DNA of 64,000 nucleotides from NCBI RefSeq assembly GCF_017312725.1, contig NZ_BOPO01000150.1:124001-188000 (forward strand), given 5' to 3'. A program made the translations under genes and the position numbers. Origin of the DNA: Actinocatenispora comari. Lineage in GTDB: Bacteria > Actinomycetota > Actinomycetes > Mycobacteriales > Micromonosporaceae. The notes under the pieces are model-generated. The model made no database searches and had not been told where the DNA came from. It worked only from the letters and a program-made list of their open reading frames with translations. Below are positions 1-64,000 of this stretch, piece after piece. The first letter of the stretch is position 1. Each line of letters opens with the position of its first letter.

Positions 1-1944
1 CTGGCCCGGCACCACTTCGTCGTCGTGGTCCGCGCCGACGACCGGAGGGTGTCGCTGGTGGATCCGGGGGTCGGGCGGCAGCGGCTGTCCCGCGCCGAGT
101 TCGACGACCAGTACGGCGGGGTGCTGCTGCGGCTGTCTCCCACCGATCGGTTGGAGCGGCGGCGAACCCGGTGGCGGGACGCGCCGATGGTGCGCTACCT
201 GCACCAGTTCGCCTCGGTACCGGGTGGGCGGCGGCTGATCGCGCTGACCGTGCTGTTCGCCGCGGGACTGCAGGCGCTGGGGCTGGGCATCCCGCTGCTG
301 ACCAAGCTGGTGGTGGACACCCTGGTACCGGCGCACCGAACGGATCTGCTGCCCGCCGTCGGCGCCGGCATCGTCGCGGTGGGCGTCGCGTACGGCGCGT
401 TGACGCTGGCCCGCGGACTGGCGTTGCTGACCCTGCGCGCGCTGGGCGACCGGGAGCTGACGCACGGGTTCGTCAAGCACCTGTTCCGGCTGCCGATCGG
501 GTTCTTCCTGGACCGCGGCCGCGGCGACCTGCTGATGCGCCTGTCGAGCGTGTCCACCACCCGGGAGACGTTGAGCCAGCAGCTGTTGACGATGATCGTC
601 GACGGGTTCCTGCTGATCGGCTACCTGATCGCGGTCGTGCTGCTGTCCCCGCTGTACCTGCTGCCGCTGGTGCCGCTGGCCGTCGCGCAGGCGCTGGTAC
701 TGGCCGCGACCTACCGGCGGCTGCGGGTGCTGGCGCAGCGGGAGCTGACCGCCCGCTCGGAGGAGCAGAGCTACCTGGTGGAGACGCTGGAGGCGGTGAT
801 CCCGCTGAAGGCCAACGGGGTGGAGGAGCGGGCCGTCGCGCACTGGCGGCGACTGTTCGACCGGTACCAGCGGGCGATGGTACGCCGTGGCCGCGGCACG
901 GCGGTACTCGGCGCCGCGCAGCGGGCGGTCGGCACGCTGGGCCCGCTGGCGCTGCTGTGGTTCGGTGCCGGCATGGTCCTGTCGGGCCGGTTGAGCCTGG
1001 GCGCGATGCTCGCCGCCAACGCCGTCGCGCTGTCGATCCTGTCGCCGCTGGAGACCTTCGCCGGTGTCGGCCAGCTGTACCACGCGGTGCGGGCCCAGGT
1101 GGAGCGGCTGTTCGACGTGCTCGACACGCCGGCCGAGCAGAGCGGTACGGTCCGGTTGCCGGCCGACGAGCCGACCCGGATCACGGTGCGGGGGTTGGGT
1201 TTCCGCTACCACGACAGCCAGCCGCCGATCCTCACCGACGTCGGGTTCGACCTGCCGCCCGGCGGCAAGCTCGGGGTGGTCGGCCGTACCGGCTCGGGCA
1301 AGAGCACGCTGGGACTGCTGCTGCTGGGCCTGCTGCGGCCCACCGAAGGCGAGGTACGCCACGACGGGGTCGCGGTGGCCGAGCTGGACGTGCCCGACCT
1401 GCGGTCGCACTGCGGCGCGGTGCTGCAGGAACTGACCCTGTTCAACGGCAGTATCCGGGACAACCTGGTACTGAGCCGGCCGGACGCCACCGACGCCGAG
1501 GTGATCGGCGCTGCCCGAGCCGCCGGCCTGCACGACGACGTGCTGGCGCTGCCGATGGGCTACGACACCCTCGTCGGTGAGGGGGGCACCGCGCTGTCGG
1601 CCGGCCAGCGGCAACGCATCGCGCTCGCCCGTGCGCTGGTGCACCGGCCCCGGCTGCTGGTGCTGGACGAGGCCACCAGCCACCTGGATCCGCAGACCGA
1701 GCGCGAGGTCGACGCCGCGCTGGCGCGGTTGGCGGTGACCCGGGTGGTCATCTCGCACCGGCTGTCGGCGATCCGCGGTGCCGACCAGATCCTGGTCCTG
1801 GACCGGGGGCGGGTCGTGCAGCGCGGCGGCCACGACGAGCTGGTGGCCGCCCATGGCCGGTACCGGCAGCTGTTCGGTACGGCCGATTCCGAGACCCGGG
1901 ACGGCGCCGTGCCGTCTCGTGACACCGAAAGGAGCATCCGATGA
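1..1944 (+). CDS. Lanthipeptide exporter/leader peptidase LanT (C39 peptidase-ABC transporter), 5' partial
   Basis: The frame is open from base 1, so the N-terminus lies outside the window; 647 residues are visible. The first residues (LARHHFVVV, then LVDP) match the His and Asp motifs of C39 bacteriocin-processing peptidases; the catalytic Cys would be upstream. A six-helix ABC exporter domain follows (about residues 65-350), then an ATPase with Walker A GRTGSGKST, signature LSAGQRQR, Walker B LLVLDEATS and H-loop ISHRLS. Enzymes of this family cut the double-Gly leader and export the peptide. The stop overlaps the ATG of the first precursor gene, and four precursors follow, so the substrates are adjacent. 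The LanM synthetase is expected just upstream (inference). Confidence 0.93.
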   Translation: MARHHFVVVVRADDRRVSLVDPGVGRQRLSRAEFDDQYGGVLLRLSPTDRLERRRTRWRDAPMVRYLHQFASVPGGRRLIALTVLFAAGLQALGLGIPLLTKLVVDTLVPAHRTDLLPAVGAGIVAVGVAYGALTLARGLALLTLRALGDRELTHGFVKHLFRLPIGFFLDRGRGDLLMRLSSVSTTRETLSQQLLTMIVDGFLLIGYLIAVVLLSPLYLLPLVPLAVAQALVLAATYRRLRVLAQRELTARSEEQSYLVETLEAVIPLKANGVEERAVAHWRRLFDRYQRAMVRRGRGTAVLGAAQRAVGTLGPLALLWFGAGMVLSGRLSLGAMLAANAVALSILSPLETFAGVGQLYHAVRAQVERLFDVLDTPAEQSGTVRLPADEPTRITVRGLGFRYHDSQPPILTDVGFDLPPGGKLGVVGRTGSGKSTLGLLLLGLLRPTEGEVRHDGVAVAELDVPDLRSHCGAVLQELTLFNGSIRDNLVLSRPDATDAEVIGAARAAGLHDDVLALPMGYDTLVGEGGTALSAGQRQRIALARALVHRPRLLVLDEATSHLDPQTEREVDAALARLAVTRVVISHRLSAIRGADQILVLDRGRVVQRGGHDELVAAHGRYRQLFGTADSETRDGAVPSRDTERSIR

Positions 1945-2135
1945 GCGAACTGATCCGGTCCTGGAAGGACCCGGACTCGACGCCCGCCGCGGCCAGCCCT
2001 GCCGGCGAGATCGACCTCGCGACCGAGGCCGGCGGGATGATCGCCGACAGCTGGGGCAGCGTGTGCCCGGCCTCGTGCAACGCCACCGTCGGCAGGGGCA
2101 CCTGCATGGTCAGTGCCACCGTGGGCTGCTGCTGA
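1941..2135 (+). CDS. Class II lanthipeptide precursor 1 (mersacidin/lichenicidin-type leader)
   Basis: A 64-aa peptide whose ATG overlaps the exporter stop (ATGA) and is preceded by AGGAG. The leader shows RSWKDPD near residues 6-12 and SPAG near 19-22, the hallmark of the mersacidin/lichenicidin leader family, and ends at EAGG, the probable cleavage site. The core of about 32 residues begins MIADSWGSVC and has five Cys and seven Ser/Thr. It ends with ATVGCC, so the twin Cys is C-terminal here but internal in the next three precursors. Ser/Thr dehydration and Cys addition by a LanM enzyme is inferred from the family. Confidence 0.9.
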   Translation: MSELIRSWKDPDSTPAAASPAGEIDLATEAGGMIADSWGSVCPASCNATVGRGTCMVSATVGCC

Positions 2136-2147
2136 GAGGGGACCGTG

Positions 2148-2342
2148 ATGAGTCAGCACGACACGATCCGCGGCTGGAAGGACACCGACGCCGTGACCCG
2201 CCCGGACAACCCGGCGGGCGAGTTGGCACTGACCGGGCACGGAGGGCTGGCGCCGAGCTCCGAGCACGCGTCGACCCTGGGCTGCTGCGGCGGGTTCACC
2301 AACGAGTCGACCTGCGGGCTGTGCCCGACCGACTTCTGCTGA
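2148..2342 (+). CDS. Class II lanthipeptide precursor 2
   Basis: A 64-aa peptide. I chose the ATG at 2148 (AGAGGGG about 7 nt upstream) over the in-frame GTG one codon before. The leader has RGWKDTD, a degenerate form of SWKDP, and NPAG, and ends at GHGG. The core of about 31 residues begins LAPSSEHAST and carries LGCCGG, then TCGLCP, and ends in Cys: five Cys and eight Ser/Thr. It lies 12 bp after precursor 1 and is probably co-transcribed with it. The C-terminal Cys spacing resembles that of beta peptides of two-component lantibiotics, but assigning a subtype is speculative. Confidence 0.9.
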   Translation: MSQHDTIRGWKDTDAVTRPDNPAGELALTGHGGLAPSSEHASTLGCCGGFTNESTCGLCPTDFC

Positions 2343-2400
2343 CCGGCGCCGCACCGATCCGATTCTTCCCGTACCCCAGCCGACAGCGAACGGAGAGCTC

Positions 2401-2586
2401 ATGACCGAGGACATCGTCCGGTCCTGGAAGGACCCGGACCTGCCCAGCATCCTGGACCACCCCGCCGGGCGGGTGGAGTTGGCGGACCCCGCGGGCGGCC
2501 AGCAGATCGCGACCGAGGGTGCGCTGACCTGGGGCTGCTGCCCCGACCAGACCGGCGTGCACTGGAGCTGCCTCAGCGCCTGCTGA
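2401..2586 (+). CDS. Class II lanthipeptide precursor 3
   Basis: A 61-aa peptide; ATG with GGAGAG at 2392-2397. The leader carries RSWKDPD and HPAG and ends at PAGG. The core of about 28 residues begins QQIATEGALT, contains TWGCCPD and ends SCLSAC: four Cys and five Ser/Thr. A 58-bp gap separates it from precursor 2, larger than its neighbour's, but no terminator was seen. It shares T-x-G-C-C with the other three precursors, while the rest of the core is unrelated in sequence, so these are diversified products rather than gene copies. Confidence 0.9.
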   Translation: MTEDIVRSWKDPDLPSILDHPAGRVELADPAGGQQIATEGALTWGCCPDQTGVHWSCLSAC

Positions 2587-2632
2587 GCCGGCCGTACCAC
2601 CGGACGAAGCGACGGACGAAGGGAGAGAACCG

Positions 2633-2806
2633 ATGGACACCGAGGACGTTCTGCGGTCCTGGAAGGACCCCGAGGTGCCAGCCGAGACGAACCCCGCCGG
2701 GAACCCGGAGCTGACGACGCTGTTCGGCGGCGTCATGCTCAACACCGAGGGTTGGAACACGTTCGGCTGCTGCGACACCGACCGCGGTTGCCGCACGTAC
2801 GGCTGA
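2633..2806 (+). CDS. Class II lanthipeptide precursor 4 (57 aa, shortest)
   Basis: Translated by hand from ATG 2633 to TGA 2804-2806, with GGGAGAG upstream. The leader has RSWKDPE at about residues 8-14, NPAG at 20-23 and a probable GG cleavage site at residues 33-34. The core of about 23 residues begins VMLNTEGWNT, contains TFGCCD and has a third Cys near the end: three Cys and four Thr, no Ser. Length and leader fit the set exactly, so it is a real fourth precursor that a length cut-off would miss. Confidence 0.88.
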   Translation: MDTEDVLRSWKDPEVPAETNPAGNPELTTLFGGVMLNTEGWNTFGCCDTDRGCRTYG

Positions 2807-2818
2807 TCGTCGTGCCCC

Positions 2819-2848
2819 GCCGCCGCACCGCATCGCCGGTGCGGCGGC
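2819..2848. terminator. Hairpin terminator between lanthipeptide operon and LAL gene
   Basis: A perfect inverted repeat, CGCCGCACCG (2821-2830) with CGGTGCGGCG (2837-2846), extends to 12 bp and closes a 6-nt CATCGC loop. It begins 13 nt after the stop of precursor 4 and about 40 nt beyond the stop of the convergent regulator. It has no U-tract, as is common for actinobacterial terminators, and could serve both strands. Confidence 0.7.
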
Positions 2849-2889
2849 CGGGGCGGTGCGCGCCGCGAGCGGGTGTGCGCGGGCAGCGG

Positions 2890-5613
2890 TCAGGTTCGGG
2901 GCGCGCTGTGGAGGGCGTCGACCAGCATCGCGCGCGACCGTACCCCGAGCTTCCGGTAGGTCCGGGACAGGTGCGCCTCCACGGTCTTGACGGTCACGTG
3001 CAGCGCGGCGGCGATGTCGGCGTTCGTGGCGCCGGCCGCGACCAGCTCGGCGATCTGCCGCTCCCGCCGGGTCAACTCGCCGCGGGCGCCCGGCGCCGGT
3101 TGCCGGCCGGCGGCCGACTGCAACTGGCGTTGCGTGCCGGCGACCAGCCGCCGCAGCCACGGTGCCGGCATCGACGTGGCGAGCCGGTGGGCGCGCGCCA
3201 GCTGGTCGGTGACCGCCGACCAGCGGCCCGCTCGGGCGGACAGCGTGGCGGTGAGCAGCCGCGCGTACAGCTCGTCCGGGGCCCAGCCGAGCGCACCGAA
3301 GCCGGCGACGGCGTCCTCGGCGGCGTCGAGGGCCGCGTTCAGGTCGACCTCGGCCAGTACCCGGGCGCGCGCCGTCGCCACGTGCGCGTCGGCGCCGCGC
3401 AACCCCAGCGGCGCCGCATGGCGGGCGGCCTCGACGACCCAGTGCCGCGCGCGGTCCCGGTCGCCGCGGGCGAGGAACATCTCGCTGAGCACGGTGCACC
3501 AGTACGGCCGGTTGCACACCTCGACCCAGGCCATCGTCTCGCCACCGCAGGCGCGCAGCAGCGTGCCGGCGTCGACACCGGTGTCCCCGGCCGCGACGGC
3601 GATGCGGGCCCCGACCCGGGCGGCGATCTCGGCGAACCAGTCCCGCTCGGTACCCAGCGGTCGGCCGCCGGAGTCGCGCACCACCGTGGCAGCCTCGGCC
3701 GGGCCGGACACGTGCACCCGCGCCGAAGCCTGGAACGCCACCGCCAGGACGACGCTGGCGCCGCCCAGCCGGCGGGCCGCGTCGACGGCGTCGCGGGCGG
3801 CATCCAGCGCGGTGTCGAACGCGCCGAGCCGGCTGCTCGCGTACGAGCGGCCGACCAGCAGGTACGGCAGCAGATCGGCGTGCCCGGCCCGATCGGCGAT
3901 CGCGATGGCCCGGTCGAAGTGGCGCAGCGCCGCCGCGTCGCGCTCCAGCTCCAGTTCGGTCCAGCCGAGCATCCCGAACGGGTCGAGCAACTGCACCAGG
4001 TGCCCGTCGCTCAACGCGTCCAGGGCCTCGGCCGCCGCGGCCAGATCGGTGGGTACCGGGCCGCCCGTCATCGAGGTCAGGAACGCCCGCGCCACCTGCA
4101 CCGCCGCCCGGTACGCCGGGTCGCTGACCTCGCCGACCGCCCGTTGCGCGAGCGCCACGAACTCGGTCACCGCCGCCGAACCGCCGAACGCCGCGCACAT
4201 CGCGCCCTCCAGCGCGAGCAGCACCACCTGGCGCGGGTCGGTCGCGTCCGCCAGCTCGGCCCGCAGCGTGGCGACCGCCTCCGCGTACCGGCCGAGCAGC
4301 CGGGACAGTCGGGCGCGCACGAGCGCGTGCCGGGCCGGTTCGGTGCCCGGCGCCGGCGCGCGCAGGATCTCCGCGGCACCGCCCAGGTCGCCGGTGGCGA
4401 TCAACTGGCGTGCAGTCTCGACCTCGATGGTGGCGACCAGGTCCGGTTCGGCCGGGCCGAGCAGCGACCGGGCCGCCGTCAGGTACTCCACCGCGACGCC
4501 GGGTGCGCGCGGACCGATCTGGTGCGCGCAGTCGAGCAGCAGCCGCGCCGCCGGTACGTCCCCGGGCTGGGCGGAGCGCACCACGTGCAGCGCCCGTACC
4601 GGCGCGGTGCTGCCGCGGCGGCCGAGTTCGGCGGCGAGCCGGCGGTGCAGCCGGCGGCGCACCGAACCGGGCAGCTGCCGGTAGGCGAGGCTCTGCAGCA
4701 CCGGATGCCGGAACCAGAGGCGGCCGTCGCCGTCGAGTCGGAGCAGATCGCGGTGCTGCAACCGGTCCAGCGCAGCCTCGTACCGGTCGCTGCTGCCGCC
4801 GCCCGCCTCGTCGAGGCTGCAGGCGAGTACCAGGCTCGGCGGGCTGCCGTCGCCGGCGACCGCCGCGACCCCCAGTACCGTGGTCTGGTCGGCTTCCAGG
4901 CCGCCGATCTCGGCGCGCAGGGCGCCGACCGCCGGCCCCGCGGCGGGCTCGCCACCATCGACGCCGGTGCGCAGTGCCAAGGCGTACAACGGATTGCCGC
5001 CGGACGCGGCGTGGGTCTCGGTGAGTCGCGGCCCGGCCGGAAGGCCGACCAGGCGACCGACGTCGTCGACCGACAGCGGGCGCAGCGACAGCAGCTGACG
5101 CTCGACGGTCGGTGCACTGCGCCCGAGCGCCTCGGCCAGCTCCGGCGGGTCCTGCCGATGGCGATGCGCCACCGCCGCGACCAGACCGATCTCGGGCGGG
5201 TCCAGCAGCAGCCGACCGAGCAGGTCCAGCGATGCCGAGTCGGCCCAGTGCGCGTCGTCCAGGCACACCAGCGTCGGGCGGTCGAACGCGGCGCGCACCG
5301 CCCGGTACAGCTCCCAGCGGGTCAGGTCGGTGCCGCCACCGTTGCCGTCGACGCCGATCCGGAGGGTGCGCAGCAGCGGGGTCAACGCCGCGTACGGCAC
5401 GCCGGTGGTCATCCGGGCGCCCGCGGCGTGCACGGCGTGCAGGCCGCCGTCGCGGGCCCGCTCGTACAGCGCGGTCAGCAGCCGGGTCTTGCCCATGCCG
5501 GGGTCGCCGGCCAGCTCGACGAGCACGGTGCCGCCGCCCTGCCCCGACCGTACGGCGGCGTCGAGCGCGGTGAGTTCCGCGGCGCGGCCGACCAGCGTGG
5601 TACCACCATCCAT
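2890..5613 (-). CDS. LAL-type transcriptional regulator (AAA ATPase, LuxR HTH)
   Basis: 907 aa, the usual size of large ATP-binding LuxR (MalT-like) regulators. The N-terminus has VGRAAEL, then Walker A GDPGMGKT at residues 36-43. The long middle is helical and TPR-like. The last ~65 residues form a LuxR HTH, with TRRERQIAELVAAG and TVKTVEAHLSRTYRKLGV. The ATG at 5613 has GGAAGGTG 8 nt upstream. It converges on the precursor genes across a hairpin, so it is a candidate activator of the lanthipeptide locus; proximity is the only evidence. Its promoter must lie in 5614-5885, which holds no other gene. Confidence 0.9.
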   Translation of the reverse strand: MDGGTTLVGRAAELTALDAAVRSGQGGGTVLVELAGDPGMGKTRLLTALYERARDGGLHAVHAAGARMTTGVPYAALTPLLRTLRIGVDGNGGGTDLTRWELYRAVRAAFDRPTLVCLDDAHWADSASLDLLGRLLLDPPEIGLVAAVAHRHRQDPPELAEALGRSAPTVERQLLSLRPLSVDDVGRLVGLPAGPRLTETHAASGGNPLYALALRTGVDGGEPAAGPAVGALRAEIGGLEADQTTVLGVAAVAGDGSPPSLVLACSLDEAGGGSSDRYEAALDRLQHRDLLRLDGDGRLWFRHPVLQSLAYRQLPGSVRRRLHRRLAAELGRRGSTAPVRALHVVRSAQPGDVPAARLLLDCAHQIGPRAPGVAVEYLTAARSLLGPAEPDLVATIEVETARQLIATGDLGGAAEILRAPAPGTEPARHALVRARLSRLLGRYAEAVATLRAELADATDPRQVVLLALEGAMCAAFGGSAAVTEFVALAQRAVGEVSDPAYRAAVQVARAFLTSMTGGPVPTDLAAAAEALDALSDGHLVQLLDPFGMLGWTELELERDAAALRHFDRAIAIADRAGHADLLPYLLVGRSYASSRLGAFDTALDAARDAVDAARRLGGASVVLAVAFQASARVHVSGPAEAATVVRDSGGRPLGTERDWFAEIAARVGARIAVAAGDTGVDAGTLLRACGGETMAWVEVCNRPYWCTVLSEMFLARGDRDRARHWVVEAARHAAPLGLRGADAHVATARARVLAEVDLNAALDAAEDAVAGFGALGWAPDELYARLLTATLSARAGRWSAVTDQLARAHRLATSMPAPWLRRLVAGTQRQLQSAAGRQPAPGARGELTRRERQIAELVAAGATNADIAAALHVTVKTVEAHLSRTYRKLGVRSRAMLVDALHSAPRT

Positions 5614-5809
5614 CCCGCGTCACCTTCCCCGCACGCCGTGTGCACCCATCTTCGGGGATGACCGCCCATTCGGGCAGCCCCGCCGAGTCAGGCACGAGTC
5701 GCCCAGGAGGCGGTGCCCTGCGCGGCGACGCCCGCGGGTGCCCGTCGGCACCGGGCCGTACCGGCCCGACGGGCAGCCGGCTGTGGCCCGGGACGGGTCC
5801 GGACGGCAG

Positions 5810-5829
5810 GGTTCCGGACTCCCGGAACC
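5810..5829 (-). terminator. Candidate terminator downstream of the arginase-family gene
   Basis: GGTTCCGG (5810-5817) pairs perfectly with CCGGAACC (5822-5829) around an ACTC loop. It starts about 57 nt past the arginase-family stop on the same strand. The rest of 5614-5885 holds no convincing gene, only the upstream region of the LAL gene. Confidence 0.45.
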
Positions 5830-5885
5830 GGTGCCGGCCGGCCGCCGCGTCGAGTGCCTTGCGGTGTCCGGAGCCGGGTACGGGT

Positions 5886-6677
5886 TCAGGTCAGGCTGGC
5901 GCCGAGCGCCGTGGTGAGGCGGGTGATGGTCCGGCGGGTGGCGTGGTCGTCGACGTGTTCGGGGAGCCAGGCGCAGGCGAGGTAGGCGGCGGTGACGTCG
6001 GCGGTGGCGCAGGCGGCGGCCAGGCAGTCCGCGATCTGGGCGAGGGAGGGCCCGGGCCCGGAGGGAAAGCGCGCGCCGGGCAGTTCGGCGCCGTCGATGA
6101 CGTCGATGTCGAGGTGGAGGTAGACGGGGACGGGGCCCAGCTCGTCGAGCGCGGAGACCACTGCGGCGGGATCGGCGGGCACCCGGTGGACGTGGCTGCC
6201 GGTGAGGGCGTCACGCTCGGCGGGGTCGAGGTCGCGGGCGCCGGCGAGCACGACGTTGGTGTCCGGGACGGGTCGCAGGTCGAGCGGGTCGTCGAACAGG
6301 TCGGGTGTTCGGCCGGTCAGCATGGACAGTGCCATGCCGCCGAGGTACCCGCTGGTCGAGATGGCGGGGGTGTTGAAGTCGCCGTGCGCGTCCAGCCACA
6401 GCACGGCCAGGTCGCGATGGCGGCGCTGCAGGGCGGCGACCGCGGCGCGGGTGGTGGGGCAGTCGCCGGAGAGCACCAGCGGCCTGGCGGCCGACGCCAC
6501 CGTGTCGAGGGCGGCCCGGTGCAACCGGCTCATCCGGGCGGCGACGGAGCCGGCAGGAAGGGCCGGGCGGGGCGCCTGGGCGGCGGTGTCGGGGATCGGG
6601 AACGCGGGGAGGTACTCGTCGAGGTGCCAGGGTGTGACGACCAGATCCCAGCCGCTGTCGGTGCCGTGGTCAGCCAT
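5886..6677 (-). CDS. Arginase/agmatinase-family hydrolase
   Basis: 263 aa. Metal-ligand motifs of the ureohydrolase fold are visible: WLDAHGDFNT (DAHxD) and HLDIDVID (DxD). The first motif, normally GGDH, reads LSGDCPTT, so the first His ligand is replaced by Cys. Such variants occur in actinobacterial arginase-like proteins, and the substrate cannot be named from sequence. The start at 6677 overlaps the 3' end of the GntR gene by 8 nt, giving a GntR-arginase operon with translational coupling. Control by the GntR protein, perhaps in response to a guanidino or amidino compound, is inference. Confidence 0.85.
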   Translation of the reverse strand: MADHGTDSGWDLVVTPWHLDEYLPAFPIPDTAAQAPRPALPAGSVAARMSRLHRAALDTVASAARPLVLSGDCPTTRAAVAALQRRHRDLAVLWLDAHGDFNTPAISTSGYLGGMALSMLTGRTPDLFDDPLDLRPVPDTNVVLAGARDLDPAERDALTGSHVHRVPADPAAVVSALDELGPVPVYLHLDIDVIDGAELPGARFPSGPGPSLAQIADCLAAACATADVTAAYLACAWLPEHVDDHATRRTITRLTTALGASLT

Positions 6678-7377
6678 CGGCTGTCTCTCCTTCGTTCCGG
6701 TTCGCGAGCAGGTCGAGTAGCCGTCGCAGTTCGGCGGCGCCGGCGTGCAGGTGCGCGGTGAGCTCGGCCCTGGCGTGGTCGGGGCCGTCGTGCAGCGCGT
6801 CGAGGAGCTGGCGGTGGTCGTCCGTGGTACGGCCGAGCTCGCGGCGGGAGCGTTCGGCCAACGCCAGGGCGAGGCGCTGTTCCTGCTGGAGCTGGCGGTG
6901 GAAGCGGCGCAGCCGGGGGCTGCCGGTGGCCGCGACCAGGGTGGCGTGGAAGAGCCGGTCACCCTCGAGCGCATCGGTGGTGTCGTCCCGCTCGAAGGCG
7001 CGTTCTATCCGGTCGACCAGGTCGGAGAGCTTCTGGTAGATCGCCGGATCGCGGTGCTCGGTGAGGGCGTCGACCGCGACCAGTTCCACGGCGGCGCGGG
7101 CAGCATAGATGTCGGCGACGTCGGGCCCGGTGATGTCCGCGACGATGATGCCGCGGTTCATCTGGTAGTGGACCAGGCTCTCGCCTTCCAGCGTCCGCGC
7201 GGCCTCGCGCAGGGTGCTGCGGGAGACACCGAGCTCGCCGGCGAGGGCGGCTTCACGCAGCGGGGTGCCCGGCGGCAGCCGGCCGGACAGGATGGCCTGC
7301 CGGATGGCCTCGGTGGCCTGCTCGGTGGTGCTCCGGCGCTGGATGTTCGCGCCCAGGCCGGAGATCGGGCTCGCCAT
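6670..7377 (-). CDS. GntR-family regulator (FadR/FCD subfamily)
   Basis: 235 aa from ATG 7377, chosen because GGAGGGG lies 7-8 nt upstream and the winged helix starts soon after; the frame stays open further upstream without a better signal. The N-terminal HTH covers TEQATEAIRQAILSGRLPPG and LGVSRSTLREAARTLEGE. An FCD-type all-helical sensor domain follows, with DRLFHATLVAATGS and a C-terminal helix DHARAELTAHLHAG. It is co-transcribed with the arginase-family gene and divergent from DUF1330, so the 253-bp intergenic region is its likely target. Confidence 0.9.
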   Translation of the reverse strand: MASPISGLGANIQRRSTTEQATEAIRQAILSGRLPPGTPLREAALAGELGVSRSTLREAARTLEGESLVHYQMNRGIIVADITGPDVADIYAARAAVELVAVDALTEHRDPAIYQKLSDLVDRIERAFERDDTTDALEGDRLFHATLVAATGSPRLRRFHRQLQQEQRLALALAERSRRELGRTTDDHRQLLDALHDGPDHARAELTAHLHAGAAELRRLLDLLANRNEGETADG

Positions 7378-7470
7378 GTCAGCAGCCCCTCCGGCGAGGC
7401 ACGTCGGTGCTGTCCGCGAATCGATGCACGACCATGCCCTCCACGTTCGCTGTTCGCAGTAGGTTGTCAT

Positions 7471-7483
7471 ATTGTCCGGCAAT
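7471..7483. promoter_or_regulatory. Quasi-palindrome ATTGTCCGGCAAT, candidate GntR operator
   Basis: ATTG-TCCGG-CAAT sits in the only AT-richer patch of the 253-bp region between the divergent GntR and DUF1330 genes, 94 bp upstream of the GntR start. CCGGCAA is repeated just after it (7484-7490). Small palindromes of this kind are typical targets of FadR-type dimers, but the arms are only 4 bp. Confidence 0.3.
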
Positions 7484-7630
7484 CCGGCAAGAGGCGGCGC
7501 GCGGCCCGGTCGGACCTGGAGATCCGTTCGCGACGATGGGTGTGCGGGGAGTCCGACGGCGCCCGGGGCACGGCCGACCTGCATCGTGAACGCGACGTCG
7601 GATATGTTCCGACCGACACTGGAGGTTTCT

Positions 7631-7924
7631 GTGGCAAAGGGCTACTGGGTCAGCGTGTACCGCACCATTTCGGACCCTGAGAAGTTGGCCGCCTACAACA
7701 GCCTGGCCGGTCCGGCCGTCCGGGCTGCGGGCGGGCGGACCCTCGTCCGTGGCGGCCGGGTCGTCGCGCGCGACGCCGGGATCGCCGAGCGCGCGGTCGT
7801 GGTCGAGTTCGACAGCTTCGAACAGGCCGTCGCGGCACAAGAGAGCGAGGCCTACCAGGAGGCGCTGGTCGCGCTGTCCGACGGCGTCGAACGCGACTTC
7901 CGCATCGTCGAAGGCATCGAGTGA
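7631..7924 (+). CDS. DUF1330 family protein
   Basis: 97 aa from a GTG with GGAGG at 7621-7625. The sequence follows the DUF1330 pattern: AKGYWVSVYRTISDP at the start, LVRGGRVVAR in the middle, VVVEFDSFEQAVA and SEAYQEALVAL towards the end. This is a dimeric alpha-beta barrel (ferredoxin-like) fold of unknown function. It is divergent from the GntR/arginase operon. An in-frame TTG at 7472 would add 53 residues that do not belong to the family. Confidence 0.85.
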   Translation: MAKGYWVSVYRTISDPEKLAAYNSLAGPAVRAAGGRTLVRGGRVVARDAGIAERAVVVEFDSFEQAVAAQESEAYQEALVALSDGVERDFRIVEGIE

Positions 7925-8305
7925 CCGAACAGCGCCCTCCCGCTGAACGCCTTCGCTGAGGCGACGGCTGCCCGATCCCTCACCTTGTCCGTCGCCAGCG
8001 AAAGAGCAGCTACGGGTCGATGGCTGGCAACGGGCGGGGGAGTACGTGTCGATCGGGGTGTCCGTGCGACGCTTGCCCGCCCCGACGACCGGTGCCCCAC
8101 TTGTCCTCGCCTCGACGGCCATGGCCATCCACAGTGGACACGCTGGTCGGGCAGATCGCCACGATCCGGTGTGGTTGCGCCGATTCCCGCGTCGAGACCG
8201 GTCGCCGAGATCGCGGCGAGCGGCGTGTCGGAGCCCCTGCTCGCACCACCCGAGTCGTCCTTTCGTTCGACCGGATCCCGCCATCCGTCGGGCTACGATT
8301 CCGCC
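7925..8305 (+). other. Non-coding stretch between DUF1330 and the AraC gene
   Basis: 381 bp with no gene I can support. The AraC frame is open back to 7985, but the upstream part is rich in Arg, Ser and Pro and does not resemble the family. The promoter of the AraC gene should be here; no clear -35/-10 pair was seen. Confidence 0.5.
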
Positions 8306-9319
8306 GTGATCGACGGAACGGTCCCGAGCCGGCAGGCCGGGCTGCTGCTGGGGGCGCTGCGTCGCGCTGGGCTCGGAGAGGGCGTCCGGGCCCGGCTGCC
8401 GGAGTTGGCCGACGACGTGCTGGCAGACGAACTCGCCCGCCCGTCGACCTCCAGCGCGATCCAGCTGTGGCGCGAGTTCACCCTGCTGCCGGACGACACC
8501 TTCATCGACTTGTTTCCCGCCGGCACGCTGCCACTGGGCGCGTTCGGCGTCTGGGACTACCTCTACACGGCCGGCCACGACCTCGCCGACTCCATCCGGC
8601 TGGCCACCGCACACATCGGCAACCTGGCCGACCCCTCCGTCGAACGACTCGAACTCATCGAAGCCGACGGGCTGCTGAGGTTGCAACGCGCCAACAGCGT
8701 CCCCGGTGACCCGGACGTCGCGGCCGTGATCGAACAGTTCGCCATGCTGCTGTACCTGTCCCGCTCCCGCGACGCGACCGGCCGGATGCTGACCCCGGCG
8801 CAGGTCAGCTTCACCCAACGCGCGCCGCGCCGGCACGGCAACCTTGCCCGTGCTCTGGGCACGAACCGCATCGAGTTCGACGCCGAGTACAACTCGCTGA
8901 CGCTGCGCAGCGACGACGGTCGGCTCGAGATCCCCCAGTTCCGGCCGGGACTGGGCGAGGTGTTGGGCAGGCACGCCGAGATGCTGCTCACCGCGTCGCG
9001 GCCGGTCCGATCCTGGCACGCCGGCTTCCGTACCGTGTTGCGGCGCAGCTTCGACGGCCGCGAGGTCTCTCTCGATGCGGTGGCGCGCCGGATGCGCATC
9101 AGCACCCGTACCCTGCAACGCCGGCTCGCCGAGCACCACACCACCTGGCGCGAGGAGGTGGAGGCAGCCCGCCGTGACGTGGCCACCACGCTGCTACGCG
9201 ACAGCCCGCTGCCGGTCGCCGCGATCGCCGCCCGCGTCGGCTACAGCGACGTACGCACCCTGCGTCGCGCGGTCCACCGATGGCACGGCCGTTCGCCCAG
9301 CGCGCTCCGAGCAGCCTGA
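8306..9319 (+). CDS. AraC-family regulator with arabinose-binding-like N-terminal domain
   Basis: 337 aa from GTG 8306, where family similarity begins (VIDGTVPSRQAGLLLGALRR). The N-terminal ~220 residues follow the layout of OruR/ArgR-like AraC regulators: FTLLPDDTFIDLF and PLGAFGVWDYLYTAG. The C-terminal ~100 residues carry the two AraC helix-turn-helices: LDAVARRMRISTRTLQRRL and VAAIAARVGYSDVRTLRRAV. Members of this subfamily usually act as transcriptional activators. No target is obvious; the next gene is convergent. Confidence 0.88.
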   Translation: MIDGTVPSRQAGLLLGALRRAGLGEGVRARLPELADDVLADELARPSTSSAIQLWREFTLLPDDTFIDLFPAGTLPLGAFGVWDYLYTAGHDLADSIRLATAHIGNLADPSVERLELIEADGLLRLQRANSVPGDPDVAAVIEQFAMLLYLSRSRDATGRMLTPAQVSFTQRAPRRHGNLARALGTNRIEFDAEYNSLTLRSDDGRLEIPQFRPGLGEVLGRHAEMLLTASRPVRSWHAGFRTVLRRSFDGREVSLDAVARRMRISTRTLQRRLAEHHTTWREEVEAARRDVATTLLRDSPLPVAAIAARVGYSDVRTLRRAVHRWHGRSPSALRAA

Positions 9320-9337
9320 TCGCGCCCTGGCACCAGC

Positions 9338-9379
9338 GGTGACCGCCGCCGTCCCGATCCGGTGCCGGCGGCGGTCACC
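9338..9379. terminator. Strong bidirectional hairpin terminator
   Basis: GGTGACCGCCGCC (9338-9350) is perfectly complementary to GGCGGCGGTCACC (9367-9379). One more pair makes a 14-bp stem with a 14-nt loop. It fills most of the 67-bp gap between the convergent AraC and hemerythrin genes, so it can stop transcripts from both sides. Confidence 0.8.
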
Positions 9380-9386
9380 CGGCGAC

Positions 9387-10022
9387 TCACGCGCGGCGCC
9401 ACAACTCCAGCGCCTCGTACGCCGGCTGCCACTGCGTCAGGTACGCCTGGTACGCCGGCTCGGGCAGCGGCGAGAGCATCGTGGCGCGTACCCGCTCGTC
9501 GGCCCCGTCCAACAGCCACGGCAGCAGCCGCGGCGCGTTCGGCCCGATCCGCTGCGCATGCACCTGACCGAAGTGCCCCCACTGCTCGGGCGTCAGGAAG
9601 GCCCCGATCACCGGCAGCGCCGCGCCTTCCTCGTGTTCGAGGTGACCGTTGAGGGCGGTGACCAACGCGTCGAGCAGGTCACCCACCGGCGCCTCCGGCT
9701 CGCCCAGCGCCGCCTCGATGTCCTGCAGGATCGGATCGATCGCGGCGTGCTCGGCCTCCATCGCATCCAACAGCGCCAACTCGTCCGGTCGGTCGACCAG
9801 CCGCTGCCGCATCGCCGGCCACAACGCGTCGTCCTCGGCCGTGTGATGGATGTGCAGGGAGGTCTTGAACAGGTCCCAGCCCACGGCCGTGGCGAGAACC
9901 CGTCGGGGCTCGTCACCGGCCTGGCCGGCGAACCGGGCCAGATGCGTCATGTCCCGGCGCAGCGCGTCGTGCATGGCGTACATCGCCGTCATGTCGAGAG
10001 TGCTCAAAGTCGTGTCCTTCAA
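9387..10022 (-). CDS. Hemerythrin HHE-domain protein
   Basis: 211 aa with the diiron-ligand motifs of HHE hemerythrins in order: MHDALRRD, LHIHHTAEDDALW, MEAEHAAID and HLEHEEGAALPV. The C-terminal ~60 residues (WGHFGQVHAQRI onward) form an extra helical region found in actinobacterial members. These proteins bind O2 or NO or act in redox stress. It lies 18 bp downstream of the AhpD-like gene on the same strand, suggesting a small stress operon. Confidence 0.9.
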   Translation of the reverse strand: MKDTTLSTLDMTAMYAMHDALRRDMTHLARFAGQAGDEPRRVLATAVGWDLFKTSLHIHHTAEDDALWPAMRQRLVDRPDELALLDAMEAEHAAIDPILQDIEAALGEPEAPVGDLLDALVTALNGHLEHEEGAALPVIGAFLTPEQWGHFGQVHAQRIGPNAPRLLPWLLDGADERVRATMLSPLPEPAYQAYLTQWQPAYEALELWRRA

Positions 10023-10040
10023 CGCTGCTAGGGAACCCGG

Positions 10041-10502
10041 TCAGCCCCAGGCGGCCCCGGCCGGCTCCTGGATGGTGGCGTTGAGGCGGTTGAACAGGTT
10101 GGTCACCGAGATGACCAGGATCAGCGCCGCCAGCTGCTTCTCGTCGAAGTGGTCGGCGGCCCGGCCCCACAGTTCGTCGCTGACCGCCTCGGACGACCGG
10201 TCGGCCAGCCGCGTCATCGACTCGGCCAACTGCAGCGCGCTCCGTTCCGCGTCGGAGAACCACGGCGCCTCCCGCCACGCCGCGACTCCCGCGATCCGCT
10301 CACTGCTGGTACCGGCCTTGATCAGGTTCTGGGTGTGGGCGTGCACGCAGGCGCTGCACCCGTTGATCTGGCTGGCTCGCAGCCCGACGATCTCCTGCAG
10401 TTCGGGCGACAGGCCGCCCTGGTTGACGGCCTTGAAGATGCTGCCGATGCCCTTCATGCCATCGGGCAGCACGAAGGCCGGGTTCTTCATTCTCGCGGGC
10501 AT
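10041..10502 (-). CDS. Carboxymuconolactone decarboxylase/AhpD-like protein
   Basis: 153 aa from ATG 10502 (GAGGA upstream). The AhpD-type redox motif CSACVHAHTQ follows LRASQINGC, with the partner helix VAAWREAPWFSDAERSAL. Family members are peroxidase adaptors or alkylhydroperoxidases using the CxxC and a nearby His. Co-transcription with the hemerythrin gene supports a role in oxidative or nitrosative defence; the actual substrate is unknown. Confidence 0.9.
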   Translation of the reverse strand: MPARMKNPAFVLPDGMKGIGSIFKAVNQGGLSPELQEIVGLRASQINGCSACVHAHTQNLIKAGTSSERIAGVAAWREAPWFSDAERSALQLAESMTRLADRSSEAVSDELWGRAADHFDEKQLAALILVISVTNLFNRLNATIQEPAGAAWG

Positions 10503-10829
10503 GCGTTCCTCACTTGCTGGATCCGGTCGACTGCGGGCCGGGAAATCCAGGCCCGCAACCGAACCGTAGAGCCAGGCGGAGCGCGCGAGGGAGGACCTCA
10601 CACGCCAGCCACCGGACCCAACCCGCCAGGATTCCTGTCACTGGGCCGGTTCGTACGCTCAGGTCGAAGCTCACGCACGCGGGCTCGTGCCGCTGGGCGG
10701 GGCCGTGCCATTCCCGGCCGAGTGCCCGCGTCGTTCCCGGCCGAGTGTCGACCGTGCGGAACGCACCCGACGCCGACGAGGCGAGCGGACCCGTCGCCAG
10801 CACGAGCGGCCCCGGGCCCGTGACCGGCT
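10503..10829 (-). other. Intergenic region with a hairpin upstream of the AhpD-like gene
   Basis: 327 bp without a supportable gene. TGCGGGCC (10532-10539) pairs with GGCCCGCA (10550-10557) around a 10-nt loop, 30-55 nt upstream of the AhpD-like start. It could lie in that gene's 5' leader or end the DinB transcript. The rest shows nothing definite. Confidence 0.45.
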
Positions 10830-11549
10830 CTACCCGGCGTCCTGCGCCTCGATCAGGTCGAGGTCGCGGACGCAGAAGCCGTGGTGCTCGAAGGTCTCGT
10901 TGAGCACGGTGCCGAGGCACTGCCGCACCGAGCGGCCCCGGGCGTACGGCGGCCAGACGTCGTCGTCGGGCACCGGTGCCGGCGCCGCGAGTTGCGCGGC
11001 GCTGACCTGGTCGAGCCAGGCCTGCAGCTCCGCGGTCTGCGCCGCACGCACGCCGACGATCTCGTCGAGGCTGGGATCGAGCGAGAGGTCGATCCCGTGC
11101 GCTTCGCGGTAGGGGTCGACGGTGGGACCGATGCCCATCGGCGTGAACAGCTCCGTCGAGCCCAGGCAGCAGCGGCGGAACCACGAGTCGTGGACGAAGA
11201 CCAGGTGACGCATCGTCTGCACCGCCGACCACTCGTCGTTCACGCTGCGGCGCTCGATGCCCGGGGTGCGGCGGATCCGCTCGATCGTGGCGGTCCAGCC
11301 GGCGTGGAGCCGACGCGCTGCCTCGCGCAGGTCGGCAGGCTCCTCGGAGCGGATCAGCACCCGCACCGGATGGCGCCGGTCGAGCTCGGCCTCGACGTAC
11401 TCGGTGACCTCGACACCGTTCACGACGAGGTTGGTGACCAGCCCGTCGATGACGGCATCCTGCATGACGACGCCGATCAGGCGTGCCCCGGTCAGATCGC
11501 ACTCGCGGAATTCCGCTCCGTGCAGGTCTTCGTCCACATATCGCGTCAT
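10830..11549 (-). CDS. DinB-family protein with pentapeptide-like N-terminus
   Basis: 239 aa from ATG 11549; an in-frame ATG at 11558 is also possible and neither has a clear ribosome site. The N-terminus (LHGAEFRECDLTGARLIGVV) has two or three pentapeptide-like units. A DinB_2 four-helix bundle follows with candidate metal histidines in MRHLVFVHDSWF and FEHHGFCVRDLD. DinB-fold proteins include metal-dependent thiol transferases and many of unknown role. It is divergent from the peptidase E unit. Confidence 0.8.
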   Translation of the reverse strand: MTRYVDEDLHGAEFRECDLTGARLIGVVMQDAVIDGLVTNLVVNGVEVTEYVEAELDRRHPVRVLIRSEEPADLREAARRLHAGWTATIERIRRTPGIERRSVNDEWSAVQTMRHLVFVHDSWFRRCCLGSTELFTPMGIGPTVDPYREAHGIDLSLDPSLDEIVGVRAAQTAELQAWLDQVSAAQLAAPAPVPDDDVWPPYARGRSVRQCLGTVLNETFEHHGFCVRDLDLIEAQDAG

Positions 11550-11797
11550 GCTCGGCATGCTAGGTCCGGGCACCGACAGGACGGCTGCCTGCGGCTCGAT
11601 TCGGCCTCATGCAGGTCCTGACCGAGCGCGAGGAACGCGTGACCGTCCTGATCTTCTTCTCCCCCGGTGCCGCGACGGTGCGGGCAGGCGGAGATCCGTC
11701 GAATCTCCGGCCGGGTGGTCGGATCCGGACCGTTGCGTTCGTGGAACAGGTGAACGGCGCCGATCGAGGCGCCACACGCGAGACAAGGAGCCAGGCG

Positions 11798-11860
11798 ATG
11801 ACACGTCCGCGGTGTTCGCGCGACCCGAATCCGTCGCACCCGACTCGGGAGGCGTCGTGA
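11798..11860 (+). CDS. 20-codon mini-ORF coupled to peptidase E
   Basis: ATG 11798 is preceded by AAGGAG (11785-11790) with 7-nt spacing, a better ribosome site than most genes here. It encodes MTRPRCSRDPNPSHPTREAS, and its TGA overlaps the GTG start of the next gene (GTGA at 11857-11860). This architecture fits a leader peptide or translational-coupling ORF; the peptide itself resembles nothing known. The upstream 11550-11797 stretch holds the divergent promoters and no other gene. Confidence 0.45.
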   Translation: MTRPRCSRDPNPSHPTREAS

Positions 11861-12525
11861 AGCTGCTTCTCACCTCCGGCGGCGTCACCAACGAGAGCAT
11901 CCGGGATGCGCTGGTCGATCTGCTGGGCAAGCCGATCGCCGCGTCCCGTGCGCTCTGCGTCCCCACGGCGCAGTGGGGTCAACCGATGCTCGGGCCCGTC
12001 TCGGTGCGCAACTTCGTCGTCGGCGAGCCCCCGTGGCACCCGATGACCGGCCTGGGCTGGGCGTCCCTGGGCGTCCTGGAACTCACCGCGCTGCCCAGTA
12101 TCGGAGCGCAGCGGTGGGTGCCCTGGGTCCGCGAGGCCGACGCGTTGCTGGTCGACGGTGGCGAGGCGACGTTCCTGTACCACTGGATGCGGGAGTCCGG
12201 GCTGTCCGGGCTCATCGCGTCGCTACCGGAGACGGTCTGGGTCGGGCTCAGCGCCGGCAGCATGGTGATGGCACCGCGAATCGGGAGCGACTTCGTCAAC
12301 TGGGCCGCCGCGCCGGACGACCGCACGCTCGGGGTCGTCGACTTCTCGATCTACCCGCACCTGGACCACGAACAGCTGCCGGACAACACGATGGCCGACG
12401 CGGAACGGTGGGCCGCCGACCTCGGCGGACCCGCGTACGCGATCGACGACCAGACCGCCATCACGGTCGCCGACGGCACGGTCGAGGTCGTCTCCGAAGG
12501 GCACTGGAGAGCCTTCCCCGCATAG
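11857..12525 (+). CDS. Peptidase E-like protein (S51 family)
   Basis: 222 aa from GTG 11857 with GGGAGG upstream. The S51 fold is recognisable: LLLTSGGVTN at the start, DALLVDGGEATFLYHW and the nucleophile motif GLSAGS (Ser near residue 132), then SIYPHLDH. E. coli PepE cleaves Asp-X dipeptides and cyanophycinase is a relative; actinobacterial homologues like this one are uncharacterised. Its start is coupled to the preceding 20-codon ORF. It is convergent with the Hsp70-like gene 45 bp away. Confidence 0.85.
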   Translation: MKLLLTSGGVTNESIRDALVDLLGKPIAASRALCVPTAQWGQPMLGPVSVRNFVVGEPPWHPMTGLGWASLGVLELTALPSIGAQRWVPWVREADALLVDGGEATFLYHWMRESGLSGLIASLPETVWVGLSAGSMVMAPRIGSDFVNWAAAPDDRTLGVVDFSIYPHLDHEQLPDNTMADAERWAADLGGPAYAIDDQTAITVADGTVEVVSEGHWRAFPA

Positions 12526-12570
12526 CCGCCGACGCCTGTCAAAACGCCTCGGCGCCCGGCTCGTGCCCTC

Positions 12571-14076
12571 TCAGCTGGCCCGTACCAGCAGGGCGATCGT
12601 CGTGACGACGTAGTACCCGACGGCGACGACGGCGGCCGGGCGCATCGACCTGGCCTCGTCGCGCCCGAACCGCAGCATCAGGGCCCATGCGGCGATCCAG
12701 ACGATGCCGGCGCTGAGCAGGTTGAACAGGCAGCACAGGATCGTCGCCCACCAGGCAAGGTCGGCTGCGTAGACCAACATGAAGGTGAGAAACAGCCCAC
12801 CGGCCAGTACCAGCACGCCGACCGGTACCGAGAGCCCCTCGGCATCGTCGCGGCGGGTGTCCTGGCCGTCGTCCTGCCCGTCGGTCCGCGGCGGCGGGTG
12901 GAAGGGCGAGTCGGGAGCGGCCGTGGCTTGCGGGGCGGGCGCGCCTGTGGGCCGGTCCGACGCTTCGCCCGGGACCGGCGTCGGCCGCGCGGTGGCTGGG
13001 CGGCCGGCCGGCCGGCGATGCGGGGCACCGGCGTGGACCGCGAGGAGCGCGCCGTGGGCAACGGCGAACTCCGGCTGTTCGGTGACGATCGGCGGGATGC
13101 GCAGCGCCCGGTGCAGGGTACTGGCGACGAGCGGCATCCGGCTGGCGCCCCCGGTCAGGTACAGCGCGGCGCGCGGGGGCACCTCGAGCCCCGCGGTGGC
13201 CAGGGCCGCCCGGGTGGCGCGAACCGTACGGTCGATGAGTGGTTGCGCGATCGCGTCGAGCTGTTCGCGGCCGAGCGGCGCGTCGAGGTCCAACAACGGA
13301 ACGTGCACGAAGGTCTGCGCGGATCGGGACAGCAGTTCCTTGGCGGTGCGTACCTGATCGAGCAGTTGGCGCTGGTGCCGCTGGTCGGCGGCGCTGGCCG
13401 GCTGACGCAGGCGCGTCCAGGCATCGGGGTCCCGGTGCCGGTAGGTGGCGTCCAGGTGGGCCAGGATGGCGGCGTCGATGTCGAGTCCGCCGGTGTCCGG
13501 CAGCCCGTCGGAGGCGAGGACCCGATCGGCGTGGACGACGGACACGTCGTGCGTCCCTCCACCCAGGTCGTACACGATCAGCGGTACGCCGGAGCCGGCG
13601 GCGCTGTCCGGCCGGTGCCGGTGCGCGGCGGCGATCGGCTCGGCGAGCAGGTGCGGCTCCGGCAGCCCGGCCCGTTGCGCCGCGTGCACGAGCACCTGCC
13701 GGCGCCGGGTGCCCCAGGCGGCGGGATGGGTGAGGACGACCGTACCGACGTCGCCGGGGGTGGACCGGTCGGCGTCCTCCGCGGCCCGGCGCAGTACCGC
13801 GGCGAACAGCTCCGGCACGTCCACCTCGGCGCCGAGCAGGACGCTGCCGTCGTCGATGCGGAGCTTCGGGTTCGGCTCCAACCGTTCCGGCGCGGCACCG
13901 GCCGCGTGCAGGGCGTCCCGCCCGACCAGCAGCGTCCCGGCGTCCTGCGCGAACACCGCCGACGGCAGCACCGGGGAACCGTCGAACAACAGCTGCTCGA
14001 TCCGTCCGTCCGGCCGACGCAGCGCGGCGACGGTGTTCGACGTACCCAGGTCGATCGCCAGCGTCGCATCCGTCAC
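12571..14076 (-). CDS. Membrane-anchored Hsp70-like protein
   Basis: 501 aa. The actin-like ATPase is clear: phosphate-1 DLGTSNTV (residues 9-16), phosphate-2 VYDLGGGTHD and adenosine motif LTGGASRMP. After about residue 350 there is no peptide-binding domain. A Pro/Ala-rich linker leads to a C-terminal hydrophobic region (VGVLVLAGGLFLTFMLVYAA, ILCCLFNLLSAGIVWIAAWA, VVAVGYYVVTTIALLV), predicting three transmembrane helices. It is therefore a tethered Hsp70 ATPase rather than DnaK. Similar Hsp70-TM proteins occur in actinobacteria with unknown function. It is not next to grpE or dnaJ. Confidence 0.88.
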   Translation of the reverse strand: MTDATLAIDLGTSNTVAALRRPDGRIEQLLFDGSPVLPSAVFAQDAGTLLVGRDALHAAGAAPERLEPNPKLRIDDGSVLLGAEVDVPELFAAVLRRAAEDADRSTPGDVGTVVLTHPAAWGTRRRQVLVHAAQRAGLPEPHLLAEPIAAAHRHRPDSAAGSGVPLIVYDLGGGTHDVSVVHADRVLASDGLPDTGGLDIDAAILAHLDATYRHRDPDAWTRLRQPASAADQRHQRQLLDQVRTAKELLSRSAQTFVHVPLLDLDAPLGREQLDAIAQPLIDRTVRATRAALATAGLEVPPRAALYLTGGASRMPLVASTLHRALRIPPIVTEQPEFAVAHGALLAVHAGAPHRRPAGRPATARPTPVPGEASDRPTGAPAPQATAAPDSPFHPPPRTDGQDDGQDTRRDDAEGLSVPVGVLVLAGGLFLTFMLVYAADLAWWATILCCLFNLLSAGIVWIAAWALMLRFGRDEARSMRPAAVVAVGYYVVTTIALLVRAS

Positions 14077-14229
14077 GGCCGCAACCTACCAACGGCCCGC
14101 CCGATCACGCGCGGACGCCGGTGGTGCCTCGCCGGCCCGGTCGGCTGGCTGGACCGCGGCGTGCGCCGGCGTCGAGGAGTCACGGACCAGGCATCGCCTC
14201 GTGCGGCGACGAGTGCCGGGCCCGACCGG

Positions 14230-16131
14230 TCAGCCCTGGAGCCAGCGGTCGAACCAGGCGCGGGTGCGGCGCAGGAAGTCGAGCTGGTGGTTGCGTTCCT
14301 CGATCGAGTGGCCCTCCCGGGGGTAGACCACGAACTCGTGCTCGACGCCGAAGTGCCGCAGCGCCCGGTGCAGGTACACGGCCTGCCCGAGCGGGACGTT
14401 GGTGTCCTCGGCGCCGTGCAGGATGAGCACCGGGGTACGGATGCGGCCGGCGAAGGAGATGGGGCTGACCGCGTCGTGCGGGTGCGGCCCGGTGCCGGAC
14501 CAGCCGGTACTGCCGCCGAGCGCGGCCTCGAACTGGCCGTTCTCCCCGGTCGCGGCGAGCATGCCCCAGTCGGTGACGCCGGCGCTGACCAGCGCGGCCC
14601 GGAACCGTTCGGTCTGGCCGACCGCCCAGGCGGCCATGAAGCCGCCGTGGCTCCCGCCCGCGATGCCCAGCCGGTCGGGATCGGCGATGCCCTCGGCGAC
14701 GAGCCGGTCGATGCCGGCCAGGATGTCGGTCCACTCCTCCCCGCCGACCCGCCCCGCCACCCGGGCCGCGAACTCGTGCCCGCGGCCCTGGCCGCCGCGC
14801 GGGTTGGGCAGGAACACCGCGTACCCGGCGTCGGCGAGCCACTGCGCGCTCGGATGCCAGAACAGCTGGAGGCTGTCGGCGTACCGGCCGTACGGGCCGC
14901 CGTGCACGATGGTGACGAGCGGGAACGGTCCGTCCGCGGCGCTCCGGCCGACCGGCAGCACCAGCAGACCGTCCAGGTCCAGGCCGTCGGCGGCGCGGTA
15001 GGCGAGCGGCCGCTGGGTACCGAACGCGACACCGTCCAGTTCCGGCCGGGTGTCGGTGACCTGGCGCAGCGGCCCGGCGGGCGAGCCGACGTACACGTTC
15101 GTCGGCCGGTACCGGGCGCCGGTCAGCGCCGCGACCGTCGTCCCCGCGGGGGTGGCGGTGAGCGAGTCGAGGTGCCCAGGGTGTTGCGACAGCGGCGTCG
15201 GACCGTCGCGGTCGAGCCGGGCCAGGGTGGTGTTCAGCCCGTCGGCGAACACCACCAGCGGGGCGGCCTCGGTCTGCACCAGCTCGGTGGGGCACATCGG
15301 CAGACCGGCGGTCCGGTTGCGCCGCGCGCCACCGCCCACGGCCAGGTCGAACACGGCGGTACCGGCCGCCAGCAGCGGTGGGGTGAGGGCGAGGTACCCG
15401 AGGTGCCAACCGTCCTCGTCCGGCCACCAGGCGAGCGACTGCGCGTCGGCCTCGACCGGTCCGAGGTCCTCCGCGGCGCCGGTGGCGGGGTCGAACAGGT
15501 ACACCCGCCCGGTGCGGGGACCGTAGTCGAGGTCGGCGCTCGCCTGAGTGAGTACGGCGAGCGGGCCGCCGTCGGGTCGCTGCCGCAGCTCCACGACGTG
15601 CCGGTCGACGAACACCGGCGGCGTGGTGAGCTGGCCGGTACCCAGGTCCAGCAGCCGCAACCGGCTTCGCGGCTCCCGCGCGCCGACCACGATCGCGTCG
15701 TCGCGGTCCCGGGCACGGCGGACGTCCTGTTCGGTGGGCTCGTCCTCGGCCAGCAGCGCGACCAGCTCGGGATCGCCCAGCGGCAGGTGATCGACGATGC
15801 CGGTGGGCCAGTCGGTCACCGCGGTCACGGCGCCGCCGGCGAGGGTGAGCCGGTGCACCTGCGGAACGCCGCGCTCGGCCCGATCGGACAGGAAGTACAG
15901 CGTGCCCGAGTCCGCCGACCAGCGCGGCCGGGACTCCGTCGCCGTGTCGGCGGTCGCCCGACGCCACCTGACCTCGCCGTCGAGGTCGGTGAGCCAGAGC
16001 TCGGTGTCGAGGTGGTCACCGGCCCGGCTGCCGGGCGCGAGAACGTAGCACAGCAGCCGCCCGTTCGGGGCGAGCGCCGGGTCCTGCGGTACGCGACCAT
16101 CAACCACGAGCTCGGCGGTCAGACCTGTCAT
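14230..16131 (-). CDS. Prolyl-oligopeptidase family (S9) peptidase
   Basis: 633 aa from ATG 16131. The N-terminal ~370 residues form a beta-propeller-like region (PALAPNGRLLCYVLAPGSR, RPRWSADSGTLYFLSDRAER). The C-terminal alpha/beta hydrolase has nucleophile motif IAGGSHGGFMAAW, acid HGAEDTNVPLGQ and histidine EGHSIEERNHQ. This is typical of acylaminoacyl-peptidase or S9C dipeptidyl-peptidase-like enzymes, which trim short peptides. No signal peptide is seen, so it is probably cytosolic. Nothing is recognisable in the 153 bp downstream or the 195 bp upstream. Confidence 0.92.
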   Translation of the reverse strand: MTGLTAELVVDGRVPQDPALAPNGRLLCYVLAPGSRAGDHLDTELWLTDLDGEVRWRRATADTATESRPRWSADSGTLYFLSDRAERGVPQVHRLTLAGGAVTAVTDWPTGIVDHLPLGDPELVALLAEDEPTEQDVRRARDRDDAIVVGAREPRSRLRLLDLGTGQLTTPPVFVDRHVVELRQRPDGGPLAVLTQASADLDYGPRTGRVYLFDPATGAAEDLGPVEADAQSLAWWPDEDGWHLGYLALTPPLLAAGTAVFDLAVGGGARRNRTAGLPMCPTELVQTEAAPLVVFADGLNTTLARLDRDGPTPLSQHPGHLDSLTATPAGTTVAALTGARYRPTNVYVGSPAGPLRQVTDTRPELDGVAFGTQRPLAYRAADGLDLDGLLVLPVGRSAADGPFPLVTIVHGGPYGRYADSLQLFWHPSAQWLADAGYAVFLPNPRGGQGRGHEFAARVAGRVGGEEWTDILAGIDRLVAEGIADPDRLGIAGGSHGGFMAAWAVGQTERFRAALVSAGVTDWGMLAATGENGQFEAALGGSTGWSGTGPHPHDAVSPISFAGRIRTPVLILHGAEDTNVPLGQAVYLHRALRHFGVEHEFVVYPREGHSIEERNHQLDFLRRTRAWFDRWLQG

Positions 16132-16326
16132 GCGCCCAGTCTGCCCACGCCCCCGGCACACCACGCAAACGAGTTTGCCGCGGGCCGCGCGGCGGGTTTC
16201 CGGGCAGCTCGTCGCCGGCCACTCGGCGTGAAACTGCCGCTTCCCACGCGTACCGCGCGGCGGTTCGTCCCGAACTCTCCAGCCGACCCGAGCCGCCGCT
16301 CGACGAATGCCCCTCGGACCGGCGGA

Positions 16327-16938
16327 TCATCCGGGTGTCGGTGACGGGGCGAACAGCCTGTCCAGGTACTGGTCGATCGCCGTCAGGGCGTCGCGGGGCC
16401 GGAGGACGCCCATCTCGAGGAGCGGGGTGAAGCCGGTGAGGGCAAGCAGCAGGTTCGTCTCCACGGTCGGGTCGCGGTCGGCGGTGATGTGGCCGTCGGC
16501 GATGGCTCGCCGGACCAGCTTCGCGACCTGGGTACGACCGTGCCGCAGGCCGTCGCGCGCCCTGCTGCGGGCATCGTCGTCGTGCAGCGCGGTCAGCACG
16601 TACGCCGCCTGTACCCGGCTCGCGGTCCGGGCGTCCGGCCCCAACGGCAGCATCTCGACCAGCAGGGCCCGCAGCACGTCGCGGGGATGTGGGGCGTCGC
16701 CGAGCTCGTGCAGCCGCCGGGTGACCCGACCGGCGGTCTGCTCGGAGACCAGGTCCACGGCGAAGTTCAGCAGTTCCGCCCGCGAGGGGAAGTAGTGCTG
16801 CAGCTGTCCGAGCGAGATGCCGGCCTCGGCGGCGACGTCTCGCAGCGACAGCTGCAGGATTCCGTCCCGATCGACGACGCGCCACAGCGCTCGGGCGATC
16901 CGGTCCCGGCGCTCGTGCTGGTCCACCTGTTTCGGCAT
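16327..16938 (-). CDS. TetR-family regulator
   Basis: 203 aa from ATG 16938, with GAGGGG upstream. The HTH is ALWRVVDRDGILQLSLRDVA and AEAGISLGQLQHYFPSRAEL, followed by the C-terminal ligand-binding region of the TetR_C_6 (BetI-like) type. It lies downstream of the oxoamine synthase on the same strand, separated by 181 bp containing a direct repeat that may be its operator. It could therefore mark the left edge of the polyketide cluster, though it may be unrelated. Confidence 0.88.
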   Translation of the reverse strand: MPKQVDQHERRDRIARALWRVVDRDGILQLSLRDVAAEAGISLGQLQHYFPSRAELLNFAVDLVSEQTAGRVTRRLHELGDAPHPRDVLRALLVEMLPLGPDARTASRVQAAYVLTALHDDDARSRARDGLRHGRTQVAKLVRRAIADGHITADRDPTVETNLLLALTGFTPLLEMGVLRPRDALTAIDQYLDRLFAPSPTPG

Positions 16939-16964
16939 GCGCGCTTCCCCTCGACGGCGCATTG

Positions 16965-16985
16965 CAATACACCTGACACAATACA
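16965..16985 (-). promoter_or_regulatory. Direct repeat CAATACA x2 upstream of the TetR gene
   Basis: CAATACA at 16965-16971 and 16979-16985 (TGTATTG in the gene's direction) is repeated with a 14-bp period. It lies 27-47 bp upstream of the TetR start in an AT-rich island. It may be the autoregulatory operator or overlap the -10/-35 region. Confidence 0.4.
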
Positions 16986-17119
16986 GCCGACTTGGAGCCT
17001 GGGCGCTCGACGCGTGTACGCACGATGCCGGCGCGACCCTGCCGCTGACGGAGTGGGGGTTGCCGGCTGGCATCACGCCCGCGGTGGCTGGCGGGCGCGG
17101 CCGGAGCGGAAGGGGGCGG

Positions 17120-18400
17120 CTACCGCGGGCGGGTGCCGACGGCCGGGGCGGGGGTGGTCGGGTCGGTGCCGAACGGGTAGACGCGGCGCAGATCGGTGAG
17201 GGTCTCGATCAGGCCGTCGATGTGTTCGTCGGTGTGCCCGTTGTTCAGGATGAGCCGCAGCACCGCCTGGTTGCGCCGGGTCACCGGGTAGCTGAACGAC
17301 GGTACCTGGTAGCCGCGGGCGAAGCAGGCCCGGCGCAGCGCCATGGAGGTCCGCTCGTCGCCGACCTGGATCGAGGTGAAGAAGGTCGGCGTGTCGTTGA
17401 TCGGCAGACCGGCGTCGATCAGCTTCTTGCGGAAGTCGACCACCTTGCTCAGGTAGGTGTCCACGATCTCGGGCTCGTCGACGGTCAGCAACTTCATGAT
17501 GTAGCTGGTGGCTGCGGCGGCCGGGGGAAGCATGGCGGCGGTGAACGCGGCGGTGCCGGAGTGGGTCTCGAGCATCAGGATGTCGTCGTCGGAGCCGACG
17601 ATGGCGCCGCCTTCGAGGCCGACCGCCTTCTTCATCGACACCATGACGAACGTCGCGCGCTTCAGTCCGGTGTACTCGAAGGCGAACGGCCGGTGCGACG
17701 GGCCGTACACCAGCCAGCCGTTGGCGTCGTCGACGTAGCTCATCGCGCCGTGCCGTTCGCAGACGTCGATGAGCTGGTTCATCGGCGCGACCGAGCCGTC
17801 CACCGAGTACACGCTCTCGAACACGACGACGACGCGCTTGCCGGACAGGTCGCTCAGGACCCGGTCGAGGTCGGCGCAGTTGTTGTGCTTGAACGAGAAC
17901 AGCCGGTCGCCGTAGGTGAGGTGTTCCAGGCCCTTCCACAGGCTCCAGTGGCTGTCGCGATCGAGGACGAACACGACGTCGGTGTTGTCGATCTCGACGC
18001 CCTTGGTCACCGAGAGGCTGTGCGTCATCGCGTGGCAGAACCCGATGTTCGCGAGCAGTCCGCTGGCGAAGCTGACCGCGCGTTGCCGGCCGGCCAGCGC
18101 GGCGATCCCGCGTTCCATCTCCTGGTGGGCGTACGTGAGGCCCTGCCCGGCGGTGAACCGCGAGCCGCCGATGGCCAGGCCGTACCGCTGGGCGCCGGTG
18201 CAGAAGGCCTGCATCACGTCCGGGCGGTTGTGCAGGTTGAGGAAGTTGACCGCGGCGAAGTTCGTGATCTCCTGCCGGGACACGATCGTCGGCCCCACCG
18301 GCGAGTCCGCGATGCTCGGTTCGTCCAACCCGAGGGAGCGGACGCTCTGCGCGAACGACGAGAAGTCCCACTTGTTCTGGGTGAGCTGCGGCGAGGTCAT
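17120..18400 (-). CDS. Alpha-oxoamine synthase family PLP enzyme
   Basis: 426 aa from ATG 18400 (GGGAG 7 nt upstream). It aligns with 8-amino-7-oxononanoate synthase and serine palmitoyltransferase. The visible landmarks are the Gly-rich TAGQGLTYAHQEMERGI, the ring-stacking His in LDRDSHWSLWKG (His 151), the Asp in YVDDANGWLVYG, and the PLP lysine in VSMKKAVGLEGG (Lys 258). The usual DEAH segment reads DDAN, so it is not a standard BioF or ALA synthase. These enzymes decarboxylatively condense an amino acid with an acyl-thioester. It is divergent from the ACP/KS operon, so its acyl donor is probably the cluster's ACP-bound chain (inference). Confidence 0.88.
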   Translation of the reverse strand: MTSPQLTQNKWDFSSFAQSVRSLGLDEPSIADSPVGPTIVSRQEITNFAAVNFLNLHNRPDVMQAFCTGAQRYGLAIGGSRFTAGQGLTYAHQEMERGIAALAGRQRAVSFASGLLANIGFCHAMTHSLSVTKGVEIDNTDVVFVLDRDSHWSLWKGLEHLTYGDRLFSFKHNNCADLDRVLSDLSGKRVVVVFESVYSVDGSVAPMNQLIDVCERHGAMSYVDDANGWLVYGPSHRPFAFEYTGLKRATFVMVSMKKAVGLEGGAIVGSDDDILMLETHSGTAAFTAAMLPPAAAATSYIMKLLTVDEPEIVDTYLSKVVDFRKKLIDAGLPINDTPTFFTSIQVGDERTSMALRRACFARGYQVPSFSYPVTRRNQAVLRLILNNGHTDEHIDGLIETLTDLRRVYPFGTDPTTPAPAVGTRPR

Positions 18401-18676
18401 CAACTGCTCCCGGGGAATGTCGACAGCGGTACGCCCGTACCCGGCCGGACTGTACCGGCGCGAGGGGTAGCGGCCCGGATGCTGGCAGTAAGTGACCGCG
18501 GGTTCCGCACCTCGACGCCGGAGCGTGAGCGCCGGTCACCGTGCGGTCACCCGGCCGGCAGCATGTTGCCAGCACCGTTGTGGTCGGTGTCGTGGGCTGC
18601 CTACCGTCAGCCATCCCTCATCCGTTGGCGAGCGGGCGAACGCGCCGCCGCCAGGAGACCAGAGAGGTCGTTGGCC
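18401..18676. promoter_or_regulatory. Divergent promoter region of the polyketide cluster with CGGTCAC repeats
   Basis: 276 bp between the outward-facing oxoamine synthase and first ACP genes. CGGTCACC occurs twice as a direct repeat (18533-18540 and 18544-18551, period 11 bp, one helical turn), and the inverted copy GTGACCG lies at 18492-18498. This arrangement suggests a regulator site, perhaps for the cluster's LuxR-type protein. The ACP ribosome site GAGAGG is at 18662-18667. Confidence 0.45.
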
Positions 18677-18934
18677 GTGCCGACACTCACGATGGATGCC
18701 GAAACGCGTACCGCGATCAAGGACCTGGTCTGCGACATCCTGGAGATCGAACCCGACGAGGTCACCGAGACCAGCCTGTTCAAGGAGGACCACGGCGCGG
18801 ACTCGTTGCGCGCCATCGAGATCCTCGCCTCGCTGGAGAAGCGGTTCAAGGTCGTCATCGACCAGGCCGAGCTGTCCCGGATGGTCAACCTCGAGGGCAT
18901 CCACGCGGTACTGACCGAGGCCGCGAACGGGTGA
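18677..18934 (+). CDS. Acyl carrier protein 1 of the type II PKS
   Basis: 85 aa from GTG 18677 (GAGAGG 9 nt upstream); an internal ATG at 18692 would still give an intact domain. The 4'-phosphopantetheine site is DHGADSLRAIE, with the usual acidic helix II/III LEKRFKVVIDQAELSRM. It is the first gene of the forward operon, 53 bp before the first ketosynthase. A second, different ACP lies nine genes downstream, so the two may serve different partner pairs or a loading/extension split. Confidence 0.92.
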   Translation: MPTLTMDAETRTAIKDLVCDILEIEPDEVTETSLFKEDHGADSLRAIEILASLEKRFKVVIDQAELSRMVNLEGIHAVLTEAANG

Positions 18935-18987
18935 CCGGTCGTCCGACCTGCTGACCGGCCGACGAGCGACGAACCGAGGTGGCGACG

Positions 18988-20211
18988 ATGGCGACGACCA
19001 GGAACGCGGACCGTCGGGTCGTCGTCACCGGCCTGGGCGCGGTGTCGAGCGTCGGCATCGGCGCCCACCGGTTCGGCGCCAGCCTGCGGGCGGGCCGCAG
19101 CGGAGCCAGACCGATCTCCGCCTTCGACACCACCGGGTTCGCGCATTCGGTGGGCTGCGAGGTGACCGGTTTCGACCCGGCGGCGTGGCTGACCAGGTTC
19201 CGGGGCGGTAAACTCGGCCGGGCCACCGAGTTCGCCGCCGCCGGTGCCCGGATGGCGGTCGTCGACGCCGGCCTGCGCGACGAGGACACCCGGCGACGGT
19301 TCCTGGTCTCGGTCGGTACCACCGACGGCGAGTCCCGCGACCTGGACCGGCTCACCGAGCTGACGGTCGCCGGCGGCGGCACGTCCGGTACCGCGACGAT
19401 CGCCCGGCGGATACCGGCGAGCCGGTTGTCGACGGCGATCGCGCACGAGCTCGGGCTGGTCGACGCGGAGACCGTCACGCTGGCCACCGCCTGCGCCGCC
19501 GGCAACTACGCCATCGGCTACGGCTGCGACGCGATCCGCAGCGGCGAGGTCGACTTCGCGCTGTGCGGCGGAGCGGACGCGTTGTGCCGCAAGACGTTCG
19601 CCGGGTTCTACCGGCTGGGTACGATCGCGCCGGCGCGCTGCCAGCCGTTCGACGCCGAGCGGCAGGGCATCCTGACCGGTGAGGGTGCCGGGATCCTGCT
19701 GTTGGAGTCGCTGGCCTCCGCCCGCTCCCGCGGTGCCCGGATCTACGCGGAGGTCCTCGGGTACGGGCTCAACTGCGACGCCGACCACCAGGTCGCGCCC
19801 AACCTGGACAGCGTGGCGCGGTGCATGCGGCTGGCGCTGGCCGACGCCGGCATCGAACCGGCCGAGGTGGACTTCATCTCGGCGCACGGCACCGGTACCC
19901 GGGCCAACGACGTCACCGAGAGCCGGGCCATCCACCAGGTGTTCGGCGAGGCGCCGCCCCGGACCGTGTCGATCAAGTCGATGATCGGGCACACCATGGG
20001 CGCTGCGTCCGCGCTGGCCGCCGTCGGCTGCTCGCTCGCCATCGCGGACGGCTTCATCCCGCCCACCATCAACCATGTGCGTACCGACCCGGAGTGCGAC
20101 CTCGACTGCGTACCGAACGAGGCGATCGACGCGGAGCTGCGGGTGGTGCAGAACAACGGGCTGGCGTTCGGCGGCAACAACGCCGTGGTCGTGTTCGGGA
20201 GCGTCCGATGA
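18988..20211 (+). CDS. Beta-ketoacyl-ACP synthase 1 (active KS-alpha type)
   Basis: 407 aa from ATG 18988 (GAGG 8 nt upstream). FabF-like thiolase fold with a complete Cys-His-His set: Cys 169 in LATACAAGNYAI, His 300 in SAHGTGTRAND, and Lys 330/His 335 in SIKSMIGHTMGAA. The C-terminus ends with NNGLAFGGNNAVVVFG. It extends ACP-bound chains by decarboxylative condensation with malonyl-ACP. The next gene, another KS, starts within its stop codon (ATGA), implying co-translation and possibly a KS-KS pair. Confidence 0.93.
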   Translation: MATTRNADRRVVVTGLGAVSSVGIGAHRFGASLRAGRSGARPISAFDTTGFAHSVGCEVTGFDPAAWLTRFRGGKLGRATEFAAAGARMAVVDAGLRDEDTRRRFLVSVGTTDGESRDLDRLTELTVAGGGTSGTATIARRIPASRLSTAIAHELGLVDAETVTLATACAAGNYAIGYGCDAIRSGEVDFALCGGADALCRKTFAGFYRLGTIAPARCQPFDAERQGILTGEGAGILLLESLASARSRGARIYAEVLGYGLNCDADHQVAPNLDSVARCMRLALADAGIEPAEVDFISAHGTGTRANDVTESRAIHQVFGEAPPRTVSIKSMIGHTMGAASALAAVGCSLAIADGFIPPTINHVRTDPECDLDCVPNEAIDAELRVVQNNGLAFGGNNAVVVFGSVR

Positions 20212-21347
20212 GCGCCCGGATCGCCGGTATGGGCGCGGTGTGCAGCGTCGGTGGCACCGTCGCGGAGACCTTCGACGCGCTGTGCGCCGGCCGCAGCGGG
20301 CTGCGTCCGCTCGTCGGCTTCGACCCGAGCCGGTACCGGGCGCGCTCGGCCTACGAGGTCGCCGACCGCGCCCCGGGTACCGATCTGCCCTACCGTGCCA
20401 CCCACCTGCTGGAGACGGCGATCGCGGAAGCGGTACGCCAGGCGGGCATCGGCGACGACCTCGCCGCGGTGCCGGTCCTGGTCGGTACCGGGCTGCGCGA
20501 GCTCCGGTCGGTCGAACTGTGGTGGCGGGACGGCCTCGGGGTCGATGCCACCCGGCTGCACTTCGGTACCGCGCTGCGGGAACGGTTCGGCGCGACCGAC
20601 GTGCACACGGTCGCCAACGCCTGCTCGGCGTCGCTGCACACGCTCGCGTTGGGCGCCGACCTGATCGACGCGGACGAGGCGGACACCGTCGTCGTGGCCG
20701 GCGTCGACGTGCTGACCGAGAGCATGTTCGGGTTGCTGGACCGGTTCAACCAGGAGCCACCGGACCGGGTGCGGCCGTTCGACCGCAACCGCCGCGGCGT
20801 ACTGATGGGTGACGGCGCCGCCGCGGTCGTGCTGCGCCGCGATCGGGACGGCGACGAACCGGCGCCACTCGTCCGGCTGCGGGCGGTCGGGCTCAACTGC
20901 GACGCCACCCACGTCACCGCACCGGATCCGCGCGGAATCGCCGCCGCCATCACGCAGGCGCACCGGGCCGCCGGTCTCAAGGCCGCCGACGTCGACCTGG
21001 TTCTGTTGCACGGCACCGGTACCGTGCTCAACGACGACGCGGAGTCCGCCGCCATGACGGCCGCCTTCGGGGAGCACGTCGGCTCCCCGGTGATGACCGC
21101 GATCAAGTCGATGACCGGGCACACCTCCGGCGCGTCCGGACTGCTCGGCGTCGTGGTGGCGACCGAGTCGCTGCGCTCCGGTCTGGTTCCGCCGACACCG
21201 GGGCTGGACGACCCGGCGGAGCCGGCACTGTCGTTCCGGTTCGCGGGCGGCGCGGCGCAACGCCCGGTCGCGATGTCGGTGGCTCAGGTCAACGCGTTCG
21301 GGTTCGGCGGGGTCAACGCCGTCGCGATCCTGGAGCGGCGGCCATGA
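20208..21347 (+). CDS. Beta-ketoacyl-ACP synthase 2
   Basis: 379 aa, 4-nt overlap with KS1. It also keeps the triad: Cys 139 in VANACSASLHTLA, His 268 in LLHGTGTVLND, and Lys 300/His 305 in AIKSMTGHTSGAS. It is therefore not the usual inactive chain-length factor that follows KS-alpha in type II clusters. The Cys neighbourhood (CSAS instead of CAAG) and overall divergence from KS1 argue for a different role, such as initiation or a second elongation stage. It is co-translated with the next, cysteine-free homologue. Confidence 0.92.
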   Translation: MSARIAGMGAVCSVGGTVAETFDALCAGRSGLRPLVGFDPSRYRARSAYEVADRAPGTDLPYRATHLLETAIAEAVRQAGIGDDLAAVPVLVGTGLRELRSVELWWRDGLGVDATRLHFGTALRERFGATDVHTVANACSASLHTLALGADLIDADEADTVVVAGVDVLTESMFGLLDRFNQEPPDRVRPFDRNRRGVLMGDGAAAVVLRRDRDGDEPAPLVRLRAVGLNCDATHVTAPDPRGIAAAITQAHRAAGLKAADVDLVLLHGTGTVLNDDAESAAMTAAFGEHVGSPVMTAIKSMTGHTSGASGLLGVVVATESLRSGLVPPTPGLDDPAEPALSFRFAGGAAQRPVAMSVAQVNAFGFGGVNAVAILERRP

Positions 21348-22321
21348 GCGCCGCGCCGCAGACCCGGCCCGGCATGGCGATCACCGGCGTCGGCCTGGCC
21401 GTACCCGGGGTCGACGATCCGGCCGACCTGCGCACCGGTGGCTGGCAACCGACCGCGCCTGCGGTGGATCCGGCGGCCCGGCTCGGCCGGCGCGGCCTGC
21501 GGTACAAGGACCGCGCGACCCAGTTGGCCCTGTGCGCCGCGCGAGACGCCCTGGCCGACGCGCTGGTACTCACCGAGGACGGGCCGACGGTGGACCCGGA
21601 GTCGGTCGCGGTCGTGGTGTCGTCCAACCTCGGCAACCTGGACACGGTCTGCCGGGTCGCCGACACCATCGGTGCCGAGGGCGTCTCCGGAACCAGCCCG
21701 ATGGATCTGCCCAACGCCTCCAGCAACGTCATCGCCTCGTCGGTGGCGATCCGCTTCGGCCTGCGCGGGCCGAACCTGACCGTCTGCAACGGGGCGCCGT
21801 CCGGCCTGGACGCGGTGCGCTGGGCCACCCGCCTGATCGCCGCCGGTCGCGCCGAGCTCGCCGTGGTCGTCGGCGTCGAGACCGACAACGAGGTGGTACG
21901 CCGCCTGCTCGGGCCGGGGCCGCACTTCGATGGTGCCGCTGCCGTGGTGGTCGAAGCGGCCGGGCCGGCCGCCGCGCGCGGGATCGCGGCGCGCGCCGAA
22001 CTCGGCCGGTACGTCCGTGCCGCCGACCTGGCCGGGTGCCTGCGCGAGCTGGGGCCGGAGCCGCCCGAGACCAGCTGGTGCCTGCCGGACGGGCTGGCCG
22101 ACGAGCCGCTCACCGGTGCGGTGACGCGGATCCCCGACAGCGCGGCCGCCACCGGCGTACTCCAGTGCGTCGTGGCGGCCGTCCGGGCCGACGCCGGTAC
22201 CGTGCGTGCCGTCGCGGGATCGCGGCACGGCGCCGGCACCGCGGTACTCGAACTGCGACCCGCCGGAGCGGTGCCGGCCCGCACCGCTCCGGCGGGGCAC
22301 ACCGTGGCGGCGGCCGGATGA
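21344..22321 (+). CDS. KS-like protein without active Cys (CLF-like 1)
   Basis: 325 aa, clearly shorter than a full KS. The thiolase-fold N-half is recognisable (MAITGVGLAVPG, RFGLRGPNLTVCNGAPSGLD). The nucleophile position is Ala 151 (GAPSG in place of the ACxxG motif), and no HGTGT or GHTxGA motif follows. It is thus a non-catalytic partner, as in chain-length factors. The 4-nt overlap with KS2 makes KS2/CLF1 a plausible heterodimer. It ends with a Pro/Ala-rich tail that overlaps the hydrolase start. Confidence 0.85.
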   Translation: MSAAPQTRPGMAITGVGLAVPGVDDPADLRTGGWQPTAPAVDPAARLGRRGLRYKDRATQLALCAARDALADALVLTEDGPTVDPESVAVVVSSNLGNLDTVCRVADTIGAEGVSGTSPMDLPNASSNVIASSVAIRFGLRGPNLTVCNGAPSGLDAVRWATRLIAAGRAELAVVVGVETDNEVVRRLLGPGPHFDGAAAVVVEAAGPAAARGIAARAELGRYVRAADLAGCLRELGPEPPETSWCLPDGLADEPLTGAVTRIPDSAAATGVLQCVVAAVRADAGTVRAVAGSRHGAGTAVLELRPAGAVPARTAPAGHTVAAAG

Positions 22322-23190
22322 CCTCGCCCGTCACCAGGCCGGCGCCACCGGCCGCCGACGACGCGCCGGTACGCGTGGTGTGCCGGCGCGGCGCGACCGA
22401 CCGGTCCGGGCGACCGATCCTGCTGCTGCACGGCCTCGCCGACAGCGACGCGGTCTGGGAGCCGCTGCTGCCCGAGTTCGGCCCGGACGAGCAGGTGTGG
22501 ACGGCACGGCTGCCCTGGCGCGGCGAGGGGGTCGCGGACTGGAGCCACCGCCGGGACCTCACCGGCTGGATCGCCGACGCGCTCGACGCCGTACCGGGGG
22601 ACGGCTGCGTCGTCGTCGCGCACTCGCTGTCCGCGATCGTGCTGCTGGACCTGATCGGGCAGCGGCTGGCCGCGGGCGCCGACCCGTTCACCCGGTACCG
22701 GATCGGCGGGCTGGTGCTGGTGGCGCCGTTCTTCCGGCCCCGGCCGGCGGACTTCGACTGGTCGGTGCTCTCGTACTACCTGGACAACTTCCACCAGATC
22801 CTCGCCGAGGGCATCCGCGTCCGGGCCGGCCACCGCACCACCGCCGAGACGCGGGCCGACATGGCCCGCTACCTGCGCGACCGGATCGGGCCGTACGCCT
22901 GGGTCCGGTTCTTCGAGACGTTCCTGCGGATGCCGCTGCTGCCGCTCGACCGGTGCACGGTGCCGTGCCTGGTCGTCGGCGGCGGCCGGGACTTCGCGGC
23001 GCCGCCGGACGGCTGCGCCGCGCTCGCCGCGGGGCTTCCCGCCGGCACGCTGCACCTGATCGACGGCTGCGGCCACTTTCCGATGTTGGAGGCTCCGGAC
23101 CGGCTGGCGACCCAGATCGGGTTGCTGTGCGCATCGGCCCGGGGCGGCGACCCGACCACCTCACCTCACCGACTGGAGCACGGCCGATGA
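22318..23190 (+). CDS. Alpha/beta hydrolase (possible type II thioesterase or chain-release enzyme)
   Basis: 290 aa. Oxyanion region LLLHGLADSDAVWE, nucleophile elbow VAHSLSAIVLL, acid GGGRDFAAPP and His GCGHFPMLEAP make a complete catalytic triad. It resembles soluble esterases and proofreading thioesterases. Lying between CLF1 and the hotdog gene with 4-nt overlaps on both sides, it is an integral member of the operon. Removing stalled acyl chains or hydrolysing the product are both possible; sequence alone does not decide. Confidence 0.87.
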   Translation: MTSPVTRPAPPAADDAPVRVVCRRGATDRSGRPILLLHGLADSDAVWEPLLPEFGPDEQVWTARLPWRGEGVADWSHRRDLTGWIADALDAVPGDGCVVVAHSLSAIVLLDLIGQRLAAGADPFTRYRIGGLVLVAPFFRPRPADFDWSVLSYYLDNFHQILAEGIRVRAGHRTTAETRADMARYLRDRIGPYAWVRFFETFLRMPLLPLDRCTVPCLVVGGGRDFAAPPDGCAALAAGLPAGTLHLIDGCGHFPMLEAPDRLATQIGLLCASARGGDPTTSPHRLEHGR

Positions 23191-24194
23191 CCTCGAGCCC
23201 GACCGACATCGCCGGCAAGGCGGTCCGCGAGACCGACAGCACGGTGCTGCTGACGCCCCGCTACGAGGGCACGAACATCTGTACCTGGATCGGTTTCAAG
23301 CACGTCAACTACCTGGTGGAGGAGGCGGTGCTCGCGCACTTCCGCAGCGCCGGCGTCTCCGCCCGCGATCTCTACGAGGAGTACGGGGTCGGCCTGGACC
23401 TGGTCGAGCTGGACACCCGGGTGCTGACCGCGCTGCACGCCGACGACCCCGCCCGGGTCACGGTACGGCCGGTGGACGGCGACGGTGGTGGTGCGCTGCG
23501 GTTCCGGGTCGGCATCGAGGTCGAGCAGCGGGACGGCGCCACCATCAGGGCGGCGAGCTCCAAGGTGGCGGTACGGCTGCGCCGGGCGGACGACGCCACC
23601 GACGCGCCGCCGGTGCCGGGCGGTCTGGCCGGCCACGTGGCCGACAGCCTCGGTGCCGGCGAACCGGTCGACGTCGCGGTACCGCCGCCCGGCGGGACGC
23701 GGCTGGCCGACGGTCGCGGCGGCACCGACGACCCGGTTCTCGCGCCGCTGCTGGCGGACCGCAACGCGTTCGGCTGGAAGTGGCGGATCCCCTACTTCTA
23801 CTGCCACTTCAGCGAGCGGCTGCAGCTGTCCGGGTACCTGCGGCAGCTGGAGGAGGTCGTCGACCTGTTCCTGGCCGACCGCGGCATCTCGATCCGGGAC
23901 ATGCTCACCGACCGGCAGTGGATCCCGGTGGTACCGCACTCGGCGATCAGGATCCTCGGCGAGGCACTGATGGAGGAGGACCTCTACACCGTCTACACGG
24001 TCGACGAGGTGTTCAAGGACTTCACCTACCGCTCCACGATGGACTGCTACGTGCTGCGGGACGGTGCGTTGCGCCGGATGGCCACCGGCACCATCACCCA
24101 CGGGTACGCCCGGATCCGGAACCGCCGGGACTGGAGCCTGGTCGACTTCGACGACCGGGTCCACCGCGCGCTGGCCGGACCCGGGTCTCGCTGA
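23187..24194 (+). CDS. Double-hotdog thioesterase-like protein
   Basis: 335 aa with two hotdog-fold halves. The first, at about residues 20-150, includes TWIGFKHVNYLVEEAVLAHF, then VGLDLVELDTRVLTALHADD and ALRFRVGIEVEQRDG. The second, at about residues 200-325, includes FYCHFSERLQLSGYLRQLEE, then VPHSAIRILGEALMEEDL and MDCYVLRDGALRRMATGTIT. The halves resemble 4HBT/FAT-type acyl-thioesterases, but I could not identify a catalytic residue with certainty. It might release or edit the ACP-bound chain. It overlaps the hydrolase by 4 nt and is followed by a 47-bp gap, the first break in the operon. Confidence 0.75.
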   Translation: MTSSPTDIAGKAVRETDSTVLLTPRYEGTNICTWIGFKHVNYLVEEAVLAHFRSAGVSARDLYEEYGVGLDLVELDTRVLTALHADDPARVTVRPVDGDGGGALRFRVGIEVEQRDGATIRAASSKVAVRLRRADDATDAPPVPGGLAGHVADSLGAGEPVDVAVPPPGGTRLADGRGGTDDPVLAPLLADRNAFGWKWRIPYFYCHFSERLQLSGYLRQLEEVVDLFLADRGISIRDMLTDRQWIPVVPHSAIRILGEALMEEDLYTVYTVDEVFKDFTYRSTMDCYVLRDGALRRMATGTITHGYARIRNRRDWSLVDFDDRVHRALAGPGSR

Positions 24195-24241
24195 GCGGAT
24201 CGTTGGTCGCCGACCGAAAACCCGGCGGTGAGGAGGATGCG

Positions 24242-25423
24242 ATGGTCGACGTGGTGATCACCGGCCTGGGTGCGGCGAGCCGACTGGGCATCGGTGTCGA
24301 CGCCCTCTCCCGGGGCATGGCCGAGGTGCGGTACGCGCCCCCGGAGCCGATCGCGGATCCGGGCGCGCGCGTGCCGGTACCGCTGTTCTACCGGCTCCCG
24401 GACGAGCAGCTGCCGCCCGGACCGGACGAGGCCCTCGGCCTCCCGGTCGGCCGGGCGAACCTGCTGGCGCTCGACAGCGCCCGGCAGGCGACCCGGTCGG
24501 CCCGCCTGGTACCGGACCCGGACACCCGCGTGTCGGTCCTGATCGGCAGCTCGGTCGCCGACGTGCACGTGGTCGAGCGGTGGCGTACCGACGGGTACCC
24601 GCAGCGGTCGCGGTGGGTGCCGGTGTTCTCGGCCGCGTCCGCGATCGCCGCCGACCTCGGCGCCGACGGTGGGGCGGTGAGCCTGAGCAACGCCTGCTCG
24701 GGCAGCGGGTACGCGCTGGCGATCGGCGCCGACATGATCGCCGCCGGCGAGACCGACGTGGTCGTCGCCGGGGGCATGGAGACGTACTCGCGGGTCGCGC
24801 TGGCCTGCTTCAACCGGCTGGGCGCGCTCGACCCGAACGGGATCCGGCCGTTCGATCGGCACCGCGCCGGCTCGATCCTCGCCGAGGGCGCCGGCTGCCT
24901 GGTACTGGAGTCGGCCGAGCACGCCCACCGGCGGGGCGCGCCGGTGCTGGCCCGGCTGCTCGGCTCCGGCTGGAGCTGCGACGGCCACCACGCCACCGCA
25001 CCCGACCCGACCGGTACCCAGATCGCCCGGGCGATGCGCGCCGCCCTCGACGACGCCGGCGCGACGCCCGACGACATCGACTTCCTCGTCCCGCACGGCA
25101 CCGGCACCGAACGCAACGACGCGACCGAGAGCGTCGCCATGGCCACCGTGTTCGGTGACCGGCTGGCGAAGATCCCCCTGTACAGCCTGAAGGCGCTCAT
25201 CGGGCACACCGGCGGCGCGTCCGCGGCGCTGGCCGTGGCCGCGGCGGTGCTGTTCTGCCAGCAGGGCTGGCTGCCGCCCAACGTTCCGGTGGCCGAACCG
25301 GACCCGGACTGCCCGGTGTTGCTGCCGGCCGACCGCACCCCGCTGCCCGGCCGCACCGGCATGGTCAACGCGTACGCGTTCGGCGGCAACAACATGTCCC
25401 TGATCGTGGCGGGGGGCGAGTGA
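24242..25423 (+). CDS. Beta-ketoacyl-ACP synthase 3
   Basis: 393 aa from ATG 24242 (GGTGAGGAGG upstream). Third active ketosynthase: Cys 152 in LSNACSGSGYALA, His 285 in VPHGTGTERND, and Lys 317/His 322 in SLKALIGHTGGAS. The CSGSGYAL motif recalls the ketosynthases of aryl-polyene and ishigamide-type systems more than aromatic PKS. Two cysteine-free homologues follow immediately, giving KS3-CLF2-CLF3. Confidence 0.92.
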   Translation: MVDVVITGLGAASRLGIGVDALSRGMAEVRYAPPEPIADPGARVPVPLFYRLPDEQLPPGPDEALGLPVGRANLLALDSARQATRSARLVPDPDTRVSVLIGSSVADVHVVERWRTDGYPQRSRWVPVFSAASAIAADLGADGGAVSLSNACSGSGYALAIGADMIAAGETDVVVAGGMETYSRVALACFNRLGALDPNGIRPFDRHRAGSILAEGAGCLVLESAEHAHRRGAPVLARLLGSGWSCDGHHATAPDPTGTQIARAMRAALDDAGATPDDIDFLVPHGTGTERNDATESVAMATVFGDRLAKIPLYSLKALIGHTGGASAALAVAAAVLFCQQGWLPPNVPVAEPDPDCPVLLPADRTPLPGRTGMVNAYAFGGNNMSLIVAGGE

Positions 25424-26400
25424 TGGATCCACTGCGCGACAACGACCTCGTGGTCTCCGGTATCGGTGCGGTGCTGCCGCCGGCGGAGGCCGCCGACGAG
25501 TCCTGGTTCGACCACCGGGTCGAGCTGGGCCGGCGCAGCTACAAGTACCTGCCGCGGTCCGGGCAGTACGTGCTGGCCGCGGCGAAACGCGCGCTGGCCG
25601 ACGCGGGCACCACCATGGCGACCGTGCCCGAGGAGCGGCGCGCCGTCGCGATCGGCTGCAACAACGCCACCGCCCGCATCCAGGACGAGTTCGACCGTAC
25701 CGTGCTGGAACACGGCGCGGACCTGCTCAGCCCGGCGTCGGCCGCGTACTTCTCGGTCAACCTCGTCGCCGGCCGGGTCGCGATGGAACACGCCGCGCGG
25801 GGCTTCAGCCTCGCCCTGCACAGCCCGACGGTGGCCGGCCTGGAGGCGATGCAGTGCGGGCTGCGCGCGGTGGCGCGCGGCCGGGCGGACGTGCTGCTCG
25901 CGGGCGCGACCGAGGAGCCGCTGCCGCCGGCCGAGCCCGCGGCGCGGCGGTCCGCGGACGGCTCGGTGGCGCTGTACTTCGAGCGGGCCGGCGCGGTCGC
26001 CGACCGGGGCGGCCGCTGGTACGGGCGATGCACGGTGCGCGGCTGCTACCTGTCGCCGGAGCTCACCGGAGGCACCGCGCGGGCCGGGCGAATCATCGCC
26101 GCGTCGATACCCGGCCCGGCGGAGCCGCTGCCGGTACGACTCGTCGCCGAGGCCTCGCCGGTCGCCGACGCGGTGGCAGACTGCCTCGCCGCGCTGGGCT
26201 ACGACCCCGTGCTCCGCTTGCCCACCCGCGCCGGCTGCCTCGACGCGGTGCGCGCGGTCGCCGACGCGCTCCGGACCGGCACCGGCCCGTGCCTGGTGGT
26301 CGGCTGCGCCGCGGAGGGCAACGTGACGCTGACCCGCATCGACGCCGGCGGCGCGGAACGCGGCCGGGCGGTACCGGTGTCGGCGGAGGCGGCGTCGTGA
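25423..26400 (+). CDS. KS-like protein without active Cys (CLF-like 2)
   Basis: 325 aa; ATG 25423 shares one base with the KS3 stop (TGATG). The fold signature is weak but visible: LVVSGIGAVLPP, KYLPRSGQYVLAAAKRAL and FSVNLVAGRVAMEHAARGFS. The nucleophile is replaced (LHSPTVAGLEAM, Thr 136 at the Cys position), and HGTGT is absent. Short CLF-like proteins of this style accompany polyene-forming type II KSs and set chain length as heterodimer partners. It overlaps the next gene by 4 nt. Confidence 0.83.
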   Translation: MDPLRDNDLVVSGIGAVLPPAEAADESWFDHRVELGRRSYKYLPRSGQYVLAAAKRALADAGTTMATVPEERRAVAIGCNNATARIQDEFDRTVLEHGADLLSPASAAYFSVNLVAGRVAMEHAARGFSLALHSPTVAGLEAMQCGLRAVARGRADVLLAGATEEPLPPAEPAARRSADGSVALYFERAGAVADRGGRWYGRCTVRGCYLSPELTGGTARAGRIIAASIPGPAEPLPVRLVAEASPVADAVADCLAALGYDPVLRLPTRAGCLDAVRAVADALRTGTGPCLVVGCAAEGNVTLTRIDAGGAERGRAVPVSAEAAS

Positions 26401-27458
26401 GCGCCCGGACGATGCCGGTGGTGTCCGCATGGTCGGCGGTCTCCCCGTACGGCGTGGGCCGGACCGCGTTCGTCGAGGGGATCCGGGCCGGGCGCGCGGT
26501 CGCCGCCGGCGCGAGCGAACCAGACCTGCCCGGCGTGGTGGTACCCGGCTTCTCGGCGCGGGAGGTGCTGGGGCGCAAGGGAACCAGGTCGATGGACCGG
26601 ACCACCGCGCTGGCCGTCGCGGCGATCGGGCAACTCGCCGACGAGCGGGCCGGCCGCGGCACCGCGTTCGGCCCGGGCACCGCCCTGGTTCTCGGCACCA
26701 CCACCGGAAGCGTGCAGTCGATGATGGACTTCACCCGCGACTCGCTGGTCGAGGAGCGGCCGTACTTCGTCGATCCGGCCCGCTTCCCGAACACGGTGAT
26801 GAACTGCGCGGCCGGCCAGTGCGCGATCTGGCACCGGCTCACCGGCCCGAACACCACGATCGCCGGCGGCCGTGCCTCGGCGCTGTCGGCGCTGAGCTAC
26901 GCCCGCCGGCTGCAGCAGGCCGGGCGGGCCAGCGCGGTGCTGTGCGGCGCCACCGAGGAGGCGTCGCCCTGGCGCACCCGGCTGGACCGCTACGCCGGCG
27001 GCGACGCGCACCGGCTCGGCGAGGGCTGCGCCGTGCTGTTGCTGGAGCCGCCGGACACCGCGGAGCGTGGCCAGGCCGACGTGCTGGCGATCCGGCTGGG
27101 CGTCTGCCACGACGGCGACGTGCGGTCCGCGCTCGCCGCCTGCCTGCACCGCGCGATGGCCGATGCCGGCATCCGCGCGGCCGACATCGGCGTGGTCGCG
27201 CCGAGCCAACCCGGTTCGGTACCGGGCAAGCAGGAGGAGGCGGCGCTCGCCGACCTGGTCGGCGAGCACGGGCCGGCGGTCATCCGTACCACCGAACTGA
27301 TCGGCGACGCGGGGGCGGCGACCGGGGCACTGCAACTGGCCGCGGTGCTCGCGGCGCCACCGGCGGATCCGGCGGCCCGGGTCGCGTTGGTCACCACCGT
27401 CGACGTCGACGGCGTGGTCGGCTGCGCGCTGCTTCGACACCGGGAGGGCCGGGCGTGA
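26397..27458 (+). CDS. KS-like protein without active Cys (CLF-like 3)
   Basis: 353 aa from a GTG that overlaps the previous stop (GTGA). N-half: PVVSAWSAVSPYGVGRTAFV, KGTRSMDRTTALAVAAIGQL and ALVLGTTTGSVQSM. The active-site segment reads NTTIAGGRASALSAL, with no Cys. The C-half keeps some thiolase character (AMADAGIRAADIGVVAPS, GDAGAATGALQLAAVL) but lacks both histidine motifs. It resembles the chain-length-factor-type subunits of aryl-polyene clusters. With CLF2 it gives KS3 two possible partners. Confidence 0.83.
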   Translation: MSARTMPVVSAWSAVSPYGVGRTAFVEGIRAGRAVAAGASEPDLPGVVVPGFSAREVLGRKGTRSMDRTTALAVAAIGQLADERAGRGTAFGPGTALVLGTTTGSVQSMMDFTRDSLVEERPYFVDPARFPNTVMNCAAGQCAIWHRLTGPNTTIAGGRASALSALSYARRLQQAGRASAVLCGATEEASPWRTRLDRYAGGDAHRLGEGCAVLLLEPPDTAERGQADVLAIRLGVCHDGDVRSALAACLHRAMADAGIRAADIGVVAPSQPGSVPGKQEEAALADLVGEHGPAVIRTTELIGDAGAATGALQLAAVLAAPPADPAARVALVTTVDVDGVVGCALLRHREGRA

Positions 27459-27529
27459 CCGACGGCGGGCAGGCAAGGGAACTACTGGTGCTGCGATTCG
27501 ACAGACCGAATGCGAAGAAGGGTGACGAG

Positions 27530-27784
27530 ATGGCTACCACCACTCAGCTCGACCGGGAAGAGGTTCGCGCGCTGGTCGCGGACGCGCTCGACGTGGACGT
27601 CGAGGACGTGACCGACACCGCGGACTTCATCGACGACCTCGGCGTGGACTCGCTGATGGCGCTGGAGATCATGGTGCGGCTGGAGAAGAAGTACGGCTTC
27701 AAGCTGGCCGAGTCGGAGTTCAAACGCATCAACAACTTCGACACCGCGTTCCGCATCCTGACCGAGAAGATGTCGACGGCATGA
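27530..27784 (+). CDS. Acyl carrier protein 2
   Basis: 84 aa from ATG 27530 after a 71-bp gap. The phosphopantetheine site is DLGVDSLMALE; the flanks are VEDVTDTADFIDD and VRLEKKYGFKLAESEFKRI. It differs clearly from ACP1 (GVDSLMALE against GADSLRAIE). Its stop overlaps the ATG of the dehydratase (ATGA), so this ACP probably carries the chain during reduction and dehydration. Confidence 0.92.
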   Translation: MATTTQLDREEVRALVADALDVDVEDVTDTADFIDDLGVDSLMALEIMVRLEKKYGFKLAESEFKRINNFDTAFRILTEKMSTA

Positions 27785-28197
27785 GCACCCCGGGCGTCGT
27801 CGAGGGCACGAGCCGGGCGGTGGCCGCCGAGCTCGTCGTACGGTCGGTATCGGCCGGTGACGGGCGATCGCGCGCCCGCGCCGTCACCGAGCTGACCCTC
27901 GATCCGGCCGAACTCGTCTTCCAGGGGCACTACCCGGGGTTTCCCATCTTTCCCGGCGTGTGCCTGATCGAGTGCGCGCACCGCAGCGCCGTGGCGGCGT
28001 TCGGCGACCACCTCGGCGCCGGCCAGCTGGCGGCGGTCGAGTCGGCGCGGTTCACCGGTCCGGCCTACCCGGGTGACGTGCTGACGTTCGAGGCCGAGCT
28101 GCGCGGCGGCGACGACTGGCAGGTTCGGGTCACCGCCCGTACCCCGCGCGGCGAGTCGGCCCGCATCCGGCTGCGCTACCCGGGGGGCACGCCGTGA
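27781..28197 (+). CDS. FabZ/FabA-like dehydratase subunit with intact His (DH1)
   Basis: 138 aa hotdog protein. The dehydratase signature is present: FQGHYPGFPIFPGVCLIEC supplies His 50 and Glu 64, matching the catalytic His and acidic residue of FabZ. It lacks the N-terminal PHR-LLVDRV segment seen in the other two dehydratases of the cluster. It overlaps ACP2 and DH2 by 4 nt on either side. Alternatively it works as a heterodimer with DH2 or DH3, whose His is missing. Confidence 0.85.
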   Translation: MSTPGVVEGTSRAVAAELVVRSVSAGDGRSRARAVTELTLDPAELVFQGHYPGFPIFPGVCLIECAHRSAVAAFGDHLGAGQLAAVESARFTGPAYPGDVLTFEAELRGGDDWQVRVTARTPRGESARIRLRYPGGTP

Positions 28198-28694
28198 CGA
28201 TGTCGGTTCCGCAGATCGTGGCACGGATCCCGCACCGGGCCGGGATGCTGCTCATCGACCGGGTCCTGGAGCTGGTACCCGATCAGCACGTACGGGCGGT
28301 GAAGGCGGTCAGCTTCGCCGAGCCCTGGTACCAACGGCTCCGCACCCCGCTGACCGACGACGACCTGGCCTACCCACCGGCGCTGCTGCTGGAGTCGTGG
28401 AACCAGGCCGCCGCCGTGCTGGCCACCGCCGAGCGGCCGAACACCGACGTACGCCGCGGGCTGGTGATGATGCTGGGCAGCGCGACCGGCATCCGGTTCG
28501 CCCGCCCGGTACGGCCGGGCGAGCTGCTCGAACACCGGGTGAGCCTGGTGCGCCGGATCGGCGACACCATGATCTTCGCCGGTGACACCACGGTGGGCGG
28601 CGAGACCGCGATGACCGTGGACAGTGTCGTACTGGCGCAACGGCCGGCTGCGCGGCTGGTGGACACGGCGCCGGCCGGACAGGGAGAGAGATGA
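28194..28694 (+). CDS. FabZ-like dehydratase subunit lacking the catalytic His (DH2)
   Basis: 166 aa from GTG 28194 (an ATG two codons later is also usable). The FabZ opening RIPHRAGMLLIDRVLELVPD is well kept. Where FabZ has GHFPGxPVxPGV, this protein reads LAYPPALLLESWNQAAAVL, so the acidic residue (Glu 67) stays but the His is gone. In FabZ the His and acid of each site come from two subunits, so DH2 may be competent only as a partner of DH1. It overlaps the DUF3995 gene by 4 nt. Confidence 0.82.
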   Translation: MTMSVPQIVARIPHRAGMLLIDRVLELVPDQHVRAVKAVSFAEPWYQRLRTPLTDDDLAYPPALLLESWNQAAAVLATAERPNTDVRRGLVMMLGSATGIRFARPVRPGELLEHRVSLVRRIGDTMIFAGDTTVGGETAMTVDSVVLAQRPAARLVDTAPAGQGER

Positions 28695-29158
28695 CGGTAC
28701 GGCTCGGGAGGGCAACCATGTGGCAGACGGTGCTGGGTGTGACCGTGGCGTCGGTGCTCACCCTGATCGGCGCGCTGCACGTCAACTGGGCGTTCAACCC
28801 GTGGCCGTTCCGGTCGGCACGCGGCTTCGTCGACAACGTGCTGGGCGGCGGCGAGGACATGGCGGTACCGCCGTGGCCGGCGACGGTCGCGGTCGGCGTG
28901 CTGCTGCTCGCCGCCGGCTACCTGACCCTGACCGCGGCCGGTGTCGCACCGACCGTGCTGGCGCCGGACTGGCTCTACCGCATCGGTGCCGGCGTCGTCG
29001 CGCTGGTCCTGCTCGTCCGCGGCTTCGCCGGTCCACTGCTCAACCGTGGCGCCGTACCGCAGTTCGTGCGCTGGAACCTCGTCCTCTACTCACCGCTGTG
29101 CGTCGTGCTCGGGGCAGCGGTGGCCCTGCTGGTGATCACCATGTCCCGCAAGGCATAG
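28691..29158 (+). CDS. DUF3995 integral membrane protein
   Basis: 155 aa with four hydrophobic segments: QTVLGVTVASVLTLIGALHV, WPATVAVGVLLLAAGYLTLT, LYRIGAGVVALVLLVRGFA and YSPLCVVLGAAVALLVITM. The pattern (NWAFNPWPFR, then RGF) fits DUF3995. Function is unknown. A 4-nt overlap makes it the last gene of the forward operon, so it may take part in export, membrane recruitment or resistance. The start could be ATG 28691 or ATG 28718. It converges on the isomerase gene, 17 bp away. Confidence 0.82.
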   Translation: MTVRLGRATMWQTVLGVTVASVLTLIGALHVNWAFNPWPFRSARGFVDNVLGGGEDMAVPPWPATVAVGVLLLAAGYLTLTAAGVAPTVLAPDWLYRIGAGVVALVLLVRGFAGPLLNRGAVPQFVRWNLVLYSPLCVVLGAAVALLVITMSRKA

Positions 29159-29175
29159 CGGCCCCGCCGGCGGCG

Positions 29176-29940
29176 TCAGCCGCAGCCGCCGGCGTGCCCG
29201 GCGTCCGGACCCGCTGCGGCGGCGACCAGGACGGCCGCGCCGGTGTCCGGCTCGGGCTTGGTGTCCGGATCAGGTCTCGTGCCCTGCTCGGGCCTCGTGG
29301 CCGGCTCGGGGCTCGTTTCCGGTTTGGCCGGCGTCGACGGGTGCAGCGCCGCGACGAACGGGCGGACCCGGTCCACGCCCCAGTACCGGTCGTGGCCGGT
29401 GACGAAGTAGGGCACACCGAACACGCCGTCGGCGCAGGCCGAGCGCAGACAGTCCAGCCCGCGCCGGCGGATCCGTCGATCGTGGACCGCGCCGGCCAGC
29501 AGCGCCCCGTCCACCCCGATCCGGTCGCCGAGCGCCGCGACCGTGCCGGGGTCGCTGAGGTCGTCGCCGCGTTCCCAGCGCGCCCGGTACGCCTCGTCGA
29601 CGAAGGCAGGGCCGGCGTCGCGCTCCGCGGCGACCAGGTAGGCCAGATGCGCGACCTCCCAGTGCGGTGCGCGATCCACCGGCCACGCCGGTCGCAGCGC
29701 ACGCTCGGCGGCCAGCCGCCGTACGTCCTGCAGGATGTAGAGGCTCTTGGCCCGCGACATCGGCACGTACGGCAGCTCGTCGTCGGTCTCGGCCAGCAGC
29801 CGGGTGAAGTCCTCGTCGGGCTCCCAGAACGGGATCCACTCGACCTCGCCCAACACCTCCGGATGGCGGTCGAGCAGATCCCGGTAGGCCAGCCAGGAGT
29901 ACGGGCTGCGCAGCGAGAAGTACCACCGGGGACGGGACAC
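29176..29940 (-). CDS. DsbA-fold isomerase (2-hydroxychromene-2-carboxylate isomerase-like) with repetitive tail
   Basis: 254 aa from GTG 29940 (GGAGG upstream). The thioredoxin-fold landmarks are WYFSLRSPYSWLAYRDLL at the start, VPMSRAKSLYILQDV in the insert and the cis-Pro segment VFGVPYFVTGHDRYWG. Isomerases of this fold accompany highly reducing type II PKSs (skyllamycin- and youssoufene-type), where they are linked to cis double bonds and ring closure of polyenes. The last ~50 residues are a Thr/Pro/Asp-rich repeat (TRPDPDTKPEPDT) not expected in the family. The KR gene lies 12 bp upstream in the same operon. Confidence 0.82.
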   Translation of the reverse strand: MSRPRWYFSLRSPYSWLAYRDLLDRHPEVLGEVEWIPFWEPDEDFTRLLAETDDELPYVPMSRAKSLYILQDVRRLAAERALRPAWPVDRAPHWEVAHLAYLVAAERDAGPAFVDEAYRARWERGDDLSDPGTVAALGDRIGVDGALLAGAVHDRRIRRRGLDCLRSACADGVFGVPYFVTGHDRYWGVDRVRPFVAALHPSTPAKPETSPEPATRPEQGTRPDPDTKPEPDTGAAVLVAAAAGPDAGHAGGCG

Positions 29941-29952
29941 GGAGCCTCCAGT

Positions 29953-30714
29953 TCAGATGGTGACGCCACCGTCGATCTGCAGCACCGCACCGGTGATGTA
30001 CGCCGCGCGCGGCTGCGCCAGGTACCCGACCAAGTCGGCGACCTCCTCGACGGTGCCGAACCGGTTCAGCGCGATCATCCCGAGCATGCGCTTGCGTACC
30101 TGCTCGGTCAGCTCGGCGGTCATGTCGGTCTCGATGAACCCGGGCGCCACCGCGTTCACCCGGATCCCGTACCGGCCGACCTCCTTGGCCAGCGACCGGG
30201 TGAACCCGATGATCCCGGCCTTCGAGGCCGAGTAGTTCGACTGGGTCGGGTTGCCGTAGACGCCGGCGGCGGACGAGATGTTGACCACGCAGCCGCGCTT
30301 GCGCTTCATCATCCCGAAGATCACGGAGCGGCAGACGTTGTAGACCCCGTCCAGGTTGACCCGCAGCACGTCGGACCAGTCCTCGTCGGCCATCAGCAGC
30401 AGCGGGTTGTCCCGCACGATCCCGGCCGAGGTGACCACCGCCTCGATCGGGCCGAGCGAGTCCTCGGTCTCGTCGCACCAGCGCCGCACCGCGGCCGCGT
30501 CGGTCACGTCGACCTGCGTGGCCACCACCCGCGAGCCGGACTCGGCCGCGAGCTCCTGCAACTGCTTCGCCTCGTCCGCCCGGGACCGGTAGCAGAAGGC
30601 CACGTCGAAGCCGTCCCGCGCCAGCCGCTGCACGACCGCCCGGCCGATCCCCCGGGAGCCACCGCTGACCACGGCGACCCGCGGCTCGTCAGCTGTCACG
30701 TCGTCCTCCGTCAC
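29953..30714 (-). CDS. 3-oxoacyl-ACP reductase (FabG-like SDR)
   Basis: 253 aa from GTG 30714, overlapping the DH3 stop by 4 nt. Classical SDR: cofactor loop VSGGSRGIGRAV, NNAG-equivalent VTSAGIVRDN, catalytic Ser in VVNISSAAGVYG, YSASKAGIIGF (Tyr and Lys), and APGFIETDMT. It uses NADPH to reduce the beta-keto group after each extension. It is the only KR in the cluster, so it must serve every reductive cycle. It is transcribed towards the forward operon. Confidence 0.94.
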   Translation of the reverse strand: MTEDDVTADEPRVAVVSGGSRGIGRAVVQRLARDGFDVAFCYRSRADEAKQLQELAAESGSRVVATQVDVTDAAAVRRWCDETEDSLGPIEAVVTSAGIVRDNPLLLMADEDWSDVLRVNLDGVYNVCRSVIFGMMKRKRGCVVNISSAAGVYGNPTQSNYSASKAGIIGFTRSLAKEVGRYGIRVNAVAPGFIETDMTAELTEQVRKRMLGMIALNRFGTVEEVADLVGYLAQPRAAYITGAVLQIDGGVTI

Positions 30715-31208
30715 TGCGCCCGCCCGGCGGGTACCGGCGTCGATGAATCGGTGTCTCGCAGGGCGAGCACCGAGCTCGCCACGGTCAGGACGAGCTCGCC
30801 GTCACACCGGCTCTCGCCCTCGAAGAACAGCGCGTCGGCGACGTGCCGCGCCAGCCGTACCCGGTGTTCGATCACGTCACCGGGGAAGACCGGTCGGCCG
30901 AACTCGGCCTCGGCGACGCTGACGAACAGCATCGTGCGGCCCGCCGCGTACCGCGCGGCGAGGATCCCGCCGGCCTGGCCCCAGGACTCCATCAGCAGCG
31001 GACGCGGGTACGCGGCGGACGCGCCGTCGGGCAGCCCGTCATAGCACGGCTCGTTCCAGCTGATCGCCTTGCGCGCGACGATCGACTCGCCCGGCACGAT
31101 GGCGCTGACCCGGTCGACAAGCAACATGGGGTACCGGTGCGGAAGCAGGGCGCGCACGCCCGCCGCGTCGATCGTCGGTGGTGCTGGCGGATCCGTCGTG
31201 ACTGTCAC
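30711..31208 (-). CDS. FabZ-like dehydratase subunit lacking the catalytic His (DH3)
   Basis: 165 aa from GTG 31208, with AGGAGG about 12 nt upstream. The FabZ opening LLPHRYPMLLVDRVSAIVPG is intact, but the GHFPG loop is replaced by YDGLPDGASAAYPRPLLMES. Glu 74 is present and no His. It is closely similar in layout to DH2. Both may be non-His partners in heterodimers with DH1, or may have another acyl-chain role. Its 5' end overlaps the LuxR-type reading frame by 170 nt, which is unusual. Confidence 0.84.
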   Translation of the reverse strand: MTVTTDPPAPPTIDAAGVRALLPHRYPMLLVDRVSAIVPGESIVARKAISWNEPCYDGLPDGASAAYPRPLLMESWGQAGGILAARYAAGRTMLFVSVAEAEFGRPVFPGDVIEHRVRLARHVADALFFEGESRCDGELVLTVASSVLALRDTDSSTPVPAGRAQ

Positions 31209-32040
31209 GGCTGTCGGGTCCCTCCTGCCGGTCCGGCACCGGTGAGCGCACCAGCCCCATGTTGATCGCCGCGATCGCGGCCTGTACCCGGGACCGGACG
31301 TTGAGCTCGCGCAGGATGCCGGCCACGTGGCGCCGGTAGGTGCGGACCGACATGTCCAGGCGGCGGGCCGCGGTGTCGTCCTTGAGCCCCTGCACCAGGC
31401 ACAGCAGGATCTCCCGCAGCTGGACGACGTCGCGACCGCTGCGCAGCAACGCCACGGTGTGCGCCGGTTCGGCCACCGTCCAGCGCTCGGCGAAGATCAA
31501 CTGCAGCAGCTCGGCGAGGATCGGCGAGGAGAACAGCTGCGCGCGGCTGCCGCCGCCGGCGGCCGAGACGATCAACGTGTCCCGCCGGTCCACCACGAGC
31601 AGGCCGGGCATCTTGTGGGTGACCATCCGGATGGTCAGCTCGCCACACCGGCCGGCGCCCTGCGCCGCGACCAGCGACCGGATGAACGCGTGGTCCAGCA
31701 GATCCGGCGTGCACATCAGCCGCACGTTCGCCCTGGTCGGCTTCGGATCCTGGCGCACCATCCGCTCGATCGCGGTCAACAGCGGCAACGCGGCGCTCTG
31801 CTGCGACACGCTGCACAGGATCTCGTGGTCGGCCGCACCGGAGAGCCGGCGTACCCGGTCGAGGATCGCGCTCGGGCCGTCCGCGATCGCGTCGGGCACG
31901 TCCGTACCGCCGGCGGTCCCACAGGCGCACGCGTCACGGGTGTCGACCACCGAGTCGATCAGGCCACGTACCTGGCGCAGGACCGCTGCCGGGTCGGTTC
32001 CGGCGACGCCGCGCGTCGCGGCGGGCGCATCGGTAGCCAT
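31039..32040 (-). CDS. LuxR-type HTH regulator of the polyketide cluster
   Basis: 333 aa from ATG 32040. The N-terminal sensor-like region (ILDRVRRLSGAADHEILCSV, TIRMVTHKMPGLLVVDRRDT) resembles the PLD-like domain of some actinobacterial LuxR/TrmB regulators. A LuxR HTH follows: LLCLVQGLKDDTAARRLDMS and VRTYRRHVAGILRELNVRSR. Homology stops there, near base 31250. The last ~70 residues are arginine- and serine-rich and run 170 nt into DH3, so the true 3' end may differ. Control of the adjacent biosynthetic genes is inferred from position. Confidence 0.82.
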   Translation of the reverse strand: MATDAPAATRGVAGTDPAAVLRQVRGLIDSVVDTRDACACGTAGGTDVPDAIADGPSAILDRVRRLSGAADHEILCSVSQQSAALPLLTAIERMVRQDPKPTRANVRLMCTPDLLDHAFIRSLVAAQGAGRCGELTIRMVTHKMPGLLVVDRRDTLIVSAAGGGSRAQLFSSPILAELLQLIFAERWTVAEPAHTVALLRSGRDVVQLREILLCLVQGLKDDTAARRLDMSVRTYRRHVAGILRELNVRSRVQAAIAAINMGLVRSPVPDRQEGPDSRDSHDGSASTTDDRRGGRARPASAPVPHVACRPGQRHRAGRVDRRAQGDQLERAVL

Positions 32041-32341
32041 AGAACTCCTGTGGTTCGGGCCGGCACTGGGCGGCGTCGGATCGACGAGTATCGATCCGGA
32101 TCCATCCGGTCGACTGCTCGACGACCGCGGGCTCCACCGGCCGCCGAGTATTCCAGCCGCAGCCGCGCCGGCCGCCGAAGTCACTACCGAAGACTTTGCC
32201 CGCAGTGGTTCGGGAACGTCGTCTCCCGGCCGCGGGCCACGGTGCCCGGAACGCGGATCCGTACGGGCGTCGAGGATGTGCGGACGGCCCGACTATCGTG
32301 ATCGGTGACGTCTCCCCGGCACGCCAGCAGGAGCCGAGAGT
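32041..32341. other. Divergent region between the LuxR and HAD genes
   Basis: 301 bp with no gene; it must hold promoters for both genes. A short inverted repeat, AAGTC (32178-32182) and GACTT (32192-32196), lies in the AT-richest part. A purine-rich ribosome site (GGAGCCGAGAG) precedes the HAD start. It forms the right boundary of the polyketide cluster. Confidence 0.4.
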
Positions 32342-32980
32342 ATGAAGAAGTACCTACTCTTCGACCACGACGGGGTGCTGGTCGACACCGAGCTCTGGTA
32401 CTACAGGGCCGGCGAACGCGCCCTGGCCGAGATCGGCTTCACCCTGGACCGGCAGCAGTACCTCCGGGACATGACGCAGGGCATGGCCACCTGGGCGCAG
32501 GCCAGGGCGGCGGGCATCGACGAGGCGACCATCAGCCGTCGACGCGTCGTCCGCGACGCCTACTACCAGGAGTACCTGCGCACCGAAGCCATCGAGATCG
32601 ACGGCGTGCTCGACGCGCTCGCCGACCTGTCGACCCACGTCCGGATGGCCATCGTGACCACGTCGAAACGGGCGGACTTCGAGGTCATCCACGAGAAGCG
32701 GCGGATCACCGGGTTCATGGAGTTCGTGCTCGCCCGCGAGGACTACGAGCACGCCAAGCCGCACCCCGAGCCGTACCTGACCGGTCTGCGGCGCCTCGGG
32801 GCGACCAGGGAGGAGACCTTGGTGGTGGAGGACTCCGCCAGGGGCCTGCGGTCGGCCGTCGCGGCCGGCATCGACTGCGCCATCGTGCACAACGACTTCA
32901 CCGCAACGCACGACTTCTCCGCCGCGAGGTACCGCATCGGCAACCTGAGCGAGCTGACCGACATCGTCGTGTCCGGGTAA
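32342..32980 (+). CDS. HAD-superfamily hydrolase (beta-phosphoglucomutase-like)
   Basis: 212 aa. HAD motif I LLFDHDGVLVDTE, motif II IVTTSKR, motif III Lys in HAKPHPEPYL, and motif IV LVVEDSARGLRSAVAAG are all present, with a helical cap between residues 20 and 90. This is typical of phosphatases or mutases acting on small phosphosugars; the substrate cannot be told. It has its own promoter region and is not part of the polyketide operon. Confidence 0.9.
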   Translation: MKKYLLFDHDGVLVDTELWYYRAGERALAEIGFTLDRQQYLRDMTQGMATWAQARAAGIDEATISRRRVVRDAYYQEYLRTEAIEIDGVLDALADLSTHVRMAIVTTSKRADFEVIHEKRRITGFMEFVLAREDYEHAKPHPEPYLTGLRRLGATREETLVVEDSARGLRSAVAAGIDCAIVHNDFTATHDFSAARYRIGNLSELTDIVVSG

Positions 32981-33015
32981 CGGCTGGACCTCAGGCGCGG
33001 ACGCACGTCGCGGCA

Positions 33016-35160
33016 TCAGCCGCCCCGTTGGTCCTCGGCAAGCTCGCCGAAGCCGTCGAGCTCGTCGAAGCCATCGAGCTCGTCGAAGCGCAGCAGGCGC
33101 AACCCGGCGACCCGCCAGCCGGTTCTGCCCGCACGGTGCGGGTCGAGGTCGCGCACCGCGGCGCCAGCGGTGTCGTGAAGGTACACCGAGCCGTCCTGGT
33201 GAATCGCCCAGTACCCGTCCGGGGTGAAGGCGACCGTCCGGGTGGCGTGCGGCTGCGCGGTACCGGTCGCGGCGTCGCAGACGCGCACGGCGTGCTCGGT
33301 GCCGGCGACCAGCCGGCGACCGTCGGCGGCGAAGCGCAGCTCGGTGATCGCCGGACCGGGGACCGACCAGGGCCAGGGGCCGAGCACGGCGTCGACCGGA
33401 AGCGACCAGAACTCGGCCCCGCTGACGGCGCCGTACACCGCGAGCCGATCGGCGGTGGCAACGGCGAGCCGGTGGCCGCCCGGTGCGTACGCGGCGGCGG
33501 TGAGGGTGCCTTCGCGATGCCACAGCTCCCCGTCGTCGGTGGTGTCCGGGCCGAACTGCCAGGTCGACCACCGCTGCCGGCCACCGCTGACGGCGCGTAC
33601 CTGATCGGGCTCGGCGAAGGCGATGGCCAGCGGCGCCTCACCGCCGGTGGACCAGCGACCCACCGGCGCACCGCTGCCGGCGTGCCGCGCCGCCACCCGG
33701 TACTCCCCGAGAACGGGATCGACGCAACCGGCCGCGATCAGCCGGCCGTTCGGCGAGTGGGCGATGCACCGGTGCCACTGATCGGTGTCGGTGCCCAGCG
33801 ACCATCGCTGGTACCCGTCCGCCACCTCCTGCACGCAGAGATCGTGATCGGTGGCGCGATCGGTACCGGCCGGGTGATGGGCGCCGAGCGCGAACCAGCG
33901 ACCGCCCGGTGCGAAGGACAGCTCGACCGTGCGTGGCACCCGCAGGCAGGTGGTGCCGAACGACGGGATCTCCTCGGTCCACACCGGTTCGAGGCCGCGG
34001 GAACCGAGATCCCAGACCCGGACCTCGGTGAGGTGACCGCTGTCGTGGTCGCTGCCGCCGATCCGCGCGACGCACGCCAGATGGGCGCCGTCGGGGGAGA
34101 AGCCCAGCGCGGCCACCTCCACCCAGGCGTCGTCGCAGAACTCGAAGCCCTGCACCGGGCTCCAGTCCCAACCGAGCTCGTACTCGCGCAGCAGCATGCC
34201 GGTGGCGGCGTCCCAGAGCCGGATCGTGGCGTCCTCGTGGCCGGTGGCGACCAGGTCGTCGGTGACCGCGAGAACGGTGGCGGGAGCGTCCGGGTGCCGG
34301 CAGACCGGGCGTTCGAGTCGCGCGGTCGGGGCCACCACCGCGCGCCGGATGCGGGCAGTAGCCAGCGCATCGGCATCCACCGTCGCCTTGGTGAGCACCA
34401 CGCGGTCCAGCGTCGTGGCGGTAGGGTGGGCGCCGGTGAGATCCGCGCCGGTCAGCCAGGCGTCGGTCAGATCGGCCGCGCACAGCACCGCGCCGACCAG
34501 CCGGGCGCCGTCGAGGCGGGCACCGACCAGCCGCGCACCGGCCAGGTTCGCGCCGGTCAGATCCGCCTCGACCAGCAGCGCTCCGCTCAGTTCGGCGCCA
34601 CCGAGATCGGCGTCGCGCAGGTCGTGCCCGGACAGGTCCGCGCCGCGCAGCTCACGGCGGGGCGTGCCCGCGGGCCGCGGAGACGCGTACGTGTGTGCGG
34701 CCCACGCGAGCAGGCTGCCGCGGGCAGCGTCCACCGCGGGATGGCGGGCGCCGGACGCCTCGCGGGCCAGCGCGAGCGCCTCGCCCAATTCCAGCAACTC
34801 GCCGGACCGCTCGTAGCTCAACGCCAGCGCGACGGCGAGCGTGGTGGCCACCCACGGCCGGTCCGGATCGGCCGCGGGCAGCGCCGCCAGCGCGGCCCGG
34901 CCCGCCGCGACCGCCCCGGCGAGGTCGGCCGGATCCCGCCGCGGCAGCGGCGCCAACGGATCGGCCGGCACCCGCGAGGGGTAGCGGTCGCACCCGGGGT
35001 CGTCGCCCCGCTGGTACCGGGTCGTCAGCGCGGCGGCAAGACCACCGAGACGCCGCGCGCGGTTCCTGTCGCCGGCGGCGGCGCGTCCCAACAACGCCGG
35101 TGCCACCGCCAGGGTCGTCGCGTCGCCGGACTCGATCCACAGGGACACAGCACTGCTCAT
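33016..35160 (-). CDS. Pentapeptide-repeat/WD40 fusion protein
   Basis: 714 aa from ATG 35160 (AAAGG upstream; an ATG 30 nt earlier is also open). Residues to ~170 form an Ala-rich helical TPR-like region. Next come about 15 pentapeptide repeats (LRGADLSGHDLRDADLGGAE, ADLTGANLAGARLVGARLDG). From about residue 300 a WD40-type propeller follows (VATGHEDATIRLWDAATGML, LTEVRVWDLG). Such repeats make protein scaffolds; no enzymatic motif is visible. It is divergent from the LanC-like gene, with only 86 bp between. The C-terminus carries a short DELDGF tandem repeat. Confidence 0.85.
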   Translation of the reverse strand: MSSAVSLWIESGDATTLAVAPALLGRAAAGDRNRARRLGGLAAALTTRYQRGDDPGCDRYPSRVPADPLAPLPRRDPADLAGAVAAGRAALAALPAADPDRPWVATTLAVALALSYERSGELLELGEALALAREASGARHPAVDAARGSLLAWAAHTYASPRPAGTPRRELRGADLSGHDLRDADLGGAELSGALLVEADLTGANLAGARLVGARLDGARLVGAVLCAADLTDAWLTGADLTGAHPTATTLDRVVLTKATVDADALATARIRRAVVAPTARLERPVCRHPDAPATVLAVTDDLVATGHEDATIRLWDAATGMLLREYELGWDWSPVQGFEFCDDAWVEVAALGFSPDGAHLACVARIGGSDHDSGHLTEVRVWDLGSRGLEPVWTEEIPSFGTTCLRVPRTVELSFAPGGRWFALGAHHPAGTDRATDHDLCVQEVADGYQRWSLGTDTDQWHRCIAHSPNGRLIAAGCVDPVLGEYRVAARHAGSGAPVGRWSTGGEAPLAIAFAEPDQVRAVSGGRQRWSTWQFGPDTTDDGELWHREGTLTAAAYAPGGHRLAVATADRLAVYGAVSGAEFWSLPVDAVLGPWPWSVPGPAITELRFAADGRRLVAGTEHAVRVCDAATGTAQPHATRTVAFTPDGYWAIHQDGSVYLHDTAGAAVRDLDPHRAGRTGWRVAGLRLLRFDELDGFDELDGFGELAEDQRGG
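33041..33094 (-). repeat. Three 18-bp tandem repeats in the 3' end of the WD40 gene
   Basis: Units at 33041-33058, 33059-33076 and 33077-33094 share AGCTCGYCGAAGC. They encode DELDGF twice plus the degenerate GELAED near the C-terminus. This is likely slippage-generated and may vary in copy number between strains. Confidence 0.75.
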
Positions 35161-35246
35161 CGCCGCCTTTGTACCCGATGCGTGCGACATGCCCGAGCCT
35201 ACGACGCGTTGCGGGCCCGGCGCGGGTGGGCTGGGACGATGGGGGT

Positions 35247-36599
35247 GTGGTGTCGCGTGCGCTCCAGAACCGGGCCGAGCAGTTGGCGGTCGAGGCCCTG
35301 TCCTGGCTGGTCGACCAGGGCCGGCCGGCCGGTGCCGCGCTGGTGTGGCCGAACCGGCCCAGCGAGGGTGAGAACGACCCGATGCTCTACAGCGGTGCGG
35401 CCGGGATCGCGCTGACCCTGCTGGAGGCGTACGGCCACTTCGGCGACGAACGTCACGCCGAGCGTGCCCTGCGGGCCGGTCGCGGGCTGGTGGCGGTCGT
35501 CGACGACGAGTGGGACAACAGCTCGCTGTACTTCGGACTGACCGGGATCGCGGTCGCGTTGCACGCGATCCACGAGCAGCTCGGCGACCCCCGGGCCGGC
35601 GCCGCGGCCCGCAGGGCGATCGACACGGTACGGCGCCGCTTCGACGGCCATCGGTGGGGGCCGCAGGTGGATCTGTTGGGCGGCAACGCCGGTATCGCTC
35701 TCGGCGCCCTCGCCGTGGGCGATCCCGAGCTGGCCCTGATGGCGGTCACCCCGTTCCTGTCCACCGCCGAACCCACCCGCCACGGGGTGCAGTGGGAAAC
35801 GCGGCAGGGGCGCGTCGCCCGGCAGCATCACGTCTCCCACGGCACGCTGGGGGTGGTCGCCGCGCTCGCCGCGGTCGGACGAGCCACCGACCGCACCGAC
35901 CTGCTCGAGCTGGCACTGGCCGGGGCCGACGACGTCGTGTCCCGCGACGAGGCCGGACCGGACGGTTTCCTCGTCCCGCACTCCGACCCACCCGACCGGC
36001 CCGAGCTCATCGACCGGTACAACTTCGGCTGGTGTCAGGGACCGGCCGGCGACGCCCAGGTCTTCCGCCTGCTGCAGCGCGAATTCGGCGAGCCGCGGTT
36101 TGCCCGGTTGGTCGACCGCTGCTGGTACACCGTGACCCACTGCGGCCTGCCCCGACGGCTGCGCCCAGGATTCTGGGACAACAACGGACACTGCTGCGGT
36201 ACCGCCGGGGTGCTGGCGCTCGCCTGCGATCTGCTTGCCGCCGACGCTCCCGGTGCCGGCTCCGCCGCCGACATTCCCGGTGCCGGTTCTGCCGACGACA
36301 TTCCCGATGCCGGCTCCGCCGACGACGGTGCCGGTGTCGACTTCGCCGACGTGCTCGTGGCCGATCTCGCCGACCGGGCGACCCGGGGCGCGGCGGGATG
36401 CCGCTGGTCCAACGTCGAACACCGCGTGACGCCGAGCATCCTGGAACCCCGTACCGGCTGGGCGATGGGCAGCGCCGGCATCGTGCGGGAACTGCTGCGG
36501 TACGCGCGCATCGGCACGGACCGCGATCCCGGATACCGGGTGGCCTGGCCGGACCAGCCCGCGCAGCGGTTCAGCCCGACGGGTTCAGCAGAGCGGTGA
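35247..36599 (+). CDS. Orphan LanC-like cyclase with CCG zinc motif
   Basis: 450 aa from GTG 35247 (GTG 35250 also possible). The alpha/alpha-barrel repeats of LanC are visible: LYSGAAGIALTLLEAYG, FGLTGIAVALHAIHEQ and HHVSHGTLGVVAALAAVG. Zinc-site motifs are FGWCQGPAGDAQV and NNGHCCGTAGVLAL. The second has Cys-Cys-Gly where most LanC have Cys-His-Gly, as in ProcM-type synthetases that use three Cys ligands. There is no lyase, kinase or precursor gene nearby, so thioether formation is unproven. Residues ~332-367 are an inserted tandem repeat. It overlaps the APH gene convergently by 29 bp. Confidence 0.85.
   Translation: MVSRALQNRAEQLAVEALSWLVDQGRPAGAALVWPNRPSEGENDPMLYSGAAGIALTLLEAYGHFGDERHAERALRAGRGLVAVVDDEWDNSSLYFGLTGIAVALHAIHEQLGDPRAGAAARRAIDTVRRRFDGHRWGPQVDLLGGNAGIALGALAVGDPELALMAVTPFLSTAEPTRHGVQWETRQGRVARQHHVSHGTLGVVAALAAVGRATDRTDLLELALAGADDVVSRDEAGPDGFLVPHSDPPDRPELIDRYNFGWCQGPAGDAQVFRLLQREFGEPRFARLVDRCWYTVTHCGLPRRLRPGFWDNNGHCCGTAGVLALACDLLAADAPGAGSAADIPGAGSADDIPDAGSADDGAGVDFADVLVADLADRATRGAAGCRWSNVEHRVTPSILEPRTGWAMGSAGIVRELLRYARIGTDRDPGYRVAWPDQPAQRFSPTGSAER
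36240..36347 (+). repeat. 27-bp tandem repeats (four units) inside the LanC-like gene
   Basis: Units 36240-36266, 36267-36293, 36294-36320 and a degenerate 36321-36347 encode ADAPGAGSA, ADIPGAGSA, DDIPDAGSA and DDGAGVDFA. They sit between the CCG zinc motif and the last barrel helix, so they form a flexible acidic loop near the active site. Confidence 0.8.
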
Positions 36600-37581
36600 C
36601 GTAGGCGTCCAGCCGTTGCTGCACGGCGCTGGTCGTCAGCTCGGTCCTTCCCGCCTGCCGCCACGGCGCGCCGATCAGCGTCACCCCCTCGGAGCACGCC
36701 ATCGCGTCGCGCACCGCCCAGTACCGACGGTCGCGTACGGTCGCGGCGAGCTCGCCGCCGGCCTGCTGGTAGGCCGCCGGGAACCGCAGACCCCACTCCG
36801 GGCCGTGCAGCAGCGCGAGATTGGTGGAGCAGTGCGCCACGTCGAGATCCGTGGGGCCCCAGCAGGCGCCCGCCCAGTCGACGACTCCGGTGATCCGGGT
36901 GCGGGTCGGCACCGCCTCGTTGCGGGCATGGTCCGGCCACTCCGGAGCCCGGTCGATCGGTCCGGCCGGGGGTGCGTCGAACAGCACGTTGCCGGGCTGG
37001 AAGTCCCGGTGCAGGAACCGGCCTTCGCACCGGGGTGCCGGCCTGCGGATGATCTCGATCGCCGCCGCCCAGACGGCCGGGTCGGCGCCGTCCGGGACGA
37101 CGACGGTGTCGGCGGTCGTCAGCGCCACGTACGCGCGGGGCCGCGGGGTGGGCCGCAGCGCGTGGATGGCCACGAGCTGCCGGGCCAGCAGCCCGACGCG
37201 CTCCGCCAGCCCCTCGCCGTCGAGTACCGGGCGGCCCGGCAGCCACGTCATCAGCAGTGACGGGTGCGCGCAGTGCGCGGCGGTCGGGTCGACCGCAACC
37301 AGCTCGGGGGCCGGCACGTCGGACCCGGCGAGTACCGACAGCGCGGCTGCCTCCCGGGTCAGCCAGTCCTCGGCACGGTCCGCGGCGCGCGGGTCGACGA
37401 CGCTGCGCAGCACCAGGTCGCGGGTGTGCCGTGACCGCGTACCGATGGTCAGCCTTCGCATGTCGGCGGTGATGCCGCCGTGCAGCACCTCGGTGCCGAC
37501 GATGCGTTCCCCGGCCGCCAGGTGCCGGCGAACCCACGCCCGCGTCGACGGAGGTACGCCCGCGTCGTCGTGTGTGGTCAC
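36571..37581 (-). CDS. Aminoglycoside phosphotransferase (APH)-family kinase
   Basis: 336 aa from GTG 37581. Kinase-like fold: nucleotide-binding GGITADMRRLTIG, hinge LLMTWLPGRPVLDG, catalytic loop RFLHRDFQPGNVLFD and metal-binding GVVDWAGACWGPTDLD. The family includes antibiotic kinases but also many small-molecule kinases; the substrate is unknown. An upstream ATG at 37647 would add 22 residues without family similarity. The 3' end overlaps the LanC-like gene tail to tail by 29 bp. Confidence 0.83.
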   Translation of the reverse strand: MTTHDDAGVPPSTRAWVRRHLAAGERIVGTEVLHGGITADMRRLTIGTRSRHTRDLVLRSVVDPRAADRAEDWLTREAAALSVLAGSDVPAPELVAVDPTAAHCAHPSLLMTWLPGRPVLDGEGLAERVGLLARQLVAIHALRPTPRPRAYVALTTADTVVVPDGADPAVWAAAIEIIRRPAPRCEGRFLHRDFQPGNVLFDAPPAGPIDRAPEWPDHARNEAVPTRTRITGVVDWAGACWGPTDLDVAHCSTNLALLHGPEWGLRFPAAYQQAGGELAATVRDRRYWAVRDAMACSEGVTLIGAPWRQAGRTELTTSAVQQRLDAYVTALLNPSG

Positions 37582-38030
37582 CGTGTCGCCCCGTCGTCGG
37601 CCGGCGCTGTCTACGCCAGGATCACACCGGAAAGCGTGTACCACCATCGAATTCACGCCGCGCTCCGGCCACCGGCTGGACACGGTGCCGGCCGGCCGCC
37701 GGACACGGCGCCACCGCCGGCCGCACCCGGCGCCGGCGGTCGGTGGGTACGGCCCCCCGTGCCTGCTGCTCTCGATCGACTGCTGCCCCGCCACCACCGG
37801 GACGATCGGCACGACGCCGACGACTTCTGCCACGACCCGCTTGGTTACTGGCGCCTCACCCCAGCCTGAGCAGCCGCGTCCAGCGGTCCATCACCGTGCC
37901 GTCGAAGCCGCGGCAGTTCGCCGGGTACTTCGACGCGGCCGCGCGGCGGGAGGGCAGATCCGGGAAGCGTTCGTGACCACGTCATCGAGCGGGCCGAGAC
38001 GCCGACGTTTCGTGGGCGGCTACCGGGTCA
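37582..38030 (-). other. 449-bp intergenic region upstream of the APH gene
   Basis: No gene can be supported on either strand. It is G/C-rich with several short inverted repeats around 37690-37740 (GCCGGCCGCC and GGCGCC types) that could end the SnoaL-like transcript. It must also contain the APH promoter. No clear promoter consensus was found. Confidence 0.45.
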
Positions 38031-38453
38031 TTACTCGGGCTGCCGGCGGGTGTTGTGGAACGCGGCGACCTGCCACCGCTGGTGGTCGCTGGTGAGTACG
38101 AAGGTCTGCACGGCCTGGTGGTCCGCGTCGTGCTGGCCGGCGAGCGTCACCGCGCCCACGGTGACCATGATCGCCACGTCCGGGCGGACGAACCGCAGCG
38201 ACGCCGGCGTCCGGCTGCCGGTGTCCTGGCCGACCAGCTCCATCCGGGATCCGGCCAGCGGCCCGGCGAACAGTGACCGGTGCGCGTCCTCGATCGCCTG
38301 CCGGCCGTACCCGTGCGCGCCGTTCCACGCGACGAAGCTGGCGTCGTCGGTGAACGGTGCGGCGAACCCGGCGGCGTCGCCGCGCCGCCAGGCCTCCTCC
38401 ATCGCCCCGGCCAGATCGAGGATCGCCGCACGGTCGGCGGATCGGTCACCCAT
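38031..38453 (-). CDS. SnoaL/NTF2-like (SgcJ/EcaC family) protein
   Basis: 140 aa from ATG 38453 (GGAGG 5 nt upstream). NTF2-like cone fold: MEEAWRRGDAAGFAAPFTDD, SFVAWNGAHGYGRQAIEDAH and a C-terminal strand WQVAAFHNTR. Members are small steroid-isomerase-like proteins of mixed function. It is divergent from a TetR gene with a 116-bp region containing a direct repeat, so it is probably repressed by that regulator. Confidence 0.85.
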   Translation of the reverse strand: MGDRSADRAAILDLAGAMEEAWRRGDAAGFAAPFTDDASFVAWNGAHGYGRQAIEDAHRSLFAGPLAGSRMELVGQDTGSRTPASLRFVRPDVAIMVTVGAVTLAGQHDADHQAVQTFVLTSDHQRWQVAAFHNTRRQPE

Positions 38454-38499
38454 GGACGCCTCCGATCGACGTGGCCGCGGCTCGGTCACACCGCAGAAC

Positions 38500-38524
38500 T
38501 TATGTCGAACCTATCTGTTATGTC
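38500..38524. promoter_or_regulatory. Direct repeat TTATGTC x2 between SnoaL-like and TetR genes
   Basis: TTATGTC at 38500-38506 and 38518-38524, with an 18-bp period, lies in the only strongly AT-rich stretch (38498-38560) of the divergent region. It is a candidate TetR operator overlapping both promoters. Confidence 0.45.
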
Positions 38525-38569
38525 AAGCATAGAAAGTTGTCCGAGTAAGAGATTGGTAGGCTACCTGGC

Positions 38570-39193
38570 ATGACAGGCGGGCTCCGGGAGCGGTGGCGGC
38601 AGGAGACGAGGAGGGCCATCTCCGCGGTCGCGATGGAGCTGTTCGTCGCCGGCGGGTTCGACAACGTCACGATCTCCCAGGTCGCCGCCGCTGCCGGTGT
38701 CTCGAAGATGACCGTGACGAACCACTTCCCGCGCAAGGAGGACCTCGTCTTCGACCGGGCCGAGGAGTCGGTACGCAGCCTGGCCGACGCGGTGTCCGCG
38801 CGGGATGCCGGCGAGAGCCTGCTCGCCGCGGTCCGCCGCGACTACGCGCGGCGCATCGCCGCCGGCGACGTCGTGCTCGGTCCGCCCACCGCCGCCTTCG
38901 CGCGGCTGGTCCGCGACAGTCCGACGCTCACCGCTCGGCTGCGGCAGCTCGCCGACCAGGTCGAACGGGCCCTCGGCGATGCCATCGCCGCCGAGACCGG
39001 CGTCGACGACCCGCAGCAGCGCATCGTCGCCGCGCAGCTCGCCGCGGTCCACCGCGTGCTGTTCGCCGACAGCGCCGAGCGCATCCTCGCCGGGCAGCCG
39101 GCAGACCGGATCCGCCGGACCCTCGCCGAGTCCGCCGATCGCGCGTTCGACCTGCTCGAACCGTCCCTGGGTGGCTACCGCGTCAAGGCCTGA
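38570..39193 (+). CDS. TetR-family regulator
   Basis: 207 aa. N-terminal HTH: TRRAISAVAMELFVAGGFDN, VTISQVAAAAGVSKMTVTNH and FPRKEDLVFDRAEE. The C-terminal ligand domain is unclassified. It is divergent from the SnoaL-like gene, the usual arrangement for a local repressor and its target. No small-molecule ligand is suggested by context. Confidence 0.9.
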   Translation: MTGGLRERWRQETRRAISAVAMELFVAGGFDNVTISQVAAAAGVSKMTVTNHFPRKEDLVFDRAEESVRSLADAVSARDAGESLLAAVRRDYARRIAAGDVVLGPPTAAFARLVRDSPTLTARLRQLADQVERALGDAIAAETGVDDPQQRIVAAQLAAVHRVLFADSAERILAGQPADRIRRTLAESADRAFDLLEPSLGGYRVKA

Positions 39194-39339
39194 GCCCGAA
39201 CCGCCGGGCGGCCACGGCGGGTGGCGAAGTGGGGTGGACAGCCGCAGCAGGTCGGGCGAGCGATGAGTTGCGGGCCGTGGGTACGTCACCATGTGCAGGA
39301 CCGACGACGGTCCGGCACGCCCGGATCTGGAGGAGCGCC

Positions 39340-39897
39340 ATGGCAAAGCTGATCTATTCGATGATCACCTCGCTCGACGGCTACGCCGAGGCGGCGGACG
39401 GTGACCTCGGCGTCGGCGCCGAGGATCCGGAGGTGCACACGTTCGTCAACGACCTGTTCCGGCCCGTCGGCACGTACCTGTACGGCCGGCGGATGTACGA
39501 GACGATGGTCTACTGGGAGACCGTGGCGGACACGTCCGACCTGCCGCCGCACATCCGGCAGTACGCCCGGGACTGGCGGGCCGCGGAGAAGGTCGTGTAC
39601 TCCACCACCCTGGAGTCGGTGTCGAGTGCGAAGACCCGGATCGAGCGACGTTTCGACCCGGACGCGGTGCGCAGGCTCAAGGCCGAGGCCGACCGCGACC
39701 TCACCGTCGACGGCCCGAACCTCGCCGCCCAGGCGATCGCCGCCGGCCTGGTGGACGAGTACCACCTGTTCGTCACCACCAGCGCGGTCGGCGGCGGCAA
39801 GCGGTTCTTCCCCGACGGTGTCCGCCTGGATCTCGACCTGGTCGAGCAGCGCGTCTTCGACAGCGGACTCATCTACGCCCGCTACCGCAACCGCTGA
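39340..39897 (+). CDS. Dihydrofolate reductase-fold (RibD C-terminal-like) protein
   Basis: 185 aa from ATG 39340 (GGAGG upstream). RibD_C/YyaP pattern: AKLIYSMITSLDGYAEAADG, LYGRRMYETMVYWE, DLTVDGPNLAAQAIAAGLVD and FPDGVRLDLDLVEQRVFDSG. These NADPH-binding reductases are widespread in actinobacteria and mostly of unknown substrate. It stands alone between the TetR and hydrolase genes. Confidence 0.9.
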   Translation: MAKLIYSMITSLDGYAEAADGDLGVGAEDPEVHTFVNDLFRPVGTYLYGRRMYETMVYWETVADTSDLPPHIRQYARDWRAAEKVVYSTTLESVSSAKTRIERRFDPDAVRRLKAEADRDLTVDGPNLAAQAIAAGLVDEYHLFVTTSAVGGGKRFFPDGVRLDLDLVEQRVFDSGLIYARYRNR

Positions 39898-40036
39898 GCC
39901 ACCGGTCGTCGCGGCCACCGGTGGTGTTCGGGGTGCTCGACACGACCGCTGCGCGGCGCTAGGGTCGCCGGGTTCGCGAGCGCTGGGTCGACCCGGCCCG
40001 GCAGCGGCTGTCCCACCCACCACGCAGGAGGCGCAG

Positions 40037-40972
40037 TTGACGGACTCGGACCCGGCGCTCGTCGCCTTCGCCGCTCTCCTGGCCGGCGTCCCGGTCGAAC
40101 GCCGCGAACTGGCCCGGGGCAGCCGCTTCCTGCGCTGGTTGGAGGCGGGAGCCGGCGATCCCGCGATCGTCTTCGAGGCCGGCGCCGCGTCGCCGGCGAC
40201 CACCTGGGCGGCGGTCTTCGCGGCGCTCGCGCCCGACCACCGGGTGATCGCCTACGACCGCGCCGGGTACGGCGCGAGCGAGCACGCCACCGCCAGCCTC
40301 GAGCGGCAACTCGCCGACCTCATCGCGGTACTGGAGTCGGCGGGGCCGGCGCCGTGCGTGGTGGTCGGGCACAGCTGGGGCGCGCTGCTGGCTCAACTGG
40401 TCGCCTGGCAGCGACCCGAGCTGGTCGCCGGGCTGGTGCTGGTCGATCCGTCCCAGGAACGGTTGTGGCTCGATCCACCGGACCCGGCCGCCCTGCGCGA
40501 GTGGGCCAGGTTCACCGATCCCACCGTGCCGGCCCGGACCGACCCCCGCAGCGGCGACATGCTCGACGGCGCCGCGGAGTTGGACCGTGAGGTGGCGCAC
40601 CGCGCCACCGACGAGCCCCGCATCCGTGCCCTGCTGATCGCCGCGGGGCGCTCCTACCTGGCGACCGACCAGCAGTTGCGTACGCACGTCGACGAGTTCC
40701 CGATGATCCTCGGCAGCCTCGACGAGATCGCGCACCGCCGCCGCACCGCGGTCTGGCCGAAGGTTCCGGTCGTGACGCTCACCGCGACCAAGGGTCGACC
40801 GTCGGAGTACGCGACCCCGGTGATCGAGGCACAGGAGCGGTTGGCGGCCGAGTCCGGCGCCACCCATACGGTGGTGCCGGACTCGGGCCACTACATCCAC
40901 GTCGACCGCCCCGATCTGGTGATCCGGTCGGTCCGCGAGGTTTTCACCGCCGCGGCGTCGAACCCACCATGA
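40037..40972 (+). CDS. Alpha/beta hydrolase, TTG start
   Basis: 311 aa. I chose TTG 40037 because AGGAGG lies 5 nt upstream and no ATG or GTG fits. The fold has IVFEAGAASPATTWAAVFAA, IAYDRAGYGASE, the nucleophile VVGHSWGALLAQLVA (Ser), an acid region after VVTLTATKG and His in VPDSGHYIHVDRP. It resembles proline iminopeptidase and esterase relatives. The 3' end overlaps the lnt gene tail to tail by 29 bp. Confidence 0.87.
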   Translation: MTDSDPALVAFAALLAGVPVERRELARGSRFLRWLEAGAGDPAIVFEAGAASPATTWAAVFAALAPDHRVIAYDRAGYGASEHATASLERQLADLIAVLESAGPAPCVVVGHSWGALLAQLVAWQRPELVAGLVLVDPSQERLWLDPPDPAALREWARFTDPTVPARTDPRSGDMLDGAAELDREVAHRATDEPRIRALLIAAGRSYLATDQQLRTHVDEFPMILGSLDEIAHRRRTAVWPKVPVVTLTATKGRPSEYATPVIEAQERLAAESGATHTVVPDSGHYIHVDRPDLVIRSVREVFTAAASNPP

Positions 40973-42431
40973 GAGCGGTGTCCCACCGGTTCCTGGCGCG
41001 GTGACGCAACGCGGCGGCGAGCAGGACGAGTGCCGCGGCCGCGCACAGCCAGGCGAACCAGTTGCCGGCCCGGGCGTACAGGGTGGGTGCAGTGGCGGTG
41101 GAGACCTCGGCGACCACGACGGCGTCCGGGTGCGCGGTGGCGTTCGCCTCGGCGACGACCCGGCCGGTGGGATCGCTGACGGTCAGGTCACCGTAGCGGC
41201 CGGCCCGGACGATCCAGGACCCGCTCTCCACACCGCGGGTGACGGCCATCCGCGAGTGCAGCCACCCGTCTCGGCCCATGTCCCAGGCCGGCGCGAGCAG
41301 TACCGAGCTGCCGTGGTTGCGGTTGTCCCGCACCAGTTCCGGGAAGTCCAGGTCCTTGCAGACGATGAGCCCGAAGCGGGTGTCACCCGGTACCTGTCGC
41401 AGCGGGCCGTGGCCGGGCGACACCTCGTCGGTCTCCAGCCCCGGGATCAGGTGGCGCTTGGTGTAGGTGACCGGTGCCCCGCCGGTGGCCGGGAAGGCGA
41501 CCGCGACGTTGCCGGCCGTACGGCCGTGCCGGACCACGGCGCCGACCACGATGTCGACGTGCCGCCGCCGGGCGAGCCGGGCGAGCGGATCGGCGACCAG
41601 GGGCCAGGTGCGGCCGGTGGTGTCGAAGACCTTCTCGGGCAGCACCGCCACCCGGGCGCCGTCGTCGGCGGCGGCGCCGATCTGCCTGGTGTAGCGGGAA
41701 AGCAGCGCGCGGCCGGCGGCTGAGTCGGGCGCCAGCTCGCCGTCGACCGGCCCGCCCAGCACCGCCACCCGCACCCGGTCGCCGGCCGGCGCCGGCGCCA
41801 GCCGGTAGGTGGCGTACCCGCCGACGCACAGCAGCACCACCGCGGCGCCCACTGCCAGCCGCAACCGGGGCACGGCCGGCGCGGCGAGTGCGGCGAGCGC
41901 CGCTGGTACGCCGACGACCAGGAACGTGACGCCCCAGACCCCGGTGACCGACGCGAGCTGGACGACGGGGCGCAGTCCGGCCTGGCTGTAGGCCAGGCTC
42001 AGCCACGCCCCGTGCGGCTGCGCGATCGACAGCAGGTACTCGCCCGCGGCCCACACCGCGGGGAAGGCGAGCGCGGCGGACACCGGCCGGCCACGGCCGA
42101 GCAGCGCGCGGAACAGCGCGGTACCGGCCACCGCGAGCAGCGGGTAGAACCCCAGCACCGCGACGAGCACGCCGGGGGGCATCTCCAGCTCGTGGGCGAA
42201 GTAGGTCCACAGGTTGGACTGGGCGAGGATCCAGCCGGTCGCGGCGGCACCCAGCGCCCACGGCCACCGCAGCCGGGGTGCGGCGAGCACCACCGGCAGC
42301 GGTACCAGCCAGGTCAGCGCGGCGACCGGATGCAGTCCGGTACCGAAGTAACCGAGTACGCCCGACAGCGCGGCCGCGGCGAGAGCCACCGCGGCGCTTC
42401 GGGGCTTCGACCAGTCACGCGGTGATGCCAT
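40944..42431 (-). CDS. lnt: Apolipoprotein N-acyltransferase
   Basis: 495 aa. An N-terminal block of about six membrane helices is followed by a nitrilase-fold domain with the Glu-Lys-Cys triad: RVAVLPEKVFD, VTYTKRHLIPG and LIVCKDLDFPEL. A last C-terminal helix (WFAWLCAAAALVLLAAAL) completes the Lnt layout. It N-acylates the Cys of mature lipoproteins at the outer face of the membrane. It is co-transcribed with a TetR gene (17-nt overlap), unusual for a housekeeping lnt, so this may be a dedicated paralogue. Confidence 0.9.
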   Translation of the reverse strand: MASPRDWSKPRSAAVALAAAALSGVLGYFGTGLHPVAALTWLVPLPVVLAAPRLRWPWALGAAATGWILAQSNLWTYFAHELEMPPGVLVAVLGFYPLLAVAGTALFRALLGRGRPVSAALAFPAVWAAGEYLLSIAQPHGAWLSLAYSQAGLRPVVQLASVTGVWGVTFLVVGVPAALAALAAPAVPRLRLAVGAAVVLLCVGGYATYRLAPAPAGDRVRVAVLGGPVDGELAPDSAAGRALLSRYTRQIGAAADDGARVAVLPEKVFDTTGRTWPLVADPLARLARRRHVDIVVGAVVRHGRTAGNVAVAFPATGGAPVTYTKRHLIPGLETDEVSPGHGPLRQVPGDTRFGLIVCKDLDFPELVRDNRNHGSSVLLAPAWDMGRDGWLHSRMAVTRGVESGSWIVRAGRYGDLTVSDPTGRVVAEANATAHPDAVVVAEVSTATAPTLYARAGNWFAWLCAAAALVLLAAALRHRARNRWDTALMVGSTPRR

Positions 42432-42990
42432 CGAGGATCCTCCCCAGGTTGCGGTGGCACAGTGCCCGGAACTCGTCGTCGGACAGCCCGATCCGGCCGC
42501 CGTGGTGCAGTGCGATCAGCCCGTGCAGTTGCGCCGCCAGGGTCAACGCGACCTCGACCGGATCGTCGTCGCGCAGGACACCGCGGCGCATTCCGCTGGT
42601 CAGCGCCTCGATGAGGACGTTGAGCGTGGGGGAGTCGCCGGCGGTGAAGTCGTCCGGATAGCGGCGGGCAGCCGGCCGCGGCGCGGTGAACAGGTAGTCG
42701 TAGAGCCGGGGTCGGTGCAGCGCGAAGTCGATCAGCAGGTCGGCGGCGGCGCGCAGCTCGACCAGCGGATCGTCGTGTGCGGTGCGCTGCCGCCAGTCGG
42801 TCGCCACCTCGTCGAACGCCTCCTGGCAGACCTGCTCCAGCAGCGCCTGCCGGTTCGGGAAGTGCCAGTACGGCGTCATCGCGCTCACGCCGCACTCGGT
42901 GGCGATGCGTCGCATGCTCACCGCCGCGACGCCCTCGTCCTCCAGGATCCGGCGGGCTGCCGCCGCGATCGTCGTCCGTGTCTCGTTCAC
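42415..42990 (-). CDS. TetR-family regulator upstream of lnt
   Basis: 191 aa from GTG 42990. HTH: TIAAAARRILEDEGVAAVSM and RRIATECGVSAMTPYWHFPN. The C-domain is of the TetR_C_33-like type (ADLLIDFALHRPRLYDYLFT). The start codon overlaps a perfect palindrome, so the transcript may be leaderless with the operator at the transcription start. It overlaps lnt by 17 nt and probably controls it. Confidence 0.88.
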   Translation of the reverse strand: MNETRTTIAAAARRILEDEGVAAVSMRRIATECGVSAMTPYWHFPNRQALLEQVCQEAFDEVATDWRQRTAHDDPLVELRAAADLLIDFALHRPRLYDYLFTAPRPAARRYPDDFTAGDSPTLNVLIEALTSGMRRGVLRDDDPVEVALTLAAQLHGLIALHHGGRIGLSDDEFRALCHRNLGRILDGITA

Positions 42991-43007
42991 TTTTACACCG
43001 TAAAAGT
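42989..43007. promoter_or_regulatory. Perfect palindrome ACTTTTAC-ACC-GTAAAAGT, TetR operator
   Basis: 8-bp perfect arms with a 3-bp centre, in otherwise very GC-rich DNA, overlapping the start codon of the TetR gene. Symmetry, length (19 bp) and place are typical for a TetR autoregulatory operator. Confidence 0.75.
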
Positions 43008-43370
43008 CGGCGCCGGTGCCCGCCCTGGGGCCAACCCCCCGATGCCGCGACGGGCTGGCTCCACCGCGGTGCACGGCCCGGCCGGCACCGCGTGGCGCGG
43101 CTCCCACGGGCCGCCGGCTCCGGACGGGTCGGCCCCGTCGCCGGTCGGCGTCCGTACCGGCGGCGGCCACCCGGCCGGTCCCGGCGTGCCGCGGGCCGGG
43201 CGGCGCGGGCGGCCTCCCGATCGCCTGGAGCGGTGTCCGTGCGCGGTGGCCGGCTACCGGGCCTGACGGGTACGGGCCGGAAAAGGGGACCGGCGACGGT
43301 GGCGGGGGTCCGGTGTCGGATGCCCACGATGTCGCGGCGGCCCGGCGTCGGGCGTGTACTGTCGCGCATC
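43008..43370. other. Intergenic region between TetR-lnt and a methyltransferase gene
   Basis: 363 bp without a supportable gene. It separates two divergent units and so should hold the promoter of the methyltransferase gene. No distinct repeat or -35/-10 pair stands out. Confidence 0.4.
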
Positions 43371-44219
43371 GTGACGACGATCCCGACCTCGGCGGGGGCC
43401 GGCGACCGGCACGGAACGTTCGCCCCCGCGCGCAGCGAATGGCTCGAGAGCAGGGACCACGTACGCAATCTCGTCCGGCAGGAGATGATCGGCCGGCAAC
43501 TCGACCGGCACCTGCCGGCCGCACCGCAGCGGGTCCTGGACGTCGGCGCCGGGCAGGGTACCCAGTCGATCCGCCTGGCCCGGGCCGGTCATCAGGTACT
43601 GGCCGTCGAACCCGACGGTGAGATGCGCGCGGCGTTCACCGCGGCGCTCGCCGCCGAACCGGCCGCGGTGCGCGACCGGGTGATCCTGGCGGACGGCGCG
43701 GTCGGCCGGCTCGAGCCGGTGGTCCACGACCGCCGCTTCGATGCCGTGCTGCTGCTCGGCGTGCTGATGTACCTGCCGGCCAGTGAACCCGTGCTGGCCG
43801 AGCTTGCCGCCCGCGTCGCTCCGGGCGGCTTCCTGGCGATTGCCGCCCGTACGGCGACCTCGGCGGTGTGGCGTCCGGCGGCCCGGCAGGACTGGCTGGC
43901 CGCGGCGGAGGCCCTCGCCGAGTACGACGCCGCCCGCGCCGAGGGGCGCGACCTGCGGTACGTCAACGAGATCGGCAGCCAGGCCCGGGCGGACACCGTC
44001 GAGACCCTGGTCGGGCAGGCCGCGACGGCCGGGCTGGAACTGGAGCAGTGGTACGGGGTGCGGGTCGCGGTCGACCTGGCCGAGCTGGACCCGGCACCGC
44101 CCACCGACCCCGCCCAGTGGCAGGCGCTGCTCGCGGTCGAGGAGCGCCTCGGTGCCGTCGACCCGTACCGGCAACTCGCCCAATTGGCCCATCTCATCCT
44201 CCGCCGCCCTCCCACCTGA
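43371..44219 (+). CDS. Class I SAM-dependent methyltransferase
   Basis: 282 aa from GTG 43371; the frame is open further upstream but that part is Arg-rich and unlike the family. SAM motif I is RVLDVGAGQGTQSIRLA, followed by the acidic VLAVEPDGEM, then FDAVLLLGVLMYLP and RVAPGGFLAIAAR. The C-terminal region (DTVETLVGQAATAGLELEQW) resembles CmoA/SmtA-type methyltransferases. The substrate is unknown. Two isolated genes later lies a different (DUF574) methyltransferase. Confidence 0.87.
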   Translation: MTTIPTSAGAGDRHGTFAPARSEWLESRDHVRNLVRQEMIGRQLDRHLPAAPQRVLDVGAGQGTQSIRLARAGHQVLAVEPDGEMRAAFTAALAAEPAAVRDRVILADGAVGRLEPVVHDRRFDAVLLLGVLMYLPASEPVLAELAARVAPGGFLAIAARTATSAVWRPAARQDWLAAAEALAEYDAARAEGRDLRYVNEIGSQARADTVETLVGQAATAGLELEQWYGVRVAVDLAELDPAPPTDPAQWQALLAVEERLGAVDPYRQLAQLAHLILRRPPT

Positions 44220-44333
44220 CCGCACCCAGAGCGGCGTACGGACGGCGCTCGGCGGGAGTTTCGGAGCGTGAGGGGCGCGGCGCGGGCCGGGCTAGGGTTG
44301 GGAGGCTCCGCGCCTGGAAGGGGACTGCTGGAA

Positions 44334-47300
44334 GTGCTCGCGCTGCACGGCCTGTGGACGGTTGATCGCCGGGTGGCGCTGTGGGCGGAGGATGCCCGAC
44401 TTCTGGCCGAAAGTACGCGGGTGACCGCTGCGGGGTCGGCGGGGGCGCTGGACCATCCGTACGCATGCTCCGCGCCGGCGCTGGCCGAGCTGCTCTCGGC
44501 CGTCGGCCCGGCCCTGGGGTGGCTCGCGACGCGTGCGCGGTACGGCCGGGTGGTGCTGCAACTGCCGGTGCAGGGCGGGCTTCCGGTGCCGTCGCCGGAC
44601 CTCAGTACGTTGGGCGTGCGCGCGCCGGCGGCCGGGACGGCGGAGGCGAGCCTCGTCCGGTTCGGGGTGCCCGCGTTGCTGTTCGATCCGGACGAGGCGG
44701 CGCAACTGCTGGGTGAGCTGGCCGCACCCGGCTCGGCCGTACTGCCGACCGAGTCGCCCCCGGGCAGCCCGGCGGAGCTGCCGTGCGGGAACTCGCTGCT
44801 CTGGCTGATCCTGGTGCACGATCTGGCCTGGCGGCTGGTGGGCCGTGGCCGGGTCCTGCCGACCGTGCGGCTCGACCCGCCCGCGCCGCAGGCCCGCTGG
44901 ATGCCGGTCTCCGATGCGACCGCCTGGGCCGAGATCCGCCGCCTCACCGCGTGTTGCCCGCCGGCCTGCCGCGCCGAGTGGACGCCGTCCGAGCCAGCCG
45001 GGCGCGATGCGGCCGAGCTGGTGGCCGACCTGCTCGACTGCCTGGTGGACCGGGAGGTGCGGGCGGCCGCCCGGGACCGGCCACCGCTGGTGGCGTCCAC
45101 CGCGACCGGGGTCGAGCGGTGGCTGCGGGCGCTGACCGCGGCCGACGGCCGGATCGAGAATGCCGACGTGGACGAGCTCGCGGTGCTCGACGACGCCCTC
45201 ACCCGGTGGCGCCGCTCGGGGCAACCGCGTACCGGACCGTTGCGGCTGTGCTTCCGGCTGGTCGAACCGGTCGGCCCCGAGGCCGACGACCCGGACGGGT
45301 CGACGGACGAGCCCTGGCGCCTCGAGTTCCTGCTGCAGCCGGTCGACGAACCCTCGCTGATGGTGCTGGCCGCCGACGTCTGGTCGGACGGGCCGGCCCG
45401 GCAGGCGTTGCGCCGCAGCGTGCACCGTCCCGCCGACGTGTTGCTCGCCGAACTCGAACGCGCGGCCCAGTACTTCCCCCGCCTGCGCGACGTGGTGCGT
45501 AGCTACATGCCGAGCGAGGTCGTCCTGGACCGCGGCGACGCGCACGCGTTCCTGCGCGACGTGGCGCCGCAGCTGTCCGCCGCCGGGTACGGGGTGCTGC
45601 TGCCCGCCTGGTGGCGCCGACCGCGCCGGTTCGGGCTGACGCTGGCCACCCGTGCGGTGTCGGCGCGCGATGCCCGCCGCCTGCGGCTGGTGGATCGCGA
45701 CTCGGTGGTGGCGTTCCGGTGGCGGGCCGCCATCGACGGGGTGCCGCTCAGCGACGACGAGTTGCGGATGCTCGCGTCGGCCAAGAAGCCCCTGGTGCGG
45801 GTGCACGGCCAGTGGCTGCAGGCCGATCCGGAGCAGATCGCCGCCGCCGCGCGGTTCCTGGCGCGGGCCGGTACCGACACCATGCCCAGCGGCGAGGTGC
45901 TGCGCCTGGCCGTGGACCCGGACGCCACGGTGGCCGGGCTGCCGGTCGCCGGCGTCGATACCGATGGCGCGCTGGCCGCCGTACTGGCCGGGCCGGAGTC
46001 CGGGCCGGAACGCGAGCTGCCGCTGCCCGCGAACTTCCGGGCGACGCTGCGGCCCTACCAGCGGCGCGGGCTGGCCTGGTTGGGACTGCTGTCGCGGTTG
46101 GGTGTCGGTGCGGTGCTCGCCGACGACATGGGGTTGGGCAAGACCGTGCAGATCCTCGCGCTGCTGGCGGCGGAGCGGGCCGAGCGCAGCGCCGGGCCGA
46201 CCCTGCTGATCTGCCCGATGTCGTTGGTGGGCAACTGGCAGCGGGAGACCGAACGCTTCGCCCCGGACCTGAGGGTGCACGTACACCATGGCGGGCAGCG
46301 GCTCAGCGGTCGTGCGCTGGCCGCCGCGGTCCAGGGCTGCGACCTGGTGGTGACCACCTACGGCGTGGCGCACCGGGACGTGGAGCAGTTGCGGGAGGTC
46401 GACTGGCGGCGCGTCGTGGTCGACGAGGCCCAGTACATCAAGAACAGCGGCACCCGGCAGTCGGCCGCCATCCGCCGATTGCCGGCACGGCACCGGATCG
46501 CGCTGACCGGTACGCCGGTGGAGAACCGGCTCACCGAGCTGCACGCCATCCTGGACTTCGCCAACCCGGGGCTGTTCGGTTCCCGCGCGGCGTTCCGGGA
46601 ACGCTACGCGGTCCCGATCGAGCAGGACGACAACGAGCGGGCCGCGGCGGCGTTCCGGCGCCGGATCCGGCCGTTCGTGTTGCGCCGGCTCAAGACCGAC
46701 CCGGCGGTGGCCGCGGAGTTGCCGGACAAGGTGGAGATGACCGTGCTGTGCAACCTCACCGCCGAGCAGGCCACGCTGTACCAGGCGGTGGTCGACGACA
46801 TGCTCGACCGGATGAAGGGCGCCAGGGGGATTCGCCGGCGGGGCGTGGTGCTGGCGACGCTCACCCGGCTCAAGCAGATCTGCAACCACCCGGCCCACTT
46901 CCTGCAGGACGGCTCCGCGTTGCCGGGGCGCTCCGGCAAGCTCGCCCGGCTGGAGGACATCCTGCACACCGTCGTGACCAACGGCGAGCGCGCACTGGTG
47001 TTCACGCAGTACGCCCGGTTCGGGACGATGCTGCACCGGCACCTGCTGCACCGGCTGCCGCGGGACGTGTCGTACCTGCACGGTGGGCTGTCCCCGCGTC
47101 GCCGCGACGAGCTGGTCCAAGGGTTCCAGCAACCCGGCGGCCCGGCGGTCATGCTGCTGTCGGTGAAGGCCGGTGGGACCGGACTGAACCTCACCGCCGC
47201 GAACCACGTCATCCACGTGGACCGCTGGTGGAACCCCGCGGTCGAGGAGCAGGCCAGCGACCGGGCGTTCCGGATCGGCCAGCGCAAGGACGTCCAGATC

Positions 47301-47471
47301 CGGAAGCTGGTGTGCGTCGGTACCGTCGAGGAACGCATCGACGCGCTGATCGAGGGCAAGCGCGCGCTGGCCCGGGCCACGGTCGGCAGCGACGACAGCT
47401 GGCTGACCGACCTGTCCGGCGAGGCGCTGCACGAGCTGGTCTCGCTGTCGGCGGAGGCGGTCGGTGAATAG
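44334..47471 (+). CDS. SNF2/HepA-family DNA helicase
   Basis: 1045 aa from GTG 44334. The N-terminal ~570 residues are the bacterial SNF2-associated region. Superfamily 2 motifs follow: DDMGLGKTVQ (Walker A, about residue 598), VVVDEAQYIKN (DEAQ box), LTGTPVENRLTEL, then the helicase C-domain with LVFTQYARFG, VMLLSVKAGGTGLNLT and DRAFRIGQRKDVQ (motif VI). It translocates on double-stranded DNA and remodels bound proteins. A SWIM-domain gene overlaps its end, a pairing common in bacteria. Confidence 0.93.
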   Translation: MLALHGLWTVDRRVALWAEDARLLAESTRVTAAGSAGALDHPYACSAPALAELLSAVGPALGWLATRARYGRVVLQLPVQGGLPVPSPDLSTLGVRAPAAGTAEASLVRFGVPALLFDPDEAAQLLGELAAPGSAVLPTESPPGSPAELPCGNSLLWLILVHDLAWRLVGRGRVLPTVRLDPPAPQARWMPVSDATAWAEIRRLTACCPPACRAEWTPSEPAGRDAAELVADLLDCLVDREVRAAARDRPPLVASTATGVERWLRALTAADGRIENADVDELAVLDDALTRWRRSGQPRTGPLRLCFRLVEPVGPEADDPDGSTDEPWRLEFLLQPVDEPSLMVLAADVWSDGPARQALRRSVHRPADVLLAELERAAQYFPRLRDVVRSYMPSEVVLDRGDAHAFLRDVAPQLSAAGYGVLLPAWWRRPRRFGLTLATRAVSARDARRLRLVDRDSVVAFRWRAAIDGVPLSDDELRMLASAKKPLVRVHGQWLQADPEQIAAAARFLARAGTDTMPSGEVLRLAVDPDATVAGLPVAGVDTDGALAAVLAGPESGPERELPLPANFRATLRPYQRRGLAWLGLLSRLGVGAVLADDMGLGKTVQILALLAAERAERSAGPTLLICPMSLVGNWQRETERFAPDLRVHVHHGGQRLSGRALAAAVQGCDLVVTTYGVAHRDVEQLREVDWRRVVVDEAQYIKNSGTRQSAAIRRLPARHRIALTGTPVENRLTELHAILDFANPGLFGSRAAFRERYAVPIEQDDNERAAAAFRRRIRPFVLRRLKTDPAVAAELPDKVEMTVLCNLTAEQATLYQAVVDDMLDRMKGARGIRRRGVVLATLTRLKQICNHPAHFLQDGSALPGRSGKLARLEDILHTVVTNGERALVFTQYARFGTMLHRHLLHRLPRDVSYLHGGLSPRRRDELVQGFQQPGGPAVMLLSVKAGGTGLNLTAANHVIHVDRWWNPAVEEQASDRAFRIGQRKDVQIRKLVCVGTVEERIDALIEGKRALARATVGSDDSWLTDLSGEALHELVSLSAEAVGE

Positions 47472-48207
47472 CGGGCAGGCGCGGCAGCCCGGGTACTGGT
47501 CCGGCCGGCTGGTCGCCTGCGCGCGGCTGACCGACGACGACCGCTATCCGGCCGACCGGGTGTCGCCGGTCGAGGTGACCGCCGGTTCGGCGGCCGCCCG
47601 GGTGCGCGGCTCGCACGCCCGGCCGTACCAGGTGTGGGTGGAGATCCCGGTGTTCACGCCGGTGCAGTGGGCGCACATCGAGCGGGCGCTCAGCGCCGAC
47701 GCCACCGTGGTCGCGCGGCTGCTCGGCGGTACGGTCCCGGCCGAGGTCGAGGCGCTGGTGGCCACGGTGGGCGTGTCGCTGGTGCCGGACCGGGCCGAGC
47801 TGACGATGGAGTGCTCCTGCCCGCAGTGGTCGGTGCCCTGCCGGCACCTGACCGCGACGCTGCGCGCGCTGGCGGAGTCGTTCGACGACGACCCGTTCCG
47901 GCTGCTGCTGTGGCGTGGCCGAGGCCGCGAGCGGCTGCGAGCGCGGCTGCAGGCGTCGGCCGCCGCGCGACCGTCGACCGTCGCAGCGGCCGGACCGGAG
48001 ACGAACCGCGTGGCGGCCCCGCTCCCGAGCTCCGCGCACGCCTTCTGGCTGGGCGAGCATCCCGAGCAGCTCGCCTGGCCCGACGACCACCCGCCGCAGG
48101 ATCCCGATCCGGCCATCCGGCACCTGGCCGCCGCGGAGATCGTCGTCGGTCGCCGCAACCTGACCGACCTGCTCCAACCCCTGTACGAGGACCTCACGTC
48201 CTGGTGA
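47464..48207 (+). CDS. SWIM zinc-finger protein paired with SNF2 helicase
   Basis: 247 aa from GTG 47464, overlapping the helicase by 8 nt. The SWIM motif CSCPQWSVPCRHLTATL (CxC, then C and H) lies in the middle, after a region SHARPYQVWVEIPVFTPVQW. SWIM domains bind DNA or protein through one zinc. The overlap and the recurring SNF2-SWIM pair suggest the two proteins act as one complex in DNA repair, transcription recycling or defence. Confidence 0.88.
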   Translation: MNSGQARQPGYWSGRLVACARLTDDDRYPADRVSPVEVTAGSAAARVRGSHARPYQVWVEIPVFTPVQWAHIERALSADATVVARLLGGTVPAEVEALVATVGVSLVPDRAELTMECSCPQWSVPCRHLTATLRALAESFDDDPFRLLLWRGRGRERLRARLQASAAARPSTVAAAGPETNRVAAPLPSSAHAFWLGEHPEQLAWPDDHPPQDPDPAIRHLAAAEIVVGRRNLTDLLQPLYEDLTSW

Positions 48208-48293
48208 CCGCGGTACCCCCGGGGGCGCAGGCCGTCACGGCGGCAACCTCGTCGGCGTACGGTGGCGGTGCGGGCACGGTGGAGGGGGCAGCG

Positions 48294-49121
48294 ATGGGTG
48301 ACGGTGACGAGCTCGATCCGGAAGGGCTGCATCGCGCTCAGCTCGCGCAACCCAGCGCGGCCCGGATGTACGACTTCTTTCTGGGTGGCGGGGCGAACTT
48401 CGACCACGACCGCAGGGCGGCCGAGCAGGCGCTGTCGGCCTTCCCGGCGCTGCGCGACTGGGCCGGCGCCAACCGGTCGTTCCTGCGTCGGGTCGTCACC
48501 TTCCTGTGCGGCCAGGGTTTCGAGCAGTTCCTGGACCTCGGCTCCGGTATCCCGACCGTGGGGAACGTGCACGAGATCGCGCAACGGCACCGGCCGGAGG
48601 CCCGGGTCGCGTACGTCGACTGGGACCCGGTCGCGGTCGCGCACGGCCGGCAGCTGCTCGGCGACCGACCGGGCGTGAGCGTCACGCAGGCCGACGTGCG
48701 CCACCCGGATCAGGTCCTCGCCCAGCCGGGCGTGGCCGACTTCCTGGACTGGACCCGGCCGGTGGCGGTGCTGGCGTTCGCGATCATCCACGCGATACCC
48801 GACCGGGACGACCCGGTGGGCATCGTGGCCGGCTACCGGGACGCGTCCTGCCCGGGCAGCGCGTTGGCCGTCTCGCACGGTGTGGTGACCACGATGAGCG
48901 ACGAGCAGGTCGAGCGGTTCGTCGCCGCGTACCGCAACACCCCAACGCCGGCGACGTTCCGCGACGTCGACCGGGTCGCCGACCTGTTCGCCGGGTACTC
49001 CCTGGTCGAGCCGGGGCTGGTGCTGCTGGACGAGTGGCGGCCCGACGATCCGGCCAACGCGGTGCACGCCGAGGACAACAACTGCTACGGCGGCGTGGGG
49101 ATCCTGCCCGCACCCCGCTGA
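48294..49121 (+). CDS. SAM-dependent methyltransferase, DUF574/Methyltransf_19 family
   Basis: 275 aa from ATG 48294 (GGAGGGGG upstream). Family hallmarks: PSAARMYDFFLGGGANFDHD, NRSFLRRVVTFLCGQGFEQF, LDLGSGIPTVGNVHE and VLAFAIIHAIPD. This actinobacteria-restricted family has many paralogues per genome, often near regulators, with no known substrate. It is preceded by 86 bp after the SWIM gene, so it may be independent. Confidence 0.92.
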   Translation: MGDGDELDPEGLHRAQLAQPSAARMYDFFLGGGANFDHDRRAAEQALSAFPALRDWAGANRSFLRRVVTFLCGQGFEQFLDLGSGIPTVGNVHEIAQRHRPEARVAYVDWDPVAVAHGRQLLGDRPGVSVTQADVRHPDQVLAQPGVADFLDWTRPVAVLAFAIIHAIPDRDDPVGIVAGYRDASCPGSALAVSHGVVTTMSDEQVERFVAAYRNTPTPATFRDVDRVADLFAGYSLVEPGLVLLDEWRPDDPANAVHAEDNNCYGGVGILPAPR

Positions 49122-49220
49122 TCGGGCTCGTGGCCGGCGACCATCGCCGGGTGCTGCCGGTCCTGCGGGCCGGGTGCCGTCGCTGCCGGGTGCCGGCTCG
49201 GGCCGGGGCAGGATGACCGT

Positions 49221-49586
49221 ATGCAGATCCTGCGGGGACACGTGCGTCCGGGAATCGGTGACTACGGGCAGTGGGTGACGAAGCACCAGGCGGTCTACCA
49301 GCGGTACACCGGGATGGTGCTCTACCCGGGCAGCCTCAACGTCGAGCTGGACGCACCGTGGTCGCTGCCGAGCGATCGCATCCACGTCTCCGCCGCCGAG
49401 GTCGGCCGGGGCGTCAACCTGGTGCCGTGCCACGTGTTCGACCGGCCGGCGTTCATCATGCGCACGGACGCGAACGAGGCCGGTACCGGGGCGCATCCTC
49501 GGACCATTGTCGAGATCGTCGCCGACATCCGGCTCCGGGACGCCTTCCACCTCGCCGACGGCGACCCGGTACGACTCACGGTCTGA
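49221..49586 (+). CDS. DUF120-like protein related to archaeal CTP-dependent riboflavin kinase
   Basis: 121 aa. The whole chain follows the archaeal riboflavin-kinase fold: GHVRPGIGDYGQWV at the start (phosphate loop), GMVLYPGSLNVELD (the PGTLN motif), CHVFDRPAFIMRT, then TIVEIVADIRLRDAFHLADG and a C-terminal DPVRLTV. Archaeal members phosphorylate riboflavin with CTP. Bacteria normally use RibF, so this is a divergent or repurposed copy. No flavin gene is nearby. It is an isolated gene with short flanks. Confidence 0.72.
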   Translation: MQILRGHVRPGIGDYGQWVTKHQAVYQRYTGMVLYPGSLNVELDAPWSLPSDRIHVSAAEVGRGVNLVPCHVFDRPAFIMRTDANEAGTGAHPRTIVEIVADIRLRDAFHLADGDPVRLTV

Positions 49587-49676
49587 CCAGCCACCGGCGC
49601 CGCGGCGACGAAGTTTCCGTGGTCGGCGGTGAACGGTTCGGGTGCGCGGTTCGTGACGGGGAGGGGAGGAGGTCCC

Positions 49677-50093
49677 ATGATCGAAACCGCTCGCCCGGGG
49701 CGACGCGTCGCGACCGCCGGGCAGGCCCTGACCGCCGTCGGCGTCACCGGCGTCCTGCTGTCCGCCGCGGTGCACCTGCAACTGTGGGCCGAGGGGCTCG
49801 GCGGCGGGACGGCGATCGGTCCGCTGTTCGCCCTCGACGCCGCCGGTGGCCTGGCCATCGGGCTGGGCGCGCTGTTGTGGCGGCACTGGCTGCCGGTACT
49901 GGGCATGTTCGCCTTCGGCGCCGCGACGCTCGTCGCGTTCTGGCTGTCGGTCACGGTGGGCCTGTTCGGGTTCCGGGAGACGACCGACGGCGTACCGCAG
50001 CTGCTGTGCGAGATCGCCGAGCTGGTCGCCGTCGTCTGCGCGCTCGCGGTGCTGGCATTGCGCCGCGTCGAATCACGAGGAGACACAGCATGA
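49677..50093 (+). CDS. Small four-helix membrane protein in operon with Rieske protein
   Basis: 138 aa from ATG 49677 (GAGGAGG upstream). Four hydrophobic segments: LTAVGVTGVLLSAAVHLQLW, IGPLFALDAAGGLAIGLGAL, LGMFAFGAATLVAFWLSVTV and LCEIAELVAVVCALAVLALR. The pattern is DoxX-like or unknown. Its stop overlaps the ATG of the Rieske gene (4 nt), so the two likely work together in membrane electron transfer, though no heme or quinone motif is visible. Confidence 0.8.
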   Translation: MIETARPGRRVATAGQALTAVGVTGVLLSAAVHLQLWAEGLGGGTAIGPLFALDAAGGLAIGLGALLWRHWLPVLGMFAFGAATLVAFWLSVTVGLFGFRETTDGVPQLLCEIAELVAVVCALAVLALRRVESRGDTA

Positions 50094-50524
50094 GCCAGGT
50101 ACGTCCGACCCGCCGCGGGGTGCTCGCCGCCGGCGGCGCGCTTGCTGCCGCCGGTACGCTCGCCGCCTGCGGCGGGGGAAACGACGACGGGGGCCGCGGC
50201 TCGACCGGCGGGCAGCGGAGTCACGGTGCCGGGCTCGTCGCGCTGGACAAGGTGCCGGTGCGCGGTGCCGTGTCGGCCACCGGGCCGAAGGGCGAGAAAC
50301 TGATCGTGGCACGGCCGGACCAGCACACCGCGGTGGCGTTCAGCGCGATCTGCACCCATCAGGGCTGCACGGTCGCGCCGTCCGGGTCGCAGCTGCACTG
50401 TCCGTGCCACGGCTCCGTGTACGACGCGCTCACCGGCAAGAACGTCGCCGGCCCGGCACCGCGCCCGCTGGCCGCCTTCGCGGTGCGGGTCAAGGCCGGC
50501 GAGGTGGTGGCCGACCAGCAGTAG
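50090..50524 (+). CDS. Rieske [2Fe-2S] lipoprotein
   Basis: 144 aa. The N-terminus reads TRRGVLAAGGALAAAGTLAAC: a twin-Arg start and a lipobox Cys, so it is exported by Tat and lipid-anchored. A Gly/Ser-rich linker leads to a Rieske fold with cluster ligands CTHQGC and CPCHGS. It probably shuttles electrons at the outer membrane face, partnered by the preceding four-helix protein. Convergent with oppF 9 bp away. Confidence 0.92.
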   Translation: MSQVRPTRRGVLAAGGALAAAGTLAACGGGNDDGGRGSTGGQRSHGAGLVALDKVPVRGAVSATGPKGEKLIVARPDQHTAVAFSAICTHQGCTVAPSGSQLHCPCHGSVYDALTGKNVAGPAPRPLAAFAVRVKAGEVVADQQ

Positions 50525-50533
50525 CCCGGGCCG

Positions 50534-51412
50534 CTACCGGCGCCGCACGCCGAGCGACTGCCCCTGCGCGAGGCCCTCGGTACGCGGCCCGTTGAGCCGG
50601 GGGATCGCGCTCAGCAGCGTCCTGGTGTAGTCGCTGCGCGGATCGTCGAACAGCTCGGCGCACGGCCGGGTCTCCACGATGTCACCGCGGTAGATCACGT
50701 TCACCGAGTCGCACAGCGTCCGCACGATGGACAGGTCGTGCGAGATGAACAGGATCGACAACCCGACCTCGCGGCGAAGGTCCGACAGCAGGTTCACGAT
50801 GCCCGCCTGTACCGACACGTCGAGCGCGGCGACCGGCTCGTCGGCGACCAGCAGCCGAGGGTTGATCGACAGCGCCCGCGCGATCGCGACGCGCTGGCGC
50901 TGCCCGCCCGACATGCCCGCCGGCCGGGAGGACAGGATCGTCCGGGGCAGCTGCACCATGTCCATCAGCTCGGCGCACCGCGTGTCGATCTGCTTGCCGC
51001 GCAACGAGGTGTGCCGGCGGATGATCTCGGCCAGCGCGGAGCGGATCTTCATCCGCGGGTCCAGCGAGCCGAACGGGTCCTGGAAGATCATCTGGATGCC
51101 GCGCCGGTCCTCGGCGGTACGGGTGTGCCCGAGCCGCCGGCCCTCGAACTCGACGGCGCCGGAGTCGATCCGTTGCAGCCCGACGATCGCCCGGGCCAGC
51201 GTCGACTTGCCGGACCCGGACTCGCCGACCAGGCCGACGATGTCGGCCGGACCCACCTCCAGCGAGGCGTTGCGTACCGCGTGCAGGCGCTGCTTGCTGC
51301 CGCGCTGGGAGAAACTGATGTTCACGTCCGAGCACCGCAGCAGCGGCGCGTCGGCGCTCGGCGGCTGTGCCGAGCTGGCCACCGGCGCGCCCGCCTCGTC
51401 GACCTCAGCCAT
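50534..51412 (-). CDS. oppF: Oligopeptide ABC importer ATPase
   Basis: 292 aa. ATPase motifs: GLVGESGSGKSTLARAIVG, Q-loop QMIFQDPFGSLDP, signature MSGGQRQRVAIARAL, Walker B PRLLVADEPVAALD and H-loop LFISHDLS. It ends without the full C-terminal oligopeptide domain of OppD but with the OppF layout. Last gene of the importer operon, overlapping oppD by 8 nt. Confidence 0.9.
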   Translation of the reverse strand: MAEVDEAGAPVASSAQPPSADAPLLRCSDVNISFSQRGSKQRLHAVRNASLEVGPADIVGLVGESGSGKSTLARAIVGLQRIDSGAVEFEGRRLGHTRTAEDRRGIQMIFQDPFGSLDPRMKIRSALAEIIRRHTSLRGKQIDTRCAELMDMVQLPRTILSSRPAGMSGGQRQRVAIARALSINPRLLVADEPVAALDVSVQAGIVNLLSDLRREVGLSILFISHDLSIVRTLCDSVNVIYRGDIVETRPCAELFDDPRSDYTRTLLSAIPRLNGPRTEGLAQGQSLGVRRR

Positions 51413-52442
51413 CGATGCCTCCCACGGGTACGCCGTCGGCCGGTGCGCCGACCTTGTGCAGGCACCGTACGACCCGGCCCGGGGTGCCTGAGGTGTCCGG
51501 GATCGAGCCGGTGCGGCAGTCGTCCCGGGCGTACTCGCAGCGCGGCGCGAACTGGCACCCGTCGGTACGGTCGCTCAGCGAGGCGGCGCTGCCGGGAATC
51601 GAGTAGAGCCGTTGCTCGATGCGGTCGACGTCCGGGGTGGAGTGCAGCAGCGCCTCGGTGTAGGGATGCTGCGCGCCGTCGAACACCGCGCGCAGGTCGT
51701 CCGAGGACTCCATCACCTCGCCGGAGTAGAGCACCGTGACCGAGTCGCACAGCTGCGCGACCACCGCGAGATCGTGCGTGACGTAGAGCAGGCTGGCGTG
51801 CAGTTCGTCGCGCAGGTGGGTGAACAGGCTGAGGATCTGCTTCTGCACCGTCACGTCCAGCGCCGTGGTCGGTTCGTCGCAGAGGATCAGCTGCGGCTCG
51901 CCCGCGACCGCCGCGGCGATCATCACCCGCTGCTTCAGCCCGCCGGACAGCTCGAACGGGTACGCGTCGATCTTCGCCGCGGCGTCGTGGATGCCGACCA
52001 GTTCCATTAGGTGCAGCGCGTACTCGCGCGCCGCCCGCTTGGTGAGGCCGTTGCGGCGGGCCACGGCGTCGACGATCTGCCGGCCGACCGGTACCACCGG
52101 GTTGAGCGCCACCCCCGGCTCCTGGAAGATCATCGCGATCTGGGCACCGCGCAGCCGGGCGATGCGCCGGCGGTGGTCCCGGTCGGTACGGGTCAGGTCG
52201 AACTCCTGACCGGCGACCACCATCCGTCCGGAGGTGATGCGGGCGTTGGGCGGCAGCAGCCCGAGGATCGCCCGCAGCGTCAGGCTCTTGCCCGAGCCGG
52301 ACTCGCCCACCAGCCCCCTGGCCTCGCCGGGGCGCAACGAGAACGACACGTCCCGCAGCGCGTTGAGCTGCACGCCGCCGATGTCCAGTGCCAGCGAGAG
52401 ACCCTCGACGATGAGTGGCTCGCCGGTCGAATCGACTGTCAT
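51405..52442 (-). CDS. oppD: Oligopeptide ABC importer ATPase
   Basis: 345 aa. Walker A LVGESGSGKSLTLRAILG, Q-loop MIFQEPGVALNP, signature ELSGGLKQRVMIAAA and Walker B LILCDEPTTALD. The C-terminal oligo_HPY region carries the Cys motif CQFAPRCEYARDDC found in OppD/DppD. It pairs with OppF to power the two permeases. An 11-bp gap separates it from oppC. Confidence 0.92.
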   Translation of the reverse strand: MTVDSTGEPLIVEGLSLALDIGGVQLNALRDVSFSLRPGEARGLVGESGSGKSLTLRAILGLLPPNARITSGRMVVAGQEFDLTRTDRDHRRRIARLRGAQIAMIFQEPGVALNPVVPVGRQIVDAVARRNGLTKRAAREYALHLMELVGIHDAAAKIDAYPFELSGGLKQRVMIAAAVAGEPQLILCDEPTTALDVTVQKQILSLFTHLRDELHASLLYVTHDLAVVAQLCDSVTVLYSGEVMESSDDLRAVFDGAQHPYTEALLHSTPDVDRIEQRLYSIPGSAASLSDRTDGCQFAPRCEYARDDCRTGSIPDTSGTPGRVVRCLHKVGAPADGVPVGGIDG

Positions 52443-52453
52443 GTCAGGCCTTC

Positions 52454-53347
52454 CTACCGGTCGATCCGCAGCTGGTGGGTCAGCCCGTCGCCGAGGAACG
52501 ACAGCGCCAGGCTGGTCCAGATCACCGCACCGGCGGGGAACAGCGTCATGCCGTAGAAGCCGCCCGCGAGGAACTGCTGGCCGCCGGCCATCATCGAACC
52601 CCAGTCCGGGGTGGGCGGCGTGATCCCGAGCCCCAGGTAGCTGAGGGTCACGATGACGCCGACGTTCATCACGATGTCGCTCATCGCGTACACGATGGCC
52701 TGGCTGACCACGTTGGGCACGAAGTGGCGCACCAGGATGCCGATCGTGGAGATGCCGCTGGCCTGGCAGGCCGCCACGAACTCCTTGTTGCGCAACACCA
52801 TCGCCTCGCCCCGTACCAGCCGGGCGTAGGCGACCCAGGACACGCAGGTGATCGCGATGAAGATGGACAGCGCTCCGTTGCCCATCAGGAACACCAGCGC
52901 GATGACGAGGATGAAGAACGGGAACGCGGTGACGATGTCGGCCAGTCGCATCATGATGCTGTCGAACCAGCCGCCGAAGTAGCCGGACACGATCCCGAAC
53001 GCGAGCCCGATGACGAACGGTGCGACCACCGCGACGATCGCGATCGTCAGGTCGCTGCGCGCGCCGTACACGACCCGGGAGAAGATGTCACGGCCGAGGT
53101 TGTCGGTGCCGAACAGGTGGTCCGCCGACACCGGCAGCAGGGCGTGCGCCGCGTCCGGCGTGGTCGGGTCGTGCGGGGCGATCAGCGGTGCGAAGATCGC
53201 GGCGAGCACCATCAGGCCGAGCATGCCGGCACCGATCCACAGCTGCAGGTTGTGCCGTCGCATCCACGCCGGCGCCCACACCCGGGACTTTCGTGATGGT
53301 GGGGTGATGGCCGTCCGGGCGATCGCGGCGGCGTCGGTGGCGGTCAT
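52454..53347 (-). CDS. oppC: Oligopeptide ABC importer permease
   Basis: 297 aa from ATG 53347. N-terminal cytoplasmic stretch, one helix (LQLWIGAGMLGLMVLAAIFA), the periplasmic LFGTDNLGRDIFSRVVYGAR motif typical of OppC/DppC, then five more helices. The EAA loop is near LVRGEAMVLRNKEFVAACQA. The start overlaps oppB by 4 nt. Confidence 0.92.
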   Translation of the reverse strand: MTATDAAAIARTAITPPSRKSRVWAPAWMRRHNLQLWIGAGMLGLMVLAAIFAPLIAPHDPTTPDAAHALLPVSADHLFGTDNLGRDIFSRVVYGARSDLTIAIVAVVAPFVIGLAFGIVSGYFGGWFDSIMMRLADIVTAFPFFILVIALVFLMGNGALSIFIAITCVSWVAYARLVRGEAMVLRNKEFVAACQASGISTIGILVRHFVPNVVSQAIVYAMSDIVMNVGVIVTLSYLGLGITPPTPDWGSMMAGGQQFLAGGFYGMTLFPAGAVIWTSLALSFLGDGLTHQLRIDR

Positions 53348-54279
53348 GACAGCCTCGCTCTCGGGTCCAGGCGGGCATAGGCGAGGTCGGTCCCGAGATA
53401 GACCACGACCACGAGCAGACCGAACACCAGCGTGCACGCCTGCACCAGGGCGTAGTCGCGGTTGAGGATCCCGGTCATCAGCATCGAACCCATTCCGGGG
53501 ATCGCGAACACCTGCTCGATCACCAGCGCGCCGCTGGCCAGCGCACCCACCTGGATGCCGAGGATGCTGACCCCGGAGATGCCCGCGTTGCGCAGCACGT
53601 AGCCGTACCGGATGGGCCGCTCCGGCAGGCCCTTGGACCGGGCGAAGGCGACGTACTCGCTGCCGTACGACTCGATCATCGCCGCGCGCAGGCCGCGCAC
53701 CATGATCGGCACGGTGCCCAGCGCGATGGTCAACGCCGGCAGTACCAGCGCCCAGGCGCGGCCACCGATATCGGCCGGGTAGCCGCCGGCCGGGAAGATC
53801 GCGATCCGTACCCCGAGGAACAGGATCAGCATGGCGCCGATGAAGAACGTCGGTGCGCCCTGCACGACCGCGTTGAACAACCGCACCGCCACGGCGGCGA
53901 TGCCGTTGGGGTGGGTGGCGCTGCGCGAGGCCAGCGGTACCGAGATGAGCATGGTGAGGATCGCGCTCAACACGACCAGGATGATCGTCACCGGCAGCCG
54001 CTGGGCCATCAGCGAGGTGATCGGCGCGTGGTAGTACACCGATGTGCCGAGATCGCCGTGCACCAGTTGCTTGAGGTAGTTCAGGTACTGCAGCGGCATG
54101 CTCTGGTCGAGGCCCCACTGGTGGCGCAGCGCGGCGACCGAGGCGTTGCTGGCCTTCTCCCCGAGCGCGGTACGGGCCGGATCGCCGGGGGCGAGGTGCA
54201 TCATGAAGAACGAGATGGTCACCACGCCCCAGACGACGGGGATGGCGAGCAGGAGCCGTCGGGCGAACCAACGAAGCAT
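53344..54279 (-). CDS. oppB: Oligopeptide ABC importer permease
   Basis: 311 aa with GGAGG before ATG 54279. OppB layout: first helix LLLAIPVVWGVVTISFFMMH, then the PGDPARTALGEKASNASVAA periplasmic motif and RHQWGLDQSMPLQYLNYLKQ. The EAA loop is RGLRAAMIESYGSEYVAFAR. Forms the channel with OppC. It follows oppA across a strong hairpin. Confidence 0.92.
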   Translation of the reverse strand: MLRWFARRLLLAIPVVWGVVTISFFMMHLAPGDPARTALGEKASNASVAALRHQWGLDQSMPLQYLNYLKQLVHGDLGTSVYYHAPITSLMAQRLPVTIILVVLSAILTMLISVPLASRSATHPNGIAAVAVRLFNAVVQGAPTFFIGAMLILFLGVRIAIFPAGGYPADIGGRAWALVLPALTIALGTVPIMVRGLRAAMIESYGSEYVAFARSKGLPERPIRYGYVLRNAGISGVSILGIQVGALASGALVIEQVFAIPGMGSMLMTGILNRDYALVQACTLVFGLLVVVVYLGTDLAYARLDPRARLS

Positions 54280-54316
54280 TGAACCTCCTTGCGGCTCAGG
54301 CAGAAGACCCCGACCC

Positions 54317-54342
54317 GGTCCGGGCCCGCACGGGCCCGGACC
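54317..54342 (-). terminator. Hairpin between oppA and oppB
   Basis: GGTCCGGGCCC (54317-54327) and GGGCCCGGACC (54332-54342) form a perfect 11-bp stem with a GCAC loop, 7 nt after the oppA stop. It may act as a partial terminator or an mRNA-stabilising element that keeps the binding protein more abundant than the membrane parts. Confidence 0.7.
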
Positions 54343-54348
54343 GCACGG

Positions 54349-55890
54349 TCACTTGGTCAGCTGGACCTTCTCAAGGAAGTAGTTGCCGGTGGCGGCCGGA
54401 TGGAAGCCCTTCACCTTGCCGTACGAGTAGATGCCCGGCACGTAGAACAGCGGGATGTAGGGCACGTTGTCCGCGATGATCTGCTGCATCTTGTCGTACG
54501 CGGCCTTGCGCTCGCTCTGCTGCGACGAACTGCTCGCGGTGGCCGCCAGCGCGTCCATCTTCGAGTTCTTGTAACCGGAGTAGAGCGTGTTGGAGCCGCC
54601 GTCGTAGGTGCCGGCGAACCGGGCGATCTCGTCCGGGTCCACGATGTCGGTGGTGTACAGGCCGAACGCCATGTCGTAGTTCCCGGCGTGCTTGGCGGTC
54701 GACTCGGCGCTGGGATCCAGCGTCTTGATCTTGACCTTGATCCCGATCTTCGCCAGGTCGCCCTGCACCAGCTGGGCCTCGCTCGACGAGTCCTGCGAAC
54801 CGGAGCCGACCATGATGGTGGTGGTGAACCCGTGCGGGTGCGACGACTTGGCCAGCGCCGCCTTCGCCGCCGCCACGTCGTGCGGGACCGGCTTGATCGA
54901 CGCGTTGTGCGCCCAGGTGGTCGGGGAGAGGAAGCCACCGGCCAGCGTGCCGTGCCCGTAGTACACGGCCTGCAGGATCGCCTTCTTGTCGATCGCCAGG
55001 CTGATCGCCTTGCGCACGTTGACGTCGTCGAACGGCGCGCGCCGCACGTTCATCGACAGGTAGTCGATCTCGCTGGACGGGAACATGTTCACCGTCAGGT
55101 TCGGCTGCGCCTTCAGCGTCTTGATGCTCGAGTTCGACGGGTACTCGTTGATCTGGATCTGGTTGCTGGCCAGCTGGGTGGCCCGGGTGTTGCTGTCCGG
55201 CACCGTGGTGAACGTGACCGAGTCCAGGTGCGGCAGGCCCTTGCGCCAGTACTTGGCGTTCTTGACGATCTTCAGGCTGCTGCCCTTCGACCAGCTGGCG
55301 AACTTGAACGGGCCGGACCCGACCGGGTGCTTGGCGAACTCGGTGGCGGACTTGCCGCCGTAGTCGGCCGGCACGATCGAGTTCGCGTACAGCGCCATGT
55401 CCGCCGGCAGCGGGGACCACGGCTTCTTGGTGTGGAACACGACGGTCGCCGCGTCCGGCGTGTCGATCTTGGTGATCACGGTGTCGATGAACGAGAACGG
55501 CGCGTCGCTCTTCTGGTTCTGCTCGATGGAGAACTTCACGTCCGCCGAGGTGACCGCCTTGCCGTTGGTGAACTTGGCGTCCTTGCGCAGGTGGAAGGTC
55601 CAGCTGAGCTTGTCCGGCGACTGCGTCCACGAGGTCGCGAGCGACGGCTGCACGCTCTTGCCGCTCTGGTCCGGCACGGTGAGCGTGTCGTAGATCTCCT
55701 CGATGACCCAGATCGAGGCGTTGTCGGTGGGCACCGAGGGCAGCAGGCTCGTCGCCTCGTCCGCGCGGGCCATCACGAGATCGCCGCCGGACTGCGCGAC
55801 GCCCGAGCCGGTACCCGACCCGCCGCATGCCGTCAGTGCCACGGTCGAAGCGAGCGCCACCGCACCACACAGCGTCTTTAACCGTTTCAT
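54349..55890 (-). CDS. oppA: Oligopeptide/dipeptide-binding lipoprotein
   Basis: 513 aa from ATG 55890. Signal peptide MKRLKTLCGAVALASTVALT with lipobox Cys, then the SBP_bac_5 fold: VIEEIYDTLTVPDQSGKSVQ, LSWTFHLRKDAKFTNGKAVT, NVRKAISLAIDKKAIL and VPYIPLFYVPGIYSYGKVKG. It captures peptides outside and delivers them to OppBC. First gene of the operon, divergent from a serine hydrolase. The imported peptide cannot be told. Confidence 0.93.
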   Translation of the reverse strand: MKRLKTLCGAVALASTVALTACGGSGTGSGVAQSGGDLVMARADEATSLLPSVPTDNASIWVIEEIYDTLTVPDQSGKSVQPSLATSWTQSPDKLSWTFHLRKDAKFTNGKAVTSADVKFSIEQNQKSDAPFSFIDTVITKIDTPDAATVVFHTKKPWSPLPADMALYANSIVPADYGGKSATEFAKHPVGSGPFKFASWSKGSSLKIVKNAKYWRKGLPHLDSVTFTTVPDSNTRATQLASNQIQINEYPSNSSIKTLKAQPNLTVNMFPSSEIDYLSMNVRRAPFDDVNVRKAISLAIDKKAILQAVYYGHGTLAGGFLSPTTWAHNASIKPVPHDVAAAKAALAKSSHPHGFTTTIMVGSGSQDSSSEAQLVQGDLAKIGIKVKIKTLDPSAESTAKHAGNYDMAFGLYTTDIVDPDEIARFAGTYDGGSNTLYSGYKNSKMDALAATASSSSQQSERKAAYDKMQQIIADNVPYIPLFYVPGIYSYGKVKGFHPAATGNYFLEKVQLTK

Positions 55891-56043
55891 TGATGCGAAC
55901 TTCCTGTCGGGACATCGGCGATGTCGACGGTTGCGAACTGAGCTGAGCGGGCCGCGGCCGGGGTTCCGGCCTGGACGTTCAGATCGGGGTGCCAGCAGGG
56001 TAGGGCCGACGTTCGACGAACTTTTTGTGCAGACGAACAGAAC

Positions 56044-56071
56044 TTGCCAGTAATTTTCGTTCATGTAAAGA
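56044..56071 (+). promoter_or_regulatory. Candidate promoter of the serine hydrolase gene
   Basis: TTGCCA (56044-56049), a 16-bp spacer and TAAAGA (56066-56071) lie in an AT-rich island within the 250-bp oppA/hydrolase divergent region. The distance to the ATG at 56141 is 69 bp. Confidence 0.4.
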
Positions 56072-56140
56072 GGCCGGCCGTTCCCTCGTGTGCGTACGCT
56101 CCTGGTGTCCTGCGCACTCCTCACCGAAGGTGATCGTGGC

Positions 56141-57694
56141 ATGTCGAACGAGCTGATCCGCACCCCGATCGCGACCGAACTGGACGCGTTCTTCGGGCAG
56201 TACACGGCCGCCGATCAGTCCCGGGGGCTGGCGTACGGGATCGTCACGGCCGACGGGCTGTCCCACGCGGCCGGCTTCGGCACCGCCAACGACGACGGCC
56301 TGGTACCCGACGCGGACACCGTCTTCCCGATCGCGTCGATGTCCAAGAGCTTCGTCGCCGCCGCGGCGCTGCTCGCGCAGGAGCGCGGGCTGCTGTCCCT
56401 GGACGATCCGATCACCGCGTACTTCCCGCAGTTCTCCGCCTCCGGCACGCCGGAGGATCCGTGCCCGCCGCCGACCCTCGGGATGCTGTTCAGCATGTCC
56501 GGTGGGCTGACCGAGGACAACTCCTGGGTGGACCCGTTCATCGACGCCACCGTGGACGTGGTGCTCGACCAGGTCGGCAAGGGGCTGCGCTACAGCCACG
56601 TGCCCGGCGCCGAGTACGAGTACTCCAACCTCGGCTTCACGCTCGCCGGCCTCGCCGTGGGCCGGGCCGTGGGCCGCCCGATCGAGGACTTCGTCCGGGA
56701 CGAGCTGCTGATCCCGCTGGGGCTGACCTCGACCTGGTTCGACAACGCCGCGCCCGCCGGCATCCAGCGCGCCACCGGCTACTCGCTCGACCAGCAGGCG
56801 AACTGGGTTCCCTACGCCCCCAACGTCTCGGCCGCCTTCGCCGCGGCCGGCGGCATCATGAGTACCGTGCGCGACCTCGCCCGCTGGATCGCCTGGCTCG
56901 GCTCCGCCTTCCGGGCACCACACGCCGACGACGTGGCCGTCCTCAGCCGCGCCGCCCGCCGCGAGATGCAGCGGGTACGCATCGTCGACACGCCGTCGCT
57001 GAGCGTGCAGCCCGACGGCAGCCTGCAACCCCAGGTCGGCGGGTACGGGCTGGGCCTGCGCATCTCCCTCGACGCGCAGCGCGGAACGCTGGTCTCCCAC
57101 GGCGGTGGCCTGCCCGGCTTCTCGCTGTTCATGTGCTGGCACCCCGACTCCGGCAACGGCGTCGTGGTGCTGACCAACAGCCATCGCGGCAATCCGTCGG
57201 AACTGTGCCAGCAGGCGCTGGGCCGCATCCTCGCCCGGGACCGGGTGCCGGCGCAGACGATCCGGCTGTGGCCGGAGACGGTACGGCTGCGCGACGACGC
57301 CGAGCGGCTGATCCGCTCCTGGGACGACGAGCTGGCCGGCCGGATCCTCGCCGACAACGTCGACTTCGACCGGTCGCTGGCCGAGCGGCGCGCCGGCATC
57401 GAGGCGCTGATCGAGCAGATCGGTCCGCTGGCCGCACCGCGCCCGGCACCGCAGATCGTGTCGGCGGCGACCCCGGCCGACGTCACCTGGTCGATCCCGG
57501 GCGCCGGCGGCGAGCTGCTGTGCATGATCCACCTGACGCCGGTGGAGCCGGCGCAGATCCAGGAACTCGTGGTGCAGGCGGTCCCCGCGGACCGGCCGCG
57601 TTCCGCCGCGCCGGTGGACATCTCCCCGCGCCGCGCGTACCTGCGCGAGAACTCCCTCACCCCGGCCACCAACACCCGGGTGGTACTGCCCTGA
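56141..57694 (+). CDS. Serine hydrolase of the beta-lactamase/D-aminopeptidase family
   Basis: 517 aa from ATG 56141 (GAAGG upstream). Class C beta-lactamase fold: SMSK tetrad (Ser 66, Lys 69), Tyr motif YEYSNLG, and the C-terminal VSHGGGLPGFSLFM. A further ~150-residue C-terminal domain follows. No signal peptide is evident, so it is likely cytosolic. Divergent from the oligopeptide importer, it could hydrolyse the imported peptide, perhaps one with D-residues or an ester; that link is inference from position. Confidence 0.88.
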   Translation: MSNELIRTPIATELDAFFGQYTAADQSRGLAYGIVTADGLSHAAGFGTANDDGLVPDADTVFPIASMSKSFVAAAALLAQERGLLSLDDPITAYFPQFSASGTPEDPCPPPTLGMLFSMSGGLTEDNSWVDPFIDATVDVVLDQVGKGLRYSHVPGAEYEYSNLGFTLAGLAVGRAVGRPIEDFVRDELLIPLGLTSTWFDNAAPAGIQRATGYSLDQQANWVPYAPNVSAAFAAAGGIMSTVRDLARWIAWLGSAFRAPHADDVAVLSRAARREMQRVRIVDTPSLSVQPDGSLQPQVGGYGLGLRISLDAQRGTLVSHGGGLPGFSLFMCWHPDSGNGVVVLTNSHRGNPSELCQQALGRILARDRVPAQTIRLWPETVRLRDDAERLIRSWDDELAGRILADNVDFDRSLAERRAGIEALIEQIGPLAAPRPAPQIVSAATPADVTWSIPGAGGELLCMIHLTPVEPAQIQELVVQAVPADRPRSAAPVDISPRRAYLRENSLTPATNTRVVLP

Positions 57695-57790
57695 GCCGTC
57701 GCGGTGGGCCCGCGCCGGCGATCAGCGTGACCGCGTACCGGCCGAGCCGCTGGTGGCGCTGAGCATCGACGGCACCTGACCGGAGACGAC

Positions 57791-59017
57791 CTAGGGTCGC
57801 CTGGACCGGTGCGCCACCGGCCGCGCTGTCGGTGCGGGTGCCGGCGTCGGCAGCACCGTCTTCGGGTGGCCCGGTGCCGCAGCCGGCGCCAGCGGTGGAC
57901 TCAGGTGTGCCGACAGGAAGTCCAGCGCCGCCGGCAGCACCGCGCGCCAGACGTAGAAGTTGTGCCCGCCGGTCGGCAGCTCCACCTTCTGCACGCTCAC
58001 CGGGCTGCCCCGCGCCGCTCGCGCGAACGTCCGGCCCTCCTGGCACGGCTCGGGATCGGGCCGGGCGCAGGCCGCGTACACCGCGATGGCCGGCAGGTGC
58101 CGGTCGTGCCGGACCACCCAGGTCGGCGTGTTGGCCTCCCGCACGGTGCGGTCACCGTGGAACAGGTCGTCGACCCGCGGCCCGGTGTACGGGGCGAACT
58201 CGCCGGAGATGCTCGCCGCGGCGGCGTACCCGAAGCCGCGCCGCAGCGCCAGGTTCGCCGCGCAGAAGCCGCCGGTGGAGTACCCGATGAGTCCCCAGCC
58301 GGACCGCCCCGGCAGGACCCGGAAGTCCCGGCGCAGCACCTGCTTGACGTCGCTGGTGAGGTAGGTGGCGTACTGCGGGCCGTGTACCTCGTCGACGCAC
58401 TCGCTGTCCCGGGTCGACGGGTCGGTCGACTGGGTCGGGAAGACCGCGACCGTCGGCGGCATCCGCCCGGCCCGGATCTCCGCGTCCAGCATGGTCTGGA
58501 TGTGCAGGCTGTTGGTCCAGTGCGTGGGCCGGCCCGGGAACCCGTCGAGGAACTCCACCACCGGGAACCGCCGTTGCCGCCACGAATGCAGGCTGTACTG
58601 CGGCGGCAGGTACACCAGGGCGGGCAGGTTCAGCTTGCTGCGCGCGCCGTGCAGCCGGAACGCCAGTACGACGCCGTGTCCCGGCTCGGCGTTGCGGGCG
58701 TGCTCGGCGGCGCGGGCGTCCATCGCGCCGGCCGTCACGCGGGGCGCGACCGCCGGCGGGGTGTCGGCACCGGCCAGGTCGGTCCAGCTGGAGAAGAAGT
58801 CCTGGCGCTGGTTGACGGCCAGCCCGACGGTCAGCGCGACCAACAGCTGGCTGCACGCCAGGGCCGCGACGGTGCGCACCATGCGACACCGCCGCCAGCG
58901 CCGCCAGGTCAGCACCGCTCCGGCGACCAGCGCAACGGCGGTCACCGCGACGATCGCGATCAGCGTCGTGCCGGTCAACTTGACCAGCGGGTGGACCATG
59001 CTCGGTACGTGGATCAC
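57791..59017 (-). CDS. Membrane-anchored esterase (mycolyltransferase/esterase D-like)
   Basis: 408 aa from GTG 59017 (an ATG is six codons in). Two N-terminal helices, TTLIAIVAVTAVALVAGAVL and VAALACSQLLVALTVGLAVN, precede an alpha/beta hydrolase: ALVYLPPQYSLH, VVEFLDGFPGRPTHW, nucleophile GLIGYSTGGFCAANLAL and the His LPTGGHNFYVWRAVLPA. This matches actinobacterial alpha/beta-hydrolase-fold esterases of the antigen 85 type. The C-terminal Pro/Ala tail is low-complexity. It probably acts outside the membrane. Convergent with the serine hydrolase gene. Confidence 0.86.
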   Translation of the reverse strand: MIHVPSMVHPLVKLTGTTLIAIVAVTAVALVAGAVLTWRRWRRCRMVRTVAALACSQLLVALTVGLAVNQRQDFFSSWTDLAGADTPPAVAPRVTAGAMDARAAEHARNAEPGHGVVLAFRLHGARSKLNLPALVYLPPQYSLHSWRQRRFPVVEFLDGFPGRPTHWTNSLHIQTMLDAEIRAGRMPPTVAVFPTQSTDPSTRDSECVDEVHGPQYATYLTSDVKQVLRRDFRVLPGRSGWGLIGYSTGGFCAANLALRRGFGYAAAASISGEFAPYTGPRVDDLFHGDRTVREANTPTWVVRHDRHLPAIAVYAACARPDPEPCQEGRTFARAARGSPVSVQKVELPTGGHNFYVWRAVLPAALDFLSAHLSPPLAPAAAPGHPKTVLPTPAPAPTARPVAHRSRRP

Positions 59018-59112
59018 GGGCGCCCGGCAGCCGGTCGTGCGGCGGTGGGGCGGCGGGTGCCCACCTCGGTCGGCGTGCCGCGTGGGCCGAGCGGGTCGGC
59101 GGGCAGGTTCAT
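59014..59112 (-). CDS. Possible 32-aa upstream ORF overlapping the esterase start
   Basis: ATG 59112 begins MNLPADPLGPRGTPTEVGTR and ends with a TGA (59014-59016) that overlaps the GTG of the esterase (GTGA). No ribosome site precedes it, but a -10-like CATAGCTT lies about 10 nt upstream, so it could be a leaderless leader peptide. It resembles no known protein, and chance is a real alternative. Confidence 0.3.
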   Translation of the reverse strand: MNLPADPLGPRGTPTEVGTRRPTAARPAAGRP

Positions 59113-59134
59113 CGCTACAAGCTATGCGTCACAC

Positions 59135-59153
59135 AGTTAGCGACTAGTTAGCG
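59135..59153 (-). promoter_or_regulatory. Direct repeat AGTTAGCG x2, 11-bp period
   Basis: AGTTAGCG at 59135-59142 and 59146-59153 (CGCTAACT in gene direction), one helical turn apart, upstream of the esterase unit. The spacing is typical of OmpR-type regulator boxes, and such a regulator is encoded two genes away. Confidence 0.45.
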
Positions 59154-59242
59154 CACATTCCGAGGTTCGTCTGCACTCGCAACGATCCGGGGCCGCCGGT
59201 CGTGGCACGGAGCGAAGCATCCGGGTCGCCGGTAGCGTCCGG

Positions 59243-60346
59243 TCAGCGGTCGGCCGGGAAGGCGACGGTGATGTCGAGCCCGCCGGCGGGCCGCGGGTGG
59301 GCGGTGAGCGTCGCCTGATGGGAACCGGCGATCGCCGCGACGATGGCCAGGCCCAGCCCGTGACCGTCGCGGTGTCGGAGGCGTGGCCCACCGGCCCGTT
59401 GGAACGGCCGGAAGATCCGGTCCAGGTCCTCCGGCGCGATCACGGGCCCGGTGTTGCGGACCGCGATGGTCGCCTCCCCGCCCGCGGCCCGGCCGGTGAC
59501 GACCTCGACCGTACCGTCGGCCTGGTTGTGCCGGATCGCGTTGTCGACGAGGTTCGCGACGAGCAGCTCCACCAGCCGCCGGTCGCCGGTGGCCGGGGCC
59601 GCGCCGAGCCCGGCGTCGATCCGGACGCCGCGCTCGTCGGCCTCGGCGCGGCGGCCGGCGAGTACCTGCTCGGTGAGCTGGGCGAGGTCGAACGGGTCCC
59701 GGTGCTCGATGCCGCGTTCGCTGGTGGCGAGGACGAGCAGGGCGTCGATGAGCCGCTCCTGTTGCGCGCCGAGTTCGACCGCCTCCGTGCAGGCGGCGCG
59801 CAGCGACGCCAGGTCGGCGTGCGGGTCGGCGAGGGCGACCTGAAGCAGCGTCCGCTGGCCCGCGAGCGGGGTACGCAGCTCGTGCGAGGCGTTCGCCACG
59901 AAGTGACGTTGTGCGGTGAACGCCGACTCCAACCGGCTCAACAGGTCGTTGAGCGTGGTACCGAGCCGGGTGAGCTCGTCGTCGGGCCCGCGAACCGTGA
60001 GGCGCTGGTTGAGGTTGGTGGCCGAGATTCGTTGCGCGGTGGTGGTGATGGCGTGCAGCGGGCGCAGGAACCGGCCGGCGAGCCACCAGGCGCCGACCAG
60101 CGCGACCACCGCGGCGGCCAGGCCGACCAGCGCCGGGCCGGCGTCGAACCGGCTGCTGGCGTCGGCCGTCCCGGGCGCCGTACCGGCGGGAGCACGCGCC
60201 GCGGTGTGGCCGTACAGGAGGTTGGTGGCCAGCAGCACCCCGGCGAGAACCGCGAGGAACAGCCCGGAGTAGAGCAGCGTGAGCTGCGCCCGCAGAACCG
60301 GTCGCCTGGCGCGAAGCAGCGCACCCACTCGTCGTGTCGCGCTCAT
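59243..60346 (-). CDS. Sensor histidine kinase
   Basis: 367 aa. Two membrane helices (LTLLYSGLFLAVLAGVLLAT and LVGLAAAVVALVGAWWLAG) flank a short outer loop of about 30 residues, too small for a folded sensor, as in kinases that sense the membrane or a partner transporter. A HAMP region, the H-box FVANASHELRTPLAGQ, N-box LVANLVDNAIRHN and G-box DGHGLGLAIV follow. The start is one base inside the response-regulator stop. Confidence 0.93.
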   Translation of the reverse strand: MSATRRVGALLRARRPVLRAQLTLLYSGLFLAVLAGVLLATNLLYGHTAARAPAGTAPGTADASSRFDAGPALVGLAAAVVALVGAWWLAGRFLRPLHAITTTAQRISATNLNQRLTVRGPDDELTRLGTTLNDLLSRLESAFTAQRHFVANASHELRTPLAGQRTLLQVALADPHADLASLRAACTEAVELGAQQERLIDALLVLATSERGIEHRDPFDLAQLTEQVLAGRRAEADERGVRIDAGLGAAPATGDRRLVELLVANLVDNAIRHNQADGTVEVVTGRAAGGEATIAVRNTGPVIAPEDLDRIFRPFQRAGGPRLRHRDGHGLGLAIVAAIAGSHQATLTAHPRPAGGLDITVAFPADR

Positions 60347-61008
60347 CAGCTGTCTCCGATCCGGTAGCCGCCCTCCCGGACGGTGTGGATGATGGCGGGT
60401 TCGCCGAGCTTGGCGCGCAGCCGCCGCATGGTGTGCTTGACCGCCGTGGTGAACGGGTCGGCCGCCTCGTCCCAGACCCGTTCGAGCAGTTGCTCGGCGG
60501 AGACGACGACGCCGGGAGTGGTGAGCAGACACTCCAGCAGGGCGAACTCCTTCGGGCTCAGGTCCAGCCGTCGCCCCGCCCGGGTGACCGTCCGGCGGGC
60601 CGGGTCGAGGCTGAGGTCGGCGTAGCCGAGCGTCGGCGGTACGGCGGGGCTCGCCCGGCGGCCGAGGGCGCGGACCCGGGCGACCAGTTCGGCGAAGTCG
60701 AACGGCTTGGGCAGGTAGTCGTCCGCCCCGAGATCGAGGCCCTCCACCCGGTCCTGCACCGTACCGGCCGCGGTGAGCATCAGCACCCGGCTGTCGGCGC
60801 CGTCCGCGACCAGCCGGCGGCAGACGTCGTCGCCGTGCACCCCGGGTAGGTCCCGGTCCAGGATGACCACGTCGTAGCGGGTGAGCGCGAGGTGCTCCAG
60901 CGCGTCCGTGCCGTCCAGGACGACATCCACGGCCATCCCCTCGTGGCGCAGCCCGGTGCCGATCGACCGGGCCAGGACCTCGAAGTCCTCGACCACCAGC
61001 ACCCTCAT
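60346..61008 (-). CDS. OmpR/PhoB-family response regulator
   Basis: 220 aa. Receiver domain with phospho-acceptor Asp 51 in VVILDRDLPGVHG and the conserved Lys in DYLPKPFDF. The C-terminal winged helix is LDLSPKEFALLECLLTTPGV and FTTAVKHTMRRLRAKLGEPA, ending IHTVREGGYRIGDS. It shares an operon with the sensor kinase. Divergent ABC-exporter genes lie 130 bp away across an inverted repeat, so they are the likely regulon. Confidence 0.94.
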   Translation of the reverse strand: MRVLVVEDFEVLARSIGTGLRHEGMAVDVVLDGTDALEHLALTRYDVVILDRDLPGVHGDDVCRRLVADGADSRVLMLTAAGTVQDRVEGLDLGADDYLPKPFDFAELVARVRALGRRASPAVPPTLGYADLSLDPARRTVTRAGRRLDLSPKEFALLECLLTTPGVVVSAEQLLERVWDEAADPFTTAVKHTMRRLRAKLGEPAIIHTVREGGYRIGDS

Positions 61009-61076
61009 CGACGCTCACCTCCGCTGCCGGTGACCCGGTCCGTACTCGTGCACTGGCTTCAGCATCCCCGCTACCG

Positions 61077-61117
61077 GGTCGCAACCGGGTATCAGCGGCC
61101 GCGACGCGGTTGCGACC
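61077..61117. promoter_or_regulatory. Inverted repeat GGTCGCAACCG / CGGTTGCGACC
   Basis: Perfect 11-bp arms at 61077-61087 and 61107-61117, spaced by 19 bp, inside the 130-bp divergent region between the response regulator and ABC exporter genes. Candidate binding site of the response regulator for both promoters. Confidence 0.55.
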
Positions 61118-61138
61118 GCTCGGGCCGTACAACCATCG

Positions 61139-62107
61139 GTGACCCAGCCGACGACCGAACGGACCGAGACCGTGACCGAGCAGAGGATCGAAGTATCCGG
61201 ACTGCGCAAGCGATTCGGGGCCACCCAGGCACTCGACGGGATGAGCTTCACCGTGTCGCCCGGCCGGGTGACCGGCTTCGTCGGGCCCAACGGCGCGGGC
61301 AAGTCGACGACCATCCGGGTGATTCTCGGGTTGGACACCCCGGACGAGGGGCGCGCGCTGGTCGGCGGAGTGCCGTACCGGCGGCTGCGCCGGCCGCTGC
61401 GGCACGTGGGTGCGCTGGTCGACGCGGCCGCCCTGCAACCGAGCCGGACCGGCCGCAACCACCTGCTGTGGCTGGCCCGGTCGCAGCGGCTGCCGGTACG
61501 TCGCATCGACGAGGTGATCGAGCTGGTCGGCCTCGCCGGCGCCGCGCGCCGCAAGGCGGGCGGCTTCTCGCTGGGGATGCGGCAACGGCTCGGCATCGCC
61601 GCCGCGATGCTCGGCGATCCGCCGGTGGTGATCCTGGACGAGCCGTTCAACGGGATGGACCCGGAGGGCATCATCTGGATCCGCCGGTTCCTGCGCTCGC
61701 TCGCCGCGGAGGGCCGCGTGGTGCTGGTGTCCAGCCACCTGATGGGCGAACTGCAGGGCACCGCCGACCAGGTGGTCGTCGTCGGGCGTGGCCGGGTCGT
61801 GGCCGATGCGCCGGTCGACGAACTGGTCGCCGCCGAGTCGGGCGGCCGGGTCCGGCTGCGGACCGCCGAGCCGGCCGAGGCGGCGGCGGCGTTGCGGCGC
61901 GACGGGTTGGCGGCGACCGTCGCGGCCCGCGACACCGTCACCGTGACGGGGGCCGACGCGCAGCGCATCGTGGCCGTACTGGCTCGGTCCGGCGTGCCGT
62001 TCGCCGAGGTGACGAGCCAGCGGGCGAGCCTGGAGGACGTCTATCTGCGGCTCACCTCCGGCGAGTCCGAGTACCGGGCGGTCCTCGACCGGGAGCAGGA
62101 CCGATGA
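61139..62107 (+). CDS. ABC exporter ATP-binding protein
   Basis: 322 aa from GTG 61139 (GTG 61172 is also possible). Walker A GPNGAGKSTTIRVILG, Q-loop near GALVDAAALQPSRTGRNHLL, signature FSLGMRQRLGIAAAM and Walker B PVVILDEPFNGMDPEG. The C-terminal ~80 residues match the tail of bacitracin/daunorubicin-type exporters. Divergent from the two-component system; two permease genes follow with 4-nt overlaps. Confidence 0.92.
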   Translation: MTQPTTERTETVTEQRIEVSGLRKRFGATQALDGMSFTVSPGRVTGFVGPNGAGKSTTIRVILGLDTPDEGRALVGGVPYRRLRRPLRHVGALVDAAALQPSRTGRNHLLWLARSQRLPVRRIDEVIELVGLAGAARRKAGGFSLGMRQRLGIAAAMLGDPPVVILDEPFNGMDPEGIIWIRRFLRSLAAEGRVVLVSSHLMGELQGTADQVVVVGRGRVVADAPVDELVAAESGGRVRLRTAEPAEAAAALRRDGLAATVAARDTVTVTGADAQRIVAVLARSGVPFAEVTSQRASLEDVYLRLTSGESEYRAVLDREQDR

Positions 62108-63663
62108 GCGCCGTCGAGGCACCGACGCGGCCCGGCGGGGACCGCGACGGCGGGCTTCGCTCGGCACTGCGGGCCGAATGGGTGAAGTTTCGTACCGTCC
62201 GCGGCTGGCTGATCGGCCTCGGCGTGGCCGGGCTGCTGTGCGTGCTGCTCACCTACCTGGTGGCCAACGGCATCCACAGCGGAACCTGCACCGGCACCGG
62301 GGTGACGTGCCGCAGCGGGCACCCGCGCGTACCGACCGGGCCGGGCGGCGAGGCGGTCGCGGACAGCTACCGGTACCTGAGCCGCCCGCTCACCGGCGAC
62401 GGCAGCCTCACCGCACAGCTCGCCTCGTTCACCGGGCGGGTCTCCACCAACCCGGTGAACGTCGCCCCGTCGCCGTCCGCGACGCGTCCGGGGCTGGCCG
62501 ACTGGGCCAAGGCCGGCATCCTGCTCACCCCCGACACCACGCCCGGATCGTCGTACGCGGCGGTGCTCGCCACCGGCCGGCACGGGATCCGCTTCCAGTA
62601 CGACTACACCCACGACCGGCCGGGCCGCGGCGCCCCCGCGGCGTCGCGTTGGCTGCGCCTGACCCGGCACGCGGGCACGATCACCGGCTACGAGTCCGCC
62701 GACGGCGTCGCCTGGCACGAGGTGGGCGTCGCCCACCTGGCCGGGCTGCCCGACACCGTGCGGGTCGGGTTGTTCGTGACCTCGCCGGTCTCGTTCCACG
62801 GCCAGACCGGTCGACCCACCCAGGCCACCGCCGGGTTCCGGCACCTCACCGTCACCGGCGCCACCGGGGGTGGCTGGCGAAGCCGTGCCGTCGGTACGAG
62901 CCGGGCCGACTTCTACCCGATCCTCGCCGCCGGCGGCGCCCGCAGCACCGGCGACACCGCCGTACTCACCGGCTCCGGCGACATCGCGCCCGCGGTCGTG
63001 CAGGGCGTGCTCGGCACCAACACCGCCGCGAGCAGCCTGCTGCTCGGCCTGCTCGTCGGCTCGGTCGTGTTGATCGTGCTGGCCGCGCTGTTCGTGACCG
63101 GCGAGTACCGTCGCGGGCTGATCCGCACCACGCTCACCGCCACGCCGAAGCGGGGGCGGGTACTGGCCGCCAAGGCGATCGTGATCGGCGGAGTCGGCTT
63201 CGCGATCGGTGCCCTCGCCGCCGCCGTCGCCATGCCGGTCGGCGACCACATCCTGACCGGCAACGGCGTCTACGTGTTCCCCGCCGGCCCCGGCACCGTG
63301 TCGCGCGTCGTGGTCGGCTGCGGACTGGTCACCGCGCTCGTCGCGGTCGCGGTGCTCGCCCTCGGCGTGATGCTGCGGCGCAGCGCCGGCGCGGTCACCG
63401 CCGGGGTCGTGGTGTTCGTCCTGCCGTACCTGATCGGCGCCAGCCTGCCCGGGACCGCCGAGACGTGGCTGTTTCGCGTCACCCCGGCCGCCGCGTTCTC
63501 GGTGCTCGGCGTACTGCCCCGATCGTCGCTGGTCGACTACCCTTACACGTTCGCCAACGGCTACTACCCGCTGCCACCCTGGGCCGGGCTGCTGGTACTC
63601 GCCGGTTACGTCGCGGTGGCGCTCGGCGCCGCGCGGCTGACGCTGCAGCGGCGGGACGCATGA
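62104..63663 (+). CDS. ABC-2-type permease with an inserted lectin-like extracytoplasmic domain
   Basis: 519 aa. After the amphipathic start WVKFRTVRGWLIGLGVAG and helix 1, an extracytoplasmic segment of about 240 residues precedes the other five helices (SSLLLGLLVGSVVLIVLAAL onward). The insert contains WAKAGILLTPDTTPGSSYAA, RFQYDYTHDRPG and SRWLRLTRHAGTITGYESAD, the layout of concanavalin-like DUF1349 carbohydrate-binding domains. This suggests the exporter contacts a glycan or ligand outside. It overlaps the ATPase and next permease genes by 4 nt. Confidence 0.88.
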   Translation: MSAVEAPTRPGGDRDGGLRSALRAEWVKFRTVRGWLIGLGVAGLLCVLLTYLVANGIHSGTCTGTGVTCRSGHPRVPTGPGGEAVADSYRYLSRPLTGDGSLTAQLASFTGRVSTNPVNVAPSPSATRPGLADWAKAGILLTPDTTPGSSYAAVLATGRHGIRFQYDYTHDRPGRGAPAASRWLRLTRHAGTITGYESADGVAWHEVGVAHLAGLPDTVRVGLFVTSPVSFHGQTGRPTQATAGFRHLTVTGATGGGWRSRAVGTSRADFYPILAAGGARSTGDTAVLTGSGDIAPAVVQGVLGTNTAASSLLLGLLVGSVVLIVLAALFVTGEYRRGLIRTTLTATPKRGRVLAAKAIVIGGVGFAIGALAAAVAMPVGDHILTGNGVYVFPAGPGTVSRVVVGCGLVTALVAVAVLALGVMLRRSAGAVTAGVVVFVLPYLIGASLPGTAETWLFRVTPAAAFSVLGVLPRSSLVDYPYTFANGYYPLPPWAGLLVLAGYVAVALGAARLTLQRRDA

Positions 63664-64000
63664 GTGCCGCGCTGCTCGCCGAGTGGACCAAGCTTCGCAC
63701 CCTTGCCAGCACGGCCTGGCTGCTGCTCGGTACCGCGGTTGCCACCATCGGTGTCGGCGTGGCGGTCGTGGCCGGCACGCACCAGTCGGCGGGCAGCGGA
63801 GTCGTGGATACCACCGCGCTCGCCCTGACCGGCATCGACCTCGGCCAGGCCGTCGTCGTGGTGCTCGCCGTGCTCGCCGTCGCCGAGGAGTACGGCACCG
63901 GCATGGTGCGCACCACGTTCGCCGCGATGCCGCGTCGGATCATCGTGCTCGCCGCCAAGGCGACGACCGTCGCCGCGCTCACCGCCGTCGCCGGAGCGGT
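63660..64000 (+). CDS. Second ABC permease, 3' partial
   Basis: The first 113 residues are visible before the window ends. SAALLAEWTKLRTLASTAWL is the same amphipathic start as in the first permease, then helix TAVATIGVGVAVVAGT and LTGIDLGQAVVVVLAVLAVA. EYGTGMVRTTFAAMPRR matches the ABC-2 motif EYRRGLIRTTLTATPKR of its neighbour. It overlaps the preceding stop (ATGA). Unlike the first permease it shows no domain insert between helices 1 and 2. Confidence 0.85.
   Translation, partial: MSAALLAEWTKLRTLASTAWLLLGTAVATIGVGVAVVAGTHQSAGSGVVDTTALALTGIDLGQAVVVVLAVLAVAEEYGTGMVRTTFAAMPRRIIVLAAKATTVAALTAVAGA

Follow-up and report, generated by a model that had tools for sequence, protein, structure and literature searches.

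Precursor, modification and export genes of the cluster

Four class II lanthipeptide precursor genes fill exactly positions 1941-2806 of the window (the whole 64,000-nucleotide stretch of Actinocatenispora comari DNA analysed here), all on the forward strand and each encoding one TxGCC motif in its core; an earlier note had placed four such ORFs there, and the class II context it implied is present. A1 (1941-2135; leader MSELIRSWKDPDSTPAAASPAGEIDLATEAGG, core MIADSWGSVCPASCNATVGRGTCMVSATVGCC) is beta-like by its alignment with beta peptides. The other three are alpha-like: A2 (2148-2342, with a GTG at 2145 as alternative start; leader MSQHDTIRGWKDTDAVTRPDNPAGELALTGHGG, core LAPSSEHASTLGCCGGFTNESTCGLCPTDFC) carries SEHASTLGCC, A3 (2401-2586; leader MTEDIVRSWKDPDLPSILDHPAGRVELADPAGG, core QQIATEGALTWGCCPDQTGVHWSCLSAC) carries TEGALTWGCC and A4 (2633-2806; leader MDTEDVLRSWKDPEVPAETNPAGNPELTTLFGG, core VMLNTEGWNTFGCCDTDRGCRTYG) carries TEGWNTFGCC. 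The leaders are about 33 residues long and the cores 24-32. [SG]WKD, (S/N/H)PAG and GG are present in every leader, in agreement with the SWKDP-like, PAG and GG elements read earlier, and the NCBIfam mersacidin/lichenicidin model TIGR03898 matches all four leaders at 13.7-20.5 bits, under its cut-off of 23.5. Pfam returned nothing usable for the precursors; DUF6229 matched A2 at E 0.009, below the cut-off.

The gene order is A0-LanM-LanT-A1-A2-A3-A4, and the window begins within the operon. A LanM gene, which the earlier note had expected upstream, lies to the left of the window (P0001, 1090 aa, L006:6483-9755); its product was assigned from domain and NCBIfam matches (TIGR03897, 827 bits against a cut-off of 304; DUF4135, PF13575, E 6e-114; LANC_like, PF05147, E 4.4e-48) and has CHG at both zinc-site motifs (AWCHGAPGIG and HSICHGDLGN). 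Its stop overlaps by 4 bp the start of the LanT gene (P0002, L006:9752-11944), which encodes a C39 peptidase-ABC exporter of 730 aa on the forward strand, with Pfam matches to Peptidase_C39 (PF03412, E 2.8e-24), ABC_membrane and ABC_tran. The first 249 bp of this gene lie to the left of the window, so that window positions 1-1944 hold the C-terminal 647 aa, a portion that alone also matches C39, and its stop overlaps the start of A1 in the ATGA at 1941-1944.

A fifth precursor gene, A0 (L006:6168-6352), was missed earlier; it lies some 3.6 kb to the left of the window, and 130 bp separate its end from the start of LanM. Its leader MDHEQTIRGWKDLDAPGGSNPAGRIELDSAHGG is like those of A1-A4, and its core MIATPRTDWNWLSDDCCLSGVTCGVTCS has SDDCC in place of TxGCC, keeping [S/T]-x-x-C-C; TIGR03898 does not match it. 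G003, a genome of the same genus, encodes an identical core, so A0 is most likely a real gene by this comparison, and TxGCC is therefore not universal even within its own cluster.

Downstream, a gene for a LuxR-type ATPase regulator (2890-5613) is convergent with the precursors, its stop lying 83 bp past the end of A4. The stretch read around the cluster showed no dedicated immunity gene. The host genome has a second LanM (L007:6144-10785, on G000:C75; TIGR03897, 759 bits) with a candidate precursor nearby, MSAEELVRAWRDEDFRLELESAVAHPAGDVDRELYVSTGAASTCNYASVTCSHICSCAI, that is without TxGCC. Elsewhere in the window, 34695-36599 encodes a LanC-like protein (LANC_like, E 3e-33), and neither a kinase nor a dehydratase domain was recognised in its ORF; its nearest curated model is class IV LanL, far under the cut-off of that model.

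The TxGCC motif and two peptide types

As the earlier note had described, TxGCC occurs in all four cores, at the C-terminus of A1 (ATVGCC) and internally in A2 (STLGCC), A3 (LTWGCC) and A4 (NTFGCC). When each core was shuffled 200,000 times, the probability of TxGCC was 0.0054-0.0115 per core and about 3.5e-9 jointly. At the DNA level the corresponding pattern shows no genome-wide enrichment (178 matches in 8 Mb, against 175 for a reversed control), and the presence of TxGCC in all four short cores is thus not background; across 397 genomes the pattern matched everywhere at about the control rate and was uninformative.

In the roseocin family, S/TxxxxTxGCC has been described as the alpha motif and C-terminal GS/TxxxxS/TxGCC as the beta motif (Chaudhary et al., PMC10027976), so that the internal and C-terminal copies represent two peptide types. 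A2, A3 and A4 fit the alpha motif exactly and A0 does not. The cores had been called unrelated except for TxGCC; that motif is indeed in all four, but A2-A4 also have [ST]-E-x3-T-x-G-C-C in common, and an alignment of A2 with alpha peptides from other genera covers about 19 residues, the A2 stretch TLGCCGGFTNESTC being similar to TLGCCGGFTARETPC of M. arida. Glu occupies position 2 of the motif in 14 of 18 alphas, A2-A4 included, and is not found in roseocin alpha. The end of A1, GTCMVSATVGCC (GTC-x4-TVGCC), equals the published beta motif plus one residue and is not an exact match. A1 aligns with the beta peptides of G134, Planotetraspora, M. arida, Catellatospora and G117, with an approximate consensus of C-x-x-T-[VIFL]-x-x-G-[TS]-C-x3-4-[TS]-x-G-C-C. 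Known members served as positive controls: SGVLGTLGCC and SGWTVCGLAC, both published for Ros-alpha, occur in a peptide of the roseocin genome G985, and alpha/beta pairs were recovered from M. arida and Catellatospora methionotrophica, which had been described as type 3 hosts.

Related clusters and LanM phylogeny

The genome G003 has an orthologous cluster with all five precursors and TxGCC at the corresponding places in the counterparts of A1-A4; the cores of A0-A4 differ from their orthologues by 0-3 residues (A3 by one amino acid) and the LanMs are about 91% identical. Compared with the window genome, the LanM and LanT genes of G003 (L052:6053-9321 and 3865-6053) carry one frameshift each, near residues 783-789 in the first and near 633 in the second, reflecting either sequencing errors or decay. 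The order LanM-LanT-beta-alpha-alpha-alpha in Planotetraspora thailandica (L067) is that of the window, and G134, from another genus of the same family, has LanM-LanT-beta-alpha-core without motif-alpha-alpha-second LanM, its first LanM being represented by the C-terminus only, at a contig end. Exactly one beta-type peptide stands beside several alphas in the window, G003, G134 and P. thailandica.

In G003, G134, P. thailandica and Nonomuraea soli, TxGCC recurs in an equivalent context behind the same leader, as the earlier note had predicted for relatives. Its view that all members share the motif in one context holds for A1-A4 and fails for A0, for one of the five precursors of G134, and for the sole precursors of Planotetraspora silvatica and Streptosporangium subroseum. 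The last two (L068:13487-13873 and L069:13563-13838) each consist of a single beta-like core in which the VGC of SVGCC is missing; neither genome yielded an alpha anywhere. Nonomuraea soli (L070:13140-14243) has four alpha-type cores, one of them degenerate (TWRCC), behind one LanM and LanT, and no beta was found in its whole genome at the sensitivity used. Precursors found at the Umezawaea, Dactylosporangium and Catenulispora loci, which belong to the same LanM clade, are without TxGCC. No precursor was recognised at the Kitasatospora, Streptomyces NRRL F-6131 and two Micromonospora loci, which makes an absence of the motif there uncertain. In G142 (L054-L059), scattered precursor-like ORFs have WKDPD...HPAG leaders and Asp/Glu-Trp-rich C-termini, at least one of them beside a LanM.

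Roseocin-type alpha and beta peptides also lie beside LanM genes on a 419-kb contig of a Chloroflexi MAG (L097:7219-7821; G+C 48%) and on a Gemmatimonas MAG contig (L118:2804-3175 and 8665-9132), whereas no core conservation beyond actinobacteria was reported for the roseocin family (PMC10027976). With MAG binning as a caveat, these pairs do not look like actinobacterial contamination, judging from the low G+C of the Chloroflexi contig and the LanM placements of both MAGs.

Quick trees were built from 52 and 39 LanMs, a small set chosen for their similarity to the LanM of the window. The window LanM belongs to a clade of 15 rows (SH-aLRT 100) that adjoins the Streptosporangiaceae LanMs and is apart from the roseocin LanMs. 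Constraining it to group with the roseocin LanMs was rejected (AU p 2.85e-5), and grouping it with Streptosporangiaceae was not (p 0.47). Since it lies outside the RosM clade, unrelated LanM lineages have the motif in common. A single origin of all TxGCC LanMs was considered too, and the one-clade constraint was rejected (p 1.8e-6) within this small, similarity-drawn set and its quick trees.

Comparison with roseocin and possible mode of action

To our knowledge, roseocin is among the few characterised two-component lantibiotics of actinomycetes. It is without the classical lipid II motif, and CTxTx(D/E)C is absent from all five cores A0-A4; the alpha peptides of mersacidin, lacticin 3147 and haloduracin differ in having it, though they likewise have a class II leader of the mersacidin/lichenicidin type, the kind that TIGR03898 matches weakly and below its cut-off here. 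The TxGC spacing is that of ring B of nisin (T-P-G-C), a generic four-residue ring that is readily closed; nisin itself is a class I lantibiotic made by LanB/LanC, with no second vicinal Cys and no sequence relation to the peptides of the window. A prochlorosin-like diversification was not favoured, with CHG at both LanM sites and the precursors clustered, not dispersed. The window shares with roseocin (Ros-alpha and Ros-beta of Streptomyces roseosporus) the exact alpha motif in A2-A4, a beta-like peptide with C-terminal TxGCC, the WKDP/PAG leader, a single CHG-type LanM and a C39 LanT. It departs from roseocin in a LanM outside the RosM clade, the order LanM-LanT-beta-alphas, three or four alphas to a beta in place of a single one, shorter cores, a beta motif longer by one residue and the Glu at position 2 of the alpha motif. 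Roseocin consists of two peptides with synergistic activity, made by one LanM, with overlapping rings proposed in the motif (PMC10027976). Published types of its family have two or three precursors each; the type 1 cluster, in S. rhizosphaericus, has one LanM and three precursors including LanA2A (PMC10027976) and so resembles the five-precursor cluster of the window in combining one LanM with extra alpha-related precursors. The nearest described group is probably formed by the 'small-sized' homologues with duplicated genes or several LanMs, which were left unclassified (PMC10027976).

On these sequence comparisons, we consider it probable that the cluster encodes a roseocin-like two-component lantibiotic with one beta (A1) and an expanded set of alphas, A2-A4 plus the degenerate A0 upstream of LanM. 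LanM and LanT directly upstream, the exact alpha motif of A2-A4, the alignment of A1 with betas, the gene order of P. thailandica, the cluster of G134, the recovery of the roseocin and type 3 pairs and the conservation of the orthologous cores all argue for this reading. The separation of the LanM from the roseocin LanMs, the extra residue in the A1 motif, the broken pairing within the same LanM clade and the failure to see a dedicated immunity gene in the stretch read argue against it. The five peptides would probably be an antibiotic set of the known roseocin kind; by their sequences the peptides are roseocin-like, but by its LanM the cluster is not a strict member of the roseocin family.

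Because strict pairing is not always kept in the LanM clade of the window, the main rival is that these are independent lanthipeptides diversified in prochlorosin-like fashion behind one tolerant LanM, each alpha acting alone with the motif as a common binding ring and no partner needed. The four alphas without a beta in N. soli, the beta-like peptides alone in P. silvatica and S. subroseum, and the service of at least five cores of differing length and Cys number by one LanM speak for it. We nevertheless regard it as unlikely: several alphas are accompanied by one beta-type peptide, and no more than one, in the window and in G003, G134 and P. thailandica, beta has lost GCC where alpha is absent, and the LanM is of the CHG type, whereas prochlorosin synthetases are CCG-type LanMs.

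TxGCC might also reflect a mere ring-closing preference of the window LanM and not a target-binding unit, in keeping with how generic and easily closed T-x-G-C is. We judge this highly improbable, given that the same LanM must also process A0, which lacks the motif, that TxGCC recurs with unrelated LanM lineages and in other phyla, and that the upstream S/T and mostly the Glu are conserved as well. A chance or compositional origin, to which short cores rich in Cys, Gly and Thr would lend themselves, is practically negligible beside the joint shuffle probability and the conservation of the motif in other genera and families. As to the vicinal Cys residues of GCC, they may form a plain disulfide, but the disulfide described for Ros-alpha, C13-C33, lies outside GCC (PMC10027976).

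Under the two-component reading, the single CHG-type LanM would dehydrate Ser and Thr residues and close thioether rings on all five cores, and LanT, going by its families, would cleave after GG and then export the products. In the alphas, Thr6 of TxGC would close a four-residue ring with Cys9, with the spacing of nisin ring B, and Cys10 would pair with S/T1, five residues upstream of Thr6, to give a ring within a ring; the pairing in the motif may, on the other hand, be crossed. In the A4 core, which has three Cys, the nested pattern would join T10 to C13 and T5 to C14. If every Cys is matched by one dehydration, the calculated monoisotopic neutral masses of the cores are 2961.24 (A0), 3046.25 (A1), 3017.19 (A2), 2892.22 (A3) and 2644.07 (A4). 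A 'ring within a ring' was proposed for the alpha motif of the roseocin family, whose authors likened the alpha double ring to the N-terminal rings of nisin (PMC10027976). Ring structures of Ros-alpha and Ros-beta were published in 2026 (J. Nat. Prod. 89:519 and 89:1414, as cited in PMC13060208), and those papers, to go by that citation, may already have settled the assignments proposed here. Binding of the target, perhaps a lipid II-type one, would fall to the double ring of the alpha, and the TxGCC unit at the C-terminus of A1 would be the matching part of the beta, which would complete the action, with A2-A4 and A0 as alternative partners of this single beta.

The occurrence of TxGCC in relatives with the same leader and with different LanM lineages fits a conserved functional unit, and a pharmacophore, as suggested in the earlier note, is plausible from the sequences. 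The companion idea of one motif on variable scaffolds needs correction in that the copies of the motif mark beta and alpha peptide types. More tentatively, and with considerable doubt, the [ST]-E-x3-[ST]-x-G-C-C double ring could be a target-binding module kept while the enzymes around it were exchanged, across unrelated LanM lineages and at least three phyla; one beta with several alphas would then yield a small combinatorial two-component set, and the Glu would act as in the mersacidin-type CTxTxEC.

Relative to PMC10027976, and within a limited sample drawn by similarity, the new elements are a motif-bearing cluster whose LanM is not in the RosM clade, so that unrelated LanM lineages carry the motif, the alpha/beta pairs in Chloroflexi and Gemmatimonas MAGs, the Glu at motif position 2 and the alpha expansion; sister clusters with broken alpha/beta pairing, as read from their precursor genes, are also new. 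Alphas that retain [ST]-E-x3-T-x-G-C-C while the rest varies point to the target-binding part of roseocin and offer ready test peptides, and the alpha-only and beta-only clusters are natural controls on the need for pairing. If the motif does span LanM lineages and phyla, a search for it would find members of the family that are missed by LanM homology.
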